Positions 1-64,000 are shown, counted from the stretch's first letter. The stretch is 64,000 nucleotides of DNA from Mariprofundus aestuarium (GCF_002795805.1 NZ_CP018799.1:737001-801000), one strand, 5' to 3'. The notes: generated by a model not told the origin, from the letters alone. Program-made: numbers and translations.

Positions 1-87
1 CAGCATCATAGTGTTTAGTTGTCGCTCACGGCGGGAGAGCCTCGATTTGGTCGGGGCTTTCCATGTCTGGGGATCAGATGGGAAGAG

Positions 88-131
88 TGCTTTGGCTAGC
101 CCTTGACGCTGATCAAGGGCTAGCCAAAGCA
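88..131. repeat. Perfect 19-bp inverted repeat upstream of the TraB-family gene
   Basis: Arms at 88-106 and 113-131 are exact reverse complements around a 6-base loop. The repeat ends 20 bases before the ATG at 152, just ahead of the AAAGGGGAG ribosome binding site. Neither strand has a T-run after it, so it is not a typical intrinsic terminator. It could be a 5'-leader stem or a protein-binding palindrome. Confidence 0.7.
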
Positions 132-151
132 TACGAAAGGGGAGTTGTAGC

Positions 152-1348
152 ATGAGTAACCATCCCATTTTCACCTTCCAGCATGGTGGTCAGTATATCA
201 CTGTTATGGGAACTGCTCATATCTCCAGAGCCAGTGCAGACAAAGTTCGTGAGCTACTCTCATCCGGTGAATATGATGCAGTTGCGGTTGAACTCTGTAC
301 GGGCCGCCATGAAAAAATAACTAACCCCAACATGTTCGCAGACCTTGATCTCTTTACAGCCATCAAGAAGGGGCAAGGGCCGATGATATGGGCTAACCTA
401 GTCATTGGTGCATTCCAGCAGCGCCTGGCTGAACAGGTGGATATTGAGCCAGGCGCGGAATTGAAGGCGGCACTCGAAGAGGCCGATAGAGCTGGATACC
501 CAGTTTCACTGATCGACCGTGACATCAGTATTACCATGAGGCGCGTTTACCGAAACATTCCTTTTAAACGGCGCGTGGAGCTTGTTGGTCAGTTCATAAA
601 GGGTTTCCTTACCCGGGAAAGCATCAGCGAAGAGGATGTCGAAAGCCTTAAAGATGGTGATATCCTCAATTCAGCCTTTGCTCAATTTGCGAAAAAAGAC
701 AGCAAACTATACAAACCGCTGATTGATGAGAGAGACCAGTACATGGCACTACGCCTGATTCAGGAGGCAAACCGTACTGTGCATCACCACATTATTGCCG
801 TTGTTGGAGCAGGTCACTTTAATGGCATTAGCAGTTATATGAGCCAATACTGTGACTTATCCGAGAGTGAGCTTGATGCAGCATTGCAAGAGCTGAAAGT
901 GATTCCGGAGAAGAAAAATATCGGCAGGTATTTTCCCTGGCTTATCAGTTTTCTGGTTCTCTTAGGCTTTGCCAGCGGCTTTGCTAAGAACTCCTCGCTT
1001 GGCTGGGAGTTGGTACTGTACTGGGTAGTGATCAATGGCGGGCTTACATCCATTGGTGCACTGATGGCAAAGGCACATCCACTGACCATTCTTGGGGCCT
1101 TTGTCGCTGCCCCCATTACTTCTCTGAACCCGATGATTGGTGCAGGTGTGGTTACTTCTGCACTGGAGATATGGCTACGAAAGCCAAGAATGAAAGACTT
1201 TGACAGTTTGCGCCACGATACAGTTCATTTAGCTGGCTGGTGGAAAAATAGAATTTCACGCACCATGCTGGTTTTTATTTTCTCATCACTTGCCTCCGCT
1301 ATTGGAACCTATATCGCAGGCTTTATTATCTTTGATCGTTTGACTTGA
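152..1348 (+). CDS. TraB/PrgY-family membrane protein
   Basis: This 398-residue protein belongs to the TraB/PrgY (TIKI/GumN-related) group, whose members include a pheromone-shutdown protein and presumed metal-dependent proteases. The N-terminal domain (about 1-240) shows the family motifs: GTAHIS at 20-25, an acidic VAVELC segment near residue 47, and VVGAGHF near 220. The C-terminal third carries several hydrophobic membrane segments (about 265-395). The ATG follows a strong AAAGGGGAG site, and a long perfect hairpin lies directly upstream. It converges with the ZIP transporter gene. The substrate cannot be read from the sequence. Confidence 0.85.
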   Translation: MSNHPIFTFQHGGQYITVMGTAHISRASADKVRELLSSGEYDAVAVELCTGRHEKITNPNMFADLDLFTAIKKGQGPMIWANLVIGAFQQRLAEQVDIEPGAELKAALEEADRAGYPVSLIDRDISITMRRVYRNIPFKRRVELVGQFIKGFLTRESISEEDVESLKDGDILNSAFAQFAKKDSKLYKPLIDERDQYMALRLIQEANRTVHHHIIAVVGAGHFNGISSYMSQYCDLSESELDAALQELKVIPEKKNIGRYFPWLISFLVLLGFASGFAKNSSLGWELVLYWVVINGGLTSIGALMAKAHPLTILGAFVAAPITSLNPMIGAGVVTSALEIWLRKPRMKDFDSLRHDTVHLAGWWKNRISRTMLVFIFSSLASAIGTYIAGFIIFDRLT

Positions 1349-1413
1349 TTGGTTTGCTTATTTTGGAGCAGGCTCATTGAAAATAAAGGGCTCTTCGCAT
1401 CTCTTTAGCATTA

Positions 1414-2142
1414 TTACTTGGACAAAACGATAACCACGGCAATCAGGATGCCTGCACCCAAGGCAAACAGACTGTACTTGCGGTGTTCTTTCTCTGCCTG
1501 AGGTAATAGATGGGTGGCACCTACATAAACAAGTGCGCCTGCCGACAGCGACAGCATGGCCCCCAATGATGGTTTATCGATCTGGCTAATGAAGGGGTAG
1601 GACACCAGCATGCCTAACGGTGTGGACAAGGAAGCGGCGAGTAGAGCCAGAATCAATGATTTCTTTGCGCTGAAGCCTCCGTGCAAAAGTAGTAAATAGG
1701 TAATGATCCCCTCGGGGAATTCATGCAGTACCATGCCGGATGCGGCCAAAACTCCGGTGAAAGCACTAACGGAAAATGTGATGGCGTAAATAAACCCGTC
1801 AATAAACGAGTGAAAGCCGATACCGAGCATGGGTACCAGCCCTAGGCCATACAGTGAGTCAGGCCCCCTCTCGCAGACGAAGGCAGTGATAAAGCGATTG
1901 AATATATGCAACAGAACAAAACCGGAGAGTAGATAGGCCGGAGCATTTTCGTTCATCTCAAAAGATTTCGGGATGATGTGTAAAAACGATACGGAAATCA
2001 GCACGCCAGCAGCGAAACAAACGAAGTAGGTGCTATACTTTCTACCCCAAATATCAAAGTGGCGAATGGTATAGATGCCAGTTGCTGTCACCAATGCTGC
2101 CAGTGAGCTCGCAGCCAACGCCGTCCAGAATGTGTTTTCCAT
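1414..2142 (-). CDS. ZIP-family divalent metal transporter
   Basis: This is a polytopic membrane protein of about 242 residues and the right size for bacterial ZIP (ZupT-like) carriers, which import zinc, iron or other divalent metals. The two diagnostic metal-binding helices are visible as HSFIDG and HEFPEG. The start chosen is the ATG at 2142, preceded by GGAGAGAAC. An upstream in-frame start at 2187 has no ribosome binding site and adds a non-hydrophobic tail. It is convergent with the TraB-family gene. Metal specificity is not readable. Confidence 0.85.
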   Translation of the reverse strand: MENTFWTALAASSLAALVTATGIYTIRHFDIWGRKYSTYFVCFAAGVLISVSFLHIIPKSFEMNENAPAYLLSGFVLLHIFNRFITAFVCERGPDSLYGLGLVPMLGIGFHSFIDGFIYAITFSVSAFTGVLAASGMVLHEFPEGIITYLLLLHGGFSAKKSLILALLAASLSTPLGMLVSYPFISQIDKPSLGAMLSLSAGALVYVGATHLLPQAEKEHRKYSLFALGAGILIAVVIVLSK

Positions 2143-2387
2143 ATGTTCTCTCCATGAGGGATATAAAATGAACGAGAAGGGGGGCATTTAACCTACTTGT
2201 CTGCCAAACTCGGAAAGAGCTAACACGACAGGTAATTAGGGTGGTAGTCGTGCAGAGTTAATTTGTCGTTCCGGAGTGATCCTTCCAGAGTGACCTGTAT
2301 ATTTTGTGATCAACCCCTCATTGGTCACTTACTCACTATGCAGCTTGTCTTTCACATGCCGAGGGTGGGGGCGTGCTAGTCTGAGCA

Positions 2388-2588
2388 TTATTTCCTGCGA
2401 TTTTCATCCTGCTTTTGTTTAAACAGTTGATAGTGATCAGAGTCTTCCCTTAGTAGCTTAGTTCCACAGCTATGGCAAAGTTCTTTCTGGCAAGGAACAC
2501 CCTTGTGATGCGGTGTTTTTTCACCACATTTGGGACATACGCAGTATCCACCAGAGCCCATATTATGTTTACGATCCCTTGTCATGAT
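2388..2588 (-). CDS. Small zinc-ribbon protein
   Basis: This is a 66-residue basic protein with two paired-cysteine knuckles (CVCPKC, and a later CxxxxCxxC), so it probably binds one zinc or an Fe-S centre. The ATG at 2588 follows GGGAGATGAAATC. An alternative ATG at 2636 would add 16 residues. That ATG touches the TGA of a degraded gene remnant immediately upstream, which suggests the gene was once translationally coupled to a homolog of the Fe-S protein at 4318-5010. I do not know the function. Confidence 0.65.
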   Translation of the reverse strand: MMTRDRKHNMGSGGYCVCPKCGEKTPHHKGVPCQKELCHSCGTKLLREDSDHYQLFKQKQDENRRK

Positions 2589-2636
2589 TTCATCTCCCTC
2601 CATGGCTAATGCGTGAAAATCGATCGGCCTTTTCAT

Positions 2637-2714
2637 TCACAAACTAATTCCTTCCAGCCGGACATGATAATCCTGACTAGTTCTAATCATCATATTAATA
2701 AGCCCGGAGTGACG
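2637..2714 (-). pseudogene. 3'-end remnant of a paralog of the Fe-S protein gene at 4318-5010
   Basis: Read on the minus strand, this stretch encodes 25 residues ending in a TGA, beginning RHSGLINMMI and ending VRLEGISL. By eye 21 of 25 match the C-terminus of the intact Fe-S protein about 1.7 kb away. Upstream of the arginine codon the frame is closed by stops and the similarity fades. It is therefore a partial gene copy left by duplication or recombination. It abuts the zinc-ribbon gene. Confidence 0.75.
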
Positions 2715-3200
2715 CTATGAATATCATTGAAGGGCAGGCTCGGCGGCCTTTTGTTTATTTAATGTGAACATGAAAATAGACCCGACATAGGACCACCTCG
2801 CCTATATATTATAGTCATAATACCCTGAGTACGGAAGGTCTTAATGACAGAATATTGATTGGTTCAATTGGAATAATGCCGGGGATAGCCGTCAACCATT
2901 TAAGCAAATTCACTTAATCCTCAGTTTCATGCTAAATTATCGTTTGGTTAAAAAATTTAACTAAGGGTGGCATGCCTTAACCACCACGAAGGCTCCCTGA
3001 CCGTGACCAGTGCGTAAGCATGCCTCCTCACAGGTCTTGGGCCAGTGTCTTCGAGAGGTTTTTTGTGCCCATACCGACTCGGTGGAGCCTGAAATTGGAT
3101 GTTGCGGCCAATAATTTAGACTTGTAGATCGCCGTATGGCGCACGAACCAAACGTTATGGCGCCGGTGGTGGGCTTCGAAAGACGTCTTTTTCGGCACGG
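2715..3200. other. Gene-free stretch with possible RNA structure
   Basis: I see no credible coding frame on either strand. The first part is A+T-rich and may hold decayed sequence from the remnant next to it. The middle contains an imperfect inverted repeat (2969-3024, listed separately) and the short self-complementary ACCGACTCGGT near 3074. Near the end (about 3178-3195) is AAAGACGTCTTTTT, downstream of the aminotransferase stop, which could help end transcription. Confidence 0.5.
2969..3024. repeat. Inverted repeat enclosing about 35 bases
   Basis: GGCATGC at 2969-2975 pairs with GCATGCC at 3018-3024, and TTA/TAA extends the stem past a one-base bulge. The enclosed sequence has further short complementary pieces. 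It lies between the aminotransferase gene and the gene remnant. It may be a structured RNA, a mobile-element end or a recombination site; no known family fits. Confidence 0.4.
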
Positions 3201-4202
3201 TTAGAGCAACTCTCGCAATGCCTGAACGAAACGCGCGTTGCCTTCCGGCAGCGCAGTGGTTACTCGCATGAAGCCGGAACCGAGGGTTGGATTGCCTAAT
3301 GGCTTGATGAAGACCCCTTGTTTCTGGAGACCGGCGGCCAACTCAATTGCGTCGTGAGGAGTGAAGTCTGCGAGGAAGAAGTAGGTTTTGGTTGGATAAG
3401 TACGCACGCCAAGTGCGCGCAGCTCCGCCGCCAGCTGTTCCGTCCAAGCATGCAGCCTGATTCCCCTCTCGAGGATCTTGTCTTCATGCTGCAAGGTGGC
3501 GAGTGCTGCAGCTTGGCTGGGGCGAGAGAGCGGATAGGCATCATTATGGGTGTTGAGATCGTCCGCCAACGCCTCGGGAAGAATAGCATAGCCTACGCGG
3601 AAACCCGCCAAGCTGTGGGCCTTGGACAGTGTTCGAGTGACCAGCAGGTTCGGGTATTTGGGTACCAAGTGGGCGACGCTTTGACCAGCAAGGCCGATGA
3701 AGGCTTCGTCCACCAGAAAGCGCGTGTCGGGATATCTGTCGAGAAGGTTCGGCATAGGCGCCATGTCGAAGGTGCCGCCGTTGGGGTTGTTGGGATTGAC
3801 GATTACGGCGAGCGTAGTGCCATCTGGGATTTCCAAATCTGCTAGATCAAAGGCAAAGTCATTTTCCGGAAGCAGCCGGGTCTCGGTGTAGCATTTGGCG
3901 ATCTCGGGGAAAAGGGGATAGGTGGGCGTGAGCAAATGTACGCGTTGGCCCAAGCGGTCAAAGAGCTGCCTAAGGATTAACTCCGAGCCCGCATTGATGT
4001 GCACCAATCGTCGCGGGATACCGATACTATCGGCGATGGACTGGAGTAACGGCTCCGAGAAAGGTTCAGTATAGTAATTACTCTGCGGCACTTCGGCCTG
4101 AGCTGCAGCGATTGCTTCGTCGATGGGCGGCAGAGGATTTTCACACAATAGTAGTTTGATACCTTTGAATGTACCACCACCCTTTTCAAGCATTGATGAC
4201 AT
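3201..4202 (-). CDS. Histidinol-phosphate aminotransferase-like PLP enzyme
   Basis: This is a fold-type I aminotransferase of the HisC/CobD group, about 333 residues. Visible features are the cofactor-binding NPNNPNGG motif, the LVDEAF aspartate segment, the Schiff-base lysine in TRTLSKAHSLAGFRVGY, and a C-terminal arginine in GFMRVTT. The start at 4202 follows GGAAGGGCTTAT; longer in-frame starts at 4223 and 4307 lack a good site. It is somewhat shorter than typical HisC. Its base composition looks richer in G+C than the operon next to it, so it may have arrived separately. A role in histidine synthesis is not supported by neighbours; an L-threonine-phosphate decarboxylase-like role is equally open. 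Confidence 0.75.
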   Translation of the reverse strand: MSSMLEKGGGTFKGIKLLLCENPLPPIDEAIAAAQAEVPQSNYYTEPFSEPLLQSIADSIGIPRRLVHINAGSELILRQLFDRLGQRVHLLTPTYPLFPEIAKCYTETRLLPENDFAFDLADLEIPDGTTLAVIVNPNNPNGGTFDMAPMPNLLDRYPDTRFLVDEAFIGLAGQSVAHLVPKYPNLLVTRTLSKAHSLAGFRVGYAILPEALADDLNTHNDAYPLSRPSQAAALATLQHEDKILERGIRLHAWTEQLAAELRALGVRTYPTKTYFFLADFTPHDAIELAAGLQKQGVFIKPLGNPTLGSGFMRVTTALPEGNARFVQALRELL

Positions 4203-4317
4203 ATAAGCCCTTCCTGTCTCCATAAAGCATGTATCTTGCAATTTCTTCCATGTGAAGTTGACTGCCGTCAAAACAGTAGAAGAATGAAGGACCATACAAG
4301 CATTCAATGTGCTTGAA

Positions 4318-5010
4318 TTATCCCAAACTAATTCCTTCTAACCGTACACGATAGCCTTGTTCCGTTTTAATCATCATATTAATAAGTCCAGAATGGCGAG
4401 CTTGTAACATGCAGTAACGGGGCAGAAAGTTGTAACGGCGACCAAACTCAATTTTGTTTTGGCTTTGTATAACCATACCTTCATAGGCCAGAATATGATA
4501 AAATCCAATCTCACGCCCATTCTCTCTGGCACCCATAGGGCCGGTAATGCACCAAACCAGAGCACCGTTAAAATAGTCTGGCTCCTCCATGACAACGCCA
4601 CAATGTGTTACGGGACAACCTACACTCATGGCCGGCCTCCCAAAGAGCATATCACCCTTTTTTATCTTCAATTTTTCCATATTAGCAGGATTTCCCAACA
4701 GGATGTGCTCACGTGGCCCTGGCTCATCGTCGAACTGATCCAAAATGAAATCATATTCCCGATCAAGAATGTCTTTCCAGGTTGGTGCCTCCATCCTCCG
4801 TATCGGCTGCACTAGTTTAATTTCATGTTCTATCAAATGGATGCAGCGTTTAATGATTTGTGGGTCACTGAGCGCATGTGCAGCCAAGTCTTCGCAACTT
4901 TTAAAGCCACACATGCCACAGTTTTTACCAGGAAGAAGTCGGGACAACTCCTTGGCATCAGTCACCTCACCACGCTCTAGGAGATCGAGTAATTCAATGA
5001 GAACAGCCAT
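4318..5010 (-). CDS. Fe-S cluster protein with N-terminal four-cysteine domain
   Basis: This 230-residue protein begins with a classic 'Fe-S' (PF04060-type) four-cysteine module: C31, C34, C39 and C56, with a CGMCGFKSC core. That module is also found in RnfB and corrinoid Fe-S proteins and binds a [4Fe-4S] cluster. The rest (about 80-230) is soluble, with further conserved-looking cysteines (GCPVTHCG, near 130). It is the last gene of a three-gene operon, three bases after the GTPase stop, with a GGGGAGTGATCT site. A degraded copy of its 3' end lies at 2637-2714. Probably part of metallocofactor or redox-protein activation; the target is unknown. Confidence 0.75.
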   Translation of the reverse strand: MAVLIELLDLLERGEVTDAKELSRLLPGKNCGMCGFKSCEDLAAHALSDPQIIKRCIHLIEHEIKLVQPIRRMEAPTWKDILDREYDFILDQFDDEPGPREHILLGNPANMEKLKIKKGDMLFGRPAMSVGCPVTHCGVVMEEPDYFNGALVWCITGPMGARENGREIGFYHILAYEGMVIQSQNKIEFGRRYNFLPRYCMLQARHSGLINMMIKTEQGYRVRLEGISLG

Positions 5011-5013
5011 AGA

Positions 5014-5712
5014 TCACTCCCCTTGATAAAAGGGGTCGGACTCCAACGTGCGGACTACACCGAAATGGTTTTCCCAACCAATTTCCTTTTTACCAGCACA
5101 GATTGTGCAGACGGCCAAAGGAGGGTTTCCCCTCAAAATCATGGGTTGTTTGATCTCCGGTGACTTCTCGACTTCGCGAACGATGCGATCAATATTGATG
5201 CCATGCAGGGCATCAGTTTCAATAACAGGAAGTGGAGCCACTTCAGTAAGATTCATGCGAAAGACTTCTCTCTCCGCTTGCGATACCAGATCAATTTTAG
5301 TTACCACAGCGATATCTGCCAGTGTCAACATCGGCCCGATTTTTCGTGGTAGGTTCATACCACTGGTCACTTCCAGTACGCATATAGCGAGTCCACCTTC
5401 AACATATGGGGCACAGCGCAGACATAATCCGGCAGTCTCAACGATAAAGATATCCGCCTGATTTTTCTCTGCCCATTCAACAGCCTCCTTTAGAATCAAT
5501 ACGTGACAGTGATCAGGACAGATTTCACCGGAATAAGCTGCCCTACTTGGAATGCCGAACTCTTCGCTGAACATCGTTGCTTCTTCGGCAAATTGCACAT
5601 CTTCTTTCAAGTAAGCGACTCTTCGGCCTTGTGCGAGAAGCTTATTCGTAACCTGTTTTAAAACTGTGGTCTTGCCACAGGTCGGGGGGCCGGCGCAGAT
5701 AATGAGCTTCAT
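5014..5712 (-). CDS. HypB/UreG/CobW-like metallochaperone GTPase
   Basis: This is a 232-residue SIMIBI-class P-loop protein. The Walker A GPPTCGKTT is at 8-16, a VETAG-type switch region is near 100, and a TKID guanine-specificity motif is near 145. Cysteines in CPDHC, CLRC and a C-terminal CTIC resemble metal sites of nickel or zinc metallochaperones such as HypB, UreG and CooC. It overlaps the upstream ABC ATPase gene by four bases and precedes the Fe-S protein gene, so the three are surely co-expressed. I infer nucleotide-driven metal insertion into an unidentified enzyme. Confidence 0.75.
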   Translation of the reverse strand: MKLIICAGPPTCGKTTVLKQVTNKLLAQGRRVAYLKEDVQFAEEATMFSEEFGIPSRAAYSGEICPDHCHVLILKEAVEWAEKNQADIFIVETAGLCLRCAPYVEGGLAICVLEVTSGMNLPRKIGPMLTLADIAVVTKIDLVSQAEREVFRMNLTEVAPLPVIETDALHGINIDRIVREVEKSPEIKQPMILRGNPPLAVCTICAGKKEIGWENHFGVVRTLESDPFYQGE

Positions 5713-6581
5713 GACGATGTCTCCTTGCTGCTTGAGAGTAACGCACTCAAATCACTGTCCAGATTTTTTTCGCTAAGACGCTCCCCCTCCCACAGCCGCT
5801 TTCTAAAACGTAACATGAGATCATCCAGCTTGCCGATCCTATCAATAATAATAGCCTCTTCCTCATCGGGATAAATAATCTTTTCCATAGCCCCCCGCGA
5901 CATCACGATTCTAAAATCGGATAGCAACGCAATGCGTGGATCGTGGGTCACGAAGACAAAAATCTTCTGATAGTTCCTCAGCAACTCCAAAGCCCGACCT
6001 CGATGAATTCCCGCGTTTTCGATCTCATCCAGCAATAAAATAGGCGAATTTCCAATAATTACAGCATCGGCAATCAATAGCGCACGAGTTTGACCGCCAG
6101 AGAGTTCGGTCATTGAGTTTCCCTGAATAATAGGTTCACCTGTTAGCTGGTTAGCAAAATCCAGAGTCTCCTCAACAATGGTTTCATGTTCATCTGCCCG
6201 TCTTATTTTTGCATGCATACGCAAAAAAACATCTACAGGCAGATCCGAGAGGAAATTAGTGTGCTGCGTAATCAAAGCAATTGGATTTTTGGAGGGATCA
6301 TCCATAAGTTCTTCTGGAGGCGTAGCACCATTGATAAGCATTCGTCGGCCGGTGGGGGTGTTGGAATTGGCGAATAGTTCGATGTCATTAATCAGGGCCG
6401 TTTTACCAGAACCAGTAGGTCCGACAATGCTCACTACGTTGCCCATTTCGAGCTTAACCTCAGTCACCGTTTCTTTCTGTCCAACCTTTCCATGCCCACC
6501 CAGAAGAGTGACACTATGGACATCATCGAGGGTTAGACTCGGCTGCTCTTTATTATGTGAGTGGGAAAAAAAAACTGACAT
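5709..6581 (-). CDS. ABC-type ATPase without a membrane partner
   Basis: This 290-residue protein has a full ABC nucleotide-binding core: Walker A GPTGSGKT at 54-61, a Q-loop (LITQHT), the signature LSGGQTRALL near 160, Walker B ILLLDEIE, and a switch histidine in VTHDP. No permease or binding protein is encoded nearby. The gene is first in an operon with the GTPase and Fe-S protein. By analogy with soluble ABC ATPases such as SufC or the methyl-CoM reductase activator A2, it may energise metallocentre assembly or protein activation rather than transport. AAGGTGAG precedes the ATG at 6581. Confidence 0.75.
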   Translation of the reverse strand: MSVFFSHSHNKEQPSLTLDDVHSVTLLGGHGKVGQKETVTEVKLEMGNVVSIVGPTGSGKTALINDIELFANSNTPTGRRMLINGATPPEELMDDPSKNPIALITQHTNFLSDLPVDVFLRMHAKIRRADEHETIVEETLDFANQLTGEPIIQGNSMTELSGGQTRALLIADAVIIGNSPILLLDEIENAGIHRGRALELLRNYQKIFVFVTHDPRIALLSDFRIVMSRGAMEKIIYPDEEEAIIIDRIGKLDDLMLRFRKRLWEGERLSEKNLDSDLSALLSSSKETSS

Positions 6582-6712
6582 AAGCTCACCTTCTATATTT
6601 AGTATAGCCTAAATATTTCGGATTAGAAAAGCGTAGCCAAAAGTAGTGATTTACAGCTCAACAGCTTTGACCTACTCTAAATATTAACATAAAGGTCTGC
6701 CTAGGTGGCTAT

Positions 6713-7312
6713 ATGAGACGCACCAATATTAACTTTATCATCGATGTTATCGCATTCATCGGATTTGTCGTGATGACGATAACCGGTGTGCTTATGCGAT
6801 ATGTCCTACCTCCTGGTAGTGGTCACTATTCAACCATCTGGAGCCTTGATCGGCACGAATGGGGGAGCATCCACTTCTGGATGTCAGTTGTCTTCTTTTC
6901 CCTGCTTACACTTCATTTAGTACTGCATTGGCGCTGGGTCATGAGTGTCGTTACTGGTCGACCTAGCGAAGGTTCAGGGTTTCGGGCCGGACTGGGAATC
7001 GTTGGGCTCTTAACTGTAATTGCACTCGCCTTATCCCTATTGTTAACTCCAGTAAAAATAGATTTAAACAACAATGGGGCATCATTCAGCTCTAGCCATA
7101 AATATGAAGACACACAAATACGCGGCTCAATGACTTTAAAGGAAATAGAAGCAACAACCGGCGTGTCAGCTACTTATATTATCAAGTCATTGAAATTACC
7201 TGAATCAACATCAAAAGACGAACAGCTAGGTTCTTTAAAAAGAAAACATAAGTTTGAACTAATTGATGTCAGAGAAATTATAAAAAAATACAATAGCAAA
7301 AAAGAAAGGTAA
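6713..7312 (+). CDS. DUF4405 membrane protein with a small C-terminal domain
   Basis: This 199-residue protein has three or so membrane helices (about 8-30, 55-77, 95-115). The conserved arginine and histidines (RHEW near 45, HFW, LHLVLHWRW) resemble haem-binding cytochrome b561-type DUF4405 proteins. After residue 130 comes a soluble segment with the pattern LKLP...LGSLKR...DVREII. That pattern is seen in other electron-transfer membrane proteins as a small helical module. It diverges from the ABC/GTPase/Fe-S operon across about 130 bases, so regulation could be shared. I infer a membrane redox role. Confidence 0.7.
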   Translation: MRRTNINFIIDVIAFIGFVVMTITGVLMRYVLPPGSGHYSTIWSLDRHEWGSIHFWMSVVFFSLLTLHLVLHWRWVMSVVTGRPSEGSGFRAGLGIVGLLTVIALALSLLLTPVKIDLNNNGASFSSSHKYEDTQIRGSMTLKEIEATTGVSATYIIKSLKLPESTSKDEQLGSLKRKHKFELIDVREIIKKYNSKKER

Positions 7313-7369
7313 GTAGCCCAGTGATTTATTGATCCATACTCAATGTCCGCTCCTTTAATCGGGCCATTC

Positions 7370-7596
7370 AGTCAAGCACCTAAAATATGCCGAGTTCGCC
7401 TCGGTTTTGTCTATCGTGGTGGGTCACGCTCCTTTCCGCAGTCGAGCTAATAGATCTAGCCCGCTGCACGCATAAGTCAGACAGAGTGGAGAGCCAGGCT
7501 TTTGGTCGCGCTTGGTTGGCGCAGCAGACATTTACGGCTTCATCCAGACATTCGTCCACACGAGGGACGTTTCTGTTATAGAGCTACGAAGTCAGT
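7370..7596 (-). ncRNA. Candidate bridge (seek) RNA region of the IS110-family element
   Basis: This non-coding segment lies between the transposase stop and the proposed element end. It lacks a believable reading frame and contains several short complementary pieces. In IS1111-type members of this family the guide RNA that pairs with donor and target is encoded downstream of the transposase. The position fits, but I have not demonstrated the two binding loops. Confidence 0.3.
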
Positions 7597-8631
7597 TCAT
7601 GTTGTCACCTCCGTAGAGCCATAACGGAAATCGGTCTCATCAATCCATATCCTGTGCAGGATGACAGCAAGCTTTCGTGCCACGGCAATCACAGCTCGCC
7701 TGTGCCCTTTAGTTTTAGAGAGGCGCAAACCCCAAGCCTTCAGATATGTCCATTTATCAGAGCGAATCACCAGCGAGTGCGCCGCCACATAAAGGGCAGA
7801 GCGAACATCGGCATCGCCAGCTCTGGAGATATGCCCCGGATTATCCAGCTCACCGGATTGAAAACGCCTCGGTGTTAAGCCGAAGTGTGCAGCAACAGTG
7901 CGTGACCGCTTGAATCGTGATGGATCATCCACGCCAGCCTTGTAGGTCAATGCTGTGATTGCTCCAACGCCTGGCACTGTCATCAATCGCTGGCAGATCT
8001 CATCCTTCCGTGCCAAGGCAAGAACTTGTCCATCCAGTTTGAGATAGGTTTTATAGAGTATTGACCGTGCATCAAGTAGTGGGATGAGGGAATTGGTCAT
8101 CAGGCCATGCTCTTCGACTATCGGGCGTACAACATCATCAAAAGCACCATGCTTAACCGAACAGGGAAGCTTGATGCCAAGCAGCCTGATCAGTCCGCGA
8201 ATCTCGTTCTCCAGATCCACACACTTCTTCAAAACCGCTTTCCTGTCTGACAGCAAGGCACGGATCAGGTGACTCTCCATGCTTTTAACATGGACGCGGC
8301 TGTACCAGCCACTACGCAGGATTTGCGCGATACCTCGCGCATCATTCTTATCTGTCTTGTTACGCATGGCTGAAAGCGCTGCGCTGACTTGCCTTGCTTC
8401 CATGCAGATCACTTCAAACCCTGCGGCCTGCAATCCATAGCTGAGATATTGAGTTAATGTTCCTGCTTCAAAGCCAATAGATTTGATCTCAGGGCTGAAC
8501 CGCTTCAGACAGGAAACAATCTCATCAACCTCTGAAACCACCTTATCTTCGAAGCAAACCACTCCGTTATCATCAATAATACAGATGGAAACCGAACGTA
8601 GAGATACATCCAATGCAGTGTAATAAGCCAT
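7597..8631 (-). CDS. IS110-family transposase (DEDD type)
   Basis: This is an intact 344-residue recombinase. The N-terminal RuvC-like DEDD domain starts with the aspartate of ALDVS (D8) and includes GFEAGT and the NKTDKNDARG block near 90-98. The C-terminal Tnp20 domain has VPGVGAITA and the serine-bearing GHISRAGD near 268, the serine used in strand exchange. The ATG at 8631 follows AAGG. A GCTCGC/GCGAGC hairpin at 8648-8662 lies just upstream of the start. No frameshift or stop is seen, so the copy may be active. Confidence 0.92.
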   Translation of the reverse strand: MAYYTALDVSLRSVSICIIDDNGVVCFEDKVVSEVDEIVSCLKRFSPEIKSIGFEAGTLTQYLSYGLQAAGFEVICMEARQVSAALSAMRNKTDKNDARGIAQILRSGWYSRVHVKSMESHLIRALLSDRKAVLKKCVDLENEIRGLIRLLGIKLPCSVKHGAFDDVVRPIVEEHGLMTNSLIPLLDARSILYKTYLKLDGQVLALARKDEICQRLMTVPGVGAITALTYKAGVDDPSRFKRSRTVAAHFGLTPRRFQSGELDNPGHISRAGDADVRSALYVAAHSLVIRSDKWTYLKAWGLRLSKTKGHRRAVIAVARKLAVILHRIWIDETDFRYGSTEVTT

Positions 8632-8810
8632 GATAAACCTTCTTGCTGCTCGCTATGCGAGCTACTAGGAGCTTAGACGATAATCGCCAGCCCGATTACC
8701 GATGCTTCTGGCCGACTATCGCCTGTGGCGCGACCGGCTAGGTGCGGCCAACTTCGGCCATTCGAATATGTCTGTTATTGATATCACTATGGTAAATGGT
8801 CATGGCAAAT

Positions 8811-8835
8811 AAAAGGGGGCCAAAGGCCCCCTTGC
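8811..8835 (-). terminator. Intrinsic terminator of the gene at 8878-9372
   Basis: AAGGGGGCC and GGCCCCCTT (8813-8833) form a 9-bp stem around AAA. On the minus strand it is followed by a T-rich run (TTTTATTT). It lies 43 bases past the stop of the small exported protein gene. Confidence 0.85.
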
Positions 8836-8877
8836 ATGGGTTTTATTTTGATATGGAACTGCTCAGGAGTATCACTC

Positions 8878-9372
8878 TCAGATTCTGTCAACAACTTCCT
8901 TAACAAGATGCTTTTTCTTTTCTTGATATTCTTTTTCAGTTATTAGCCCACGCTCTTTTAGTGAAACGAGTTTTTTTAGCCTGTCTTCCAGATCACTGAA
9001 TTCGTTGCGTTGTGAGTTAACTTTACTGCGTGAAGGCTTGTAAAATTTACCCACAGTACATGCTGAACGATCCAAGAAGTCTGGAACGTACATTTCCAAA
9101 TACTTAGCGAGGGTTTTAGGATGTGTTGCGTTTATGGAGTTGAATTGTTTGCTGGTCATTAAAATCAAACAGCGGTCGGGGTTTTTAAGATTCTTATTGA
9201 CCCTAGAGTCTGAAGCTGACTTCGCATAATTTTCAATTACTTGCCTGCGATCCGAGCCATCTGTGTAAGAGATTAAAACTTCGGCTATAGTCTCGGCGGA
9301 AACTATAGGTGTCTGCCCTATAAAAATTATTGTTCCAGTGAGGGCAGTTAGTGCCATTTTACTAATTTTCAT
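8878..9372 (-). CDS. Small exported protein with SHOCT-like C-terminus
   Basis: This protein of about 164 residues has a clear signal peptide (basic start, hydrophobic core, likely cleavage after IVSA near residue 26). The middle region has two cysteines that could form a disulfide. The C-terminal segment (RLKKLVSLKERGLITEKEY, near 130-150) matches the SHOCT oligomerisation pattern. The ATG at 9372 is seven bases after a perfect GGAGG. It sits next to the island end and has its own terminator. The function is unknown. Confidence 0.7.
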   Translation of the reverse strand: MKISKMALTALTGTIIFIGQTPIVSAETIAEVLISYTDGSDRRQVIENYAKSASDSRVNKNLKNPDRCLILMTSKQFNSINATHPKTLAKYLEMYVPDFLDRSACTVGKFYKPSRSKVNSQRNEFSDLEDRLKKLVSLKERGLITEKEYQEKKKHLVKEVVDRI

Positions 9373-9530
9373 TACCAAACCTCCTCTTTAGTATTCACTA
9401 TTCTTGGCACAATCCTAACAAATAATTGTGACATTCACATGACAAGAAAACGTCCAGTTTTGGCCGAACCTCGTCGTTGGCAACTGGCGTAAACCGGCCA
9501 AACCCGGACACTAACTAGACAGACCTTCTA

Positions 9531-9553
9531 GTTCGAGTCCTGCTCGGGGAGCC
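9531..9553 (+). other. tRNA-Asn 3'-end fragment, probable attachment site
   Basis: This stretch reads as the T-loop, 3' T-stem, 3' acceptor strand and G73 of a tRNA, ending GGGGAGCC. The TTCGAGT loop followed by CCTGC would need GCAGG as the 5' T-stem, but only its last G is present. The discriminator G and layout match proteobacterial tRNA-Asn. Such truncated 3' ends mark the distal border of elements integrated by tyrosine recombinases. The intact tRNA would lie left of this window. Confidence 0.6.
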
Positions 9554-9612
9554 GTGTGGGACTTGAACGGGAGGTGTGGTGAACTTCCTGTTCTAGTCGG
9601 GTTCAGTCAGGC

Positions 9613-9648
9613 GCAAAAGAAAGCGGGCGCACTAGGTACGCCCGCTTA
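9613..9648 (-). terminator. Intrinsic terminator of the cNMP-binding protein gene
   Basis: AAGCGGGCG and CGCCCGCTT (9621-9647) form a 9-bp stem with a 9-base loop. On the minus strand it is followed by TTTCTTTTG. It is about 55 bases past the stop at 9703. Confidence 0.85.
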
Positions 9649-9702
9649 ATATCATGGCATGCTCTCGTTGCTCGCCAGAGTGATTATAATGCTACTGGAA
9701 GG

Positions 9703-10329
9703 CTACTTGGCTTTCTTAAGAGGTGCCTCTGATGTGACTGCTGGCGCTGAGCTCTGGGTTGGTGAGTCTTTATAGACCGACTTCGAAGGGATAAAGAAGA
9801 AAGCCAGAATATAAAGAATAATGAAGACAAAAGGAGCCACCTTGATGAAGAGCGGCAGTTTGTCCGCCTTCTCTTTGAGGCCGCGCAGCAGCGGCGCAAG
9901 GGTAACGCGCTGTGACATGATCACACTGGTCTGGCGCTCCATGATGGCGGTTAAAATGGAGTAGGCCAGCTCGTGATGGTTTTTCATCAATTCAGTGAAA
10001 TCTTCCTGTTTAAGGGAGTAGACCACGCAATTCTCAAGTGCACTTACATCGGCGGTCTTACGCTTGTTGTTCAAAAAACTGAGTTCGCCGAAAATAGTTC
10101 CAGGCTCGAGCTCGGCAAGAACGACGCGGCCTTCATAGCGGTTGTTGTCCTCAACCTTGGCCTTGCCTGAGCGCAAGATTTCAAGCGTACCACCAGCCTG
10201 CCCTTCGGTAATGATTTTTTCACCGGTGGAGAAGTTGGAAATGGTGAGGCAGTTAAGGGCACTGCGCTCAGCGGCTGTGAGCTCCCTTTTCAGGATGTTC
10301 TGTTCCATCCATGAAGTGTCAATTGCCAT
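9703..10329 (-). CDS. Membrane-anchored cyclic-nucleotide-binding-domain protein
   Basis: This is a 208-residue protein. Residues about 10-130 form a Crp/cNMP-binding beta-roll with the phosphate-binding-cassette-like GTIFGELSFL. There is no helix-turn-helix domain. A single hydrophobic helix (about 162-182) follows, then a short Ser/Ala/Pro-rich tail ending in lysines. It is therefore a ligand sensor tethered to the membrane, not a transcription factor. The start at 10329 follows CAGGAGAAACAA. It has its own downstream terminator. The ligand and partner are unknown. Confidence 0.75.
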   Translation of the reverse strand: MAIDTSWMEQNILKRELTAAERSALNCLTISNFSTGEKIITEGQAGGTLEILRSGKAKVEDNNRYEGRVVLAELEPGTIFGELSFLNNKRKTADVSALENCVVYSLKQEDFTELMKNHHELAYSILTAIMERQTSVIMSQRVTLAPLLRGLKEKADKLPLFIKVAPFVFIILYILAFFFIPSKSVYKDSPTQSSAPAVTSEAPLKKAK

Positions 10330-10497
10330 TTGTTTCTCCTGTTTTTCCAATCGTTATACACATTGCTTGTAACGGCTAACGACATTCTGCATTTTTTTGT
10401 TGCTGCGAACACTATAAATGGTTTCGCAGCTGTTCCGTGAGATTAGTCACCAATACCATGGGTAATTGTTGTAGCTATTATAAGAGCTCAGAACTGT

Positions 10498-11229
10498 TTA
10501 CAGGAGCCACATCACAGCACCTGTGGTGGCCATGGCGGCAGGGATGTTCCAGTGGCCGGGAATAACAGCGCGGGCAGCTGACGCAGTCATGGCGGCAATC
10601 AGGGTGGCAATAAAGAGGATGCGCCAGTCAGTTCCGTGGTAAACATGGAGGCCCCAGCAGAGCAGTAACGTGCATGCTGCGATCAGGATGAGGTGGCCGG
10701 CGAGCGTCTGGTTGGGATGGGCGGGAAAGCCCAGTCGACGAAATTTGAACTTCAGACTGCTAAGACGGTCGACCTGGTTGGCCGCAGGAAAGGCAAGGCA
10801 GAAACAGAGGGCCAGGCCAAATCCGAATTCAGGGATTGTCTGGAACCAGAGGGTCGCAATGAAGATGGCAGCAATGCTGTGGGTGAGTGGTGGCAGGTTG
10901 GGGCGATAATAGATGTCGATGTCGATGTCGGTGTCATCTACCTTCGGGCTCCATGCACCTTTTAAGTGTTGCCAGAAGGGCGCTTTCAGGCTGATAGCAG
11001 CCAGACTTAGCAGGATCAGTGCCGTGACGCCGAGCCACAACCAGCGGCTATCATTATAAACCGGCCACATGAGTACCCAGATTGATAGCAGTGGGGGAAT
11101 GGCGTGCTGAATCGTCTCAGGTGGGGCACCGCGACGCAGTAGCATGACTGAAAACCATGCCAGTTGCAGGATGCCTAGCAGCACCAGTACATTAAGGACG
11201 ATGTCGGTCATGGTTATGGTTTCTAGCAT
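10498..11229 (-). CDS. Polytopic membrane protein, unknown function
   Basis: This 243-residue protein is mostly hydrophobic with about seven predicted membrane helices. A central cytoplasmic-looking loop carries an acidic DDTDIDIDIYYRP stretch (near 97-109). A later segment, with ANQVDRLSSLKF followed by TLAGH, faintly resembles CTP-dependent polyprenol/dolichol kinases and phosphatidate cytidylyltransferases. That resemblance is weak. It is divergent from rpiA across about 115 bases. No strong ribosome binding site decides the start. Confidence 0.6.
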   Translation of the reverse strand: MLETITMTDIVLNVLVLLGILQLAWFSVMLLRRGAPPETIQHAIPPLLSIWVLMWPVYNDSRWLWLGVTALILLSLAAISLKAPFWQHLKGAWSPKVDDTDIDIDIYYRPNLPPLTHSIAAIFIATLWFQTIPEFGFGLALCFCLAFPAANQVDRLSSLKFKFRRLGFPAHPNQTLAGHLILIAACTLLLCWGLHVYHGTDWRILFIATLIAAMTASAARAVIPGHWNIPAAMATTGAVMWLL

Positions 11230-11345
11230 GGCGGCAGGTTAGGGGCTGATGGCACTTACGGCAAATACAGTGTGAGGGTGTCTGCCTTTGCCGAAAGCCG
11301 GCAAAACCGTTAGATTGCTGTTCAAGTTTTGATGAGGAGGGATGG

Positions 11346-12011
11346 ATGACCCAGGACGAAATGAAGAAGGCAGTGGCTGAAGCTGCGTTGGAATATGTGA
11401 AAAGCGGCACAATTGTCGGAGTAGGAACCGGTTCGACTGCAAATATGTTTATCGATGCGCTGGCCGGCATGAAGGATGATATCCTTGGAACAGTTGCCAG
11501 TTCGGAAGCAACCGCATCCAGACTTGAAGGTCATGGGGTTCCGGTTCTGAGCCTGAACGATGCGCTAAAACAGGTAGACTCCCTCTCTGTCTATATTGAT
11601 GGTGCAGACGAGTTTGACGCTGGCAGAAACCTGACCAAGGGCGGCGGTGGCGCATTGACTCGTGAGAAGATTGTAGCGGCTGCCTCTGATCAGTTTATCT
11701 GTATTGTTGATCAGACCAAGCAGGTGAAGCATCTGGGGGCGTATCCTCTTCCTGTTGAAGTGATTCCGATGGCAGAGGAACTGCTCATGATTGAGGCCAA
11801 AAAGCTGGGTGGTAGTCCGATTCTTCGCGAGGGGTTCACGACCGATAACGGCAACATAATTATCGATGTGCATGGCCTGGTCATTACCGATCCGCGCGGG
11901 CTCGAGGATCACCTCAACAGCATTCCGGGCGTAGTGACCAACGGCATCTTCTCTCATCAGGGGGCGGATATCGTGTTGATGGCAACACCTGAAGGTGTGG
12001 TTACCCTTTAA
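11346..12011 (+). CDS. rpiA: Ribose-5-phosphate isomerase A
   Basis: This enzyme interconverts ribose-5-phosphate and ribulose-5-phosphate in the non-oxidative pentose phosphate pathway. The 221 residues match the family length. Motifs seen are the phosphate-binding VGVGTGST (about 25-32), DGADEFD near 86 and the catalytic-lysine region [11 protein letters not shown] near 98. ATG at 11346 follows GAGGAGG. Confident identification. Confidence 0.97.
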
Positions 12012-12083
12012 CAGAGGATTGAAGGCACACTTTTGATATAGCTATGAGTAACACTGCTATTGACCACGGATGGGGGAGAAAAT

Positions 12084-12536
12084 ATGGGAGATGGTTGGGT
12101 AGATCGAGGAGCGATCGCCGGTTCTGACCAGAGTGTTGCGGATGCCGAAGCGTGGAGGGGAAGCGGTACGATACTGATTATCGATGATGAGGTGATCATC
12201 CGCGAGGTGGCTGCGTGCATTCTCGAGGATATGGGCTTCGAGACCATGACTGCTGAAAACGGATGGGAAGGCGTTCAGCACTATCTGGGGAGTCGGGATC
12301 AGATTGTCGGGGTGCTGCTGGATATGACGATGCCAAAGATGGATGGTATTGAGTGTTTCAGTCAGTTGCGTGGCATCAATCCCAAGGTAAAGGTTGTGCT
12401 GTCGACTGGTTATAACGAGAGGGTCGCATCCGGCGGTTTTGCCGGCAAGGGGCTGGCCGGTTATATACAGAAACCGTATGAGCCCAAAGCGTTGCGAGAG
12501 AAAATGCGCTCCATGCTTGAGGGTGACAGTTTATAG
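12084..12536 (+). CDS. Single-domain response regulator
   Basis: This 150-residue protein has a receiver domain after a short, probably flexible N-terminus (about 1-25). The acidic pocket IIDDE, the phosphoacceptor aspartate in LLDMTMP (near D80), the threonine in STGYN and the lysine in YIQKPY are all present. There is no output domain, so it would act by protein contact. The start at 12084 follows GGGGGAGAAAAT. It stands between rpiA and queA; no kinase is adjacent. Confidence 0.88.
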   Translation: MGDGWVDRGAIAGSDQSVADAEAWRGSGTILIIDDEVIIREVAACILEDMGFETMTAENGWEGVQHYLGSRDQIVGVLLDMTMPKMDGIECFSQLRGINPKVKVVLSTGYNERVASGGFAGKGLAGYIQKPYEPKALREKMRSMLEGDSL

Positions 12537-12601
12537 CGGAGAGGTATAGAAAGCAGTATGGACGCTGTTCTGATGGAAAATCCGGACTAGAGTCCGCCCC
12601 T

Positions 12602-13636
12602 ATGCAAGTAAGTGATTTTGACTTCGAACTTCCAGAACATCTTATAGCCAAAAAGCCTTTGCAGCAGCGCGATGCTTCGCGCCTGCTCTGTCTGGCATCA
12701 TCCGATGACGCCATTGTGGATGCGATGATCCGCGACCTTCCCGCTCTGGTGAAGCCCGGTGACCTGTGGGTGCTTAATGACACTCGGGTTATTCCCGCCC
12801 GACTGGTGGGTGTTAAACCCAGCGGTGGCAAGGTTGAGGTTCTGCTGCTGGAGCCGGCAGGGGAGAACCATATCTGGCTGGCGTGGGGGAAATCGAACAA
12901 ACCACTTAAGCCGGGTACTGTTGTTAATTTTTCCGATGAGTTCAGCGCCGAGGTGTTGAGCCGCGACGGAAAAAACATTGAGGTGCTGCTTCGTGCTGAT
13001 GATGTGGCTGCCGCGATTGAAGTACATGGGCATATGCCGCTGCCTCCCTATATCGACCGCCCCGACAGTGAAGAGGATAAAGAGCGTTATCAGACCGTAT
13101 TTGCCAGGCATGCCGGCGCGGTAGCTGCGCCCACGGCGGGCCTTCACCTGACGGCTGAGCTGATGGCTGCGATGCAGGATGCCGGTGCCAGTTTTGCCCA
13201 TGTCACACTGCATGTTGGCCCCGGCACCTTTCAGCCGGTACAGGTGGACGATGTAGATAGCCATGTGATGCACGAGGAGGCCTATATTGTGCCGGCGGAA
13301 ACAGCTGCGCAGGTGAACCTTGCCAAGGCTGAGGGGCGGCGTGTGGTTGCTGTCGGCACTACCTCGCTGCGCACATTGGAAGCTGCCTCTGCCGGGGGCG
13401 AACTGAAAGCCGGTGCCGGCAGGACTTCCATCTTTATCTATCCCGGCTACCATTTCCAGATTGTGGATGCGCTGCTGACCAATTTCCATTTGCCGAAATC
13501 GACCCTGATTATGCTGGTGGCCGCGCTTGCCGGCCGTGACCGGGTGCTGGCTGCCTATGCGCATGCCAGAGAGGAAGAGTACCGTTTCTACTCTTACGGT
13601 GATGCGATGTTTGTTCCCCGGAGGTGTGAATCGTGA
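12602..13636 (+). CDS. queA: S-adenosylmethionine:tRNA ribosyltransferase-isomerase
   Basis: This enzyme transfers and isomerises the ribosyl group of SAM onto preQ1 at tRNA position 34, giving epoxyqueuosine. The 344-residue length and blocks such as DFELPEHLIAKKP near the start, LWVLNDTRVIPARL, the GTTSLRTLEAA segment and the C-terminal NFHLPKSTL are characteristic. It overlaps nadE by four bases, so the two are translationally coupled. Confidence 0.97.
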   Translation: MQVSDFDFELPEHLIAKKPLQQRDASRLLCLASSDDAIVDAMIRDLPALVKPGDLWVLNDTRVIPARLVGVKPSGGKVEVLLLEPAGENHIWLAWGKSNKPLKPGTVVNFSDEFSAEVLSRDGKNIEVLLRADDVAAAIEVHGHMPLPPYIDRPDSEEDKERYQTVFARHAGAVAAPTAGLHLTAELMAAMQDAGASFAHVTLHVGPGTFQPVQVDDVDSHVMHEEAYIVPAETAAQVNLAKAEGRRVVAVGTTSLRTLEAASAGGELKAGAGRTSIFIYPGYHFQIVDALLTNFHLPKSTLIMLVAALAGRDRVLAAYAHAREEEYRFYSYGDAMFVPRRCES

Positions 13637-15237
13637 AGGTTTATATTGCCCAGATTGCACCGCGCGTTGGTGATCTGGATGGCAATGTCCGCTTGATTCA
13701 TGAGGTGCTGGCCAAAGCGGAAGCCGGTGGCTGTGATCTGGCTGTTTTTCCGGAACTTACTGTAACCGGTTACCCGCCGGAAGACCTGCTTAAGCGGCCC
13801 GCTTTTATGGATGCAGTTGAGAAAGCTGTCGGACGGGTGGTCGAAAGCACGGGTTCTGTCTGCGCCGTATTCGGTGCACCGCGCCGTGAAGGTTCACAGC
13901 TGCGCAACAGTGTATTGCTGACACAAAATGGTAAACTGATCGGTGTTTATGATAAGCAGCGGCTGCCTAATTACGGCGTATTCGATGAGCAGCGCTATTT
14001 CAGTGCCGGCGACGGAAGTTGTTCGCTGATGGAGGTGAACGGCTACCGGGTCGGCGTCGGAATCTGCGAAGACCTCTGGCATGACGACCTGGCAAAGGTA
14101 CAGGCGGAGATGGATTGCGACCTATGGCTGAACCTCAATGCCTCTCCATTCCATCTTGGTAAGCAGTTGCAGCGCGAGGCGCTGGTAGCAAGGCGTGCCA
14201 TACAGTTCACTGTGCCCGTGGTGTATGTGAATCCGGTCGGTGGACAGGATGAGGTTGTCTTTGACGGTGGTTCGCATGTGGCCGACAGTCAGGGGAAACT
14301 GCTGTTTCGGGCCCCGATGTTTGAACCATGGTGCGGGATTGTGAATCTCGGTTCAGTCAGGCGCGAACCGCTGACACCGTTGCCGGAAGATTTGGAGCAG
14401 GTGTACAAAGCGCTGGTGCTGGGCGTGGCTGATTACGTGCATCGCAATGGTTGCAAGCAGGTGGTGATTGGCCTCTCCGGCGGCATCGATTCAGCACTCA
14501 CAGCGGCAATCGCGGTAGAGGCTCTTGGTGCGGAGAATGTGCTTGGCGTGCTGCTGCCATCGCACTACTCCAGCGACCATTCACTCATCGATGCAGAGGC
14601 GCTGGTCAGTAACCTGAGCATGGAGTCGATTACGCTGCCCATCGCCAATGGTGTTGATGTGATTGAACAGATATTAAGTGACACCTTTGCCTCCTGGGGT
14701 AAATCCGAACCGGATCTGACAGAGGAGAATGTTCAGGCGCGCATTCGCGGTGTTCTGTTGATGGCGATTTCAAACAAAACAGGGCGCATGGTGCTGACTA
14801 CAGGCAACAAATCAGAGATGGCAGTTGGTTACGCCACGCTTTACGGTGATATGGCTGGCGGTTTTGCAGTGCTCAAGGATGTGTATAAAACACAGGTGTT
14901 CGCACTTTCGCGCTGGATAAACCGGGATGTTGAGCGCATTCCGGAAAACACCATTACCAAGCCGCCTTCGGCTGAACTCAGGCCTGATCAGAAGGATTCG
15001 GATTCACTGCCCGATTATGAGGTTCTTGATGCAATCTTGGCAGCCCACATCGAGGAGCGCCTGGGCGTGGAAGAAATTGCTGCGCGCGGTTATGATGTTG
15101 CCGAGGTCAAGCGTGTGGTGCGTATGCTGCAGCTTGCAGAGTATAAACGACGGCAGTCGCCACCGGGTGTGAAAATCACTGAACGTGCGTTTGGCCGGGA
15201 TCGGCGCTATCCGATCACCCACGGTTTCTGGGAGTAG
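13633..15237 (+). CDS. nadE: Glutamine-dependent NAD+ synthetase
   Basis: This 534-residue enzyme makes NAD+ from nicotinate adenine dinucleotide. It has two parts. The N-terminal nitrilase-type glutaminase has its triad in VFPELT (Glu), DKQRLPN (Lys) and VGICEDLW (Cys). The C-terminal synthetase has the P-loop GLSGGIDSALTAA (near 282). The start is GTG at 13633, nine bases after GGAGG, overlapping the queA stop. A fused glutaminase means ammonia can come from glutamine, next to the glutamine-metabolism genes that follow. Confidence 0.96.
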   Translation: MKVYIAQIAPRVGDLDGNVRLIHEVLAKAEAGGCDLAVFPELTVTGYPPEDLLKRPAFMDAVEKAVGRVVESTGSVCAVFGAPRREGSQLRNSVLLTQNGKLIGVYDKQRLPNYGVFDEQRYFSAGDGSCSLMEVNGYRVGVGICEDLWHDDLAKVQAEMDCDLWLNLNASPFHLGKQLQREALVARRAIQFTVPVVYVNPVGGQDEVVFDGGSHVADSQGKLLFRAPMFEPWCGIVNLGSVRREPLTPLPEDLEQVYKALVLGVADYVHRNGCKQVVIGLSGGIDSALTAAIAVEALGAENVLGVLLPSHYSSDHSLIDAEALVSNLSMESITLPIANGVDVIEQILSDTFASWGKSEPDLTEENVQARIRGVLLMAISNKTGRMVLTTGNKSEMAVGYATLYGDMAGGFAVLKDVYKTQVFALSRWINRDVERIPENTITKPPSAELRPDQKDSDSLPDYEVLDAILAAHIEERLGVEEIAARGYDVAEVKRVVRMLQLAEYKRRQSPPGVKITERAFGRDRRYPITHGFWE

Positions 15238-15391
15238 TTGAATAGCTACATGCGATCCAATGGTTGCTCCACGACTGTGAATGAAGCAACTATCCCGCCC
15301 ATGGAAGGGCGGCGGGCGTAGCCCGTAAGCGCAGCAAAACCACGCTTTTGTGGAGCAATTAAAGGTCGAGGGCAGGATGCTCCGGCAATAA

Positions 15392-15451
15392 GGCAGGACT
15401 GCCGTTTGGTCAGCCATAGGCTGCCCGAAGGGTGAAGGTCATGGATGACCT
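15392..15451. repeat. Cluster of three short palindromes in the glnB leader
   Basis: Three compact inverted repeats follow one another: GGCAG-GA-CTGCC (15392-15403), CAGCC-ATA-GGCTG (15411-15423) and a perfect 16-base palindrome centred on GGTCATGGATGACC (15436-15451). The last core recurs at 40159-40172. They end about 20 bases before the glnB GTG, inside the presumed leader. They may be a dispersed repetitive element or RNA structure affecting glnB expression. Confidence 0.55.
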
Positions 15452-15464
15452 GAATCAGACGTAG

Positions 15465-15812
<348 letters not shown>

Positions 15813-15910
15813 TACGTTCTTCAGATTGCCTTTATATCCATATTATGACACAGTCACGCCTCTCATTTTAGCGGGTGGGACTTTCTTTATTAGACACAGG
15901 AGAATTAGTT

Positions 15911-17344
15911 GTGAGTGACGCAATCAAAAAAGTCTTCGACATGATCGAAGAGAACGAGTGCGAGTTTGTTGACGTACGTTTCACCGATACACGCGGCAAA
16001 TGGCAGCACGTTACCTATCCAATCCATCAGTTGAGCGAAGATTCTTTCGAAGACGGCTTTGCCTTCGATGGCTCGTCTGTGGCCGGTTGGTGTGATATTA
16101 ACAATTCAGATATGGCTCTGATCCCTGATCCGACAAGTGCCAATATCGACCCATTCTTCGAAGCTTCTACACTGGTGCTGGTTGCTCAGGTTATTGATCC
16201 GATTACTGGTCAGGATTATAACCGCTGCCCACGTCAGGTAGCGCAGCGTGCATTGAGCTATATCCGCTCTGCAGGCATTGCTGATACTGCGTACTTCGGG
16301 CCTGAACTGGAGTTCTTCATCTTTGACGGTGTGCGCTTCAATAACGAAATGGGCAGCTGCGGCTACCAGATCGAGTCTGAGGAAGCGGCCTGGAACTCCG
16401 ACAAGAACTTTGCTGACGCTTCTGAAGGCATGATGCGTAACTCAGGTCATCGTCCGCGTGTGAAGGGTGGTTACTTCCCGGTTCCTCCGGTTGACTCCCT
16501 GCACGAGATTCGCAGCGACATGTCACTTGTCCTGACTGATCTGGGCATTGAAGTTGAAGCACATCATCACGAAGTGGCGACTGCCGGTCAGTGTGAGCTG
16601 GCGATGAAATTCGCTGAGTTGATCCAGAAGGCGGATGAGGTTCAGTGGTACAAGTATGTGATTCACAACGTGGCCCATGCACACGGTAAAACTGCAACCT
16701 TCATGCCTAAGCCAATCTACGGCGACAACGGTACTGCGATGCATGTGCATCAGTCACTGTGGCTTAACGGCAAGAACCTTTTTGCAGGCGACAAATATGC
16801 CAACCTCTCACAGGAAGCGCTGTGGTACATCGGTGGTATCATCAAGCATGCCAAGGCCCTGAATGCGATCACCAACGCCTCTACCAACTCCTACAAGCGC
16901 CTGGTTCCGGGCTTTGAAGCGCCGGTTATGCTGGCTTACTCCAACCGTAACCGCTCTGCCTCTATCCGTATCCCGGTTGTTAACTCCGATCCGGCTCGCC
17001 GTATCGAAGTTCGCTTCCCTGACTGCACGGCCAACCCATACCTGGCATTTACTGCCATGATGCTGGCCGGTCTGGACGGTGTTGCGAACAAGATCGATCC
17101 GGGCGAAGCTGCAGATAAGAATCTGTACGACCTGCCACCGGAAGAGGGCAAGTTGATTCCTACTGTTTGTGGTTCTCTTGAAGAGGCGCTTAATGCACTG
17201 GATGCAGATCGTGACTTCCTGAAGGTCGGCGGTGTGATGGATGACGATATGATCGATGCCTACATTGAGCTGAAGATGGAAGAGCTTAATGAAGTTCGTA
17301 TGCGTCCGCATCCGAAAGAGTTCGAGCTCTACTACTCCTGCTAA
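15911..17344 (+). CDS. glnA: Glutamine synthetase type I
   Basis: This 477-residue class I-beta enzyme condenses glutamate and ammonia using ATP. It shows the N-terminal FDGSS loop, the ATP-site NRSASIRIP and metal-ligand segments. Tyr406 in NLYDLPPEE corresponds to the adenylylated Tyr397 of the enterobacterial enzyme. glnE, encoding the adenylylating enzyme, is the next plus-strand gene. The start chosen is GTG at 15911, eight bases after AGGAG; an upstream GTG at 15875 would add an unconserved tail. A strong terminator follows. Confidence 0.97.
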
Positions 17345-17370
17345 TCGTTCGTGATGGCACGGAAACAGGA

Positions 17371-17399
17371 AAGGCCGCCCATGGGGCGGCCTTTTTTTT
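17371..17399 (+). terminator. Intrinsic terminator of glnA
   Basis: AAGGCCGCCC and GGGCGGCCTT form a strong stem with a tiny loop, followed by eight T residues. It begins 27 bases after the glnA stop. Confidence 0.95.
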
Positions 17400-17415
17400 G
17401 ATCAATTATAGCGGC

Positions 17416-17628
17416 TCAATGGCTGCTTTGAATCAAGAAGTTCTGGTCTGCCCTGAGATTAACCCAGCGCTGGAAGTGATCCCGTTCTATCAGCATCCAA
17501 GGGCCGGTCTGGGTGGAAAAGAGAACATGATCGGTGACTTTTCGTACGTTCCACGGATTTCCCATCTTCCTTGTCCACTCTCTGCCGAAATTAGAGATGC
17601 CGGTTATTTTAACAGATTTCTGGTGCAT
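17416..17628 (-). CDS. Small hypothetical protein
   Basis: This is a 70-residue basic, soluble protein rich in tryptophan and aromatic residues (WTRK, NPWNV, GPWML, QRWV). I do not recognise it. The case for a real gene is an ATG placed seven bases after a perfect AGGAGG and a clean frame in a gap otherwise without genes. It is convergent with glnA, and the glnA terminator stem could serve both strands. Confidence 0.5.
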   Translation of the reverse strand: MHQKSVKITGISNFGREWTRKMGNPWNVRKVTDHVLFSTQTGPWMLIERDHFQRWVNLRADQNFLIQSSH

Positions 17629-17784
17629 AACTGGGCCTCCTGTTTTTGTTGGATCAATGTGTGTGTGGCTACCTGTCTGATCCTTATATTTCTATCTATC
17701 GGCCCAAATCGAAACTAATTAAAGAAGTGTGCTTGAGCATATTGAAGGTTTTCACTCTGTGTGCTGCACAGGTATAGTTATGCA

Positions 17785-20517
17785 ATGAGTGAACAGATTG
17801 ATTTCATCCTTCAACATAGCCCTGAAAATTTACATGCTGATGTGCGGCGTGTGTATGAGGTGTCGCAGCAGTTTGCGACGCTGATGCGTAGCGTTGATGA
17901 GGAGGGCTGCAAAGCCCTGTTCAGGCCTGTTGATGAAGCTCTCCTGCCTGATGGCAGTGAAAGCTGGGTGCCAACCTGTGACAGTAGCGACTTTGTTACC
18001 TGCATGTCCCATCTGCGCCAATGCAAACATCGCGGACACCGCCACCTGATCTGGTGGGAGCTGGGGCTTGGTGGTGACATGGATGCCTCATGCCGTGCCA
18101 TTGCCGATCTGGCATCAGGACTGATGGACGAGTCGCTGAAGATGGCTGAGCGCCTGGTTGCACCGCGTTACGGGTGTATTGAAGGCGGTTCGTTCTGTGT
18201 GATCGGGCTTGGCAAGCTCGGCGGGCGGGAACTGAATCTGGGCTCGGATGTCGATCCACTGTTTCTCTGGCAGGGAGAGGGTAGTTCGGTTGACGGGCGC
18301 CAGTCGATTCCTGCTCCTGAATATTATATGCACCTTTCGCGCATGCTGATACGACTGATGGGTGAGCGTACTGTGGATGGTATTGTCTGGCCGGTGGATA
18401 TGCGTCTGCGTCCCGGCGGCGATGGCGCCGCCATTGCCCTGCATCTGGAAGCGACTTTAAGTCACTATCTTGAATATGGGCAGACCTGGGAGCGGGCAAT
18501 GTTGATCAAGGCTCGCCCGGTAGCCGGAGATCTGGCACTCGGGCAGGCCTTCGTTGAGGGAATCTCACCATTTATTTTCAGGCGTTACCTTGATTATACC
18601 ACGGTAGCAGCATTGGCCGATATGAAGCGGCGTATTGATGGGCAGGCAGGGCTTGGCGGCATATCACCGGGTTATGATGTGAAGCGGGGTAGGGGCGGTA
18701 TCCGCGAAATTGAGTTTATTATTCAGTCGATGCAGCTGCTGCATGGTGGACGCAACAGCGAACTGAGGGTTCAACCGAGCATGCTGGCCATAGACCGCCT
18801 GATGGATGCGGGTGTGATCGGGGAAGAAGATGTGATCGAGTTGAAGTCGGCCTACCGGTTCTGGCGGCGCATTGAGCATGCGATTCAGGCACGGCGCGGT
18901 GAACAGACCCACAAGCTGCCGGAGGATTATGCCGGTTATCTCACCGCTGCGACCGGTATCGCAGGTGTCGAACAGCAGATGGTTCATCACGCCGCTATTG
19001 TCGAGGATGCATTCAGGAAGTTTGTCAAACCGGTCGGCGAGGAGGAAGTGGAGGAGAAAAACTGGCTCTCTGGTTCACGCGACGGGCTGGAAAGTTTGGG
19101 CGAGGAGGATTGTGAGCGCATGCTGCTGGCGCTGAAGCGGGTTGATGCGTGGCTCTCACGCGGACTTCTACCTGAGCGCAGTCGCATGCAGGTGGGCCGT
19201 ATTCTTGAGCAGGCCATGCCGAAGTGGCTTGATGACGAGAATGGGGTCTCCGCACTAGAGGCCTTTGCCGACCTGATCCACTCCATTTCAGGTCGTGCCA
19301 CCTGGGTTGACCTTCTGGCTACACATCAGGGAGCGCTGGACTGGCTGATTGGTGTGCTCTCCGCCAGCCGATATCTGGCTGATCATATTGCCAGGGATCC
19401 ATCGTGGCTGGAGTGGCCATTGATGACAGAGCACAGTGAAGCGGATATCCGAAATATTTGTGCAGAACTGGATGCATTGGATAATCTTGATGATGTCGAA
19501 CAAACACTGGCTGATATTGGTCGCTGGGTAGATCGGGCACGCCTGTTATCTGCGCTGGCCGTTGATGCGCATACGGGCGATGTAATGACCATTGGTGGCT
19601 GGATGGCCGATATTGCCGATGCCGCTACGGCTGCAGTGATCCGTCTCTGCCTGTTTCAGATGGATCTGCCCAAGGCGTTTCCGTTTGTGGCGCTGGCTAT
19701 GGGTAAACACGGTTCGCATGAGATGGGGCTGGTTTCTGACCTTGATATGGTTTTTATTATTGTACACGACAATCCGAGTGAGATGCTGGGCAAGAGAAGC
19801 ATGAGTGAACATGCCCAGCGAATCGGGCGCCGGGCTATCCAGTATCTGACCGCAGTGCCGCCATTCGGGGCGGGCTTCGAGTTTGATGCACGTCTGCGTC
19901 CATCGGGCAGTAGTGGCGTGCTGGTAACCAGCCTGACCGGCTTTCACGATTATCAGTTGAATGATGCGCAGACCTGGGAGCATCAGGCGTTGTGCAGGGC
20001 ACGGCCTGCGGCGGGGCCTGATGATGCAAAAATAGCGGTTGAGGCCGTGGTGACAGAGATTCTAGATCAGCAAAGGGATCGTGGGGCGTTGGCCTCTGAT
20101 GTCGTGGAAATGCGGAGGAAAATGATCGACCATCTGGCCAGTAAGTCGGATGCTGTGACCAATCTCAAGCATGATGCGGGTGGTCTGGTTGATATTGAAT
20201 TTCTTGCCCAGTATGCGCGACTGGCGTTTGGCGGTGCGGGACGCAGAACTATTGATGTGCTGAATAACCTTCCGGACTCAGCACCTGAAGCGTGGCGTGA
20301 GGCTGGCAACTGGTTGGCCGAGACCTACCTCGATTATCGCCAGATGGAGAATGCCCTGCGTGTTGAGTTGTGGCGTTCGATAGGCAAGCTGCCGAATAAT
20401 GCGCAAGCGACCGAGTGGAAAACCATGTGCCGCCATGCAGCCATTCACTCTCCTGATGCGCTGACAGCACGTATGCAGCGGGTGCATGAAACATTCAATC
20501 GACTTTTAACTAACTGA
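17785..20517 (+). CDS. glnE: Bifunctional glutamine synthetase adenylyltransferase/deadenylase
   Basis: This protein of about 910 residues adenylylates GlnA when nitrogen is plentiful and removes AMP when nitrogen is short, under PII control. Both nucleotidyltransferase halves are intact. The N-terminal (deadenylase) half has GLGKLGGRELNLGSDVD near residue 152, and the C-terminal (adenylylating) half has GKHGSHEMGLVSDLD near 650. The length is slightly below the enterobacterial enzyme. The ATG at 17785 is preferred to a GTG at 17761; neither has a strong site. It runs convergently into a tRNA-Cys gene 20 bases beyond its stop. Confidence 0.95.
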   Translation: MSEQIDFILQHSPENLHADVRRVYEVSQQFATLMRSVDEEGCKALFRPVDEALLPDGSESWVPTCDSSDFVTCMSHLRQCKHRGHRHLIWWELGLGGDMDASCRAIADLASGLMDESLKMAERLVAPRYGCIEGGSFCVIGLGKLGGRELNLGSDVDPLFLWQGEGSSVDGRQSIPAPEYYMHLSRMLIRLMGERTVDGIVWPVDMRLRPGGDGAAIALHLEATLSHYLEYGQTWERAMLIKARPVAGDLALGQAFVEGISPFIFRRYLDYTTVAALADMKRRIDGQAGLGGISPGYDVKRGRGGIREIEFIIQSMQLLHGGRNSELRVQPSMLAIDRLMDAGVIGEEDVIELKSAYRFWRRIEHAIQARRGEQTHKLPEDYAGYLTAATGIAGVEQQMVHHAAIVEDAFRKFVKPVGEEEVEEKNWLSGSRDGLESLGEEDCERMLLALKRVDAWLSRGLLPERSRMQVGRILEQAMPKWLDDENGVSALEAFADLIHSISGRATWVDLLATHQGALDWLIGVLSASRYLADHIARDPSWLEWPLMTEHSEADIRNICAELDALDNLDDVEQTLADIGRWVDRARLLSALAVDAHTGDVMTIGGWMADIADAATAAVIRLCLFQMDLPKAFPFVALAMGKHGSHEMGLVSDLDMVFIIVHDNPSEMLGKRSMSEHAQRIGRRAIQYLTAVPPFGAGFEFDARLRPSGSSGVLVTSLTGFHDYQLNDAQTWEHQALCRARPAAGPDDAKIAVEAVVTEILDQQRDRGALASDVVEMRRKMIDHLASKSDAVTNLKHDAGGLVDIEFLAQYARLAFGGAGRRTIDVLNNLPDSAPEAWREAGNWLAETYLDYRQMENALRVELWRSIGKLPNNAQATEWKTMCRHAAIHSPDALTARMQRVHETFNRLLTN

Positions 20518-20536
20518 GGAGTTTAAGGGGAGAGGT

Positions 20537-20612
20537 TGGAGGCAGGGGCGAGAATCGAACTCGCGAATAAAGGATTTGCAGTCCTCCGCCGTAGCCACTG
20601 AGCCACCCTGCC
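20537..20612 (-). tRNA. tRNA-Cys (GCA), copy 1
   Basis: The 76-base gene includes an encoded CCA. The seven-base acceptor stem GGCAGGG/CCCTGCC closes, the anticodon loop is CTGCAAA (anticodon GCA), and the T arm GCGAG-TTCGATT-CTCGC is perfect. It is the last gene of the second repeat of the Gly/Cys unit. Confidence 0.95.
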
Positions 20613-20631
20613 GTTAACAACCACTTGAAAT

Positions 20632-20659
20632 AAAAAGGGAGGAGAACTCCTCCCTTTTT
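20632..20659 (-). terminator. Terminator-like hairpin between tRNA-Gly and tRNA-Cys, copy 1
   Basis: A perfect 13-bp stem (AAAAAGGGAGGAG against CTCCTCCCTTTTT) with a two-base loop lies five bases after the tRNA-Gly 3' end. It has A-runs and T-runs on both sides. It would end transcription before tRNA-Cys unless read through or processed. Confidence 0.8.
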
Positions 20660-20663
20660 AATC

Positions 20664-20739
20664 TGGAGCGGGTAACCGGGCTCGAACCGGTGACCTCGAC
20701 CTTGGCAAGGTCGCGCTCTACCAACTGAGCTATACCCGC
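20664..20739 (-). tRNA. tRNA-Gly (GCC), copy 1
   Basis: The 76-base gene has an encoded CCA. Acceptor GCGGGTA/TACCCGC, D arm AGCTC, anticodon loop CTTGCCAA with anticodon GCC, and T arm ACCGG-TTCGAGC-CCGGT are all well formed. It is identical by eye to copy 2. Confidence 0.95.
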
Positions 20740-20750
20740 TAACGGGGCGA

Positions 20751-20778
20751 ATAATGCCGTCTGTTTTTTCATTGTCAA
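20751..20778 (-). promoter_or_regulatory. Sigma-70 promoter for tRNA-Gly copy 1
   Basis: On the minus strand, a perfect TTGACA (20778-20773) is separated by 16 bases from CATTAT (20756-20751). A G+C-rich TCGCCCCG stretch follows, typical of stringently controlled stable-RNA promoters. The same arrangement precedes copy 2. Confidence 0.75.
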
Positions 20779-20879
20779 AGGTAACGATGTCATAAAATTG
20801 AAAAAGGAATCATTCTGTCGCGCCAAACTTGATACTTACGGGCAGGGGATGGGTGGTACATATGGGCATGTGCATTGGT

Positions 20880-20955
20880 TGGAGGCAGGGGCGAGAATCG
20901 AACTCGCGAATAAAGGATTTGCAGTCCTCCGCCGTAGCCACTGAGCCACCCTGCC
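20880..20955 (-). tRNA. tRNA-Cys (GCA), copy 2
   Basis: It has the same sequence and fold as copy 1, with encoded CCA and anticodon GCA. It lies 24 bases downstream of a terminator-like hairpin, with no visible promoter of its own in the gap. Confidence 0.95.
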
Positions 20956-20972
20956 ATTTGAACCGGAACAAA

Positions 20973-21000
20973 TAAAAAAAAGGGTCCTTTCGGACCCTTA
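20973..21000 (-). terminator. Terminator-like hairpin between tRNA-Gly and tRNA-Cys, copy 2
   Basis: AAGGGTCC and GGACCCTT form an 8-bp stem around GAAA, followed on the minus strand by a run of T residues. The stem sequence differs from copy 1, but the position is the same. That argues the hairpin is kept for a purpose. Confidence 0.85.
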
Positions 21001-21003
21001 ATA

Positions 21004-21079
21004 TGGAGCGGGTAACCGGGCTCGAACCGGTGACCTCGACCTTGGCAAGGTCGCGCTCTACCAACTGAGCTATACCCGC
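21004..21079 (-). tRNA. tRNA-Gly (GCC), copy 2
   Basis: The 76-base gene has encoded CCA and anticodon GCC, and is identical by eye to copy 1. It is the first gene of the repeated Gly/Cys cluster. Confidence 0.95.
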
Positions 21080-21090
21080 GGACGGCGCGA

Positions 21091-21118
21091 ATAATGGCGA
21101 TTGATCGGGGAGTGTCAA
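21091..21118 (-). promoter_or_regulatory. Sigma-70 promoter for tRNA-Gly copy 2
   Basis: On the minus strand TTGACA (21118-21113), a 16-base spacer and CATTAT (21096-21091) are followed by the G+C-rich TCGCGCCG. It is the same design as the promoter of copy 1 with a different spacer sequence. Confidence 0.75.
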
Positions 21119-21243
21119 GCATTGACTTTTGGGTGGTAAATGCGTCAGATTATATCTCATGATCTGGTTACATTGAGATATATTCAAGACAAAGCTTCAG
21201 CTTCATATGGCATGACTCATATCTATTTTCAGGGAGACGAAAC

Positions 21244-22611
21244 TTGAACGATACCGAGAATCGCAAGATCTATATTTTAGATACAAATGTGCTGGTCCAT
21301 GATCCGAATGCATTGCAACGCTTTGATGAGCACGATGTTGTAATCCCGATTGTAGTGCTTGAAGAGATGGATAAGATCAAGAAGGGGCTGGATGAACTGG
21401 CCCGCAACGTGCGCGATGCCTCGCGCCAGCTTGATGAGCTCAGTGCAGAGTGCGAAGACCTCTCCAAGGGCTGTCTGCTGCCCGGCGGTGGCAGGCTCTA
21501 TTTCGAAATGTCGACGATCGAATCGCTGAAACTTTTGCCGGATTCGCTGGCCAGAAGCGGTGGTGATAATCGCATTATAGCGGTAAGCCTCGCCATGCAG
21601 AAGCAGTATCCGGACCGCCATGTCATTCTGGTTTCCAAGGATATCAACCTGCGTATCAAATCGCGTGCACTGGGTCTTCGAACCGAAGATTACCGCTCCG
21701 ATCGTGTGATTTCTGACCTCTCCATATTGCCCAGTGGCAAGCTGCGATTGGAGGAAGCGGACTGGACAGCGATGGCCGAGGATATGGAGGTAGGTGAGCA
21801 CGACCACGGTAACCTCTATATCGTCACCTGGCCAGATGAGATGGATCTGCCGTTCATCAACAGCTTCGTGGTGCTGCCCGGCGATCGTGAGGTGGCGGTG
21901 CAGTGCACGCAAATTGATGAGGGGCGCAGGGTGCATCTCTGTGATATTACATCGTATCGCAGCGAACGCCACGCAATCTGGGGGATCAAGGCCAAGAACC
22001 TCGAACAGAATATGGCTATGAACCTGTTGATGAATGCGGATCTTGACCTAGTGGCAATGCTGGGACTCGCAGGTTCCGGAAAAACGTTGCTCGCGCTTGC
22101 CTGTGGCCTGCATCAGACGCTGGACATGGGGCTGTATGAGAAGATTCTCGTGACCCGTGCGACCGTACCTATGGGGCAGGATATCGGCTTCCTTCCCGGC
22201 ACTGAGCGCGAGAAGCTGGAACCGTGGATGGGGGCGATTACCGATAACCTTTCCATCCTGCTTGGGGATGAGGCACAAAATATTGGCGATATCCTGGGGC
22301 AGCACAAGATCGAGATTGCCGCACTCTCATTTGCCCGCGGGCGCACCTTCACCAAAACATGGTTGATTGTGGATGAAGCGCAGAACCTGACGCCGCACCA
22401 GATGAAAACGATTGTTACCCGAATGGGCGAGGATTCGAAGATTCTCCTGCTTGGTAACAATGCCCAGATCGATACACCTTACCTGACAGCTCACACCAAT
22501 GGCCTTACACAGGCGACGATGGCTTTCGCAGGCTGGGAACATGCCGGTCATATCGCACTGAAAGCGAGTGAGCGCTCAAGGCTTGCTGCCAGAGCAGTTG
22601 AAGTGCTTTAG
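21244..22611 (+). CDS. PIN-domain PhoH-family ATPase (PhoH2/YlaK type)
   Basis: This 455-residue fusion has an N-terminal PIN nuclease fold (LDTNVLVHD near 10-18, later acidic residues) and a C-terminal PhoH ATPase. The latter has Walker A GLAGSGKT near 274, Walker B TWLIVDEAQN, and an arginine-rich end. Such PhoH2 proteins are RNA helicase/nucleases linked to stress. The start is TTG at 21244 after GGGAGACGAAAC; there is no early ATG. It is divergent from the tRNA cluster. Confidence 0.92.
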   Translation: MNDTENRKIYILDTNVLVHDPNALQRFDEHDVVIPIVVLEEMDKIKKGLDELARNVRDASRQLDELSAECEDLSKGCLLPGGGRLYFEMSTIESLKLLPDSLARSGGDNRIIAVSLAMQKQYPDRHVILVSKDINLRIKSRALGLRTEDYRSDRVISDLSILPSGKLRLEEADWTAMAEDMEVGEHDHGNLYIVTWPDEMDLPFINSFVVLPGDREVAVQCTQIDEGRRVHLCDITSYRSERHAIWGIKAKNLEQNMAMNLLMNADLDLVAMLGLAGSGKTLLALACGLHQTLDMGLYEKILVTRATVPMGQDIGFLPGTEREKLEPWMGAITDNLSILLGDEAQNIGDILGQHKIEIAALSFARGRTFTKTWLIVDEAQNLTPHQMKTIVTRMGEDSKILLLGNNAQIDTPYLTAHTNGLTQATMAFAGWEHAGHIALKASERSRLAARAVEVL

Positions 22612-22636
22612 GTGAGGTGATGAAATAGAGTGTTAA

Positions 22637-23050
22637 TCAGCTGTTGTTGGTGTCATCTGTATGGGTGAGCCAGTCAAGCGCCTCGGTCCTTTTTTTGAAT
22701 GCTTTCAGCTCTTTATTGCTGTTTGGTAGTAGATTCCGATAGCTGATGTACATTTCTGAAAGGCCAAAAGAGAGGGCTGAGTTAACAACGATGGCAACTT
22801 TTGTCTGAACATCCGGCCGGTCCGACTGTTGAGCAATCTTGCCGATCTCTTTTATCCCTTTCGTGGTCAGATCGAATTTTGTGGTATGACTGAAATCCAG
22901 CAGCTCGTTATATAACTGATAATCCCTGATGCATCTGATCTCTTGCTGGTATCTGGTCATTGCGGCAATAAGTTCATTGTCCGAAGCCTCTCCTCTCCAG
23001 ATTGTGAGGATCAGTTTTTTTGCGTTATCGATATCATGCTTTGCGGGCAT
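22637..23050 (-). CDS. STAS-like/SpoIIAA-type hypothetical protein
   Basis: This is a soluble protein of about 137 residues. An alternation of strands and helices (YNELLDFSHTTKFDL, KVAIVVNSALSFGLSEMY, FKKRTEALDWL at the end) resembles the SpoIIAA/STAS-like proteins of proteobacteria, whose role is mostly unknown. The start is uncertain: ATG at 23050 has GGAG only three bases away, and GTG at 23059 has no site. It is convergent with the PIN-PhoH gene. Confidence 0.65.
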   Translation of the reverse strand: MPAKHDIDNAKKLILTIWRGEASDNELIAAMTRYQQEIRCIRDYQLYNELLDFSHTTKFDLTTKGIKEIGKIAQQSDRPDVQTKVAIVVNSALSFGLSEMYISYRNLLPNSNKELKAFKKRTEALDWLTHTDDTNNS

Positions 23051-23152
23051 ATGCTCCACCGGCGTTAAGTGAATAGAGTTGCTTGGTATAACGCTCCTAT
23101 AAATTGTTTTTATATTATAGGCGAAGAAAATTAAACCGCTATGAGCTGTTAT

Positions 23153-23269
23153 TCAGGTTAATCCATATGGTGTGTTGGTGATGAAAACCATCAAGTAAAG
23201 AACAGTGGCTATCACCATAGGGTTTTTAATCAGATTAGCGGGGTTTATTGAAATTTCTTCTCTATACAT
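23153..23269 (-). CDS. Putative 38-residue single-span membrane peptide
   Basis: The frame starts MYREEISINP and continues into a hydrophobic stretch (about 17-32, VIATVLYLMVFI), ending just after. A perfect GGAGG stands five bases before the ATG. Charge placement suggests one membrane helix. I do not recognise it, and without homologs it remains a candidate. Confidence 0.45.
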   Translation of the reverse strand: MYREEISINPANLIKNPMVIATVLYLMVFITNTPYGLT

Positions 23270-23411
23270 AACTACCTCCACAGTTGTTGTTGGAGAAATG
23301 ATATCGCCACCTTATTTCGGGAATGTAAGTTTAATCACAAATTAAAGGGCCCTGGGTTTCGAGCAGGATCATTAGCCGAACACGGTCAGCGAGTAGCTCA
23401 GTTGCTTCCGC

Positions 23412-23440
23412 TGGTTAGACACCACTCCATTGTCTATACT
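23412..23440 (+). promoter_or_regulatory. Possible promoter placing a start of transcription at the dikinase-like gene's ATG
   Basis: TATACT at 23435-23440 is a close match to a -10 box. TGGTTA at 23412-23417 is a weak -35 at a 17-base spacing. Initiation would fall about at the ATG (23448), which has no Shine-Dalgarno sequence, so a leaderless transcript is possible. Confidence 0.3.
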
Positions 23441-23447
23441 GATATAC

Positions 23448-26381
23448 ATGATTGTGCGGATAACATTCACATTATTACTGGTTGCCTCCCTGTCAGCAGG
23501 GTTTGCTCAAGCTGCAGTTGGCAGGCAAACAGACCAGTATCGAGACTTGATCGATCAATTCAAAAAAGCCCCGCGTGGACCTTTTCAAGGTGTGCAGTGG
23601 TTTTGCAAAGATGGGTCCGTTTGGCCTCCAAAAGAGAATGCGTGCCGTAAGCACGGGGGTGGACATCAGCATGGGGATTTGAGCGACCGTGCGTATGCAC
23701 TGCGCGCAAATGGTTATCTTATTGCCAATGTAATTTCCGGGCTTGAGCCTGAAGATTTTGTTGGCCCAGATGCCAGACTGGATGATTACAGGCAAATTCT
23801 GCTCGAACGGTTTCTCATTCGGGTCGATGATGGCTGGGTATTTCGCAGGGCCCGCTATTACCGGGGTGCCTTGCAGGTCGAGGATGAGCAGGTGGCTGCC
23901 AAAAATATTATGGCGGCACTGCTGGCAGATGCAGCATGGATGACTCCCGAGCGTTACCTGTTGTTACGTGAATCGACGCTGTTGCTTCCTCTCGCTGTGG
24001 AGCCCCAACTGGGGGCAAAGATACGGCAGGCTGCCAGTGACATTTCGGAGGCCGATGAAGGTTTTTATGAGCTGCGTGTCAAGGTGCACAGCATGCCTGA
24101 TGCAGGTGACTCGGAAAGGGTTCGAGCCTATGCCCGAGAGTCAGGCCTGGATGATTTGCAGGAAGCGTATGAATCACTAGCTGTTGATATGGATGCGCTG
24201 TATGCCATGCATACAACACCCAGCCAGCTCAAGCTGTTGGCTGAAGAGTCATGGAACAGGAAGTTTAAAAAGGAGATGCTGGATACTATAAATGCTCTCA
24301 ATTCTGCAAAGGGGCTTGCAGAGGCTATTGCAGTTACGGCATCCAGAGCACAGAGATTTCGCAAGATACTGTTGCAGGAGAACAGTTATACGGTACACAA
24401 CCGGTTACGGTTTTTACGCGCCTCGCTGATTCTGGAGCAGGAGGCCTACGCCTTGGGCAATCAGTTGCTGGAAACATCCGGTCAGGCAAGTCGGGGTGCC
24501 CGGCTCAGCTGGTTGCGACACCTTGGTGCGGCAGTGCATGCAACTGGAATGTTGTCTGATCGCCAGTGGCAGGAAATTCAGTCTGAGTTATTCAGGCTCG
24601 GCGAAAATGGATCTCTCAGTGTTGCAGAGTATTACGCTGGATTGCGTTATCTGGCGCGCATCACACAGTGGTCCCAGCGTTCGCTGGAGTTTCATTTTGG
24701 AGCTACCGTCGAACGGTGGCATGTGTTGACCGACCTGGCTCAGAACTTTATTCCTGACCGCGTACGTAGCAGCCCTCTACTGCCGTTTACCGGAATTCTG
24801 GATTCGCTGATTGCTGATGCCAGCCAGCTCAGTGGAATGAAACACAGGGTTTTCGGGCAAGAGGTTGCTACAGGTGTGCGTGGACTTAACCCTGGCCTTC
24901 AGCGCGGGATACTGCTTCTCTCTCCTGAGCGTGGCACTGAGATGCGTACTGATGGCATCTATATCCTGCAATCCACCAGGCAGGAGTTAACGCCAGTGGC
25001 GGGCATTATTACCCGCGGAGAAGGGAGCTCCCTTTCACACATGCAGCTGTTGGCCCGCAACCTTGGTATCCCTAATCTGGTTGTCGATGAGGCTCTCTAC
25101 CCAAGGATAAAGTCACATGTCGGTGAGCGGGTTGTCGTAGCTATAAGCCATCAGGGTGTAGTTTCCATTGAACGCGATAGCCCTGAGTGGGATGTTATTT
25201 TCGGCGGGGAGACTCTTGCCGAGGAGATCACCATCAAAGCGGACCTGAATAAGCTGGATCTGGATGATAGGACGCTGAAGCCTCTGAGTCGTGTTCGCAG
25301 TCGTGACTCAGGGCGCACTATCGGACCCAAAGCTGCCAATCTTGGCGAGTTGTTTCATTTTTATCCGGACATGGTCAATCCTGGTCTTGTGATCCCTTTT
25401 GGAGCTTTCCGGCAGTATCTGGATCAGCCGCTTTATGATGGTGCCCCCAGTGCGTTTGAATGGATGAAATCCCAATACGACCGGCTGGATAGCATCAAAG
25501 ACGCTACGCAGCGAAACCGTGAAACACGACTATTCCTGAATCTTTTACATGAATGGATTGAGAACAGTGATCCCGGTGAGGATTTCAAAAACAGCCTCCG
25601 ACAGGCGCTTGGAAATGTCTTTGGGGAAGAGGGTAGTTATGGTCTGTTTGTGCGAAGTGATACGAATATCGAGGATCTACCGGGCTTCAGTGGTGCTGGT
25701 CTGAACCTGACAGTGCCGAATGTGGTGGGTTTCGATGCAATTGTTAAAGCCATATTGCGTGTCTGGGCCTCACCATTTAGTGAACGATCGTACGCCTGGC
25801 GTCAGTCACTCATGGTTATGCCGGAGCATGTCTACCCAGCTGTGTTGCTTATGAAGAGTTTTGCCTCTGAAAAGTCAGGCGTTCTGGTCACTTCTGATGT
25901 CGACAGTGGTGATCGTAGCTGGATATCTATTGCTGCCAATGAAGGTGTTGGCGGTGCTGTAGATGGGCAGGCTGCCGAGGAGATCAGGGTGCAGCGGGTT
26001 AGTGGTGACGTGAAGCTTCTGGCTCAGGCATCTGCCCCCCTGCAAAAGCTCCTGAATCCGAAGGGGGGCATTGAGAAGAAACCAGCCAGTGGAAGCCAGC
26101 ATGTGTTGAGCCATGGTGAAATTGAGCAGTTACGAAGCCTGGTTGCTGATGTTGAACGGCGCTTTCCTCTGCCACGAGACCTGAGTGGATTGCCGGTAGT
26201 GGCTGATATCGAATTCGGATTTCAACAGGGCAGGATGGCGCTGTTTCAGATTCGTCCTTTTGTTGAAAGCCGACGGGCACGAAGTAGCCAGACATTGGTT
26301 GATATGGATCGCGATGCGTCCGGGAAACACGCTGGCAGGGTTAGATTGGATCAGCCGCCGCTCGTGTCGGGGGCATTGTGA
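23448..26381 (+). CDS. Exported glucan, water dikinase-like phosphotransferase
   Basis: This 977-residue protein starts with a signal peptide (about 1-22, cleavage near AQA). A long helical region with no match I recognise follows (about 30-490). Next is a swivelling phosphohistidine domain with LSHMQLLARN (His531), then an ATP-grasp domain (about 620-940). The ATP-grasp shows GPKAANLGEL, IPFGAF, VRSDTNIEDLPGFSGAGL, VWASPFSERSY, SGVLVTSDVDSG and QIRPF. The order His domain then ATP-grasp, and these motifs, fit plant-type glucan/phosphoglucan, water dikinases. PEP synthase and rifampin kinase have the reverse order. No PEP-binding barrel is present. Family enzymes phosphorylate a glycan with the beta-phosphate of ATP. 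Export is the surprise. It overlaps the next gene by four bases. Confidence 0.8.
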   Translation: MIVRITFTLLLVASLSAGFAQAAVGRQTDQYRDLIDQFKKAPRGPFQGVQWFCKDGSVWPPKENACRKHGGGHQHGDLSDRAYALRANGYLIANVISGLEPEDFVGPDARLDDYRQILLERFLIRVDDGWVFRRARYYRGALQVEDEQVAAKNIMAALLADAAWMTPERYLLLRESTLLLPLAVEPQLGAKIRQAASDISEADEGFYELRVKVHSMPDAGDSERVRAYARESGLDDLQEAYESLAVDMDALYAMHTTPSQLKLLAEESWNRKFKKEMLDTINALNSAKGLAEAIAVTASRAQRFRKILLQENSYTVHNRLRFLRASLILEQEAYALGNQLLETSGQASRGARLSWLRHLGAAVHATGMLSDRQWQEIQSELFRLGENGSLSVAEYYAGLRYLARITQWSQRSLEFHFGATVERWHVLTDLAQNFIPDRVRSSPLLPFTGILDSLIADASQLSGMKHRVFGQEVATGVRGLNPGLQRGILLLSPERGTEMRTDGIYILQSTRQELTPVAGIITRGEGSSLSHMQLLARNLGIPNLVVDEALYPRIKSHVGERVVVAISHQGVVSIERDSPEWDVIFGGETLAEEITIKADLNKLDLDDRTLKPLSRVRSRDSGRTIGPKAANLGELFHFYPDMVNPGLVIPFGAFRQYLDQPLYDGAPSAFEWMKSQYDRLDSIKDATQRNRETRLFLNLLHEWIENSDPGEDFKNSLRQALGNVFGEEGSYGLFVRSDTNIEDLPGFSGAGLNLTVPNVVGFDAIVKAILRVWASPFSERSYAWRQSLMVMPEHVYPAVLLMKSFASEKSGVLVTSDVDSGDRSWISIAANEGVGGAVDGQAAEEIRVQRVSGDVKLLAQASAPLQKLLNPKGGIEKKPASGSQHVLSHGEIEQLRSLVADVERRFPLPRDLSGLPVVADIEFGFQQGRMALFQIRPFVESRRARSSQTLVDMDRDASGKHAGRVRLDQPPLVSGAL

Positions 26382-27652
26382 AGAAAACCTTTTTATTCTT
26401 TGCCGTTTCATTGCTTTCACTGCCATGCACGCTGTTTGCCTATCCTCTTGATGGAGCTCAGGAAACCGGCATAGAGCGTCTGGAGGGTTATCGGCTTGCC
26501 CAGCAAGGGCTGGTTCCAGGCAATCGACTGCACAGTGGGGCGCAGCTTAAGATGGAACAGGTGCAGCTAAGGCTTCAGGGGAAACTCGATAGCGGGTTAC
26601 CGGCTGTTGACCCATGGCTCTCGAAGCAGGTGAAAAAGCTGCTCGGAGAGGATGCGGAGGGCTACAGCATTTCCCTCCTTGATATCACCGATCCAGATCG
26701 CCCCCTCTATGCGGAACACGATGCTAATATGCTACGGAACCCCGCCAGTGTCGGCAAATTGATCGTGCTACTTGCGGTGTTCCAGGCACTTGCAGACATC
26801 TATCCGCACGATGTGGAGGCTCGTCAGCGTGTATTGCGCGATAGTCAGATTACTGCCGATGAGTTCATCCATTCGGATCATCATAAGGTGCCGTTCTGGG
26901 TTCCGGAGCAGATGCGCCTGATCAAGCGGCCTGTATCAGTTGGGGATACCGGAAACTTCTGGACCTACCTGGACTGGAGTGTCTCTGCCAGCTCCAATGC
27001 AGCTACCAGTATGGTGATGAAACATCTGCTGCTTCTACGCCACTTTGGCCGACAATATCCGGTTGCCAGAAGTAAGGAGGATGCCTATTTCAAACAGCGT
27101 TCGAGAAAGCAGTTGGGCGATGACCTTTTGCAAGCCCTACTTGGTCCTGTTCTGCGCAATGGCATGGATACCGACCTGTTGCGGCAGGGAAGTTTTTTTT
27201 CCAAAGTGGGCAAGCGACATGTGGCCGGTACGACCAGTGTCTGCACAACTCAGGAGCTGATGAATTATCTGTTGCGTATGGAGCAGGGCCGGCTTGTCGA
27301 TGCCTGGTCCAGCCTGCAGATCAAGAGGCTGTTATATATAACACAGTTCCGCATTCGCTACGCCTACTCACCTGCATTGAAGGATGCTGCGGTCTATTTC
27401 AAATCCGGATCGTTTTACAAGTGCAAGCCGGAAGAGGGGTATAAGTGCGGTGCATACAAAGGTAACAAGCTGAATCTGATGAATTCTGTCGCTGTTATCG
27501 AAGCACCAGCGGGAGCACCGAGACTCAATTATATTGTAACGATTACATCAAATGTTTTGAGGAAGAACTCCGCGGATGAGCAGCAGAGGCTAGCGACTCG
27601 GCTGCATCGGCTTTTGCAAAAACTGCATCCGGTTCATGCAGGGCAACAATGA
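26378..27652 (+). CDS. Exported SxxK serine hydrolase (penicillin-binding/beta-lactamase fold)
   Basis: This 424-residue protein has a signal peptide ending near LFA (about 20). The three active-site elements of penicillin-recognising enzymes are visible: Ser124-Val-Gly-Lys, SSN near residue 208, and KSG near 348. It starts with GTG inside the dikinase-like gene's stop (GTGA overlap), so the two are translationally coupled. An insert of about 70 residues follows the SxN motif compared with its shorter relatives downstream. The likely activity is on peptidoglycan stems or another amide/ester in the periplasm. Its last 110 bases overlap, tail to tail, the gene on the other strand. Confidence 0.8.
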   Translation: MKKTFLFFAVSLLSLPCTLFAYPLDGAQETGIERLEGYRLAQQGLVPGNRLHSGAQLKMEQVQLRLQGKLDSGLPAVDPWLSKQVKKLLGEDAEGYSISLLDITDPDRPLYAEHDANMLRNPASVGKLIVLLAVFQALADIYPHDVEARQRVLRDSQITADEFIHSDHHKVPFWVPEQMRLIKRPVSVGDTGNFWTYLDWSVSASSNAATSMVMKHLLLLRHFGRQYPVARSKEDAYFKQRSRKQLGDDLLQALLGPVLRNGMDTDLLRQGSFFSKVGKRHVAGTTSVCTTQELMNYLLRMEQGRLVDAWSSLQIKRLLYITQFRIRYAYSPALKDAAVYFKSGSFYKCKPEEGYKCGAYKGNKLNLMNSVAVIEAPAGAPRLNYIVTITSNVLRKNSADEQQRLATRLHRLLQKLHPVHAGQQ

Positions 27653-28583
27653 TCTCATCCATTTCATGGATAAGCTTTTTCATCCATTGCCCACCTTTCG
27701 GGTCTTTGGCCAGAGCAACGGCAATATAACGGCGGCCATCATGCTCGATCAGAGCGCTGTCTGCATGATAGGTGCGCCAGGTTCCTGATTTGCGGTACAT
27801 CTGCAGATCACCGTGATGATTCTCTTCCAGCCCTTTGACAAATTTGTGGCTGATGCCCGGTTTGGAAAGAATGTTTTTCATCTCATGTGAATGCTTCGGA
27901 GAGACCAGCTGCCCTGTCTCCAGCAGGTAATAGTAGCGAGCTGCCTGCATTGCTGTTGCCCCGTGGGAGAGTTGATGAAGGGGGTCGCGGTTGAAGGCCC
28001 GACCACCGGCATACTCCTTGCCAACCCACAGACCACCATTGTGGTTTGGGTCATAGAGTTTGTATTTTGGGGATGCGAGAATCTTATTGATATAGTCGCC
28101 ACCTACCTTCCTGATCATTTCAGTGGCAGCCGTATTGGATGAGTGGCGGATCATGCTGGTCATCGTTTTTCGTAAATCATCATCCAGTGTTAGCTTTCCT
28201 TCGGCAATGCGTTCAAAGGCGGCCAGAAGAATAGCAATCTTGGGTAGGCTGGCGGCATACATCATTTCGTCACCATTTACCTGTGCCATGCTTGGAGAAG
28301 AGGGGTCGGTAATGTCTATCAAGGTAACAGCAAGACGTTTGTCCCGGACTGCTCTGCTCAGGTGTAGGGATGCAATACGCTGCTCCAGCATCTGCTGCAT
28401 TAGCGGATTGGCCTGTTCGCGAACAGTGGGGTGAGTTTTCTTCATCGTCGTGGTTTTATGGCCACGCGGCTGATGTGAAGAGTGATCGACGGCGACAGAT
28501 TTGTGGGGGACCAGCGTAAAGAAAAGTAGGCCGGTCATTAAACGGAACCAGGATTTCATGGCCAAACGTGACTTGCGTGCCAT
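27543..28583 (-). CDS. Exported SxxK serine hydrolase, paralog A
   Basis: This 346-residue protein has a hydrophobic export signal near 10-31. The catalytic set is Ser112-Leu-Pro-Lys, SSN near 147 and KSG near 265. It is closely similar to the protein at 29934-30878, sharing GDEMMYAASLPKIAILLAAFERIAEG-type blocks and a Leu-Met C-terminus. The start at 28583 has GGGAG eight bases before it. Its 3' end overlaps the coding end of the gene at 26378-27652. It is divergent from the translocase-like gene across 70 bases. Confidence 0.8.
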   Translation of the reverse strand: MARKSRLAMKSWFRLMTGLLFFTLVPHKSVAVDHSSHQPRGHKTTTMKKTHPTVREQANPLMQQMLEQRIASLHLSRAVRDKRLAVTLIDITDPSSPSMAQVNGDEMMYAASLPKIAILLAAFERIAEGKLTLDDDLRKTMTSMIRHSSNTAATEMIRKVGGDYINKILASPKYKLYDPNHNGGLWVGKEYAGGRAFNRDPLHQLSHGATAMQAARYYYLLETGQLVSPKHSHEMKNILSKPGISHKFVKGLEENHHGDLQMYRKSGTWRTYHADSALIEHDGRRYIAVALAKDPKGGQWMKKLIHEMDEIIVALHEPDAVFAKADAAESLASAAHPRSSSSKHLM

Positions 28584-28653
28584 ATAAACGCTCCCGCCGA
28601 AACGCCAGTCTCAGCTGTACAAGCTACTAAAGTATAGGCCATAATCGTTTATC

Positions 28654-29886
28654 ATGTCAAAGTATCACTATCGGCCACTGCTTCGCTGCGCCCTGTTGTT
28701 TACGAACTTTTTCCTGATCATTGCAGCACTTTACCACCTGAAGCCGGTCAGTCGTTCAATCTTTCTGGAGGCAGTGGGCAGTGAATATCTACCCTACGTC
28801 TGGATGGCTACGGCTCTGGTTCTTGGCCTTATTGTCTCTTTCTACTACCGCCTAGTTGCACGCTTTTCACGATTGCATGTGGTCATTAGCACTGTGCTTA
28901 TTATTACAGTGTTGCTGGTTTTCTTTCGCCTACTGCTGATTCAACCTGCACAGATCACAGCTTTCGCATTCTTTATCTTTGTCGATATTCTCAGTGTGGT
29001 TCTGGTGGAGCAGTTCTGGAGCATTACCAACACCGTCTACTCGGAAGAAGAGGGGAAGCGCTGGTACGCTTATATTGCAACCGGCGGGCTTGTCGGGGGT
29101 GTTGCCGGAGGGTTGGCTACAGGTGCCTTCATCAGGCACACCAGTTTGCAGAGCGTTGATCTTTTACTGGTTGCTGCGGCCATTCTGCTGGGGCTCATCG
29201 CACTTACGCTGGTGATGTATCGTACCGGCCTCTACAGATCGGAGCGTGGAGAGGGGGATGAAAGGCGTGTCGAGGAAGGCAGTTGGCGTGCAATCCTTGC
29301 CCACCGATACCTTAAACTGATTGCAGTGATTGTGCTTCTGGCACAGGTGGTTGAGCCGTTGGTGGAGTATCAATTCATGACAGTCATTGAAGCGGCTATT
29401 TCCGGCCGGGAAGAGCGGACTGCCTATCTCGGCGATTTTTTTAGCCTGTTAGGGGTGGTTGCTATCGCCATCAATCTACTTCTCGTGCCGCTGGTACATC
29501 GATGGATGGGCGTGATTGCGGGTCTGACAGCGCAACCGCTTGCAGTAGCCATCAGTTCACTGTTCTACCTCTCTTCTTCTGGCCTTGCAGCCGGAGCCGC
29601 ACTCAAGATTGCCGATCGCGGACTCTCTTATTCCATTAACCGTGCCTCAAAAGAGCTCCTCTATGCCTCTGTTAATCCACAGCTTATTTTTCAAGCCAAA
29701 GCCTGGATCGACATGTTTGGATACCGGTTATTCAGGATATTGGGCTCACTTCTGATTCTGATCTTAACGCAGTGGCTTCCCAGCTCGGACCTGAGTTGGC
29801 TGGTTCTGCTGGTTTGTGTGATCTGGGGCGTGGCACTGGTGATGTTACGCAGGGAACATGCAGAGAGAGTGTTGAAGAGGGACTGA
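28654..29886 (+). CDS. NTT/Npt (ATP/ADP translocase)-like membrane carrier
   Basis: This 410-residue protein has about 11-12 membrane helices. The opening (LKPVSRSIFLEAVG) and the C-terminal block (RASKELLYASVN...KAWIDMFGYRLFRI) match the pattern of nucleotide translocases of the TLC/NTT family, otherwise known from plastids and intracellular bacteria. Free-living bacteria also carry homologs of unproven substrate. There is no HEAT or cNMP extension. It stands between two paralogous exported serine hydrolase genes and near the exported dikinase-like gene. I infer export or exchange of nucleotides or related phosphorylated compounds. There is no clear ribosome binding site at the ATG. Confidence 0.7.
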   Translation: MSKYHYRPLLRCALLFTNFFLIIAALYHLKPVSRSIFLEAVGSEYLPYVWMATALVLGLIVSFYYRLVARFSRLHVVISTVLIITVLLVFFRLLLIQPAQITAFAFFIFVDILSVVLVEQFWSITNTVYSEEEGKRWYAYIATGGLVGGVAGGLATGAFIRHTSLQSVDLLLVAAAILLGLIALTLVMYRTGLYRSERGEGDERRVEEGSWRAILAHRYLKLIAVIVLLAQVVEPLVEYQFMTVIEAAISGREERTAYLGDFFSLLGVVAIAINLLLVPLVHRWMGVIAGLTAQPLAVAISSLFYLSSSGLAAGAALKIADRGLSYSINRASKELLYASVNPQLIFQAKAWIDMFGYRLFRILGSLLILILTQWLPSSDLSWLVLLVCVIWGVALVMLRREHAERVLKRD

Positions 29887-29933
29887 AAACAGTCCGGCAG
29901 CTTCTCAAGCTTTCGATAAAATTATAGCAGTGG

Positions 29934-30878
29934 CTACATTAACCGTTTGTGGGTATCTGCAGCCGCGATCTGCGGTGCAGCAGCATCAGCTGATGCAAAG
30001 CCGGCATGTTTAAAAATAATGTCGTCCATTTCGTGGATCAAGCGAGCCATCCATTCGCCACCTTTCGGATCATTGGCCAGTGCAACTGCGATATAACGGC
30101 GTCCATTATGTTCGATCAGGGCACTGTCGGCATGGTAGTTGCGCCAGCTTCCTGATTTTCTGTACATCTCTACCTCAGGATAATCCGTCATCAGCCCTTT
30201 CACGAATTTATGATTGATGCCCGGCTTGGACATGATGGTTTTCATTTCCTGTGAAGAGTCGGGTGAAACGAGGCGGCCGGTTTCCAGCATATAATAGAAC
30301 CTTGCGACTTGCAGAGCTGTTGCACCGTGGGAAAGATTGTGTAGCGGATCACGATGGAAGGCTTTGCTACCAGCATACTCCTTACCGACCCAGAGGCCGC
30401 CATTGTGTTGTTTGTCATAAAGACGGTATTTGGGAGATGACAGAACCTGATTGATATAATCCTTGCCCACTGCCCTAATCATGGTTGTGGCTGCCGCGTT
30501 GGAGGAGTGGCGGATCATATTTGTCATTGTCTGGCGCGTATCATCATTGAGCGCCATCTTGCCCTCGGCAATACGTTCGAAAGCTGCTAGCAGGATGGCA
30601 ATTTTTGGCAGGCTGGCGGCATACATCATTTCATCGCCATTGATCTGCGCCATGACTGGTGCAGATGGATCAGTAACATCCACAAGTGTGACAGACAGGC
30701 GTTTTTGTCGGGTGGCTTTACTCAGGTGGAGCTGTTTGATGCGCTGTTCGAGCCTCTGCTGCAGATCAGGGCTGGCTTGCTGGCGAATCAGAGGGGTTGA
30801 GAGATCAGCAGCGGCGGCAGAGCAGGGCATCGCAATCATCAGGCTACAGCATAAACTGAGCAGAATTTTCGATGTCAT
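29934..30878 (-). CDS. Exported SxxK serine hydrolase, paralog B
   Basis: This 314-residue protein has a signal peptide (cleavage near SAAAA, 20-24). The catalytic residues are Ser89-Leu-Pro-Lys, SSN near 124 and KSG near 242. Much of its length is the same as paralog A, including the NGGLWVGKEYAG block and the Leu-Met end. A perfect AGGAGG precedes the ATG. It is convergent with the translocase-like gene. It is probably a tandem duplicate kept for periplasmic wall or glycan remodelling. Confidence 0.8.
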   Translation of the reverse strand: MTSKILLSLCCSLMIAMPCSAAAADLSTPLIRQQASPDLQQRLEQRIKQLHLSKATRQKRLSVTLVDVTDPSAPVMAQINGDEMMYAASLPKIAILLAAFERIAEGKMALNDDTRQTMTNMIRHSSNAAATTMIRAVGKDYINQVLSSPKYRLYDKQHNGGLWVGKEYAGSKAFHRDPLHNLSHGATALQVARFYYMLETGRLVSPDSSQEMKTIMSKPGINHKFVKGLMTDYPEVEMYRKSGSWRNYHADSALIEHNGRRYIAVALANDPKGGEWMARLIHEMDDIIFKHAGFASADAAAPQIAAADTHKRLM

Positions 30879-31159
30879 TGCTTGCCTCCTTTAAACTTAA
30901 GCGCCTGCATAATATTTGTGCATTGTGATTTGGCAATAACTAATAGCACAGCAAGAATAGGGCCTTTTTCACAAAGTGTGCCTATTTGACGCACACTCTC
31001 ACACGTCTCCAAACTTAAAGAAGTGATCGCGCTTACGATTTTGAAACCTTGCAGAGAGGCAAAGTTTAAACAGCTGTTCAGAGAATAGCTGTCCGAATTC
31101 CTAGTTTGATAGAAGCTAATTTAATAGGCGAATCTCTTTTTTTTAACTGCGCTGTAACT

Positions 31160-32656
31160 TCAAGAAGTGTTGTGTTCTGGCCAGCTGCTGTTTGAGGACA
31201 GGAACTGAATCCAGGGTTCTTCAGGTCGACGGTATTCGGCCAGTTGCAGCTCCAGAACACGCAGATCTGCATCGGAGATGTCGTTTGCGGCGCTCTCACG
31301 TTGGCTGATCCTTTCCCTAAGTATCGATTCATCGATATCGAGCCAGAAAAAGTGGAGTGGGGTGTGGCAGCTATCTGCCACTGCTTTGAGCTGGCTGCGG
31401 GAGTCAGGGTGGATGAAGGTGGCATCAAGGATTACTGAGAAGCCTGCACTGAGGGCTACCCTGGCGGCATCGAACACGGCTTTGTATGTGTTGGTATGCA
31501 TCTCGCGGCCATACAGCTCCAGCTCAGGGTATGAAAGGGCGATGCGCTTGCGGGTAGCATCACTGCGGATAACCACTGCAGACTCGATACCACACCCCAG
31601 CAGGGCCAGATGACTTTTTCCACTGCCGGAGAGTCCGCCAATAGCAAACAGACAGTTGCTGCGTTTTTTGCTGTAGCTGAGAGCCAGGTCAAAATACTTG
31701 CCCGCTTCTAAAAGCTGTAGCTCGCACTCTTTCCCTTCCAGTTCATCGGCCAGAAGACAGGCCACCTTGCCACGTACCGATGCACGGTAGAAGAGGTAAA
31801 GTGGCAGAAGTCTCAAGCCATTGTAGTCACCCGAAAACTCAAGGTAGCGAGAGAGAAAACGCATGCCGAGTTCAGGCCGGAGGTGCGCATCACAATCCAT
31901 GATCAGAAAAGCGACATCGTTCATCGTATCGATGGTGCTGAAGTCGTCATTGAATTCGATGCAGTCAAAGAGGTGCGGGTGGCCATCAATCAGGGTGATG
32001 TTCTTCAGGTGCAGGTCGCCGTGACAGTGGCGAATGTGTCCCATCTGCTGCCGCTCTTCAAGAAGTGGGCGCAGTCGCGGAAGTTCGGCTGCTGCAAACT
32101 CAGACAGGGCTATAATTGTTTGTCGGTTCAAGCCGCTGCTCGCATGCTTTGATGCAACCTCAAGGTTGGTCTCGATATGGCCCTTCAGGAGAGAGATATG
32201 GTTGATCTCCCGGTTGGGTTCTGAACTTTTATGGAATCTGGCACAATCGGCAGCCAGGCTATCCATCCATGAGTCATCGAAATTGCAGGCTTTCAGTCTG
32301 CGATCGAGAAGGTTGGACTGTGAAAAGCGGTGCATTTTAAGACAGTAATCAACGATATTACCACTGCCGCCAAGGGCGAAGGTTGTGCCACTTGCACACA
32401 CAGGAAGAACCCCCAGATAGATCTCTGGCGAAGTTCTCTGGTTGAGTTCCAGTTCGCGTTCGCAGAAGTGTTTTCGCTTGGCAAGCGTGGTGAAGTCGAG
32501 AAAACCGAAATCAACCGGCTTTTTGAGTTTGTAAGCGTAATCGCCAGCCAGAAATACCCATGAGATATGGGTCTGGATCATCTCTATCCTTTCTGCCGGG
32601 TGCGGGTAGGTCTCAGGGTCGAAAAAGGATCGGATATGTGCAGGAAGTGATGCCAT
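31160..32656 (-). CDS. Fused aminoglycoside-phosphotransferase-like and P-loop kinase protein
   Basis: This 498-residue two-domain protein joins two kinase folds. Residues about 1-320 form an APH-type kinase fold with the catalytic HCHGDLHLKNI loop and metal-binding DCIEFN. Residues about 335-490 form an AAA/zeta-toxin-like P-loop kinase with GLSGSGKS, a conserved RSDATRKR and a lid region. This fusion is known in many proteobacteria as an uncharacterised protein. The start at 32656 has only a weak site. It is upstream of, and in the same direction as, the exported hydrolase gene, but about 280 bases separate them. The substrate is unknown. Confidence 0.8.
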   Translation of the reverse strand: MASLPAHIRSFFDPETYPHPAERIEMIQTHISWVFLAGDYAYKLKKPVDFGFLDFTTLAKRKHFCERELELNQRTSPEIYLGVLPVCASGTTFALGGSGNIVDYCLKMHRFSQSNLLDRRLKACNFDDSWMDSLAADCARFHKSSEPNREINHISLLKGHIETNLEVASKHASSGLNRQTIIALSEFAAAELPRLRPLLEERQQMGHIRHCHGDLHLKNITLIDGHPHLFDCIEFNDDFSTIDTMNDVAFLIMDCDAHLRPELGMRFLSRYLEFSGDYNGLRLLPLYLFYRASVRGKVACLLADELEGKECELQLLEAGKYFDLALSYSKKRSNCLFAIGGLSGSGKSHLALLGCGIESAVVIRSDATRKRIALSYPELELYGREMHTNTYKAVFDAARVALSAGFSVILDATFIHPDSRSQLKAVADSCHTPLHFFWLDIDESILRERISQRESAANDISDADLRVLELQLAEYRRPEEPWIQFLSSNSSWPEHNTS

Positions 32657-32675
32657 GCTTAACAGTGCTCTTCAA

Positions 32676-32711
32676 AGAAAACAGGCCCCGGTATTAACCG
32701 GAGCCTGAAAA
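32676..32711 (-). terminator. Intrinsic terminator of the CBS-domain gene
   Basis: CAGGCTCCGGT and ACCGGGGCCTG (minus strand, 32682-32707) pair around TAAT, with one mismatch. TTTTCTTT follows. Confidence 0.85.
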
Positions 32712-32729
32712 CTTGCCAGCAGCAATGGT

Positions 32730-33173
32730 TCAACCGTTCTGGATGAACATGCCACGATTGATGTCGCCGATGCTGATCATGCCGACCAGTTCGCCGTCAT
32801 CGACTACAGGAATACGGCGCAGGTTCTTCAATCCCATAAAGGACGCTGCTTTCAGAACCGGGGTGTCTGAGGCGACGGTCATCGGATCAGGCGTCATTAC
32901 ATCCCTGATTTTCATGCACATTACACGTTTGTAGTTTTCTTCCATGTCTTCGAAGTCGCGTCCGGTTTTCGCATCGTGGATATATTCACCGAAATTCGGA
33001 TAGAGCGGCAACATTGTGTCGCGGATAGTGACAATGCCGATCAGTTTGTTCGCATCATCGACAACAGGCAATGAGCCACAGCGGCGCATTACCATTTTAC
33101 GCGTTGCATCATGCAGTGTGTCGTCTGCCTGGCATGTCAGGCATCCATGTGACATTACATCTGAAACTTTCAT
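32730..33173 (-). CDS. Two-CBS-domain protein
   Basis: This 147-residue protein consists of two CBS repeats (about 1-60 and 80-145). Each has the usual end pattern: LPVVDDANKLIGIVTIRD and RIPVVDDGELVGMISIGD. A Bateman module alone usually senses adenine nucleotides or SAM and regulates a partner. The start at 33173 follows AGGGGGAATC. It is divergent from rpsT. The partner is unknown. Confidence 0.85.
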   Translation of the reverse strand: MKVSDVMSHGCLTCQADDTLHDATRKMVMRRCGSLPVVDDANKLIGIVTIRDTMLPLYPNFGEYIHDAKTGRDFEDMEENYKRVMCMKIRDVMTPDPMTVASDTPVLKAASFMGLKNLRRIPVVDDGELVGMISIGDINRGMFIQNG

Positions 33174-33278
33174 GATTCCCCCTAAACAAATCAAAACTTA
33201 GATAATGCGAGTGCATTACAGTGCCGAGCATAGACCTAATTATATTTTTGTGCACCCGCTTTATCTGTCAGGAATCTG

Positions 33279-33306
33279 TTGACAGGCCAATGTGAATCGT
33301 TATCGT
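33279..33306 (+). promoter_or_regulatory. Sigma-70 promoter for rpsT
   Basis: A perfect TTGACA (33279-33284) is followed after 16 bases by TATCGT (33301-33306). The rpsT start codon is 50 bases downstream. Confidence 0.6.
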
Positions 33307-33355
33307 TCCGCGCCCATATCAATGGCAGTTGAGAGGCTGCAAGGAGCAAGAAAAC

Positions 33356-33619
33356 GTGGCAAACCATGCATCAGCACTCAAACGTGCACGTCAGGATCAG
33401 AAAAAACGTCTGCAGAACCGCACGCAGAAATCTACTATGCGCACTGTTATCAAACAGGTGTTGGCCGCTGTAGAAGCCGGTGACAAAGAGACTGCATCAG
33501 CAGCGCTGCGTCAGGCTACCTCACTACTCGATCGTGCCGGTCGTAAGAATCAGATTCACGCAAGCCAGGCTTCCCGTCGCGTTTCACGTTTGAATGCACG
33601 TGTAAAGTCGATCGCCTGA
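33356..33619 (+). CDS. rpsT: 30S ribosomal protein S20
   Basis: This very basic 87-residue protein starts MANHASALKRARQ and shows the S20 pattern of long helices (RNRTQKSTMRTVIKQ, KNQIHASQASRRVSRLN). The start is GTG at 33356, nine bases after AGGAG. A non-ATG start is common for this gene and is linked to its autoregulation. A terminator follows. Confidence 0.97.
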   Translation: MANHASALKRARQDQKKRLQNRTQKSTMRTVIKQVLAAVEAGDKETASAALRQATSLLDRAGRKNQIHASQASRRVSRLNARVKSIA

Positions 33620-33636
33620 TTTAATTTTCCGATTTT

Positions 33637-33676
33637 TAAAAGCCCGTCTGACTTTGGTCCGGCGGGCTTTTTTTTG
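33637..33676 (+). terminator. Intrinsic terminator of rpsT
   Basis: AAAGCCCG and CGGGCTTT enclose a 16-base loop with further pairing, then a long T-run. It starts about 20 bases after the rpsT stop. Confidence 0.9.
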
Positions 33677-33728
33677 TGCTTAAATATGTAGGATGCGAGT
33701 GATTGGAATCCGGTCTGGAGGGGGAGTG

Positions 33729-34361
33729 ATGAATATCCTGATTATCGGCGCATCGCGTGGTATCGGTTTGGAGCTGGTCAAGCAGGCAATTGATGCAGGT
33801 CACCATGTTACAGCACTCATGCGCGACAAGTCCGTTTTTGATGGCCATCCGCACAAAAGACTTAAAGTTCGTCAGGGTGATATCATGAACCGAAATATCG
33901 TGGAGGGGGCATGCGTCGGTCAGGATGCGGTCTGCATTACGGTTGGCATGGTCCCGACAAGCAAGCCGATCAAGCTCTTCTCTGATGGGACCAGAAACGT
34001 TCTGGGCGGCATGGAGAAAGCTGGTGTCAAACGACTACTGGCCGTCACAGGTATCGGGGCAGGGGACAGTGAAGGTCACGGCGGCTTCTTTTACGACAAA
34101 GTGACCAGACCTGTACTGCTTAAATATGTTTACGACGATAAAAATCGTCAGGAGGAGCTGATAAGATTGAGCGACCGTGACTGGACTATTATACGGCCAG
34201 CGCTTCTGACCCGAACAGTCTCTACAGGAAAATACCGGGTATTAACTGACCTGACGGGTATTAAAGCGGGCAAGATTTCCCGTGCCGATGTCGCTCACTT
34301 TATGCTGGCTGAGCTTGAAGATCCGCAATATATCCATCAGACACCATTGCTGACCTACTAG
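33729..34361 (+). CDS. Atypical SDR / NAD(P)H-binding NmrA-like protein
   Basis: This 210-residue Rossmann protein has the nucleotide-binding ILIIGASRGIG (3-13) and DRDWTIIRPALL near 155-166, the hallmark of NAD(P)H-binding atypical SDRs. The usual catalytic YxxxK is not obvious. The ATG at 33729 sits after GGAGGGGGAGTG. The substrate is unknown; it may act as a redox sensor or flavin-type reductase. Confidence 0.85.
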   Translation: MNILIIGASRGIGLELVKQAIDAGHHVTALMRDKSVFDGHPHKRLKVRQGDIMNRNIVEGACVGQDAVCITVGMVPTSKPIKLFSDGTRNVLGGMEKAGVKRLLAVTGIGAGDSEGHGGFFYDKVTRPVLLKYVYDDKNRQEELIRLSDRDWTIIRPALLTRTVSTGKYRVLTDLTGIKAGKISRADVAHFMLAELEDPQYIHQTPLLTY

Positions 34362-34447
34362 CCTTTGACGACGTAGGTGATGGTTGGTATTCGCTATTGA
34401 AGTGGTATCATGTCCCGTGAATGAAAAGACGATAAGGGAAGAAGGAA

Positions 34448-35254
34448 ATGAGTGAAGCAAAGAAGAAGAGTGAAGTGAAGAAAATGTCCAATGCCGAATA
34501 TGAAAAGGCGCTGGCTGATATCTATGTCAAGCTGGTGAAGTGGCAGTACTGGATCAAAGAGAAGGGGTTGCGCGTTATCATCATCTTTGAGGGGCGCGAT
34601 GCGGCCGGTAAGGGTGGTACGATCAAGCGCCTGCTTGAGCCTTTGAATCCACGTGGCTGTAATGTGGTGGCACTTCCGGCCCCCTCTGACCGTGAAAAAA
34701 CACAGTGGTATTTTCAGCGTTATGTACAGCATTTCCCTGCTGCCGGCGAAATAGCGGTTTTTGACCGTAGTTGGTACAACCGTGCCGGTGTAGAGCGTGT
34801 TATGGATTTTTGCACGGATTCCGAATACCGGGAATTCATGCGCACCTGCCCGGAGTTTGAGCGCATGATTGTTCGCTCGGGTATTGTACTGCTGAAATAC
34901 TGGTTTTCGGTCAGCGATGAGGAGCAGGAGCGCCGTTTCCAGAGGCGGGCAACTCATGCCACCAAACACTGGAAGCTTAGTCCGATGGATCTAGAGTCAC
35001 GCAACCGCTGGGTGGAGTACTCCAAGGCCAAGGATGAGATGTTTTTCTATACCGATATTCCCGAAGCACCGTGGTCTGTGGTGGATGCCGATGTTAAGAA
35101 GCGCGCTCGCCTGAACTGCTTAACCCATATTCTGGATTCGATTCCTTATAAGGATATTATGCCGGCACCGGTGGCACTGCCGCCGCGCAAACAGCAGGGT
35201 GACTACAAGCGCCCGGCTATCGATTCACAGACATTTGTTCCAGAGAAGTTTTAA
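34448..35254 (+). CDS. ppk2: Polyphosphate kinase 2
   Basis: This single-domain PPK2 of 268 residues transfers phosphate between polyphosphate and nucleoside mono/diphosphates. Motifs are Walker A EGRDAAGKGGTIKR (near 48-61), FDRSWYNRAGVERVM (Walker B and lid, near 103-117) and the conserved WKLSPMDLESRNRW. It starts at an ATG after GAAGGAA. It is preceded by the NmrA-like gene and followed by a small membrane protein on the other strand. Confidence 0.95.
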   Translation: MSEAKKKSEVKKMSNAEYEKALADIYVKLVKWQYWIKEKGLRVIIIFEGRDAAGKGGTIKRLLEPLNPRGCNVVALPAPSDREKTQWYFQRYVQHFPAAGEIAVFDRSWYNRAGVERVMDFCTDSEYREFMRTCPEFERMIVRSGIVLLKYWFSVSDEEQERRFQRRATHATKHWKLSPMDLESRNRWVEYSKAKDEMFFYTDIPEAPWSVVDADVKKRARLNCLTHILDSIPYKDIMPAPVALPPRKQQGDYKRPAIDSQTFVPEKF

Positions 35255-35358
35255 CGCCTGACTGATAAAGGGGGCTGTATACCGGCTTGTGTGATCGATG
35301 CCGATATCAGCCCCTGGTTTGTCTTTACAGCGTTGCTTTGTGCCGCTGTCAGATTCAA

Positions 35359-35556
35359 TCAATCCTCTTTTTGACCGCGAACAATATCGGGATTGGCTGC
35401 ACGGAAGCCAAAGAAGAGGCCGATTACTACGAGCGGAATGGTAACTGCCCAGCGCACGTTTGAATTCACTTCAGCCCTGTACTCGAACAGCAACAGAGCT
35501 ATGAACAGGCAGGTTCCGAAAATTATAATATCCATGACACGGGTGTTTTTTTCCAT
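35359..35556 (-). CDS. Small two-helix membrane protein
   Basis: This 65-residue protein has two hydrophobic helices (about 8-24 and 33-50) separated by a short charged loop, and a charged C-terminus. The start at 35556 follows GGAGACTTAGAT; a longer in-frame form from 35694 lacks a site. I recognise no family. It is divergent from the large oxidoreductase gene. Confidence 0.6.
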   Translation of the reverse strand: MEKNTRVMDIIIFGTCLFIALLLFEYRAEVNSNVRWAVTIPLVVIGLFFGFRAANPDIVRGQKED

Positions 35557-35742
35557 ATCTAAGTCTCCAGAGAAGTGTATGTGCGCTATGTTAGCGGCCT
35601 CTGTTGTTAATGAACACCCGGCCAAAGGCGGGGCATAATCAACGACGAAGGTTGTAACAAGCACGCTGTTATTGTGAATTAAGGTTTTATTCATCTCTTA
35701 TGATCATTATGCTGCGTGCGCATCGCAGCGAACGCCGAAAAC

Positions 35743-38700
35743 ATGGAGATCTGTTTGTCCGAGAATATCCGCGAGATACCTTACAACTACACCTCATATT
35801 CAGACCGGGAAATTGTTATTCGCTTTTTGGGCGAAGATGCTTGGGATGATATGAATGTACTGCGCACCCAGCGTCGTACCGGTCGTTCAGCGCGTATGCT
35901 GTTTGAGATTCTCGGTGATCTTTGGGTGGTTGAGCGCAATGTATTTCTCCGCAATGACCTGCTTCATAACCAGAAGCGACGCCAGCAGATGTTTCGCCGT
36001 CACTACGATCGCCTGGCCCGTATTACCGAAGGCGCATCGGATAACCCGCGCGCCCAGAAAATGGCAGCCTGTACCAGCCGTATGCTGGAAGATTTTTATG
36101 GCTGGTTTGATAACGAACCGGCCCGTCGTAAAAAGGCACGCAAGGCATTTGCAAAGCATACGCATCCCAACAATGTCCATTTTGATGCCTATACACTGGC
36201 CCATCATGCGACCGATGCGACCGACTGGCGCCATCATGCACCATTCTGTGTTGTAACCCCGAATTCCGCTGAGGAGCTGCCGGGGCTGATTCGCGCCACT
36301 GCCGAGCTTGAACTGGTCGTGATTCCGCGTGGTGGCGGCACCGGTCTGTGTGGCGGTTCTGTACCGCTTTCCAATAATGCCGTGATCATCAACGTTGAAA
36401 AACTGGATCAGATCAGCCCGATTTCAACAGCAGATATCGGCAATAAAGGCGAGGTTGCCACGATTACTGCCGGCGCAGGTGCTGTGACGGGCAAGGTGAT
36501 GGAGGCCAGTCAGCCACATGTGTTTGCGACCGATCCAACCAGCCTGTGGGCCTGCACCATTGGAGGCAATGTCGCATCCAATGCCGGTGGTAAACATGCA
36601 GTGATCTGGGGTACCTGTGTCGACAACCTGCTTAGCTGGAAAATGGTAACACCTCAGGGTAACTGGCTTGAGGTTGAACGCATCAATCACAACATGGGCA
36701 AGGTGCACGACGAGGCGAGTGTGGAGTTCCGTCTCACCCATACCGATTCGATCTCCGGCCATAAAATCAGTGAAGAGAAGCTGGTTATTGCAGGCAACAT
36801 GTTCCGTAAAGAGGGATTGGGTAAGGATGTGACCCGCAAGGCGATGGGGGGGCTTCCAGGTGTGCAGAAAGAGGGCACCGATGGATTTGTCGTGGAAGCG
36901 ACCTTTGTGCTGCACCGTGCTTTTGATGTGACCCGTACTGTATGCTGCGAATTTTTTGGCCAGGAACTCTCTGATGCCACCAAGGCGATGGTGAAGATCA
37001 AGCATCATGTCGATGCGCTGGAAGGTGCACATCTTGAGGGGCTGGAGCATTTTGACGAGAAATATGTCAAAGCGATCGAATATATCTCCAAATCACCCCG
37101 TCGTGAGGCGCCACGCGTCGTACTGTTGATCGATGTTTCAGGCGATGATGAGCATGCGGTAGGCAAGGCCTGTGCAGATATCTGTCGCATTACCTCCCAT
37201 GGTAATGGCGAAGGATTTGTGGCCACCTCCGAGGCCGATCGCAAACGTTTCTGGGGTGATCGTGGCCGCATGGCTGCCATTGCCAAGCATACCCGCGCCT
37301 TCAAAATGAATGAGGATGTGGTGATACCGCTGGATCGACTGTCGGAGTACAACGATTACGTTGAACATCTGAATATCGATAACTCTATTCTCAACAAGAA
37401 GGATGCGATTGAGGCGATCTCAGCCTATCTCGCTGATGCGCGCACGCGTATCAGTGGAAATCGTTTGGAAACCAGCGACCTTAACCTTGAAGACGATCCC
37501 TACCTGACTGAAAAACTTGATCACTGCATCACGCTGCTCTCGGAGACCCGGGAGAAGTGGTGCCGCCTGCTCAAAGGCATGGATGAGCCAGCCTGGGAAG
37601 TTGCTCATTTCCTTGAGGGTATTAAGTACAAACGTTCTGAACCGCTGTTCAGGGTGATTCAGCGCTCCGCATTGCGTATCTCCTATCGCGAGGAGGTGGA
37701 GAAGCCGCTGTGTGATATGTTGCGTGGCCATGACCTTCTGATTGAGGGTGTGAAAAAGGCGCACAAAAAGGCGCTTTCCAGCCGTATTGTCGTAGCAACC
37801 CATATGCATGCCGGTGATGGCAATGTTCACACCAATATTCCGGTCAACTCGAACGACTACTCCATGATGAAAAAGGCACACCGGGTGGTTGAGAAGGTGA
37901 TGGCCAAGGCGGTGGAGCTAGGCGGTGTAATCTCCGGTGAACATGGTATCGGTATCACTAAGCTGGAGTACATGGACAAGGGGCTGTTGCAGGAGACTGC
38001 CGACTATCTGAAACGTGTGGATCCCGATCACCTGTTCAATCGTGGCAAGCTGATGCCGGATACCGACCTGAGCCTGAGCTACACCCCGAGTTTCAATTTG
38101 CTAGAAATGGAGTCGATGATACTGGAGGCGGCTGACCTCTCCGATCTCTCCGAAGCGATTTCACCATGCCTGCGCTGCGGCAAGTGCAAACCGGTATGTA
38201 ATACCCACTTTCCGCGTGCAAATATGCTCTATAGCCCGCGCAACAAGATCCAGGCTTCCGGTGCGATGATCGAGGCGTTTCTGTATGAGTCACAGACCGG
38301 TTCAGGTATCTCCTTTGAGCAGTTCGAAGGCATGCAGGATATCGCTGATCACTGCACCATCTGCCACAAGTGTGAAAGCCCATGCCCTGTGAATATCGAT
38401 TTCGGTGAAGTGACTGAAAAGATGCGCGCACTGCTCAAGGATAAGGGACAGGCACGCTTTAACCTTGGTTCGAAATTGTCGCTGCTGTTCCTGACGCTGC
38501 AGAATCCCAATGCTGTCCGTTTTATGCGTGAGGCTGTGATTCGCTGGGGTTATGCCGGTCACCGTATGCTTAACCGCCTGGGTAAAATGGGGGGGCTGGT
38601 GAAGGCGGAGCCTGCTGCCAGTCGCAATCTCGAAGGTGTGCAGGCACAGGTGATTAATTTCATTGAGCGCCCGCTGCCTGCCTTGAAGGCGGGAACGGCG

Positions 38701-39552
38701 CGCCAGAAGCTGGGTATTGAGTCCAGTGATAAGAACATGATTCCTGTGTTGCGCGATCCTAACAAGTCCAATGGCCGCGCAGTCTTCTATTTCCCCGGCT
38801 GTGGTTCAGAGCGCCTCTTTTCAGAGGTGGGGCTTGCGACACAGGCGATGCTGTTTGATCTTGGCGTGAATGTGGTGCTGCCACCCTCCTATCTCTGCTG
38901 TGGCTATCCATCCACTGCCAGTGGTGATCATGAGCGGGGTGATCAAATCTCCTATGATAACAGGGTACTGTTTCACCGTATCAGGAATGCACTTTCCTAT
39001 CTCGATTTTGAGGCGGTGATTGTTTCCTGCGGTACCTGCTACGATCAGTTGACCAAGTATGAGCTGGAGCAGGTTTTCCCTGATGCGCCACTGATTGATA
39101 TCCATGAATACCTGATGGAGCAGGGCGTGAAAAGCGAATCTGTTACTGGTGCGGAATACATGTATCACGTGCCGTGCCACTCCCCACTCAAGCGGCACGG
39201 AACCAAGGCGGCTATCGAAATGCTGTTGGGAGAGGATGCTGTGAAGTCTGAAGATTGCTGTGGTGAGGCGGGTACACTGGCTGTCGCACAGCCTGCTATT
39301 GCCGGCAAGATTCGCATGCGCAAGGAAGAGCAGATGCAGCTTGCCAAGGCACAGCTGCCCGGTGAAGGCGAACAGAAGATTCTTACATCATGTCCATCAT
39401 GCCTGCAGGGGCTCTCTCGCCTGGAAGGGGTGACCGGGGTGGAAGCCGATTACATCGTTGTGGAGCTGGTCAAACATCTGCACGGCGAGGAGTGGCAGAA
39501 AGAGTTCATTCAGAAGGTCAAAAATGGTGGCATCGAAAGGGTGTTGATGTAA
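35743..39552 (+). CDS. DUF3683 FAD/Fe-S oxidoreductase (GlcD-GlcF-type fusion)
   Basis: This protein of about 1269 residues joins four parts. They are a DUF3683 N-terminus (REIPYNYTSYSDREIVIRFLG), a VAO/PCMH FAD domain (VVIPRGGGTGLCGGSV), an FAD-oxidase C-terminal domain with HMHAGDGNVHTNIP, and a GlcF-like Fe-S portion. The last has two 4Fe-4S motifs (CLRCGKCKPVC, CTICHKCESPCP) and two CCG domains (CCGYPS, CCGEAG). It likely oxidises a 2-hydroxy acid such as D-lactate or glycolate and feeds electrons to the membrane. The start is unsettled: ATG at 35743 has no site, while TTG at 35755 follows GGAG by six bases. Confidence 0.88.
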   Translation: MEICLSENIREIPYNYTSYSDREIVIRFLGEDAWDDMNVLRTQRRTGRSARMLFEILGDLWVVERNVFLRNDLLHNQKRRQQMFRRHYDRLARITEGASDNPRAQKMAACTSRMLEDFYGWFDNEPARRKKARKAFAKHTHPNNVHFDAYTLAHHATDATDWRHHAPFCVVTPNSAEELPGLIRATAELELVVIPRGGGTGLCGGSVPLSNNAVIINVEKLDQISPISTADIGNKGEVATITAGAGAVTGKVMEASQPHVFATDPTSLWACTIGGNVASNAGGKHAVIWGTCVDNLLSWKMVTPQGNWLEVERINHNMGKVHDEASVEFRLTHTDSISGHKISEEKLVIAGNMFRKEGLGKDVTRKAMGGLPGVQKEGTDGFVVEATFVLHRAFDVTRTVCCEFFGQELSDATKAMVKIKHHVDALEGAHLEGLEHFDEKYVKAIEYISKSPRREAPRVVLLIDVSGDDEHAVGKACADICRITSHGNGEGFVATSEADRKRFWGDRGRMAAIAKHTRAFKMNEDVVIPLDRLSEYNDYVEHLNIDNSILNKKDAIEAISAYLADARTRISGNRLETSDLNLEDDPYLTEKLDHCITLLSETREKWCRLLKGMDEPAWEVAHFLEGIKYKRSEPLFRVIQRSALRISYREEVEKPLCDMLRGHDLLIEGVKKAHKKALSSRIVVATHMHAGDGNVHTNIPVNSNDYSMMKKAHRVVEKVMAKAVELGGVISGEHGIGITKLEYMDKGLLQETADYLKRVDPDHLFNRGKLMPDTDLSLSYTPSFNLLEMESMILEAADLSDLSEAISPCLRCGKCKPVCNTHFPRANMLYSPRNKIQASGAMIEAFLYESQTGSGISFEQFEGMQDIADHCTICHKCESPCPVNIDFGEVTEKMRALLKDKGQARFNLGSKLSLLFLTLQNPNAVRFMREAVIRWGYAGHRMLNRLGKMGGLVKAEPAASRNLEGVQAQVINFIERPLPALKAGTARQKLGIESSDKNMIPVLRDPNKSNGRAVFYFPGCGSERLFSEVGLATQAMLFDLGVNVVLPPSYLCCGYPSTASGDHERGDQISYDNRVLFHRIRNALSYLDFEAVIVSCGTCYDQLTKYELEQVFPDAPLIDIHEYLMEQGVKSESVTGAEYMYHVPCHSPLKRHGTKAAIEMLLGEDAVKSEDCCGEAGTLAVAQPAIAGKIRMRKEEQMQLAKAQLPGEGEQKILTSCPSCLQGLSRLEGVTGVEADYIVVELVKHLHGEEWQKEFIQKVKNGGIERVLM

Positions 39553-39554
39553 TC

Positions 39555-40154
39555 ATGACAGTAGCAAGGCTGTTGCTGATTGCATGCCTGTTTTCATTGG
39601 CAGCCTGCGCCAGCGGCCCACCGAAGAATGTCGACAACGCCTGTGCAATCTTCAAAGAGAAGGATGACTGGTACGAACACGCTTACGACTCATTCAAGAA
39701 ATGGGGCGTGCCGGTGCATGTGCAGATGGCGATCATGTGGCAGGAGTCGCGTTTTCGTGCCGAAGCCAAAGCCCCCAAGGACTATCTTCTCGGCTTCATT
39801 CCCTTCGGTCGTAAGTCCGATGCCTACGGTTATGCGCAGGTAAAAACCGCCACCTGGGACTGGTACATTGATCAGGCTGGCAGCTGGGGTGCGGACCGTG
39901 ATGATTTCGAGGATGCCACCGACTTTATCGGCTGGTACGGTAACTACAGTTACAAGACACTCGGTATCTCCAAATGGGATGCCTACAACCAGTATCTCGC
40001 CTATCACGAAGGTCATGGCGGCTGGAAGCGTAAAACCTACAACAAAAAACCGTGGCTGATTGGCGTGGCCAAAAAGGTGAAGCGTAAAGCGGCGATCTAC
40101 AGTGCACAGATGAAACAGTGCGCGGGAGATCTGGATGATGGCAGCTGGTTCTGA
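39555..40154 (+). CDS. Lipoprotein with SLT-type transglycosylase domain
   Basis: This is a 199-residue lipoprotein. The signal peptide ends in a lipobox (SLAACAS), so cysteine near 19 is lipidated. The SLT fold follows, with the catalytic glutamate in MWQESRFR near 60, then GYAQVKTATWDWY and AYHEGHGGW. It probably cleaves or scans peptidoglycan glycan strands. It begins two bases after the oxidoreductase stop, so it is likely co-transcribed. Confidence 0.85.
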   Translation: MTVARLLLIACLFSLAACASGPPKNVDNACAIFKEKDDWYEHAYDSFKKWGVPVHVQMAIMWQESRFRAEAKAPKDYLLGFIPFGRKSDAYGYAQVKTATWDWYIDQAGSWGADRDDFEDATDFIGWYGNYSYKTLGISKWDAYNQYLAYHEGHGGWKRKTYNKKPWLIGVAKKVKRKAAIYSAQMKQCAGDLDDGSWF

Positions 40155-40157
40155 TTC

Positions 40158-40173
40158 GGGTCATCCATGACCC
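40158..40173. repeat. 16-bp perfect palindrome
   Basis: GGGTCATCCATGACCC is fully self-complementary and lies just after the SLT lipoprotein stop. Its 14-base core is the reverse complement of the core palindrome in the glnB leader (15437-15450). It is probably a member of a dispersed intergenic repeat. Confidence 0.5.
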
Positions 40174-40186
40174 TCACAAATCTGAC

Positions 40187-40519
40187 TTAAGCCGTGATAG
40201 CCTTGAAAAACGCTGTATTTAACGAGATATCTTGCTTGCGAAAATAGATGCCCACTGATGATTCTTGGCTTTCTGATTCAGCTATCGAATTCCATGCTAC
40301 TGTTCCAAAAACTTCGATATTGGATGTGCCATGAATGTACCGAAGGCCGACCTCAAGGCCGTTGTTCACATGACCATCAACCAGAAGGGCCATACCAAAT
40401 GGTGAGATATTCTGCACCTCCAGAATAGAGGTGGGATGTCCATCAATAGTCAGGGAAAGTTCCCCTTTCGGCTGCAGTTCAGAGCTATGTCTGAGGCAAT
40501 TGCGGCGTTCTTTCTCCAA
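40187..40519 (-). CDS. PilZ-like domain protein A
   Basis: This 110-residue protein has a PilZ-like pattern: ERRNCLRH near the start, then VQNISPFGMALLVDG and GTVAW. The canonical c-di-GMP motifs RxxxR and D/NxSxxG are only partly met (NISPFG), so ligand binding is uncertain. The start is TTG at 40519 with a perfect AGGAGG six bases upstream. The next gene upstream is a paralog with the same TTG-start layout. Confidence 0.7.
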   Translation of the reverse strand: MEKERRNCLRHSSELQPKGELSLTIDGHPTSILEVQNISPFGMALLVDGHVNNGLEVGLRYIHGTSNIEVFGTVAWNSIAESESQESSVGIYFRKQDISLNTAFFKAITA

Positions 40520-40595
40520 GGCAGACCTCCTATGCGATACCTGAGATGCATGTTTTATCTGTGTACGTATCTCTTGCCGATCCTTTAGTTACAGA

Positions 40596-40958
40596 CTATC
40601 CAATCTTCAGATATGGATCAGTGAGTCTTTTGAAGAGGGCCACATTCAAGGCTGTTTTATCCTTATGAAAGTAAACGCCTATCCTGAAGCCTCCTCCCTC
40701 TTCTTTACTGTTCTCCGCCTCACTCCAGGCCACTGTCCCAAAGGTCTTGACCTCATCGTCACCATAGCGATAGCGAAGCGTCACCTTGCTCCCGGTGGTG
40801 ATGGGTTCACCAATGGAGAGGCCGGTTCCAAACGGTGAAATATTCACCAACTTCCAGACCTCAAATATTTGCTCGCCAAATAAAAGGGTAAGCTCACCTT
40901 TCGGCTGTAGATCAAGGTTAAAACAGTACCTGTCAGCACTCCGTCGCTCACTATTCAA
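40596..40958 (-). CDS. PilZ-like domain protein B
   Basis: This 120-residue paralog of the downstream protein shares LQPKGELTL, LVNISPFGTGL, LRYRYG and FGTVAW. I place the start at TTG 40958, seven bases after GGGAG; that mirrors the paralog (ERRS versus ERRN after the start). A longer frame reaches back to 41036 without a site. It is a probable small regulatory PilZ protein, perhaps with altered or lost c-di-GMP binding. Confidence 0.65.
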   Translation of the reverse strand: MNSERRSADRYCFNLDLQPKGELTLLFGEQIFEVWKLVNISPFGTGLSIGEPITTGSKVTLRYRYGDDEVKTFGTVAWSEAENSKEEGGGFRIGVYFHKDKTALNVALFKRLTDPYLKIG

Positions 40959-41149
40959 AACAGATCTCCCATCAATGACCGAAACACCAACGCATTTTTT
41001 CATATAACTACAGTAAACAGAAACATGCATATGCATTCCAAGAGCATAATCTACTTGGAACCTTTATCGATTATGTGACGGGGCTTTCATATTTTAATTA
41101 ATATTGAGTGTACGCGATTGGCTGGAACCGCTCATTTTAAGAATTGAAA

Positions 41150-41911
41150 TTAGCGGCTGAAAACCTTCTGCAGGATTTCGGTGGTACGCTTGGCTGGGTT
41201 TTTGCGGATCGCAGCCTCCTCTACAGCCATGTAGTGAAAGATACCCTGTAGTCCTAAGTCGAGCACATGCTGGGTGAGGTTGGCCTTTACATCCGGTACG
41301 AATGGCATGGTGGCGTATTCCCCCATAACAGAGTCGTAGGCCTGTACTGCGCCAGCCTCATTCAACGCCTGCTGCACGATGGGGCGCATCTCATCCGACA
41401 GTGGGCTGCTCATCTTGCCTTTGAAATATTGCGTGGCGGCATCGTTGGGACCGTTAAGGATGTTTTTAGCATCGGTGATGGTCATCGCCTTGATCGAGTC
41501 GCCGAAGATGCGCTTGGCTTTGGGGGTGGCGAGCTCTGCCGCCCGGTTCAGCTTTAATTCCAGATCTTCCATCATATAACCCATGCCGACTGCGTTGAGG
41601 GCTGACTTCACGGTTTGCATGTTCTCAGGCAGTGGGATATGAATCTTCGGATCACCATTAAAACCGTCGGTTCTGCTCAGTTGCCCGACCACCTGTTCGG
41701 AGCCGACACGCAGCGCGTCCTTAAGCCCTGCAACCATATCCGTGTTGGTCAGTGGGTTTGCTATCGCCGTTGTAGCGTCGCTGTCTTGAGTACTATTGTT
41801 GACCTCACCCAGAATGCCGCCGAGCTGATCCATCCAGCCGGCAGTGGCTGTTGTGGCGAACAGTAGTGTCGTGGCAAACAGGCCGGATTGAAGCATACGA
41901 AGTGGTGTCAT
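41150..41911 (-). CDS. DUF4197 exported protein
   Basis: This 253-residue protein has a signal peptide (cleavage near TATAG, 20-24) and a helical body typical of DUF4197. The motifs are GLKDALRVGSEQVV, IHIPLPENM, and the ending HYMAVEEAAIRKNPAKRTTEILQKVF-type region. Family members are periplasmic and of unknown function. The start at 41911 follows AGGAGG-like sequence. Confidence 0.85.
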   Translation of the reverse strand: MTPLRMLQSGLFATTLLFATTATAGWMDQLGGILGEVNNSTQDSDATTAIANPLTNTDMVAGLKDALRVGSEQVVGQLSRTDGFNGDPKIHIPLPENMQTVKSALNAVGMGYMMEDLELKLNRAAELATPKAKRIFGDSIKAMTITDAKNILNGPNDAATQYFKGKMSSPLSDEMRPIVQQALNEAGAVQAYDSVMGEYATMPFVPDVKANLTQHVLDLGLQGIFHYMAVEEAAIRKNPAKRTTEILQKVFSR

Positions 41912-41947
41912 GAAGTCCTCCTGATAGGAAGGTTTAAGCGTAGCGGA

Positions 41948-42337
41948 TCAGTCAGTGCGCAGCCATAGCCACAGAAGCAGTGCGAGTAGCAGCCAGAGCA
42001 GAACCACGACGGCTGCAGCGGTTCTGTTTTTCGGCATGGTGAATGGATCTTTGAGCGCCTTCTCCCGGCAGGCCTGCCAGACGGGATCTGGGATCAGGTG
42101 AATGGCAAGCCAGATGCCTGTAGGAACGATCAGCAGGTCATCGAGGTAACCGATGACGGGAATGAAATCGGGAATCAGGTCGATGGGACTGAGCGCATAG
42201 GCGACAACGGCTACAGCAATAGCAGCGGCAAGCCACGGTGTCTCGGGATGCTTGGCTGCAAGGTAGAGGGCCTGCAGGTTGGTTTTCAGCGTGGCTGCCC
42301 ACTGCCGAAGGCGATCTTTGACGTTACTCACCGCCAT
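41948..42337 (-). CDS. YkvA-family (DUF1232) membrane protein
   Basis: This protein of about 129 residues carries the DUF1232 core YALSPIDLIPDFIPVIGYLDD, in which SPIDLIPD is diagnostic. A second hydrophobic helix is at the C-terminus. Its start at 42337 lies inside the end of the YjbQ gene (14-base overlap), so translation is coupled. The function of the family is unknown. Confidence 0.85.
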   Translation of the reverse strand: MAVSNVKDRLRQWAATLKTNLQALYLAAKHPETPWLAAAIAVAVVAYALSPIDLIPDFIPVIGYLDDLLIVPTGIWLAIHLIPDPVWQACREKALKDPFTMPKNRTAAAVVVLLWLLLALLLWLWLRTD

Positions 42338-42737
42338 CTTCAATAATGGTGCAGACAATGGAGCGGGAGGAGCGCGGTCCATCGAACTCACAGAAGAAGA
42401 TATTCTGCCAGCGGGAGAGGCCGAGCAAACCGTCAATCAGAGGGATGGTTTCCGATGGACCGACGAGCCCGGATTTCAGGTGCGAATCGCCATTGCCATC
42501 CTGCTTGTCGTGTTGCCATACTCCCTTTGGGATAAGCCTCTGCAGCAGGTGGACCACATCGGTTTGCACACTCTGATCCCAGTTCTCCTGAATCATGATG
42601 GCGCATGTTGCCCCCTGTGCATAGACGCTAACAATGCCGTTGCGGATGCCGGACTCATGCACGATGCGATTAATCTCATGGGTGATATCAACCAGCTCTT
42701 CACGGCTGCCGGTGGAAATTTGAATCGTCTGACGCAT
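42324..42737 (-). CDS. YjbQ/UPF0047-family protein
   Basis: This 137-residue protein belongs to the YjbQ family, sometimes called secondary thiamine-phosphate synthase. Seen are GIVSVYAQGATCAIMIQEN, HLKSGLVGPSE with its histidine, and WQNIFFCEFDGPRSSR near the C-terminus. It is the middle gene of a three-gene run with a small membrane protein and YkvA. The start is taken as the ATG at 42737. Confidence 0.88.
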   Translation of the reverse strand: MRQTIQISTGSREELVDITHEINRIVHESGIRNGIVSVYAQGATCAIMIQENWDQSVQTDVVHLLQRLIPKGVWQHDKQDGNGDSHLKSGLVGPSETIPLIDGLLGLSRWQNIFFCEFDGPRSSRSIVCTIIEDGGE

Positions 42738-42747
42738 GGCGATGAGC

Positions 42748-42993
42748 TTACGGGGCAACAATCAGCAAGGCAAAGTAGGGGACGATGCTGAATACGAAGA
42801 TGCAGACTTTGTAGAAAGCCATGCCTGTATAGTGTATCGCATCGAAACGCTCATCCGAGAGTTTGAACCAGCGGGTATGCATGGAGTAGATGAAGCTGCG
42901 GGCGAAGATGAAGAAGGCAACCCACCAGAGCAGCAACCCCATATGGATAACTGCGGACCAGAAAAGGAGATCACGAAGCATTTCAACTGTCAT
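42748..42993 (-). CDS. Small membrane protein (DUF6868-like)
   Basis: This 81-residue protein has two membrane helices (about 8-32 and 57-79) joined by a polar loop (TRWFKLSDERFDAIHY). That layout resembles small DUF6868 proteins. A perfect GGAGG precedes the ATG at 42993. It is first in the run leading to the YjbQ and YkvA genes. Confidence 0.7.
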   Translation of the reverse strand: MTVEMLRDLLFWSAVIHMGLLLWWVAFFIFARSFIYSMHTRWFKLSDERFDAIHYTGMAFYKVCIFVFSIVPYFALLIVAP

Positions 42994-43092
42994 GGGAGCA
43001 CCTCCGTTGTGAACAACCTTCTTTATTATTATAGTCTATCATTCTATGTCTGTTTTATTCTCTCCAGTAACTGCCCGGACGGGCCTGCTATC

Positions 43093-43911
43093 ATGACAGT
43101 GTTGTCCCTGTTTCCGACCGGAGGGGAGGAGCGACCCCTTGAAGGCCTCTATCTCGGACTGAATCTGCATCGACAGGCTGAGGACGGTGACCTGCTGATC
43201 TACTCGAACTACATCAGTAGTTTAGACGGACGCATCTCACTGACCCTTGATCATTCGGGTGAGTCCCAGGTGCCAGAAGCTATTATCAACGGGCGCGACT
43301 GGCGGCTCTATCAGGAGTTGGCGGCACAAAGTGATGTGATGATCACCTCGGCTCGCTACTTCAGGCAGCTTGCTAAAGGCCAGGCTCAGGATCTGTTGCC
43401 GGTGGGGCAGGAGCCGGCATATGCAGACCTGAACGGCTGGCGAGAGTCAGAGGGGCTTAAGGCGCAGCCCGATGTGGTTATCATCTCCAACAGTCTCGAT
43501 ATTCCTGTGGGCTCACTAGCAGTGCTCAAGGGGCGGCGAATCCTTATTTTCACTGGAAAACATGCTGAGGCTTCGAAGGTGGACCGGCTTGAGGCTGCCG
43601 GGGCTGAACTGTTTGTGATGGATGGCCCCGAGGTATCCGGCGCGGCACTGAAAGCAGTTTTGATCGCTTTGGGCTACCGCAGCGCCTACATGATAGCCGG
43701 CCCCCTGGTGCATCGCACCCTGATTGCCGACCGGGTACTTAACCTTCTGTTTCTCACAACCCGTTTAAGGTTGATTGGCGGCGCAGGTTTTGACACCATT
43801 CTTGGTGGGGATATCGGGGGGGCTGTGGAGATGCATCTGCGCTCACTCTATCTGGATCGGAATGCCTCAAATGCACAGTTTTTTGCGCAGTATGCATTGC
43901 AACAGGGGTAA
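43093..43911 (+). CDS. RibD C-terminal/dihydrofolate-reductase-like protein
   Basis: This 272-residue protein resembles the pyrimidine-reductase (RibD_C) fold. It has SNYISSLDGRISL near 38-50, a central ARYFRQLAKG segment and a glycine-rich LRLIGGAGFDTILGG end. It lacks the deaminase half of RibD. It may be a stand-alone reductase using NADPH on a pterin- or riboflavin-like compound. The start is the ATG at 43093; an open frame further upstream has no coding signal. The PAS protein gene follows after 12 bases. Confidence 0.7.
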   Translation: MTVLSLFPTGGEERPLEGLYLGLNLHRQAEDGDLLIYSNYISSLDGRISLTLDHSGESQVPEAIINGRDWRLYQELAAQSDVMITSARYFRQLAKGQAQDLLPVGQEPAYADLNGWRESEGLKAQPDVVIISNSLDIPVGSLAVLKGRRILIFTGKHAEASKVDRLEAAGAELFVMDGPEVSGAALKAVLIALGYRSAYMIAGPLVHRTLIADRVLNLLFLTTRLRLIGGAGFDTILGGDIGGAVEMHLRSLYLDRNASNAQFFAQYALQQG

Positions 43912-43923
43912 CAGAGGTTCATA

Positions 43924-44586
43924 TTGCCAAAACCGGGCCATGGAAGGCCCGTTCAGCCTGTCGACTGGCAGGCCTGGCTTGGAGGGTTGATGCTGCAACG
44001 GATAGGCTTTAGTGGGTTGGGGATTCTTATGGCGGTGCTGTTCTGGCCCGCTGAGGCACTGCTCCATGTTTTTCTGTTCGGCGATGAAAGTTTTCTCGAT
44101 AACCTGCTTAGTGCTGATCCGGATGAAATATGGATGAGGGTTCTGATTTCCGCAGTACTGATCGGGTTCGGTTTCTTTGCACAGCGCGGTTTTGTTCAGG
44201 AGCATCGACTGCGGGAGGAGTTGCAGAAAAAGGGTGAGCGCCTGCAGGAGATTATCGATCGCAGTTACGATGCCTATGTCAGTGCAGATGCAAACGGAAC
44301 CATTATTGAGTGGAACCGCAGTGCCGAAATCCTGTTCGGCTGGCCAAGACACAAGGTCATTGGTGAGCCGCTCGACACGATCGTTCCTGAACGGCTGCGC
44401 GAGGATCATCACCGTGGATTTCAGCACTACAAAGCTACCAATATTGGCCCAATCCTTTACAAACCAATGCGGACTATGGGGCTGCATCGCGACGGTTTTG
44501 AGTTCGCTATCGAGATGGTGATTACCCCGCTCAATACGGAGGGTGCACTGGAGTTTTTCGCATTCATCCGCGAACAGAGTGACTGA
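43924..44586 (+). CDS. Membrane-bound PAS-domain protein
   Basis: This 220-residue protein has two hydrophobic helices (about 28-52 and 70-88) and a short coiled segment. A single PAS domain follows (about 105-215) with SADANGTIIEWNRSAEILFGW and the C-terminal MVITPLNT strand. No kinase, cyclase or methyl-accepting output is present. The start is TTG at 43924 after AGAGGTTCATA. It is probably a small sensory adaptor. Confidence 0.75.
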   Translation: MPKPGHGRPVQPVDWQAWLGGLMLQRIGFSGLGILMAVLFWPAEALLHVFLFGDESFLDNLLSADPDEIWMRVLISAVLIGFGFFAQRGFVQEHRLREELQKKGERLQEIIDRSYDAYVSADANGTIIEWNRSAEILFGWPRHKVIGEPLDTIVPERLREDHHRGFQHYKATNIGPILYKPMRTMGLHRDGFEFAIEMVITPLNTEGALEFFAFIREQSD

Positions 44587-44630
44587 TTCCTCCATAGCCT
44601 CGTTGTTTTATTCTTCTCAGGAGCATGCAG

Positions 44631-44975
44631 ATGTGTGATCTCTACGGCATACCCAATTGCGACACCATGAAAAAGGCACGCCGGTGGCTGGATGCACATG
44701 CTGTGGCCTACAGGTTTCATGATTATAAAAAAGAGGGTATTGATGCCGAGCTGCTTGCAGTGTGGGTTGAAATGGTTGGCTGGGAGGTGCTGCTCAACAG
44801 GCGAGGCCTGACCTGGAGAAAATTGCCGGATGAGGATAAGTTGGATATTGATCAAGCGCGAGCCATCGAACTGATGACAGTTAACCCCTCAATGATCAAA
44901 CGCCCGGTTCTGATGACAGGCGGGCGCGTCGAGGTGGGTTTCTCTGAGCAGGCTTACGCCGAACTGTTCGCTTGA
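44631..44975 (+). CDS. ArsC/Spx-family (YffB-like) thioredoxin-fold protein
   Basis: This 114-residue protein carries the redox cysteine in YGIPNCDTMKKARRWL (Cys10) and a conserved RPVLMTGG near 91-98. Both are standard for the ArsC-like YffB group, which act as glutathione- or thiol-dependent reductases of unsettled substrate. The start at 44631 is seven bases after AGGAG. Its stop overlaps the start of the hydrolase gene that follows. Confidence 0.85.
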   Translation: MCDLYGIPNCDTMKKARRWLDAHAVAYRFHDYKKEGIDAELLAVWVEMVGWEVLLNRRGLTWRKLPDEDKLDIDQARAIELMTVNPSMIKRPVLMTGGRVEVGFSEQAYAELFA

Positions 44976-45595
44976 GTCAGCATCAGAAGGTCACTATTCC
45001 GGGGCCTGCAGGGGGACTGCAGGGACTCTATCATGCCGGTGAGGAAGAGAAGCCTGCGGTGGTAATCTGCCATCCGCATCCGCAATTCGGCGGCACGATG
45101 CGCAACAAGGTGGTCTACTGGATGGGGCGTGCTTTTGAGGAGAAGGGATGCTCTGTGCTGCGTTTCAACTATCGCGGTGTGGACGAATCTGAAGGGCAGT
45201 GGGATGAGGGCAGGGGTGAGGCCGATGATGCAAGGGCGGTGCTGGAGTGGATGCACCAGATGCACCCATATGATCCGCTATGGCTGGCCGGGTTCTCGTT
45301 CGGTTGTTATGCAGGGCTGCAGGCAGCCAGAACGGATAGCCGGGTATCACACATGTTTGCCGTGGCCCCAGCTGTGAACCTCTGGCCCTTTGCATTCATG
45401 CGCGGCGAAACAAGGCCGATAACGGTTATCTCCGGAACCGAGGACGAGATTGTTCCATTTACCAGGGTACGATCCAGCGTGAAAGAGAAGCCGCATATCC
45501 ATTTCCATGCCATTGAAGGGGCAGGCCACTTCTTTCCCAATCACATGGAGCAGATGGCCAGCGCGTTGCTGAAGGATGTTTTTGGCAGCCAGTAG
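44972..45595 (+). CDS. Alpha/beta hydrolase (HPHP...FGGTM type)
   Basis: This 207-residue serine hydrolase shows the oxyanion-side CHPHPQFGGTMRNKVV block, the nucleophile elbow GFSFGCYAG (Ser near 109), an acid in GTEDEIVPF and a histidine in GAGHFFPNH. It starts at TTG 44972 in a TTGA overlap with the ArsC-like gene. The substrate is unknown; family members are often called dienelactone-hydrolase-like. Confidence 0.85.
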   Translation: MSQHQKVTIPGPAGGLQGLYHAGEEEKPAVVICHPHPQFGGTMRNKVVYWMGRAFEEKGCSVLRFNYRGVDESEGQWDEGRGEADDARAVLEWMHQMHPYDPLWLAGFSFGCYAGLQAARTDSRVSHMFAVAPAVNLWPFAFMRGETRPITVISGTEDEIVPFTRVRSSVKEKPHIHFHAIEGAGHFFPNHMEQMASALLKDVFGSQ

Positions 45596-45603
45596 TTCGC
45601 GGC

Positions 45604-47058
45604 TTATTTTACGTTTTTGATTAATGTGCCGGGCGCAGGCTTTTCATCGATGCCCATGCCATTAAGCGCAGCCAGCCTGTTGGCGGTAAATCGGCCAAGA
45701 ATATTGTTTCTTTGCGCAGCCAGTTTTTGCCATGAGTCTCCTGCCTGCCATTTGTACAGCGTGATGCGCGGAATATCACCGTCCCGGACTTTGTCATAGC
45801 TACGGAAGCTGTTGGCAATCTGGCTGAACTGGCTGACATATTTGTTGAACTGATCACGATGGCTCCACATGGTGAGCATGTAAGCCTTTCTACCATCAAG
45901 AAAGACATGGGCGTCGATCATGGCTTCACTGACATTGGGGGCAGACTGCCTGACCTGACCATGCGCATAAGGCATGCCACTGCGCACACCACTCTCCAGC
46001 TTGAGAATGTGCCTGTCGGTAAACATCTTTTTAACAACTTCTTCGGCACTCATCCGTTTCTGCATTTCGTTCATGGTGAGCATAAAATAGACCTTCTGCT
46101 GTCTGACGCGTGCCGTCAGTGCCTGCGGTGAGTTGGTAATCACCCACTCTTTCGGAAAGGCAAGCTGAATGCCCAGCTCAGGATGCAGGAACCGGCGACC
46201 GACAACGGCGCCCTGTTCAGCACTGTCACCATAAGCATAGCCATCAATTGCTGCCAGTAAGGCTTCCCTGTTGACCATGCCTGAGCGTCTCTGGAGTGCT
46301 GTAGCCTTGGCAATAGCTTCTTCGATTCGCTTGGATGTTTCCGGGTGAGAGGCGAAAGCACCGTGGTATTTCTCGACCTTCTCACCGGCGTCTATCCTCT
46401 CTTTCGTGTCAATATCATCCAGTCGCTTCAATGTTTTCAGAATGCCGATGGTTGCGCTGGGGTCATAGCCAGCCTGTGTCAGATAGCGGATGGAGAGCTC
46501 ATCTGATTGCAGTTCCGCATCGCGACCGTAACCCTTCAAAATAGCTGTGGCCATGACATCGCCGAGCATGCCTGCAGCCTGTGGGATGGGTATAAAGATC
46601 GAGGTGATAGCCATGCCTGTCTGATAGGCGCGGGCCTTGGATATCTGCTGTACGGAATGGCGTGCTGTGACGTGGCCCGCCTCGTGGCCGAGTACAGCGG
46701 CCAGCTCCGCTTCATTGTTCATGTGGTTGACCAGGCCACGATGTATACAGATATAACCGCCGGGCAGAGCGAATGCATTGATGGTGTCGTCATCAACGAC
46801 ATAGAAACGGAAAAAGAGATCCTTGCGATCGGCCGTGGCTGCAACCCTCTGTCCGACTGAGTCGACATAGCGTGCCAGTGGATCATCCTCGGGCAGCAGG
46901 ACGATGCTCTTGCTCATCTCGGCAAACACCTGTTTGCCGATCGCCAGCTCCTCCTCCTCCGAGATCATGACGAAATCCTGCTTGCCTGTGGCAGGGTTTG
47001 TGGCGCAGCCGGAGAGCAGGATTATTAGAGAAATCAGAACTATATAAGGAAATTTCAC
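45604..47058 (-). CDS. M48 metalloprotease lipoprotein with LysM-like C-terminus
   Basis: This 484-residue protein has a lipoprotein signal peptide (ILLSGCATN), so it is likely an outer-membrane lipoprotein. The M48 zinc protease motif HEAGH lies near 140, followed by the downstream DELSIRY glutamate. The last 50 residues (YKWQAGDSWQKLA) resemble a LysM domain. BepA/YfgC-like envelope quality control is a fair guess. The start is GTG at 47058, seven bases after GGAGG; a longer frame upstream overlaps the nuclease gene and is unlikely. Confidence 0.88.
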   Translation of the reverse strand: MKFPYIVLISLIILLSGCATNPATGKQDFVMISEEEELAIGKQVFAEMSKSIVLLPEDDPLARYVDSVGQRVAATADRKDLFFRFYVVDDDTINAFALPGGYICIHRGLVNHMNNEAELAAVLGHEAGHVTARHSVQQISKARAYQTGMAITSIFIPIPQAAGMLGDVMATAILKGYGRDAELQSDELSIRYLTQAGYDPSATIGILKTLKRLDDIDTKERIDAGEKVEKYHGAFASHPETSKRIEEAIAKATALQRRSGMVNREALLAAIDGYAYGDSAEQGAVVGRRFLHPELGIQLAFPKEWVITNSPQALTARVRQQKVYFMLTMNEMQKRMSAEEVVKKMFTDRHILKLESGVRSGMPYAHGQVRQSAPNVSEAMIDAHVFLDGRKAYMLTMWSHRDQFNKYVSQFSQIANSFRSYDKVRDGDIPRITLYKWQAGDSWQKLAAQRNNILGRFTANRLAALNGMGIDEKPAPGTLIKNVK

Positions 47059-47110
47059 GCATGAACCTCCGGTTTCGAGAAAGCCTGTAAAGAGCAGGAC
47101 AGGCGCCAGT

Positions 47111-47857
47111 TTATTCCAGATCGTATGGCGAGTGCAATGCGAGAAAAAGCCCTCCCTTTGTGGATGTCCTGATTCGGCCGCGCACAACCACGCTTTGACC
47201 ATGCTGAGGAAGTTGCGATGCATGGAACCACTTCCGGGCGCTGCGCGGGATGGTCACGGTCAGTTTTCCCAGCTGGAATCGCCATGGCCCATCTGCCTTG
47301 ATCTCTCCACGAACCAGCCGGAACTGGCCGATATGCCGGGCTGTGACACTGCCGGCTTCCAGTACCCGGAAGGGTTCGGCATTCCAGATGCCGCGTCTGG
47401 CCATGCGGGCTTCTGCCTCGGCTATTAAAAGCCTGTTTGCCCACTGGAAGTTCGGGGCAAAGGTGTAAGCCAGTGCCAGCCCCTCTTGTACCAGCTGCTC
47501 ATTGATCCAGCTGCCATCCCTTAAATAGAGCTGTGCGAGGGTGCGTCCGTAATCATCTTTGTTGTCCCGGTCCAGCTGCAGGCGGATCATTTTTCCCGCT
47601 ATCAGTTGTTCAAGCCTTCTTTTTGCTTCTGTACCAAAGGGTTGTCCCGGCTCTTTGTCATGCGCCACCTCCGGCGTGTTGATGCCGAGCAGGCGCACCT
47701 TTTCACCTGCAGTGGTGCGGAAGGTGTCACCGTCAAATACCTTGCCTGCATGTACCCAGCGGGAGTGACCAACAACGGATAGGGTTCCAGCCTGCGCCCC
47801 GCTGACTGTAAGCAGCAGCAGGGCGGCTAGTGCGAGATTAACCGTTTTTCGTGACAA
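47111..47857 (-). CDS. Exported staphylococcal-nuclease-like thermonuclease
   Basis: This 248-residue protein has a signal peptide (about 1-23). The SNase domain shows KVFDGDTFR, the catalytic arginine and glutamate in VRLLGINTPEV, and the second arginine in DYGRTLA. A further 100-residue C-terminal segment may be an OB-like domain. The start is TTG at 47857, within the end of pyrD (20-base overlap). It probably degrades nucleic acid outside the cytoplasm. Confidence 0.85.
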   Translation of the reverse strand: MSRKTVNLALAALLLLTVSGAQAGTLSVVGHSRWVHAGKVFDGDTFRTTAGEKVRLLGINTPEVAHDKEPGQPFGTEAKRRLEQLIAGKMIRLQLDRDNKDDYGRTLAQLYLRDGSWINEQLVQEGLALAYTFAPNFQWANRLLIAEAEARMARRGIWNAEPFRVLEAGSVTARHIGQFRLVRGEIKADGPWRFQLGKLTVTIPRSARKWFHASQLPQHGQSVVVRGRIRTSTKGGLFLALHSPYDLE

Positions 47858-48779
47858 GGGTACCGACGAGCTCCGAATAGGAGCTCAGTTCATGGCGCTT
47901 GAGGTAATCGGAGAGGCCATCGAGAAGTTTGCCGCACATCAGTGGATCATAGAACAGCCCTGTACCGATACCGATGGCATCGGAGCCGACAACGGCAAAT
48001 TCAATGGCATCTTTGGCATTGGTGATACCGCCCTGGCCGAGAATCGGAACATTGTGTCTGGCTGCAATGGCCCGCGTCTGGTGAATCTTCCACAGTGCCA
48101 CCGGTTTGATACATGGCCCTGAAAGACCCCCTGATATGTTATCGATGATTGGTGTGCGACGTTCGATATCAACAGCCATGCCGACCAGTGTATTGATCAC
48201 AGAGAGGCCATCACTGCCCGCCTCGATAACCAGTCGTGCTGTTTCAGCAATATCCGCGCTGTTGGGGGATAGCTTTGTAATCAGCGGCTTTTTCGTCATT
48301 GGGCGCATCGCCTCAACTACGCGGGCCGCCATGCGGGGATCGTTGCCGAAATGAACGCCTCCAGCCTTCACATTGGGGCAGGAGATATTGATCTCGATTG
48401 CCGTGACCGGAGAGTCATCAAAGATGCGAGCCACCTCGGCATACTCCTCAGGGGAGGTGCCGTTGGCGTTGGCCCAGAACTGGGTCTCATCATGCGGAAG
48501 GTCAGGCAGGATGTTCTCCACCACGTAGCGGGCACCCGGGTTCTGCAGGCCGATTGCATTGAGCATCCCGGAAGGTGTTTCATAAACGCGGTGCGGGTTG
48601 TTGCCCATGCGTGGCTCAACCGTTGTACCCTTGAGGATGACAGCACCGATGTTGCGGTTGTCCCACCCCTCAACACGAGTGTACTCATCGCCGAAGCCCA
48701 CGCAGCCGGAGAGCAGGACAAGCGGGGTTTGAAGTGTAAGGCCGGCAAATGAAGCGGAAAGATCAGGTGAATTCGACAT
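47838..48779 (-). CDS. pyrD: Dihydroorotate dehydrogenase, class 1
   Basis: This 313-residue enzyme makes orotate in pyrimidine synthesis. It has the class 1 catalytic cysteine in INISCPNVKAGG and the FMN-binding PILGQGGITNAKDAIEF. The first part resembles class 1B, which normally pairs with the Fe-S/FAD subunit PyrK; no pyrK is in this window. The nuclease gene overlaps its 3' end. Confidence 0.93.
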   Translation of the reverse strand: MSNSPDLSASFAGLTLQTPLVLLSGCVGFGDEYTRVEGWDNRNIGAVILKGTTVEPRMGNNPHRVYETPSGMLNAIGLQNPGARYVVENILPDLPHDETQFWANANGTSPEEYAEVARIFDDSPVTAIEINISCPNVKAGGVHFGNDPRMAARVVEAMRPMTKKPLITKLSPNSADIAETARLVIEAGSDGLSVINTLVGMAVDIERRTPIIDNISGGLSGPCIKPVALWKIHQTRAIAARHNVPILGQGGITNAKDAIEFAVVGSDAIGIGTGLFYDPLMCGKLLDGLSDYLKRHELSSYSELVGTLVTKNG

Positions 48780-48927
48780 AGGGCAATGATAACCGGATCG
48801 TCCGTTTGCGCCTACACCGTTTTTATGCTTGGCTTGTTTGTGATGCTTCCCATAGAATTGTTATAGACAGGTGATAATGATACGCATCTAATTTGTCGGA
48901 TAGAAATGCGGCTATAAAGGGTTATCA

Positions 48928-51900
48928 ATGAATGAAGCAGAGTTGGTGAGTAAGCCTTCGATTCGAAAGGGGATCCGCTGGAAGTTGATGGTGGCGATGG
49001 TCGGCATGATTGTGGCGATCGTAACCCTTTTGACGGTGTTGCAGGTAACCAGCCAGAAGGCAGCCCTGAAAAAGAATCTCAATGCCCACAGCGCTTTCCT
49101 CAAAGAACAGATGACCAAAAAGGCAGACCGGGCATCTGAGCAGATGTCCAGTCACCTGCAGAACCTTGTGTCTACCCACCGACTGTCACTGGCCAACCAG
49201 TATGTCCGCGAGGTGGTCCGCGATATCGACGACCTTAAATATGTAATTCTGATGCAGGGGGATCAGCCGCGCATCGCTTACGGTACCAACCTAAGCAGTG
49301 AATTGAGAAGAGAGATTCTTCGTGGCCATATTTCCGAGTTTGCAGTCAGTCAGCAGCAGAGGTTCAAACATGATTTTAAGGTGGAGGATCTGGCTTTTAT
49401 GGAGTCGGTTGTTCCGATTCAGGTGGATGAGCAGCAGTGGGGTGTGTTGCGACTTGGCTTCTCTCTGGGTGAGTTGAATCTGGCGCTGGAGCAGTCGGAA
49501 GCTTATGTGGCGGAGGAGATGAACCACATGCTGTTGCAGGCAACACTGACGGCACTTCTGTTCCTGGTTGTCGGAGGCATTGTGGTCTATTTTCTGGCGG
49601 GCATGTGGACACGACCGATTCAGGAGCTGGTTCGCTTCTCGCATGCGCTCGCAGAAGGTGATTTCAGAGCTACCCCGCATGTCAGTATTCGCACAGAGGA
49701 TGAGATCGGTGTGCTTGTAGCATCGCTTGAAGATATGGCGGCAGGTCTGCGCGACTCCTACGCACAGCTTGAAGATCACAGCCATACGCTGGAAGAGCAG
49801 GTGGAGAACCGAACCCGTGAACTGGCCGAGGCGCGTGACAGGGCGATCGCTGCCATGCAGGCGAAGAGTGAGTTTCTGGCCAACATGAGTCATGAGATAC
49901 GCACACCGATGAATGCTGTGATTGGCCTGACCCACCTGACACTGGATCGTGAGACCGACAAACAGCAACGCAATTACCTGACCAAGACGCTAGAAGCATC
50001 CGGGGTTCTGCTATCGATTATCAACGACATTCTCGATTTCTCCAAGATTGAAGCGCATAAAATGGAGTTGGACCGGATCGATTTCGAGATGGATGAGGTG
50101 ATGCACAATCTCGCCAGTATCGGTGGTGTGCGGGCCAGTGAAAAAGGACTCGATTTTCTGATCGACTTCCCACCCAATATGCCGCGTTTAAATGGTGACC
50201 CACACCGACTTGGACAGGTGCTTCTGAACCTGGTCAACAACGCGGTCAAATTTACTGAAGAGGGGCAGGTTATTGTAAGTGCCCGGGTGCAGGTTCCCTA
50301 TGACGACGGTCACCTGATCCGCTTCACGGTAACTGATACTGGTATCGGCCTGAGCGAGGAGCAGAAGTTACGCCTGTTTCAGGCATTTACTCAGGCCGAT
50401 AGCTCAATCACCCGACGCTATGGTGGAACAGGTCTTGGCCTCGCCATCAGCAAGCAGCTGGTTGAGATGATGCATGGTGAAATCGGCCTAGACAGTGTCG
50501 AAGGAAAGGGCAGTTGTTTCTATTTTACGGCGCGTTTTGAGGCGGCGACAGAGAGTGTTTCTCAAGCTGTTGTGATTCCTGAGTCACTGAACAGGATGCG
50601 TATTCTGATTGTCGATGATAATCCGACCTCCAAGATTATTCTGGCCCGTTTTATCGAAAGCTTCGGCATGAGATCGGAACAGGTTTCGACGGTAAAAGAG
50701 GCAGCGAAGTCTTTGAAGCTGGCCTCGGCTGATCCGTACGGCCTGTTGATCGTGGACTGGACCCTGGCTGAGATGAAGGGCCTTGATAGCCTGGCCCTGA
50801 TCCGCAAGGCGGCAAAGCTAGCTGTTCTTCCGCCTGCCATTTTGACCGCCAATTACGGGCAGAGCATCTCCGATGATGATGCAGAAGGGGCAGGGTTTGC
50901 TGCAACGCTGCTTAAACCTGTGACAGCTTCGTCAATGCTTGAATCGATCGTCGGTGTGTTTGGTCATGGTGGCGAGAGTGATCATGAGCTGGCGCGAGGA
51001 AAAGCAGAGATGGCCGGTCAAGTGGCCCACCTTCAGGGGGCTAGGCTGCTGTTGGTAGAGGATAATCCGATCAATCAGATGGTGGCCGAAGGACTTCTGG
51101 GTCGGGTCGGGATTAGTCTGGTTGTCGCGCATAATGGCCAGGAAGCGGTTGATGCTGTGCGCTCTGACAGCTTTGATGGCGTGTTGATGGATATGCAGAT
51201 GCCGGTGATGGATGGTCTGGAGGCGACCCGAATCATTCGCAGCGACCCGGCTTTCGCCTCGCTGCCGATCATCGCGATGACCGCGAATGTGTTACCAGCT
51301 GATGTGCGTGACTGTTTCGAGGCGGGTATGAATGACCACATCGCCAAGCCGATAGACCCGCAGGATCTCTACGCCAAACTGGAGAAGTGGGTCAATAGTT
51401 TCCGCCTTGGTGAAACAGAGATTGCTCCAGCTATTGAGATTGATACATTGCCGCAACTTAAGGGGATCGATGTCGCTGATGGAATCAGGCGTGTTGGCGG
51501 TGACCCGAACCATTATCGAAATATTCTCAGCAAGTTTGTTGAGAGTCAGGTGGATGTGATCGCGCAGGCGCACCAGGCCATGGCAAATGGCGGCACCAAA
51601 ATGGCTGAGAGGTTATTGCATTCACTTAAAAGTGTAGCCGGAAACATTGGCGCCAAAGGGCTGCATGATGAGGCATCCAGATTGGAGCAGCTTGTGCGCG
51701 ATGGCGTTGAAATTAAAGCGGATGATGAAAAGGCGGCTGAAAGCAGGCTTTCTGAGGTGATTGCCTCTATTCGCGGCTGGATTGAAGAGAAGCAAGAGGT
51801 CGTTGCGGAAGAGGTTGTGGTTGAGCCCAGTGGTGAGTTTGACCGCGAGCATGCAGCAGAGGTGGCTGGACGCATGCGTCTGCTGCTGGAGGACTATAAC

Positions 51901-52059
51901 GGTGATGCGGTTGATCTTTTGGATGAACTTGAGGCAGCGCTCGCCGGTTCATCCATTGCAGCGAAACTTCCCCGTATCAAGAAATATCTGGACGCCTATG
52001 ACTTTGATGCGGCTCTATTGCTGCTGGAAGGTATCGAACAGGCGATCAGAGCCGCCTGA
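48928..52059 (+). CDS. BarA-like hybrid sensor histidine kinase
   Basis: This 1043-residue protein starts with a membrane helix (about 20-42), a periplasmic loop (about 45-195) and a second helix (about 200-222). HAMP, a coiled coil and HisKA follow, with MSHEIRTP (His near 321). The catalytic domain has [16 protein letters not shown] and related boxes. Two receiver domains come next (about 552-665, and 698-815 with Asp in LMDMQMP near 755). Last is an HPt domain with [11 protein letters not shown] (His near 897). This is a complete unorthodox phosphorelay in one protein. No dedicated response regulator lies beside it. Confidence 0.93.
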
Positions 52060-52086
52060 CCTGAGCTCTCCTCCGCCTGTCAAGAC

Positions 52087-52818
52087 CTACTGTTTTGTTT
52101 CGAGCAGGTCGCGGGCGTGCAGGGTCTGGCCACGAACATCTTTGGAATCATCTGACAAAAGGTAGAGGTAAGCGGGAGTCACACTGCTTGCTGTTGGCAC
52201 CATCTCCGGGTGCTCGCCACCGTAGGTGCGCTTGAACAGTTTGGTGCGCACACGACCGGGATTAAGGGTATTGAAACGGTACGGTTTCTCAGGATGTTCC
52301 ATCTGCCACATGGAAGCGGCATAGGCGAGCGCCCGCTTGGCCATGCCATAGGCGTGCCAGTTGGCCTTGTCCTCATCAACCATATCGCAGGTGGTGAAGA
52401 TCACAGAGGCCGATTCAGCGCGCTTGAGCAGTGGGAACATGATCTGGGTCAACAGGTTCGGTGCAGTGAGATGGATATCGAGCATTTTGCGGAAATCTTT
52501 GGGTTTTACATACTGCAGCGGTGAACAGCGTTCGATCTCACCGGCGCAGTGGACCAGTCCGTCGAGATGCGGCACCTGATCCTTCAGGGCCAGAAATAGT
52601 TTTCCGTAGTTATCAAAATCGTTCAGGTTGAACGGGATACAGAGACAGCGTCCGCCAAGCTCTTCAATGCGCTCCTGCGTCTGCTGTAGCGCATCTTCAT
52701 TGCGCCCCAGTGCAATAACGCTGGCACCAGCTTCGCCAAGAGCTGCTGCAACCTGCTGGCCGATACCATCGGATGCGCCGGTGACCATAATGATGCGATC
52801 TTTGAACTCTCCACTCAT
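52087..52818 (-). CDS. SDR-family oxidoreductase (YciK-like)
   Basis: This 243-residue classical SDR has the NAD(P)-binding VTGASDGIG, a GLVHCAG strand, and the catalytic tyrosine and lysine in YGMAK. The layout and the C-terminus resemble enterobacterial YciK. The ATG at 52818 is six bases after GGGGGA. It is convergent with the hybrid kinase gene. The substrate is unknown. Confidence 0.88.
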
Positions 52819-53073
52819 ACCCATTCCCCCTGCGAGGCGGCGATGTTAACTACAAAGTGCGTGAAGGGAAGGGGATATCAGGTGAATTTCGCACGGCGAA
52901 AGAGAGCACCCCCTGAGGGGGCAGGTGAATTTCGGCAAGGTGAATGGCGGCAAACACGAATCACCTTGTTGCGCAACTGGAGCGCGGATCTAAACCTCCT
53001 TGAGGGAAGAAGGGTGTTGAATCGTTCTGCTTTCCCCATATCCTGCGCAGACTATTTCACCCGGAGATTCATA

Positions 53074-54744
53074 ATGGCCGATTATCAGTATATCTATTCC
53101 ATGCAGGGCGTTGGCAAGGTTGTTGCCAATAAGAAGGAGATCCTCAAGGACATCTACCTCTCCTTTCTGCCCGGTGCCAAAATCGGTGTACTGGGTCTCA
53201 ATGGTTCCGGTAAATCGACACTGCTGAAAATCATGGCGGGTCTGGATACCGAAATCCTCGGTGAAGCACGTCCGGCTCCCGGCATTCGTATCGGTTACCT
53301 CTCCCAGGAACCTGAACTTGATCCGGCCAAGGATGTGCGCGGTAACGTCGAGGAGGCAGTGCAGCCGATGAAGGATGCGCTGGCCGAGCTTGATGCTGTT
53401 TATGCTGCTTATGCCGATCCCGATGCCGATTTTGATGCCATTGCAGCCAAGCAGGCGAAGCTGGAGGCCTTTATCGAGGCCGGTGACGGGCATAACCTTG
53501 ATCGCAAGCTTGATGTCGCTGCTGATGCCCTGCGTCTGCCTGAGTGGGATGCGGATGTGACCAAGCTCTCCGGTGGTGAGCGTCGCCGTGTCGCACTCTG
53601 CAAGCTGCTGCTCTCCAATCCCGATATGCTGCTGCTCGATGAGCCGACCAACCATCTTGATGCAGAATCTGTGGCGTGGCTGGAGCGCTTCCTGCACGAC
53701 TATCCTGGTACTGTTGTAGCGGTCACCCATGACCGTTACTTCCTCGATAATGTGGCCGGCTGGATTCTGGAACTGGATCGCGGTCGCGGTATTCCGTTTG
53801 AGGGTAACTACTCAGGATGGCTGGAGCAGAAAGAGAAGCGTCTGGCGGTAGAGGAGAAGCAGGAGTCATCACGCCAGAAGGCGATGAAGCATGAGCTGGA
53901 GTGGGTGCGTGCCGGCACCAAGGGTCGCCATGCCAAGTCCAAGGCGCGTCTGAAAGCTTTTGATGATCTCTCAAGTCGTGAAACTCAGGAACGCAACGCC
54001 ACCAAGCAGATCTTTATTCCATCGGGTGAGCGACTGGGTGATATCGTGTTCAAGGCCGTAAATGTCAGTAAAGGTTTCGGAGATCGCCTACTGGTGGAAA
54101 ACCTGAACTTTGACCTGCCACGCGGTGGTATTGTGGGCATCATCGGTGCCAATGGCGCCGGTAAAACAACCCTGTTTCGCATGCTTACAGGTCAGGAGAA
54201 CCCCGATTCCGGTGAGCTGATTGTTGGTGAAACCGTTAAAGCCTCCTATGTCGATCAGTCGCGTGATTCGCTTGATGACAGCAAAACCGTTTGGGAAGAG
54301 ATCTCCGGCGGCACTGATTCGATGTATCTGGGCAGGGTTGAGGTTTCGAGTCGCGCCTATTGTGGTCGCTTTAACTTCAAGGGCGGCGATCAGCAGAAGA
54401 AGATCGGTCTGCTCTCCGGTGGTGAGCGCAATCGCGTCCATCTGGCCAAGATGCTCAAAGAGGGCGGCAATGTGTTGATGCTCGATGAGCCGACCAATGA
54501 CCTTGATGTTGAAACCCTGCGTGCGCTAGAAGAGGCGCTGCTCGATTTCGCAGGTTGCGCCATTGTCATCTCGCATGACCGCTGGTTCCTCGACCGTGTC
54601 GCCACCCACATGCTCGCCTTTGAGGGCGAAGGCCATGTTGAGTGGTTTGAGGGCAACTTCGAAGAGTATGAGGCGGATAAGAAGAAGCGGCTCGGTGAAG
54701 ATGCAACTCAGCCGCACCGTATGAAATATAAGAAGCTGGTCTAA
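53074..54744 (+). CDS. ettA: Energy-dependent translational throttle protein (ABC-F)
   Basis: This 556-residue protein is the same size as EttA. Two ABC domains carry Walker [10 protein letters not shown] and GANGAGKTT and signatures [15 protein letters not shown] and [15 protein letters not shown]. They are joined by the charged P-site-tRNA-interaction linker ([20 protein letters not shown]). There is no transmembrane part. EttA gates the first translation steps on the ribosome according to ADP/ATP ratio. The ATG at 53074 follows CGGAGATTCATA; the open frame back to 52843 is not coding-like. Confidence 0.95.
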
Positions 54745-54754
54745 GGAGCATCCC

Positions 54755-55522
54755 ATGGATAAACCTGTCGTAGTCATCGGAATCGGCGAGATCGGATCGG
54801 TCTTTGCACGTGGATTTATGAAGCTCGGTTATCCGGTTGTGCCGGTGACGCGCGAGATGGATATGGCGCTTGTATCAGCCGACTTTCCAGAGCCTGAAAT
54901 GGTCGTGGTCGCAGTGGCCGAGAAGGATCTGCATGCTACACTGAAGCAGATTCCCGATAGCTGGTGCGACAAGCTTGTGCTGCTGCAGAATGAGCTGCTG
55001 CCGCGTGACTGGAAAGAGCATGGACTGGAGAACCCTACGGTGATCTCTGTCTGGTTTGAGAAGAAGAAAGGCATGGACTCTAAGGTGGTGATTACCTCAC
55101 CGGCCTATGGGCAATTTGCAGGGTTGCTCAAAGAGGCGCTTGGCTCGCTCGACATCCCGGTTGCTGTGCTGGAGGGTGAAGATGCGCTGCTCTTTGAGCT
55201 GGTGCTGAAGAACCTCTATATCCTCACTACCAATATCGCAGGCCTTGAAGCTGGCGGCAATGTGCGCGAACTGTGGCTGAACCACAATGAATTGGCCTGC
55301 AGTGTGGCCGGTGATGTGCTCGATATTCAGGAGCACCTGACCGGAGAGGTGCTCAATCGCAGAACCTTGATCGAGGGTATGCTCAAAGCCTTTGATGGCG
55401 ATCCCGAACACGGCTGCATGGGGCGTTCAGCCCCGGCAAGGCTGGCACGTGCACTGACTATTGCTGATGAGTCGGGGCTGGATGTGCCGATCCTGCGCAG
55501 GATTGCAAAAGCAAGGTTGTAA
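54755..55522 (+). CDS. Rossmann-fold NAD(P)-binding protein
   Basis: This 255-residue protein opens with VVVIGIGEIGSVFARGF, a dinucleotide-binding fold related to ketopantoate and 6-phosphogluconate-type dehydrogenases. The remainder is largely helical and I do not recognise a specific enzyme. It begins ten bases after ettA with TAAGGAGCATCCC, so it is in the ettA operon. A small DUF2892-like gene follows. Confidence 0.7.
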   Translation: MDKPVVVIGIGEIGSVFARGFMKLGYPVVPVTREMDMALVSADFPEPEMVVVAVAEKDLHATLKQIPDSWCDKLVLLQNELLPRDWKEHGLENPTVISVWFEKKKGMDSKVVITSPAYGQFAGLLKEALGSLDIPVAVLEGEDALLFELVLKNLYILTTNIAGLEAGGNVRELWLNHNELACSVAGDVLDIQEHLTGEVLNRRTLIEGMLKAFDGDPEHGCMGRSAPARLARALTIADESGLDVPILRRIAKARL

Positions 55523-55546
55523 CAGTGAGATGAAGGGGGGCATGCA

Positions 55547-55756
55547 ATGGGAAAATATTTGATCAGCAAACCGATGCGTTTCTTTTTTCTGATAGCGGCC
55601 TCGATCCTCTGGGCCGGTATCTGGCTTACTGGCTTTGCCGCGGTGCACTGGCTGCTCTATATCCCGGCGGTATTCTTCATCTTTGCCTCACTGACCGGCA
55701 TCTGCCCCGGCATGATCATCTCGAACATGCTCTTCGGCGAAAAGAAAGGGGAGTAG
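55547..55756 (+). CDS. Small DUF2892-like membrane protein
   Basis: This 69-residue protein has two adjacent membrane helices (about 11-30 and 34-52) followed by GICPGMIISNMLFG. The family's characteristic cysteine-proline turn is present. Similar modules occur fused to rhodanese domains. It ends the ettA operon before a strong terminator. Confidence 0.75.
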   Translation: MGKYLISKPMRFFFLIAASILWAGIWLTGFAAVHWLLYIPAVFFIFASLTGICPGMIISNMLFGEKKGE

Positions 55757-55785
55757 GGGCATTTCAGTCCCATGTTCGAAAGAAC

Positions 55786-55816
55786 GAAAAAGGCCCGGCA
55801 ATCGCCGGGCCTTTTG
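55786..55816. terminator. Bidirectional intrinsic terminator
   Basis: AAAAAGGCCCGGC and GCCGGGCCTTTT form a strong stem around AAT. A-runs and T-runs flank both sides, so it can serve the ettA operon on the plus strand and pycB on the minus strand. Confidence 0.92.
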
Positions 55817-55836
55817 ATTCAGGATGCTTCAGCTAT

Positions 55837-57690
55837 TCAGCCGATCTCCATCAGGCACTCATCCGGATTGACGTTGTCACCCTCTGCCACATAGATCGCC
55901 TTGATGATACCGGAGACCGGTGCAAGCACCTGATTCTCCATCTTCATCGCTTCAACGGTCATGACGGTGTCACCTGCCGCAATCTGGTCACCCACGGCAA
56001 CAGTGACGGTAACAACGCGGCCCGGCATCGGCGTGGTGACGTCGCTGTCGTTTCGCGCCTTCGGACGGCGAGAACCTTTGGACGCCTTTCTGGTGTCGAT
56101 GTTTCCATCGTGCGTGGGTACCACCTCGGTGAGTGATTCGACCATCACCTCTTCGAGCATATTATCCACCTTCACGTAGAACGGACGCACATCCTCGCTC
56201 TTATGTCCGGAGCCCTCGATCTTGATGTGGTAATTTTCACCATGGATGGTGATGTTGAATTCGGTTGGAGCCAACGCTGGCGCTGGCGTCGATTCAGCTG
56301 ATTCAGCAACGTCGGCTGAAGTCGCAAGCGATTCCGGTTTGAAGTGACCTGTCTCGCGCTCTTCGAAGAACTCCAGGGCAATGGTCGGGAACATCGCATA
56401 GGAGAGCACATCCTCGACCGATTTTGCCTTGTCACCGACTTCGCGAGTCAGTGCATCCATCTCGTTGCCCAAAAGATCGGCCGGTCGAACGTTAATGGTC
56501 GCCTCATCGCCGATCGCCAACTTGCGTACATCCTCATTGATCTCACCCAGCGCTTTGCCATACATGCCTTTGAGGTAGGACTTGGTTTCGTTGGTGATTA
56601 CCTTGTACTTCTTGCCTGAAATGACATTCAGCACGGCCTGCGTACCGACAATCTGGCTGGTCGGGGTGACCAGTGGCGGGTAACCGAAATCCTTGCGCAC
56701 GCGAGGGATCTCATCGAGCACCTCGTCCATCTTGTCCTCTGCGCCCTGTTCTTTCAGCTGGTTGGCAAGATTGGAGATCATGCCGCCGGGAATCTGGTTG
56801 ATGAATACACGGGTATCCATGCGCGTGGAGTCGGACTCAAAACGCGCGTATTTTTTGCGTACGTCGCGGAAGTGAGCGGCAATCTCCTGCAGTAACACAA
56901 GATCCAGACCGGTGTCATATTCGGTTCCAGCAAAGGCTGCTACCATCGATTCAGTTGCCGGATGCGAGGTGCCGCCAGCCAGTGGTGAGATGGCGGTATC
57001 GATGATGTCGCAGCCGGCATGTGCCGCTTCCCACTGCACCATCTCGGCAACGCCGGCTGTGGCGTGGGAGTGCAGGTGCAGAGGAATGGAGACCTCTTTT
57101 TTCAGTGCCGTGATCAGTTCTCGGGTACTGACCGGGGTAAGCAGTCCTGCCATGTCCTTGATTGCCAGTGTGTCGCAGCCCATATCTTCAAGGCTCTTAC
57201 CGAGATCGATAAGATACTCCAGTGTATGCACGGGGCTTGTGGTATAGCAGATCGTGCCTTCGGCATGTTTGTCATTGGCCTTGACCTGCTGGATGGCAGT
57301 GCGCACGTTGCGCAGATCGTTCATCGCATCGAAGACACGAAATACATCCACACCGTTGGCTGCAGCCATGTCGACAAACTTTCTTACCACATCATCGGCA
57401 TAATGGCGGTAACCGAGCAGGTTCTGGCCGCGCAGCAGCATCTGGATCGGGGTGTTCGGCAGCGCCTTGTTCAGCTCGCGCAGGCGTACCCACGGCCCCT
57501 CTTTGAGGTAACGCAGGCAGGTGTCAAAGGTGGCACCACCCCAGGCCTCAATCGACCAGTAGCCGATTTTGTCCAGCTTGTCGCAGATCGGCAGCATGTC
57601 ATCCAGGCGCATGCGGGTGGCCAGCAGTGACTGGTGGCCGTCACGCAGGGCCAGTTCGGTAATCGCCAGTTTTCTCTTCATCTCAGTCAT
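55837..57690 (-). CDS. pycB: Pyruvate carboxylase subunit B / oxaloacetate decarboxylase alpha-like
   Basis: This 617-residue protein contains the carboxyltransferase TIM barrel and a C-terminal biotinyl domain. The barrel shows LRDGHQSLLATRM at the start, MLLRGQNLLGYRHY, and the metal-binding HLHSHATAG. An Ala/Pro linker (near 465-485) follows. The biotin-lysine motif is EAMKMEN, about 35 residues from the end. With PycA it forms a two-subunit pyruvate carboxylase making oxaloacetate. No beta/gamma sodium-pump subunits are here, which argues against a decarboxylase. The start is ATG at 57690 after AAGGAAACTCAAG. Confidence 0.9.
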   Translation of the reverse strand: MTEMKRKLAITELALRDGHQSLLATRMRLDDMLPICDKLDKIGYWSIEAWGGATFDTCLRYLKEGPWVRLRELNKALPNTPIQMLLRGQNLLGYRHYADDVVRKFVDMAAANGVDVFRVFDAMNDLRNVRTAIQQVKANDKHAEGTICYTTSPVHTLEYLIDLGKSLEDMGCDTLAIKDMAGLLTPVSTRELITALKKEVSIPLHLHSHATAGVAEMVQWEAAHAGCDIIDTAISPLAGGTSHPATESMVAAFAGTEYDTGLDLVLLQEIAAHFRDVRKKYARFESDSTRMDTRVFINQIPGGMISNLANQLKEQGAEDKMDEVLDEIPRVRKDFGYPPLVTPTSQIVGTQAVLNVISGKKYKVITNETKSYLKGMYGKALGEINEDVRKLAIGDEATINVRPADLLGNEMDALTREVGDKAKSVEDVLSYAMFPTIALEFFEERETGHFKPESLATSADVAESAESTPAPALAPTEFNITIHGENYHIKIEGSGHKSEDVRPFYVKVDNMLEEVMVESLTEVVPTHDGNIDTRKASKGSRRPKARNDSDVTTPMPGRVVTVTVAVGDQIAAGDTVMTVEAMKMENQVLAPVSGIIKAIYVAEGDNVNPDECLMEIG

Positions 57691-57701
57691 CTTGAGTTTC
57701 C

Positions 57702-59120
57702 TTATAATCCGCAATGTGCCGCGATGGCAACGGCAACAGCTGCAGCTATATCTTCACGGGGTTTTCTCGGTTTGTAATCAAGCAGTTCAGGATATTTGTC
57801 CATGAACCCGGTATCAAATTCGCCTTTCATAAACACCTCTGATCCGGCAATTGAGATGTAGAGCGGCAGCGTGGTGCGAACACCGCGAATATCATATTCA
57901 GCCAGCGCACGCTTGGCGCGTTGCACCGTGCTTTTCCAGTCCGGCGCAAACACAGTCAACTTGGCGCACATCGAATCGTAGTAGGAGGGGATCTCATAGC
58001 CTGCATAGACACAGCCATCAACGCGGATGCCCGGGCCACCAGGTGAGTTGTAGCGGGTGATGCGACCCGGCGTCGGCATGAAGTCGTTTTTCGGGTCCTC
58101 CGCGTTGATGCGGAACTCGATCGCAAAACCGTTGAAGGATAACTCATCCTGAGTGAAAGGCAGGGCTTTCCCCTCGGCAATGGCAATCTGCTGGGCCACG
58201 ATGTCAACACCGGTAATAGTTTCGGTAATGGTGTGCTCTACCTGCAGGCGGGTATTCATCTCCATGAACCAGAAGTTGTGGTCCCGATCGACGAGGAATT
58301 CGACTGTGCCTGCATTGACATAATCGACTGCCCTAGCTGCTTTAACGGCCACGGCACCCATCTGTTCACGCAGTTCAGGGGTCAGGAAGTTGCTTGGGGC
58401 AATCTCGATCAGTTTCTGGTTGCGGCGCTGGATTGAGCAGTCGCGCTCGAACAGGTGAACAACATTACCGTGTGTGTCAGCCAACACCTGAAACTCAATA
58501 TGGTGCGGCTCGACAATGCACTTTTCCATAAACAGTTCGTCGTTGCCGAATGCTGCCGCTGCCTCACGTTTGGTCATCGGGTAGTTTTCGCGCAGTTCGG
58601 CGTCACTGTCGCAGCGACGGATACCGCGGCCACCACCACCGGCAGCAGCCTTCAGCATTACCGGATAACCCATCTCATGGGCCAGTTGCAGTGCTTCATC
58701 AATACTTGCAAGTTCGCTTTCCGAGCCTGGGATCACCGGTATGCCGGCGGCAATCATCGATTCGCGCGCTTTGGTTTTACTGCCCATATCGCGGATCGCA
58801 TCGGGTGACGGGCCGATGTAGGCTATTCCCGCTTCGGTGACAGCACGGGCAAAGTCGGCGTTTTCAGAGAGGAAGCCGAAACCGGGATGTACGGCATCAC
58901 AGCCTGTCTCCAGAGCAATGGTCACGATGCGGTGAATATTGAGATAGCTTTTAACCGGATCAGGCCCGATCATCACTGCAAAATCGGCTTTTTTTACATG
59001 TAGCGCATTGGCATCGGCTTCAGAAAAGATGGCTACAGATTTAATGCCCAGTTCGCAGCACGAACGAATAATGCGAATGGCACATTCGCCGCGGTTGGCT
59101 ATGAGAATGCGTTTGAACAA
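57702..59120 (-). CDS. pycA: Biotin carboxylase subunit of pyruvate carboxylase
   Basis: This 472-residue ATP-grasp biotin carboxylase has FKRILIANRGECAIR at the start, the glycine-rich ATP loop KAAAGGGGRGIR, and MEMNTRLQVEHTITE with the catalytic arginine and metal-binding glutamate. It is 11 bases upstream of pycB, so the pair encodes a split pyruvate carboxylase. It could also serve acetyl-CoA carboxylase, which is normally paired with AccB instead. The start is TTG at 59120, seven bases after GGGAGGAG. Confidence 0.92.
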   Translation of the reverse strand: MFKRILIANRGECAIRIIRSCCELGIKSVAIFSEADANALHVKKADFAVMIGPDPVKSYLNIHRIVTIALETGCDAVHPGFGFLSENADFARAVTEAGIAYIGPSPDAIRDMGSKTKARESMIAAGIPVIPGSESELASIDEALQLAHEMGYPVMLKAAAGGGGRGIRRCDSDAELRENYPMTKREAAAAFGNDELFMEKCIVEPHHIEFQVLADTHGNVVHLFERDCSIQRRNQKLIEIAPSNFLTPELREQMGAVAVKAARAVDYVNAGTVEFLVDRDHNFWFMEMNTRLQVEHTITETITGVDIVAQQIAIAEGKALPFTQDELSFNGFAIEFRINAEDPKNDFMPTPGRITRYNSPGGPGIRVDGCVYAGYEIPSYYDSMCAKLTVFAPDWKSTVQRAKRALAEYDIRGVRTTLPLYISIAGSEVFMKGEFDTGFMDKYPELLDYKPRKPREDIAAAVAVAIAAHCGL

Positions 59121-59256
59121 AGTTGCGCTCCTCCCTGTTTAGAGCGAACGATGGTAACGTTTGGCCGCATGATCCGTAAACCGGTTTGTTATATGTATCC
59201 AGCATCAGGTTGGCAAAGAGAAAGCCGGTGTCCCGATCAGGGCATGTGAACCTCTT

Positions 59257-59637
59257 CTAAAGTGCCAGAAATGAGGCGATCTGGTCTGGAAAAGCGCGCG
59301 TATCGACAGGTTTTGCGATGTAACCGGAGAAGCCACCCTCGAGGATTCTCTCCTTATCACCGCTCATGGCGTGTGCGGTCAAGGCAACAACGGGTGTGTT
59401 GCCGATAGCAGGAATTGCTCGCAGCATCTCCAATACACGGTACCCGTCCATCTCCGGCATCTGGATATCGAGTAGAATCAGGTCCGGCGATATCGCCGCT
59501 ACCTGCTCAAGAAACTCCCTGCCGCTTCCAGCAGTGACTACCTCGGCGTGATGCGCCTCCAGCAGGGCTGTGAAAAGCATCAGTATGCTGGCGGTGTCAT
59601 CCACGACGGCTATTTTTTTGCCTGAAAAGTTATTCAT
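59257..59637 (-). CDS. Single-domain response regulator (DivK-like)
   Basis: This 126-residue receiver has the acidic pair in VVDDT, the phosphoacceptor in LILLDIQMPEMDG (Asp near 54), ALTAH and IAKPVD. There is no output domain. Its ATG overlaps the stop of the large hybrid kinase gene by four bases (ATGA), so it is translationally coupled to the kinase and is its likely partner. Confidence 0.92.
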   Translation of the reverse strand: MNNFSGKKIAVVDDTASILMLFTALLEAHHAEVVTAGSGREFLEQVAAISPDLILLDIQMPEMDGYRVLEMLRAIPAIGNTPVVALTAHAMSGDKERILEGGFSGYIAKPVDTRAFPDQIASFLAL

Positions 59638-62600
59638 AGAATCATGACTTCCCCATGCTGGTGATAAGTGAGGCTGTTACCGCCCTCAGCTTTAGCTGTT
59701 TGAATCAGGCTGTGGCAGTTCTGCATCAGTTTCTCAGCCGTATCACCATCGCCCGGGAAGAGTGAGATGGCTGCACAGGCGGTTAAACCATGCCCCCCTA
59801 GCGCCTCTTCACCGGGGAAAGGGTAGGCCTCGATCAGGTTTTTCAACCGCTTGACTACCAGCAGTGCCCCCTCAAGCTCGGTTTGGGTAAGGATCATGGC
59901 GAACTCATCCACACGGTGACGGGTGGCAATATCGGAACCTCTCAGGTTTTTAAGGAAGAAGTTTCCAACCTTGCGTAGTGCTGCGTGCACATAAGCTTCA
60001 CTGGCTATTTCACTGAAGCGGGCAAAGCCGTCCAGATCAATTAAAACACAGGCGAGATTCTGGCCGTTACGTGCGGAGCGGGAGAGCTCCTGACCAAGGC
60101 GGATCTGGAAATAGCGATGGTTGAGAAGCCCGGAAATCGGATCTTTTAGCCCCGCCTGTTGTGGGTAGAGGGTTTCAAACTGCTGGATCTCCTGCAGCAG
60201 GCGCTCTTTGGTGAAGGTCTCTTTGCTGACACAATCTTCGATATGGCCCACCAGGCGTATCCGCTCAGCTACGGTCAGATCCTTGGCGCTGACCACAATG
60301 ATCGGAATATCCTCTGTTCTTGGCTGCCGTTTCAGCTGCTCAGCCACCTCGAAGCCATCCATGCCAGGCATCATGAGATCCAGAATAATGATGTCCGGCT
60401 CAACTGTTTCGGCAATGCTCAGCCCTTCGGGGCCGTTGGCTGCAGTGTGAACCCGATAACCCTGGGCTGTGAGTGTTGCGGTATAGAGTTCGAGAATCTT
60501 CTCATCATCATCAATGGCCAGCACATGCAGCGTGTTATGTCTGCGATGCAGCCCTTTGCTGAGCATTGTCAGCTTGGAGGACAGCAGGTCCCGGTCAATT
60601 GGTTTGGCCAGATAATCTGTGGCACCAAGCGCGATGCCCAGTTCCTCATTTTCGGAAACAGTGCACATGATGACTGAGATGTCGGAGGTTTCGGCATCGA
60701 GCTTCAGCTCCTGCAGTACCTCCCAGCCATCTTTGCCTGGCATCATGACATCCAGAAGGATCAGGAAGGGGCGCTTCTTGCGGGCGACATCCAGCGCATC
60801 CTCTCCATTCATGGCGTGGCAGACCCGGTAACCTGCCTCAGTGAGATAGAGGGTGATGATCTCCAGTGAATGAGCATCGTCATCGACCACCAGAATCAGC
60901 GGCGCATCGGCAGCAACACTGTCGGGTTTATTGTACTGCTGGTTGATGAATTCATGCTCACTGGATGAAGCCTTCGTAACATCATTTGATGAATGCATTA
61001 CGGTTTCTACCGGCAGGGTAAAAGTAAAGCAGCTGCCTTCTCCCAATGCGCTCTCCACATCAATGGCGCCACCATGCATTTCAACCAGGTGTTTGGTAAG
61101 TGTCAGTCCCAGCCCGGTGCCTTCGAAATGGCGTGAGTGGGAGCCATCGGCCTGTTCGAACGGATTAAAGATGATTGCCTGATCCTCAGGGGTGATACCA
61201 ATGCCCTCATCGGATACAGCAATGGATAGTGTGGCGTAATCCTCTTCATTGCCGCTGATAAAGGAGGCTTTATCGTAATTGACAGTAACCTTGACCTCAC
61301 TGCCTTCAGGACTGAATTTTATCGCATTGGAGCTGAGGTTGTAGAGAATCTGTTTGAACTTTGTGCGGTCAATAAATATGCCGGGAATCGGTGTTTCACA
61401 CTCAAGCTTCAGTTGGACGTTCTCTTTGTTGGCATAGCCTTCAAGCACCAGCATGATTTCATCAAGCAGTGCTGAGATATCAACCTTTTCAAGTTTGAGG
61501 CTCATCTTCCCCGCCTCAATCTTGGAGAGGTCGAGGATGCCGTTAATCAGCTCCAGAAGATGTTTACCCGAAACATTGATGTTATTCAGGTACTTGGTCT
61601 GGGCCTCATTAAGCGGCCCGACAAAACCGTCGATGAGGAATTCGGAAAAGCCGTTGATCGAGGTGAGTGGGGTGCGTAACTCATGCGACATGTTGCTGAG
61701 AAACTGTGATTTGGCCTGGTTGGAGCGAATCAGCTCCTCATTGGCCTTGGTCAGGTCGCTTGTGCGCTCGATGATGCGTGTTTCCAGATGTTCGTTTAAC
61801 GATTTCAGTTCAGCTTTTTCCTCTTCAATGGCCTGAAAGAGACGGGCTTTCTGGATCGCATGTGCCGCCTGGTTGGCGAGCAGGTCCAGAATGCAGACCT
61901 GATTCTCATCATAGTCACGCGGCTCGAAATCATTCACATAAAGAATGCCTACGATTTCGTCGCCGAGTGCCAGAGGCACGGCAACCAGTGCTTTCACCCC
62001 TTCGTCAACAAGGATGGTGTTAAGGGAAAAATCCTGAGATTCGGACACATTGGGAACTACGAAAGGTTTGCGTTCATTGAGGATGCGCTCAGTCAGTCCA
62101 CCCTGCCTGACAATCCAGGTTCCCTGCTGCCCAAAACCTTCGGAGAAGCCGGATGAGCTGTGCAGAGAGAGGGCGCGAGTTGATCTGTCATAGAGCGAAA
62201 TGGTTCCAGCTTCGGAGCCGGTGACCTGCATCGCCTCACGCAGCACCAGCTTGAGCATAAGAGTCAGGTTGCCGCTGTTGTTGAGTTGGCGGCCGACGCG
62301 ATTGAGTTTTTCGAACTCTGTGAGCATGCGCTCAACCTGCTCTTTCTCTTTTTTGCGTTTTCCTACCTGGTCGTAGAAGAAGTGTGCGGACTTGCCTTCC
62401 ATGATCTCTACATCGGAAGAGAAGTAGTGACGCAGCCGTTTGGAGACTTCATCGGAGCCGGTGACGTTAATGGCCATGTCGCAGGCTGGAAGCTCTTCAA
62501 TGGCAGGGTAAATCGGGATTGAAAGTGATTCTGCCAGTGCCAGTGCCGGTGCGTCGGGCCGGGAGTCGGAGATGGCAACCACCTCGATATTGTTATCATC

Positions 62601-62675
62601 CTGCAATACCTGCAGCAGTGCCTCTCCACCACGGCCAGCTCCGATGATTGCCAGCCTGAAGGTGTGAGGGCTCAT
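59634..62675 (-). CDS. Rossmann-GAF-histidine kinase-REC-REC-GGDEF-like signalling protein
   Basis: This 1013-residue protein has no membrane helix. Its domain order is a Rossmann NAD(P)-binding domain (1-115, LAIIGAGRGGEALL), GAF (about 140-285), a coiled coil, HisKA with MSHELRTP (His331), the catalytic ATPase (about 430-555, GTGLGLTL), two receivers (about 590-705 and 715-830) and a GGDEF fold (about 850-1000). Both receivers keep their aspartates (LLDVMMPG, ILDLMMPG). The GGDEF signature is altered to RVDEF, so cyclase activity is probably lost. Four-base overlaps link it to response regulators on both sides. I infer a soluble sensor of a dinucleotide or of redox state. Confidence 0.88.
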   Translation of the reverse strand: MSPHTFRLAIIGAGRGGEALLQVLQDDNNIEVVAISDSRPDAPALALAESLSIPIYPAIEELPACDMAINVTGSDEVSKRLRHYFSSDVEIMEGKSAHFFYDQVGKRKKEKEQVERMLTEFEKLNRVGRQLNNSGNLTLMLKLVLREAMQVTGSEAGTISLYDRSTRALSLHSSSGFSEGFGQQGTWIVRQGGLTERILNERKPFVVPNVSESQDFSLNTILVDEGVKALVAVPLALGDEIVGILYVNDFEPRDYDENQVCILDLLANQAAHAIQKARLFQAIEEEKAELKSLNEHLETRIIERTSDLTKANEELIRSNQAKSQFLSNMSHELRTPLTSINGFSEFLIDGFVGPLNEAQTKYLNNINVSGKHLLELINGILDLSKIEAGKMSLKLEKVDISALLDEIMLVLEGYANKENVQLKLECETPIPGIFIDRTKFKQILYNLSSNAIKFSPEGSEVKVTVNYDKASFISGNEEDYATLSIAVSDEGIGITPEDQAIIFNPFEQADGSHSRHFEGTGLGLTLTKHLVEMHGGAIDVESALGEGSCFTFTLPVETVMHSSNDVTKASSSEHEFINQQYNKPDSVAADAPLILVVDDDAHSLEIITLYLTEAGYRVCHAMNGEDALDVARKKRPFLILLDVMMPGKDGWEVLQELKLDAETSDISVIMCTVSENEELGIALGATDYLAKPIDRDLLSSKLTMLSKGLHRRHNTLHVLAIDDDEKILELYTATLTAQGYRVHTAANGPEGLSIAETVEPDIIILDLMMPGMDGFEVAEQLKRQPRTEDIPIIVVSAKDLTVAERIRLVGHIEDCVSKETFTKERLLQEIQQFETLYPQQAGLKDPISGLLNHRYFQIRLGQELSRSARNGQNLACVLIDLDGFARFSEIASEAYVHAALRKVGNFFLKNLRGSDIATRHRVDEFAMILTQTELEGALLVVKRLKNLIEAYPFPGEEALGGHGLTACAAISLFPGDGDTAEKLMQNCHSLIQTAKAEGGNSLTYHQHGEVMIL

Positions 62676-63046
62676 GCAGTTACTGTGTCGTTCAGGAACT
62701 TATTCACACAACGCAGAACCGAGGGAATATCGAAAGGCTTGCTCATATAGTCCGTTGCGCCTTTGGCCAGAGCAATGTCTCGTTCCTCATCTTCTGGCAG
62801 GGCACTGACCATGACGATTGGTAGCGCATTGCCATACAGTTCGCGCAACCTGTCCAGTACCTGGTAACCGGTCATGCCGGGCATGGTAATGTCCATCAGG
62901 ACAAGGGAGGGGCGTTGCTCTGCGGCAAGTGCAAGAGCCGTATTGCCATCGGCGGCCTGTCGCACCGAGTAATTGGAGGATTCAAGGACAGCAACCTGCA
63001 TTTCGCGAATTGCATCATTGTCGTCAACAATCAGTATCATGCCCAC
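62672..63046 (-). CDS. Single-domain response regulator
   Basis: This 124-residue receiver has LIVDDND, the phosphoacceptor in LVLMDITMPGMTG (Asp near 54), MVSALPED and MSKPFD. It is the first gene of the three-gene signalling operon and overlaps the hybrid kinase gene by four bases. No DNA-binding domain is present, so output is by protein contact. Confidence 0.92.
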   Translation of the reverse strand: MGMILIVDDNDAIREMQVAVLESSNYSVRQAADGNTALALAAEQRPSLVLMDITMPGMTGYQVLDRLRELYGNALPIVMVSALPEDEERDIALAKGATDYMSKPFDIPSVLRCVNKFLNDTVTA

Positions 63047-63134
63047 CCCCTCTCAATGGAAATAATTTGACGCATGTCTAACCGCTTGTTTTTTTAATGA
63101 CAAGAACAAAGTTTTGGCCCCATCAGTCATTTAT

Positions 63135-63164
63135 TTGACGAAAACAGCAGGAAATATGTTATAG
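63135..63164 (+). promoter_or_regulatory. Possible promoter of the tat operon
   Basis: TTGACG (63135-63140) and TTATAG (63159-63164) are separated by 18 bases. They lie in the 288-base gap between the divergent signalling operon and tatA, about 170 bases before the tatA start. The match is modest. Confidence 0.3.
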
Positions 63165-63334
63165 GGCAGATAGGGCTTGAATATAACGCCAATAATATGA
63201 CGATAATAAGGGTGGGTTAAACTTGTGGGGCAGTCGCTGCACTGCTTGCCGATATTGTGAAATCGCGTAATGTCCGCAATCATTTTTGCTGATAGTCTCA
63301 GCTGTTTCCTAAGGCTGTTTTGAGGGGTAATGCA

Positions 63335-63520
63335 ATGTTTGGACTTGGAACAACAGAACTGATTTTGATCCTGATTATTGTCGTGGTGCTGTTTGGTGCC
63401 AAGCGGCTGCCGCTGGTGGGCGCAGGTCTGGCCAAGGGTATTAAGAGTTTCCGCACCAATATTGCTGATGATGACAAGAAAAGCGAATCCGCTGACGAAG
63501 AACCTGTCGATAAAAAGTAA
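63335..63520 (+). CDS. tatA: Sec-independent translocase protein TatA
   Basis: This 61-residue protein is a membrane helix (about 6-22), the FGAKRLP hinge, then an amphipathic helix ([13 protein letters not shown]) and an acidic/lysine tail. It forms the pore component of twin-arginine export. The ATG at 63335 follows GAGGGGTAATGCA. It is first of tatA-tatB-tatC. Confidence 0.95.
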
Positions 63521-63545
63521 CAGGCCCTCTGGGGAATAAACTGTC

Positions 63546-63905
63546 ATGCCTGATATTGGATTTCTGGAGCTGTTGCTTGTCGGGGTCATCGCGTTTCTGG
63601 TGCTGGGTCCGGAGCGGATGCCGGAGCTGTTTGCTCAGGTTGGGCGTGTAGTCCGCAAGGGGCGCGTCTGGATTGGTGATGTGAAGCGTCAGATTGATAA
63701 AGAGACTGCGCCACTCTCCACACCTGTTACCGAGATTAAGGATGCCCTGAACATGGGCGACATCAGCAGCTTTAACGACGAGCTCATGAAAAAGCATGGT
63801 GAGGTGATTGACCCGACTATTGCGCAAGGTTCCAGTGCTGTTGCCGAAGCAGGAGTCGAAAAGATCAACGAAGGTGAAGTGAAAGCGGATGAGGCTTCGA
63901 AGTGA
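63546..63905 (+). CDS. tatB: Sec-independent translocase protein TatB
   Basis: This 119-residue protein has the TatB pattern: an N-terminal helix with FLELLLVGVIAFLVLGPERMPE, then an amphipathic helix and a longer charged tail than TatA. It forms the substrate receptor with TatC. Its stop overlaps the tatC GTG. Confidence 0.93.
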   Translation: MPDIGFLELLLVGVIAFLVLGPERMPELFAQVGRVVRKGRVWIGDVKRQIDKETAPLSTPVTEIKDALNMGDISSFNDELMKKHGEVIDPTIAQGSSAVAEAGVEKINEGEVKADEASK

Positions 63906-64000
63906 GCCAGAGTGATGGCGACCTGAATGATGCTGACATAGAGCTGAAGGGTGGTGCCGGCAGCATCCTTGCCCATCTCGGTGAACTGCGCCGCCGTTTC
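63902..64000 (+). CDS. tatC: Sec-independent translocase protein TatC (5' part only)
   Basis: The first 33 codons are in the window, starting at GTG 63902 in a four-base overlap with tatB. They end in ILAHLGELRRRF, the conserved cytoplasmic N-terminus that precedes the first TatC helix. The gene continues beyond the right edge. Confidence 0.9.
   Translation, partial: MSQSDGDLNDADIELKGGAGSILAHLGELRRRF

Follow-up and report, generated by a model that had tools for sequence, protein, structure and literature searches.

The locus considered here raises the question of how an exported enzyme that spends ATP could be fed. By standard teaching, neither ATP nor NAD(P)H is present in the periplasm, and we know of no established pool of ATP in this compartment. 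In a 64,000-nucleotide stretch of Mariprofundus aestuarium DNA (the window; positions are counted from its first letter), a gene for an exported dikinase (DK) lies close to a gene for a carrier of the NTT family. We consider it probable, with considerable room for error, that these genes belong to a module in which the NTT carrier provides a periplasmic dikinase with its ATP. The observations collected below suggest that ATP is shipped outside the cytoplasm by some free-living bacteria for envelope chemistry. The host genome is closed (2.54 Mb), and its relatives are members of the genus Mariprofundus (Zetaproteobacteria).

A preliminary description of this DNA had proposed five neighbouring genes, including a hydrolase gene coupled to that of the dikinase and two paralogous exported hydrolases flanking the carrier, and all of them were recovered at the same positions. 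The dikinase gene (23448..26381, plus strand, with the ATG at 23448) is followed on the same strand by HB (26378..27652), encoding an exported SxxK serine hydrolase. The two reading frames share 4 bp, an overlap that 11 of 12 genus genomes and many distant loci retain and that probably reflects translational coupling. HA1 (27543..28583, minus strand), encoding an exported SxxK serine hydrolase of the Beta-lactamase2 type, is convergent with HB, the final 110 bp being shared. The carrier gene (28654..29886, plus strand) encodes a protein of 410 aa with about 12 long helices, and on its other side lies HA2 (29934..30878, minus strand), the product of which is an exported SxxK serine hydrolase with 68% identity to its paralog HA1. 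None of the five module proteins matches the anti-phage defence profiles of PADLOC, and a role in anti-phage defence was discarded on this ground.

The assignment of the dikinase rests on Pfam, on fold, on its catalytic residues, and on signal peptides found across its family. A signal peptide (residues ~1-25) is followed by an N-terminal domain containing C53 and C66, with a helical region (residues 30-465, a part of about 440 residues), a swivelling phosphohistidine domain (residues 466-590) carrying H531, and an ATP-grasp domain (residues 606-945). The Pfam domain PPDK_N matches residues 624-950 (E 6e-30); a match to the PEP-utiliser mobile (phosphohistidine) domain (E 6e-4) falls just short of the cut-off. 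In the predicted model (mean pLDDT 88), residues 606-945 match the fold of rifampin phosphotransferase, which is the best match, and of the nucleotide domain of PEP synthase (Z about 29-33.5); the swivel region (residues 467-589) resembles enzyme I of the nitrogen PTS (Z 9.4) in a search dominated by the ATP-grasp domain. No Pfam family was found in residues 1-465, a starch-binding domain being likewise undetected by Pfam in this N-terminal half, and there is no match to a C-terminal PEP/pyruvate-binding barrel, the protein stopping after its ATP-grasp domain. A phosphohistidine motif of the LSHV..xARN type and a His domain placed ahead of the ATP-grasp domain are features that we take to be those of glucan, water dikinases (GWD).

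Across 114 dikinase homologs, the catalytic residues H531, K628, R736, E922, Q934, and R936 are retained at every position that could be aligned, with the exception of locus L184 discussed below, and H531 is kept in 112 of 113 aligned homologs. Signal peptides are conserved across the family, in which two cysteines, C53 and C66, are invariant. The signal peptides were identified by a simple hydrophobicity rule rather than by SignalP, and several of the misses are over-extended reading frames from GC-rich genomes. A cytoplasmic location, which would have spoken against the initial reading, was discarded because of these family-wide signal peptides, and the earlier recognition of an exported protein with GWD motifs holds for the signal peptide, the phosphohistidine domain, the intact ATP-grasp domain, and the GWD domain order.

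The motifs SxxK, SxN, and KSG are intact in HB (S124xxK127, S205SN207, and K342SG), HA1, and HA2. With their export signals, these proteins meet the criterion of the serine beta-lactamase / DD-peptidase superfamily, namely SxxK, SxN, and K(S/T)G motifs plus export. The Pfam domain Beta-lactamase2 is matched by HA1 and HA2 and weakly by HB, and it is present in 12 of 12 HB members. Against the NCBIfam class A beta-lactamase profile, HA1 scores 19.8 bits (cut-off 200) and HB and HA2 give no match; no solved structure related to HA or HB was found by profile search at the thresholds used.

The carrier matches the Pfam family of TLC ATP/ADP transporters (E 5e-11; 42.6 bits, cut-off 21), as do 25 of 27 members. 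A profile built from the 27 linked carriers retrieved, over most of the length, the structures of Chlamydia (C. pneumoniae) NTT1 (E 1.7e-33) and Arabidopsis NTT1 (AtNTT1; E 1.1e-26). The carrier model (pLDDT 88) aligns with ligand-bound NTT structures at Z 37.6-40.4, AtNTT1 being the highest at 40.4 and the next MFS fold reaching 31.1. The conserved C-terminal NTT signature is retained. Identity to solved NTTs is below 20%, and the carrier falls outside the biochemically characterised NTT clade. A carrier unrelated to nucleotide transporters would have refuted the initial reading; the NTT/Npt-like assignment stands at the level of profile and fold, and transport itself is inferred.

When four charged residues of AtNTT1 with a role in transport were matched by hand, charge was found to be kept at three positions, E245, E385, and K527 of AtNTT1 corresponding to D111, E238, and R361 of the carrier, the last of which is lysine in 21 of the 27 linked carriers. 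According to what is reported of the work of Trentmann et al. in 2000, E385 is among the residues of AtNTT1 that matter. Mutants of E245 and K527 in AtNTT1 have been studied (PMC3306366). The ADP-site lysine K155, also matched by hand, is replaced by tryptophan (W50 in the carrier; tryptophan in 21 of 27). It may be speculated that the changed ADP site would fit uptake of AMP rather than ADP, as the dikinase would need.

Within Mariprofundus, the dikinase is present in 12 of the 13 genomes first examined, in all 12 with HB and at least one HA gene alongside. The carrier adjoins the dikinase module in three genus genomes only (G000, G004, and G008), is located elsewhere, unlinked, in four (G002, G003, G005, and G010), and its ortholog is missing from G001 and G011 (99% complete), which retain a distant NTT paralog (~25% identical). 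Because the carrier has often moved or is absent in the genus, its adjacency in this genome alone is weak evidence. Adjacency in three genomes only might be read as a refutation of the linkage, a reading that the wider sample overturned.

A scan of genome contigs gave 476 stretches that encode relatives, of which the best 80 loci were retained; these include Gammaproteobacteria, Deltaproteobacteria and Desulfobacterales, Myxococcales, and Nitrospirae. Thirty of these 80 lie outside Mariprofundus and have at least 5 kb of upstream and at least 7 kb of downstream flank. HB, HA, and the NTT carrier were each found in 28 of the 30, and all four genes in 26; the 28 carriers lie at most 9.5 kb from the dikinase. 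Besides the dikinase, HB, HA, and the carrier, no other gene family recurs broadly in the best 80 of the 476. The carrier may be upstream or downstream and on either strand, some carriers being short and others fused to additional domains, and the order and strand of HA also vary between loci. Linked carriers span several NTT branches, among them HEAT and HEAT-cNBD fusions. A tree of 78 carriers places them in several well-supported groups and requires the linked label to change at least 3 to 4 times, some long branches leaving the deepest joins unsure. Several loci also have a gene for a Ser/Thr kinase with a receiver domain upstream of the dikinase. Some loci have housekeeping genes nearby (pyruvate kinase, Lon, and others near L178); such neighbours are of local occurrence and were excluded from the module.

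Among 369 Gammaproteobacteria sampled evenly, 36 genomes encode the dikinase and 100 encode an NTT carrier. The carrier was observed in 35 of the 36 dikinase genomes versus 65 of 333 genomes without the dikinase (Fisher p 2e-21), and the two genes are separated by at most 10 kb in 25 of the 36, most of the remainder being fragmented assemblies with the genes on separate contigs. In this sample, 30 dikinase genomes and one other (G629) have a carrier of the dikinase type (at least 400 bits). The contig set and this sample share some genomes, so the counts are not fully independent. Further dikinase genomes outside the genus came from a sample of Pseudomonadota, two of them with all four parts (L181 and L182) and two without the carrier (L183 and L184). 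The linkage of dikinase and carrier is far above chance. The preliminary description had proposed a shared pathway that a search for co-occurrence should support and that the lack of a conserved neighbourhood elsewhere would refute. The search has come out in its favour, the neighbourhood being kept in many distant genomes, and as far as sequence allows the reading is supported. This support does not extend to ATP transport or its direction, to the phosphate acceptor, or to editing of glycan or peptidoglycan by the hydrolases, all of which are inferred.

The only dikinase genome of the gammaproteobacterial sample without an NTT carrier, the complete genome G241 (locus L184), encodes a dikinase with the replacements H531R, K628Q, R736L, E922R, and R936L, and its locus also has neither HB nor HA. 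The joint absence of the carrier and the catalytic residues is what the supply model predicts, in a single case. An intact dikinase with HB and no detectable carrier is found in G080, which counts against a strict need for the carrier, and the same combination is found in the metagenome-assembled genome G417.

Additional exported enzymes were identified beside NTT carriers. The second NTT of this genome adjoins an exported CotH-kinase protein (PF08757, 1.2e-44), and a CotH kinase is also found beside the counterpart NTT in nearly all adequately flanked genus loci and at one locus of another family (L034). We collected 55 NTT loci without the dikinase from two samples, picking them by carrier score before their neighbours were inspected. 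In 40 of the 55, an exported enzyme of a nucleotide-using family lies directly beside the carrier: 27 of these partners are aldo-keto reductases, in almost every case bearing a clear twin-arginine signal, and the others are five exported SDRs, two exported NADP-oxidoreductases (F420-type), two lipoprotein NAD-epimerases, and four CotH kinases. The partner families were confirmed for a sample of loci only, and the 55 loci, being related by phylogeny, are not 55 independent events. As a rough control, the 80 dikinase loci (the best 80 of 476; more than 1 megabase) were found to contain neither an aldo-keto reductase gene of this kind nor a CotH gene. It is difficult to account for several unrelated partner families without a carrier that supplies or recycles the cofactor. 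Hence the NTT carriers of free-living Gram-negative bacteria could, as a general rule, provide exported enzymes of the periplasm with nucleotide cofactors, ATP or NAD(P)H, a generalization to which we give an even chance; under it, separate NTT branches would serve ATP users (the dikinase and CotH kinases) or NAD(P)H users (Tat-exported aldo-keto reductases and exported SDRs). If this is true, the bacterial periplasm has its own nucleotide economy.

In the proposed mechanism, the inner-membrane carrier would move cytoplasmic ATP to the periplasm and take back the spent nucleotide. The exported dikinase would bind ATP in its ATP-grasp domain and transfer the beta-phosphate to its own H531, releasing AMP and phosphate. 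A swivel step would then hand the phosphate on to an acceptor bound by the N-terminal half; the most likely acceptor is a hydroxyl group on an envelope glycan, for instance peptidoglycan. HB and HA, the coupled SxxK hydrolases, may trim the same polymer. The parts themselves, their export signals, the intact catalytic residues, membership in the NTT family, and the conserved linkage and co-occurrence are observed; ATP as the substrate of the carrier, nucleotide transport and the direction of export, the phosphate acceptor, and the part played by the hydrolases are only inferred. The envelope-glycan acceptor and the hydrolase role are much less certain than the rest and, in our judgement, doubtful; the glycan acceptor is a guess, since the N-terminal half of the dikinase has no Pfam family. 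Envelope phosphorylation and reduction powered by exported cofactors, with named genes, would follow if the proposal is true.

Against supply by the carrier count the absence of biochemistry and the fact that nearly all characterised NTTs belong to another clade and are mostly ATP importers of parasites or plastids. The parasite NTTs characterised so far import nucleotides (PMC5381601), and the dikinase-type carrier of G629 (L269) adjoins an exported acid phosphatase. The carrier might accordingly serve salvage, importing AMP, NAD, or other nucleotides out of the periplasm or the surroundings of the cell, with the dikinase using trace, host, or lysate ATP and the linkage reflecting recovery of AMP. 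We regard this as unlikely, as the hosts are free-living bacteria, no ATP would reach the dikinase through a pure importer, and the partners are exported enzymes needing ATP or NAD(P)H, the very cofactors that the periplasm is thought to lack. Import of the phosphorylated dikinase product or of a trimmed muropeptide, instead of a nucleotide, would agree with the tryptophan at the ADP site and with the MFS fold, to which muropeptide (AmpG) and glucose-6-phosphate carriers also align with lower scores. It is quite unlikely, given that NTT structures score clearly above other MFS folds (Z 37.6-40.4 versus 31.1), that the C-terminal NTT signature is kept, and that the family also pairs with exported redox enzymes making no phosphorylated product.

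The broken linkage within Mariprofundus would be consistent with a conserved block held together by horizontal transfer without any shared pathway. This we hold to be very unlikely, because carrier and HA differ in order and strand among loci, the carriers were recruited from several NTT branches, and no carrier accompanies the catalytically dead dikinase. Finally, the resemblance of the ATP-grasp fold to rifampin phosphotransferase and the Beta-lactamase2 domain of the hydrolases could point to a cassette for antibiotic inactivation. We find this barely credible: the domain order is reversed, no NCBIfam cut-off for beta-lactamase or Rph is reached, and a carrier-fed periplasmic module spread over many environmental phyla would be an odd resistance cassette. 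Supply of ATP to the dikinase by the carrier remains the reading that we prefer.

No report of a dikinase-NTT pairing was found in the openly licensed literature, and the module can be compared with known systems by its parts. Like the plant glucan, water dikinases (GWD/PWD), the dikinase has an LSHV..xARN-type phosphohistidine motif and a phosphohistidine domain ahead of a C-terminal ATP-grasp domain, whereas it is bacterial and exported, without a detected starch-binding domain and with an N-terminal half outside Pfam. It shares the ATP-grasp family and conserved catalytic residues with PEP synthase (PpsA) and rifampin phosphotransferase (Rph), which, in contrast, are cytoplasmic and have the ATP-grasp domain first and the His domain later; the PEP/pyruvate domain has no match in the dikinase. 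The hydrolases have in common with PBP-A and class A beta-lactamases the Beta-lactamase2 domain with SxxK, SxN, and KSG, and differ in that no solved relative of HA or HB was found by profile at the thresholds used.

For delivery of ATP outside the cytoplasm, eukaryotes provide a functional parallel, as ATP is carried into the lumen of the ER and Golgi for luminal kinases. Both there and in the proposed module, kinases are associated with nucleotide carriers that bring ATP into an extracytoplasmic compartment. The NTTs of Chlamydia, Rickettsia, and plastids share family and fold with our carrier, which differs from them by its low identity to solved NTTs (<20%), its other clade, its free-living host, and the linked gene of an exported enzyme. 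The carrier belongs to the same broad group as the NTT and NTT-HEAT proteins of free-living bacteria (PMC5381601), a group whose HEAT and cNBD fusions were found beside the dikinase. The main text of Major et al. 2017 reports no exported-enzyme partners and leaves open the function of the NTTs that occur widely in free-living bacteria (PMC5381601), a question to which the conserved pairing with exported, nucleotide-using enzymes offers a direct, testable answer. The ER and Golgi systems, the ER ATP carriers of which are treated in PMC9286291, differ from the module described here in that their enzymes are unrelated to it and that the compartment served here is the bacterial periplasm.

The convergent genes of the exported SxxK serine hydrolases HB, on the forward strand, and HA1, on the reverse strand, overlap in their coding regions by about 110 bp (window 27543-27652), and a similar overlap, of 68-110 bp, is present in 10 of the 12 Mariprofundus genomes examined. 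A few genes away from the dikinase module lies a polyphosphate kinase 2 gene (window 34448-35254; PPK2 match, 3e-103).

The same genome possesses a second NTT-family carrier gene, which is adjoined by a gene encoding an exported CotH kinase; the two occupy L099:10232-12304 and L099:8708-9976, at about 1.86 Mb of G000:C1. This pair is kept across the genus, at nearly all loci with sufficient flanking sequence, and is also found at one locus of another family (L034). Among selected loci with NTT carriers but no dikinase (L187-L193, L195-L197, L199, and L235-L267), genes for exported NAD(P)-type oxidoreductases, the majority of them aldo-keto reductases with twin-arginine signals, are located a few hundred bases or less from the carrier. 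At one further dikinase-free locus (L269, genome G629), a carrier of the dikinase type (at least 400 bits) has an acid phosphatase (PF03767) that is exported as its neighbor, and approximately 1 kb away there are weak matches of the HA/HB-like kind.

A catalytically dead dikinase homolog that retains its signal peptide (L184:8054-10969) is encoded in a complete genome, G241, without an NTT carrier. Finally, in several Gammaproteobacteria the dikinase gene is directly preceded by a gene combining response-regulator and Ser/Thr kinase parts (L178:8457-9734; similar in L169, L171, and L180), which may be a regulator.
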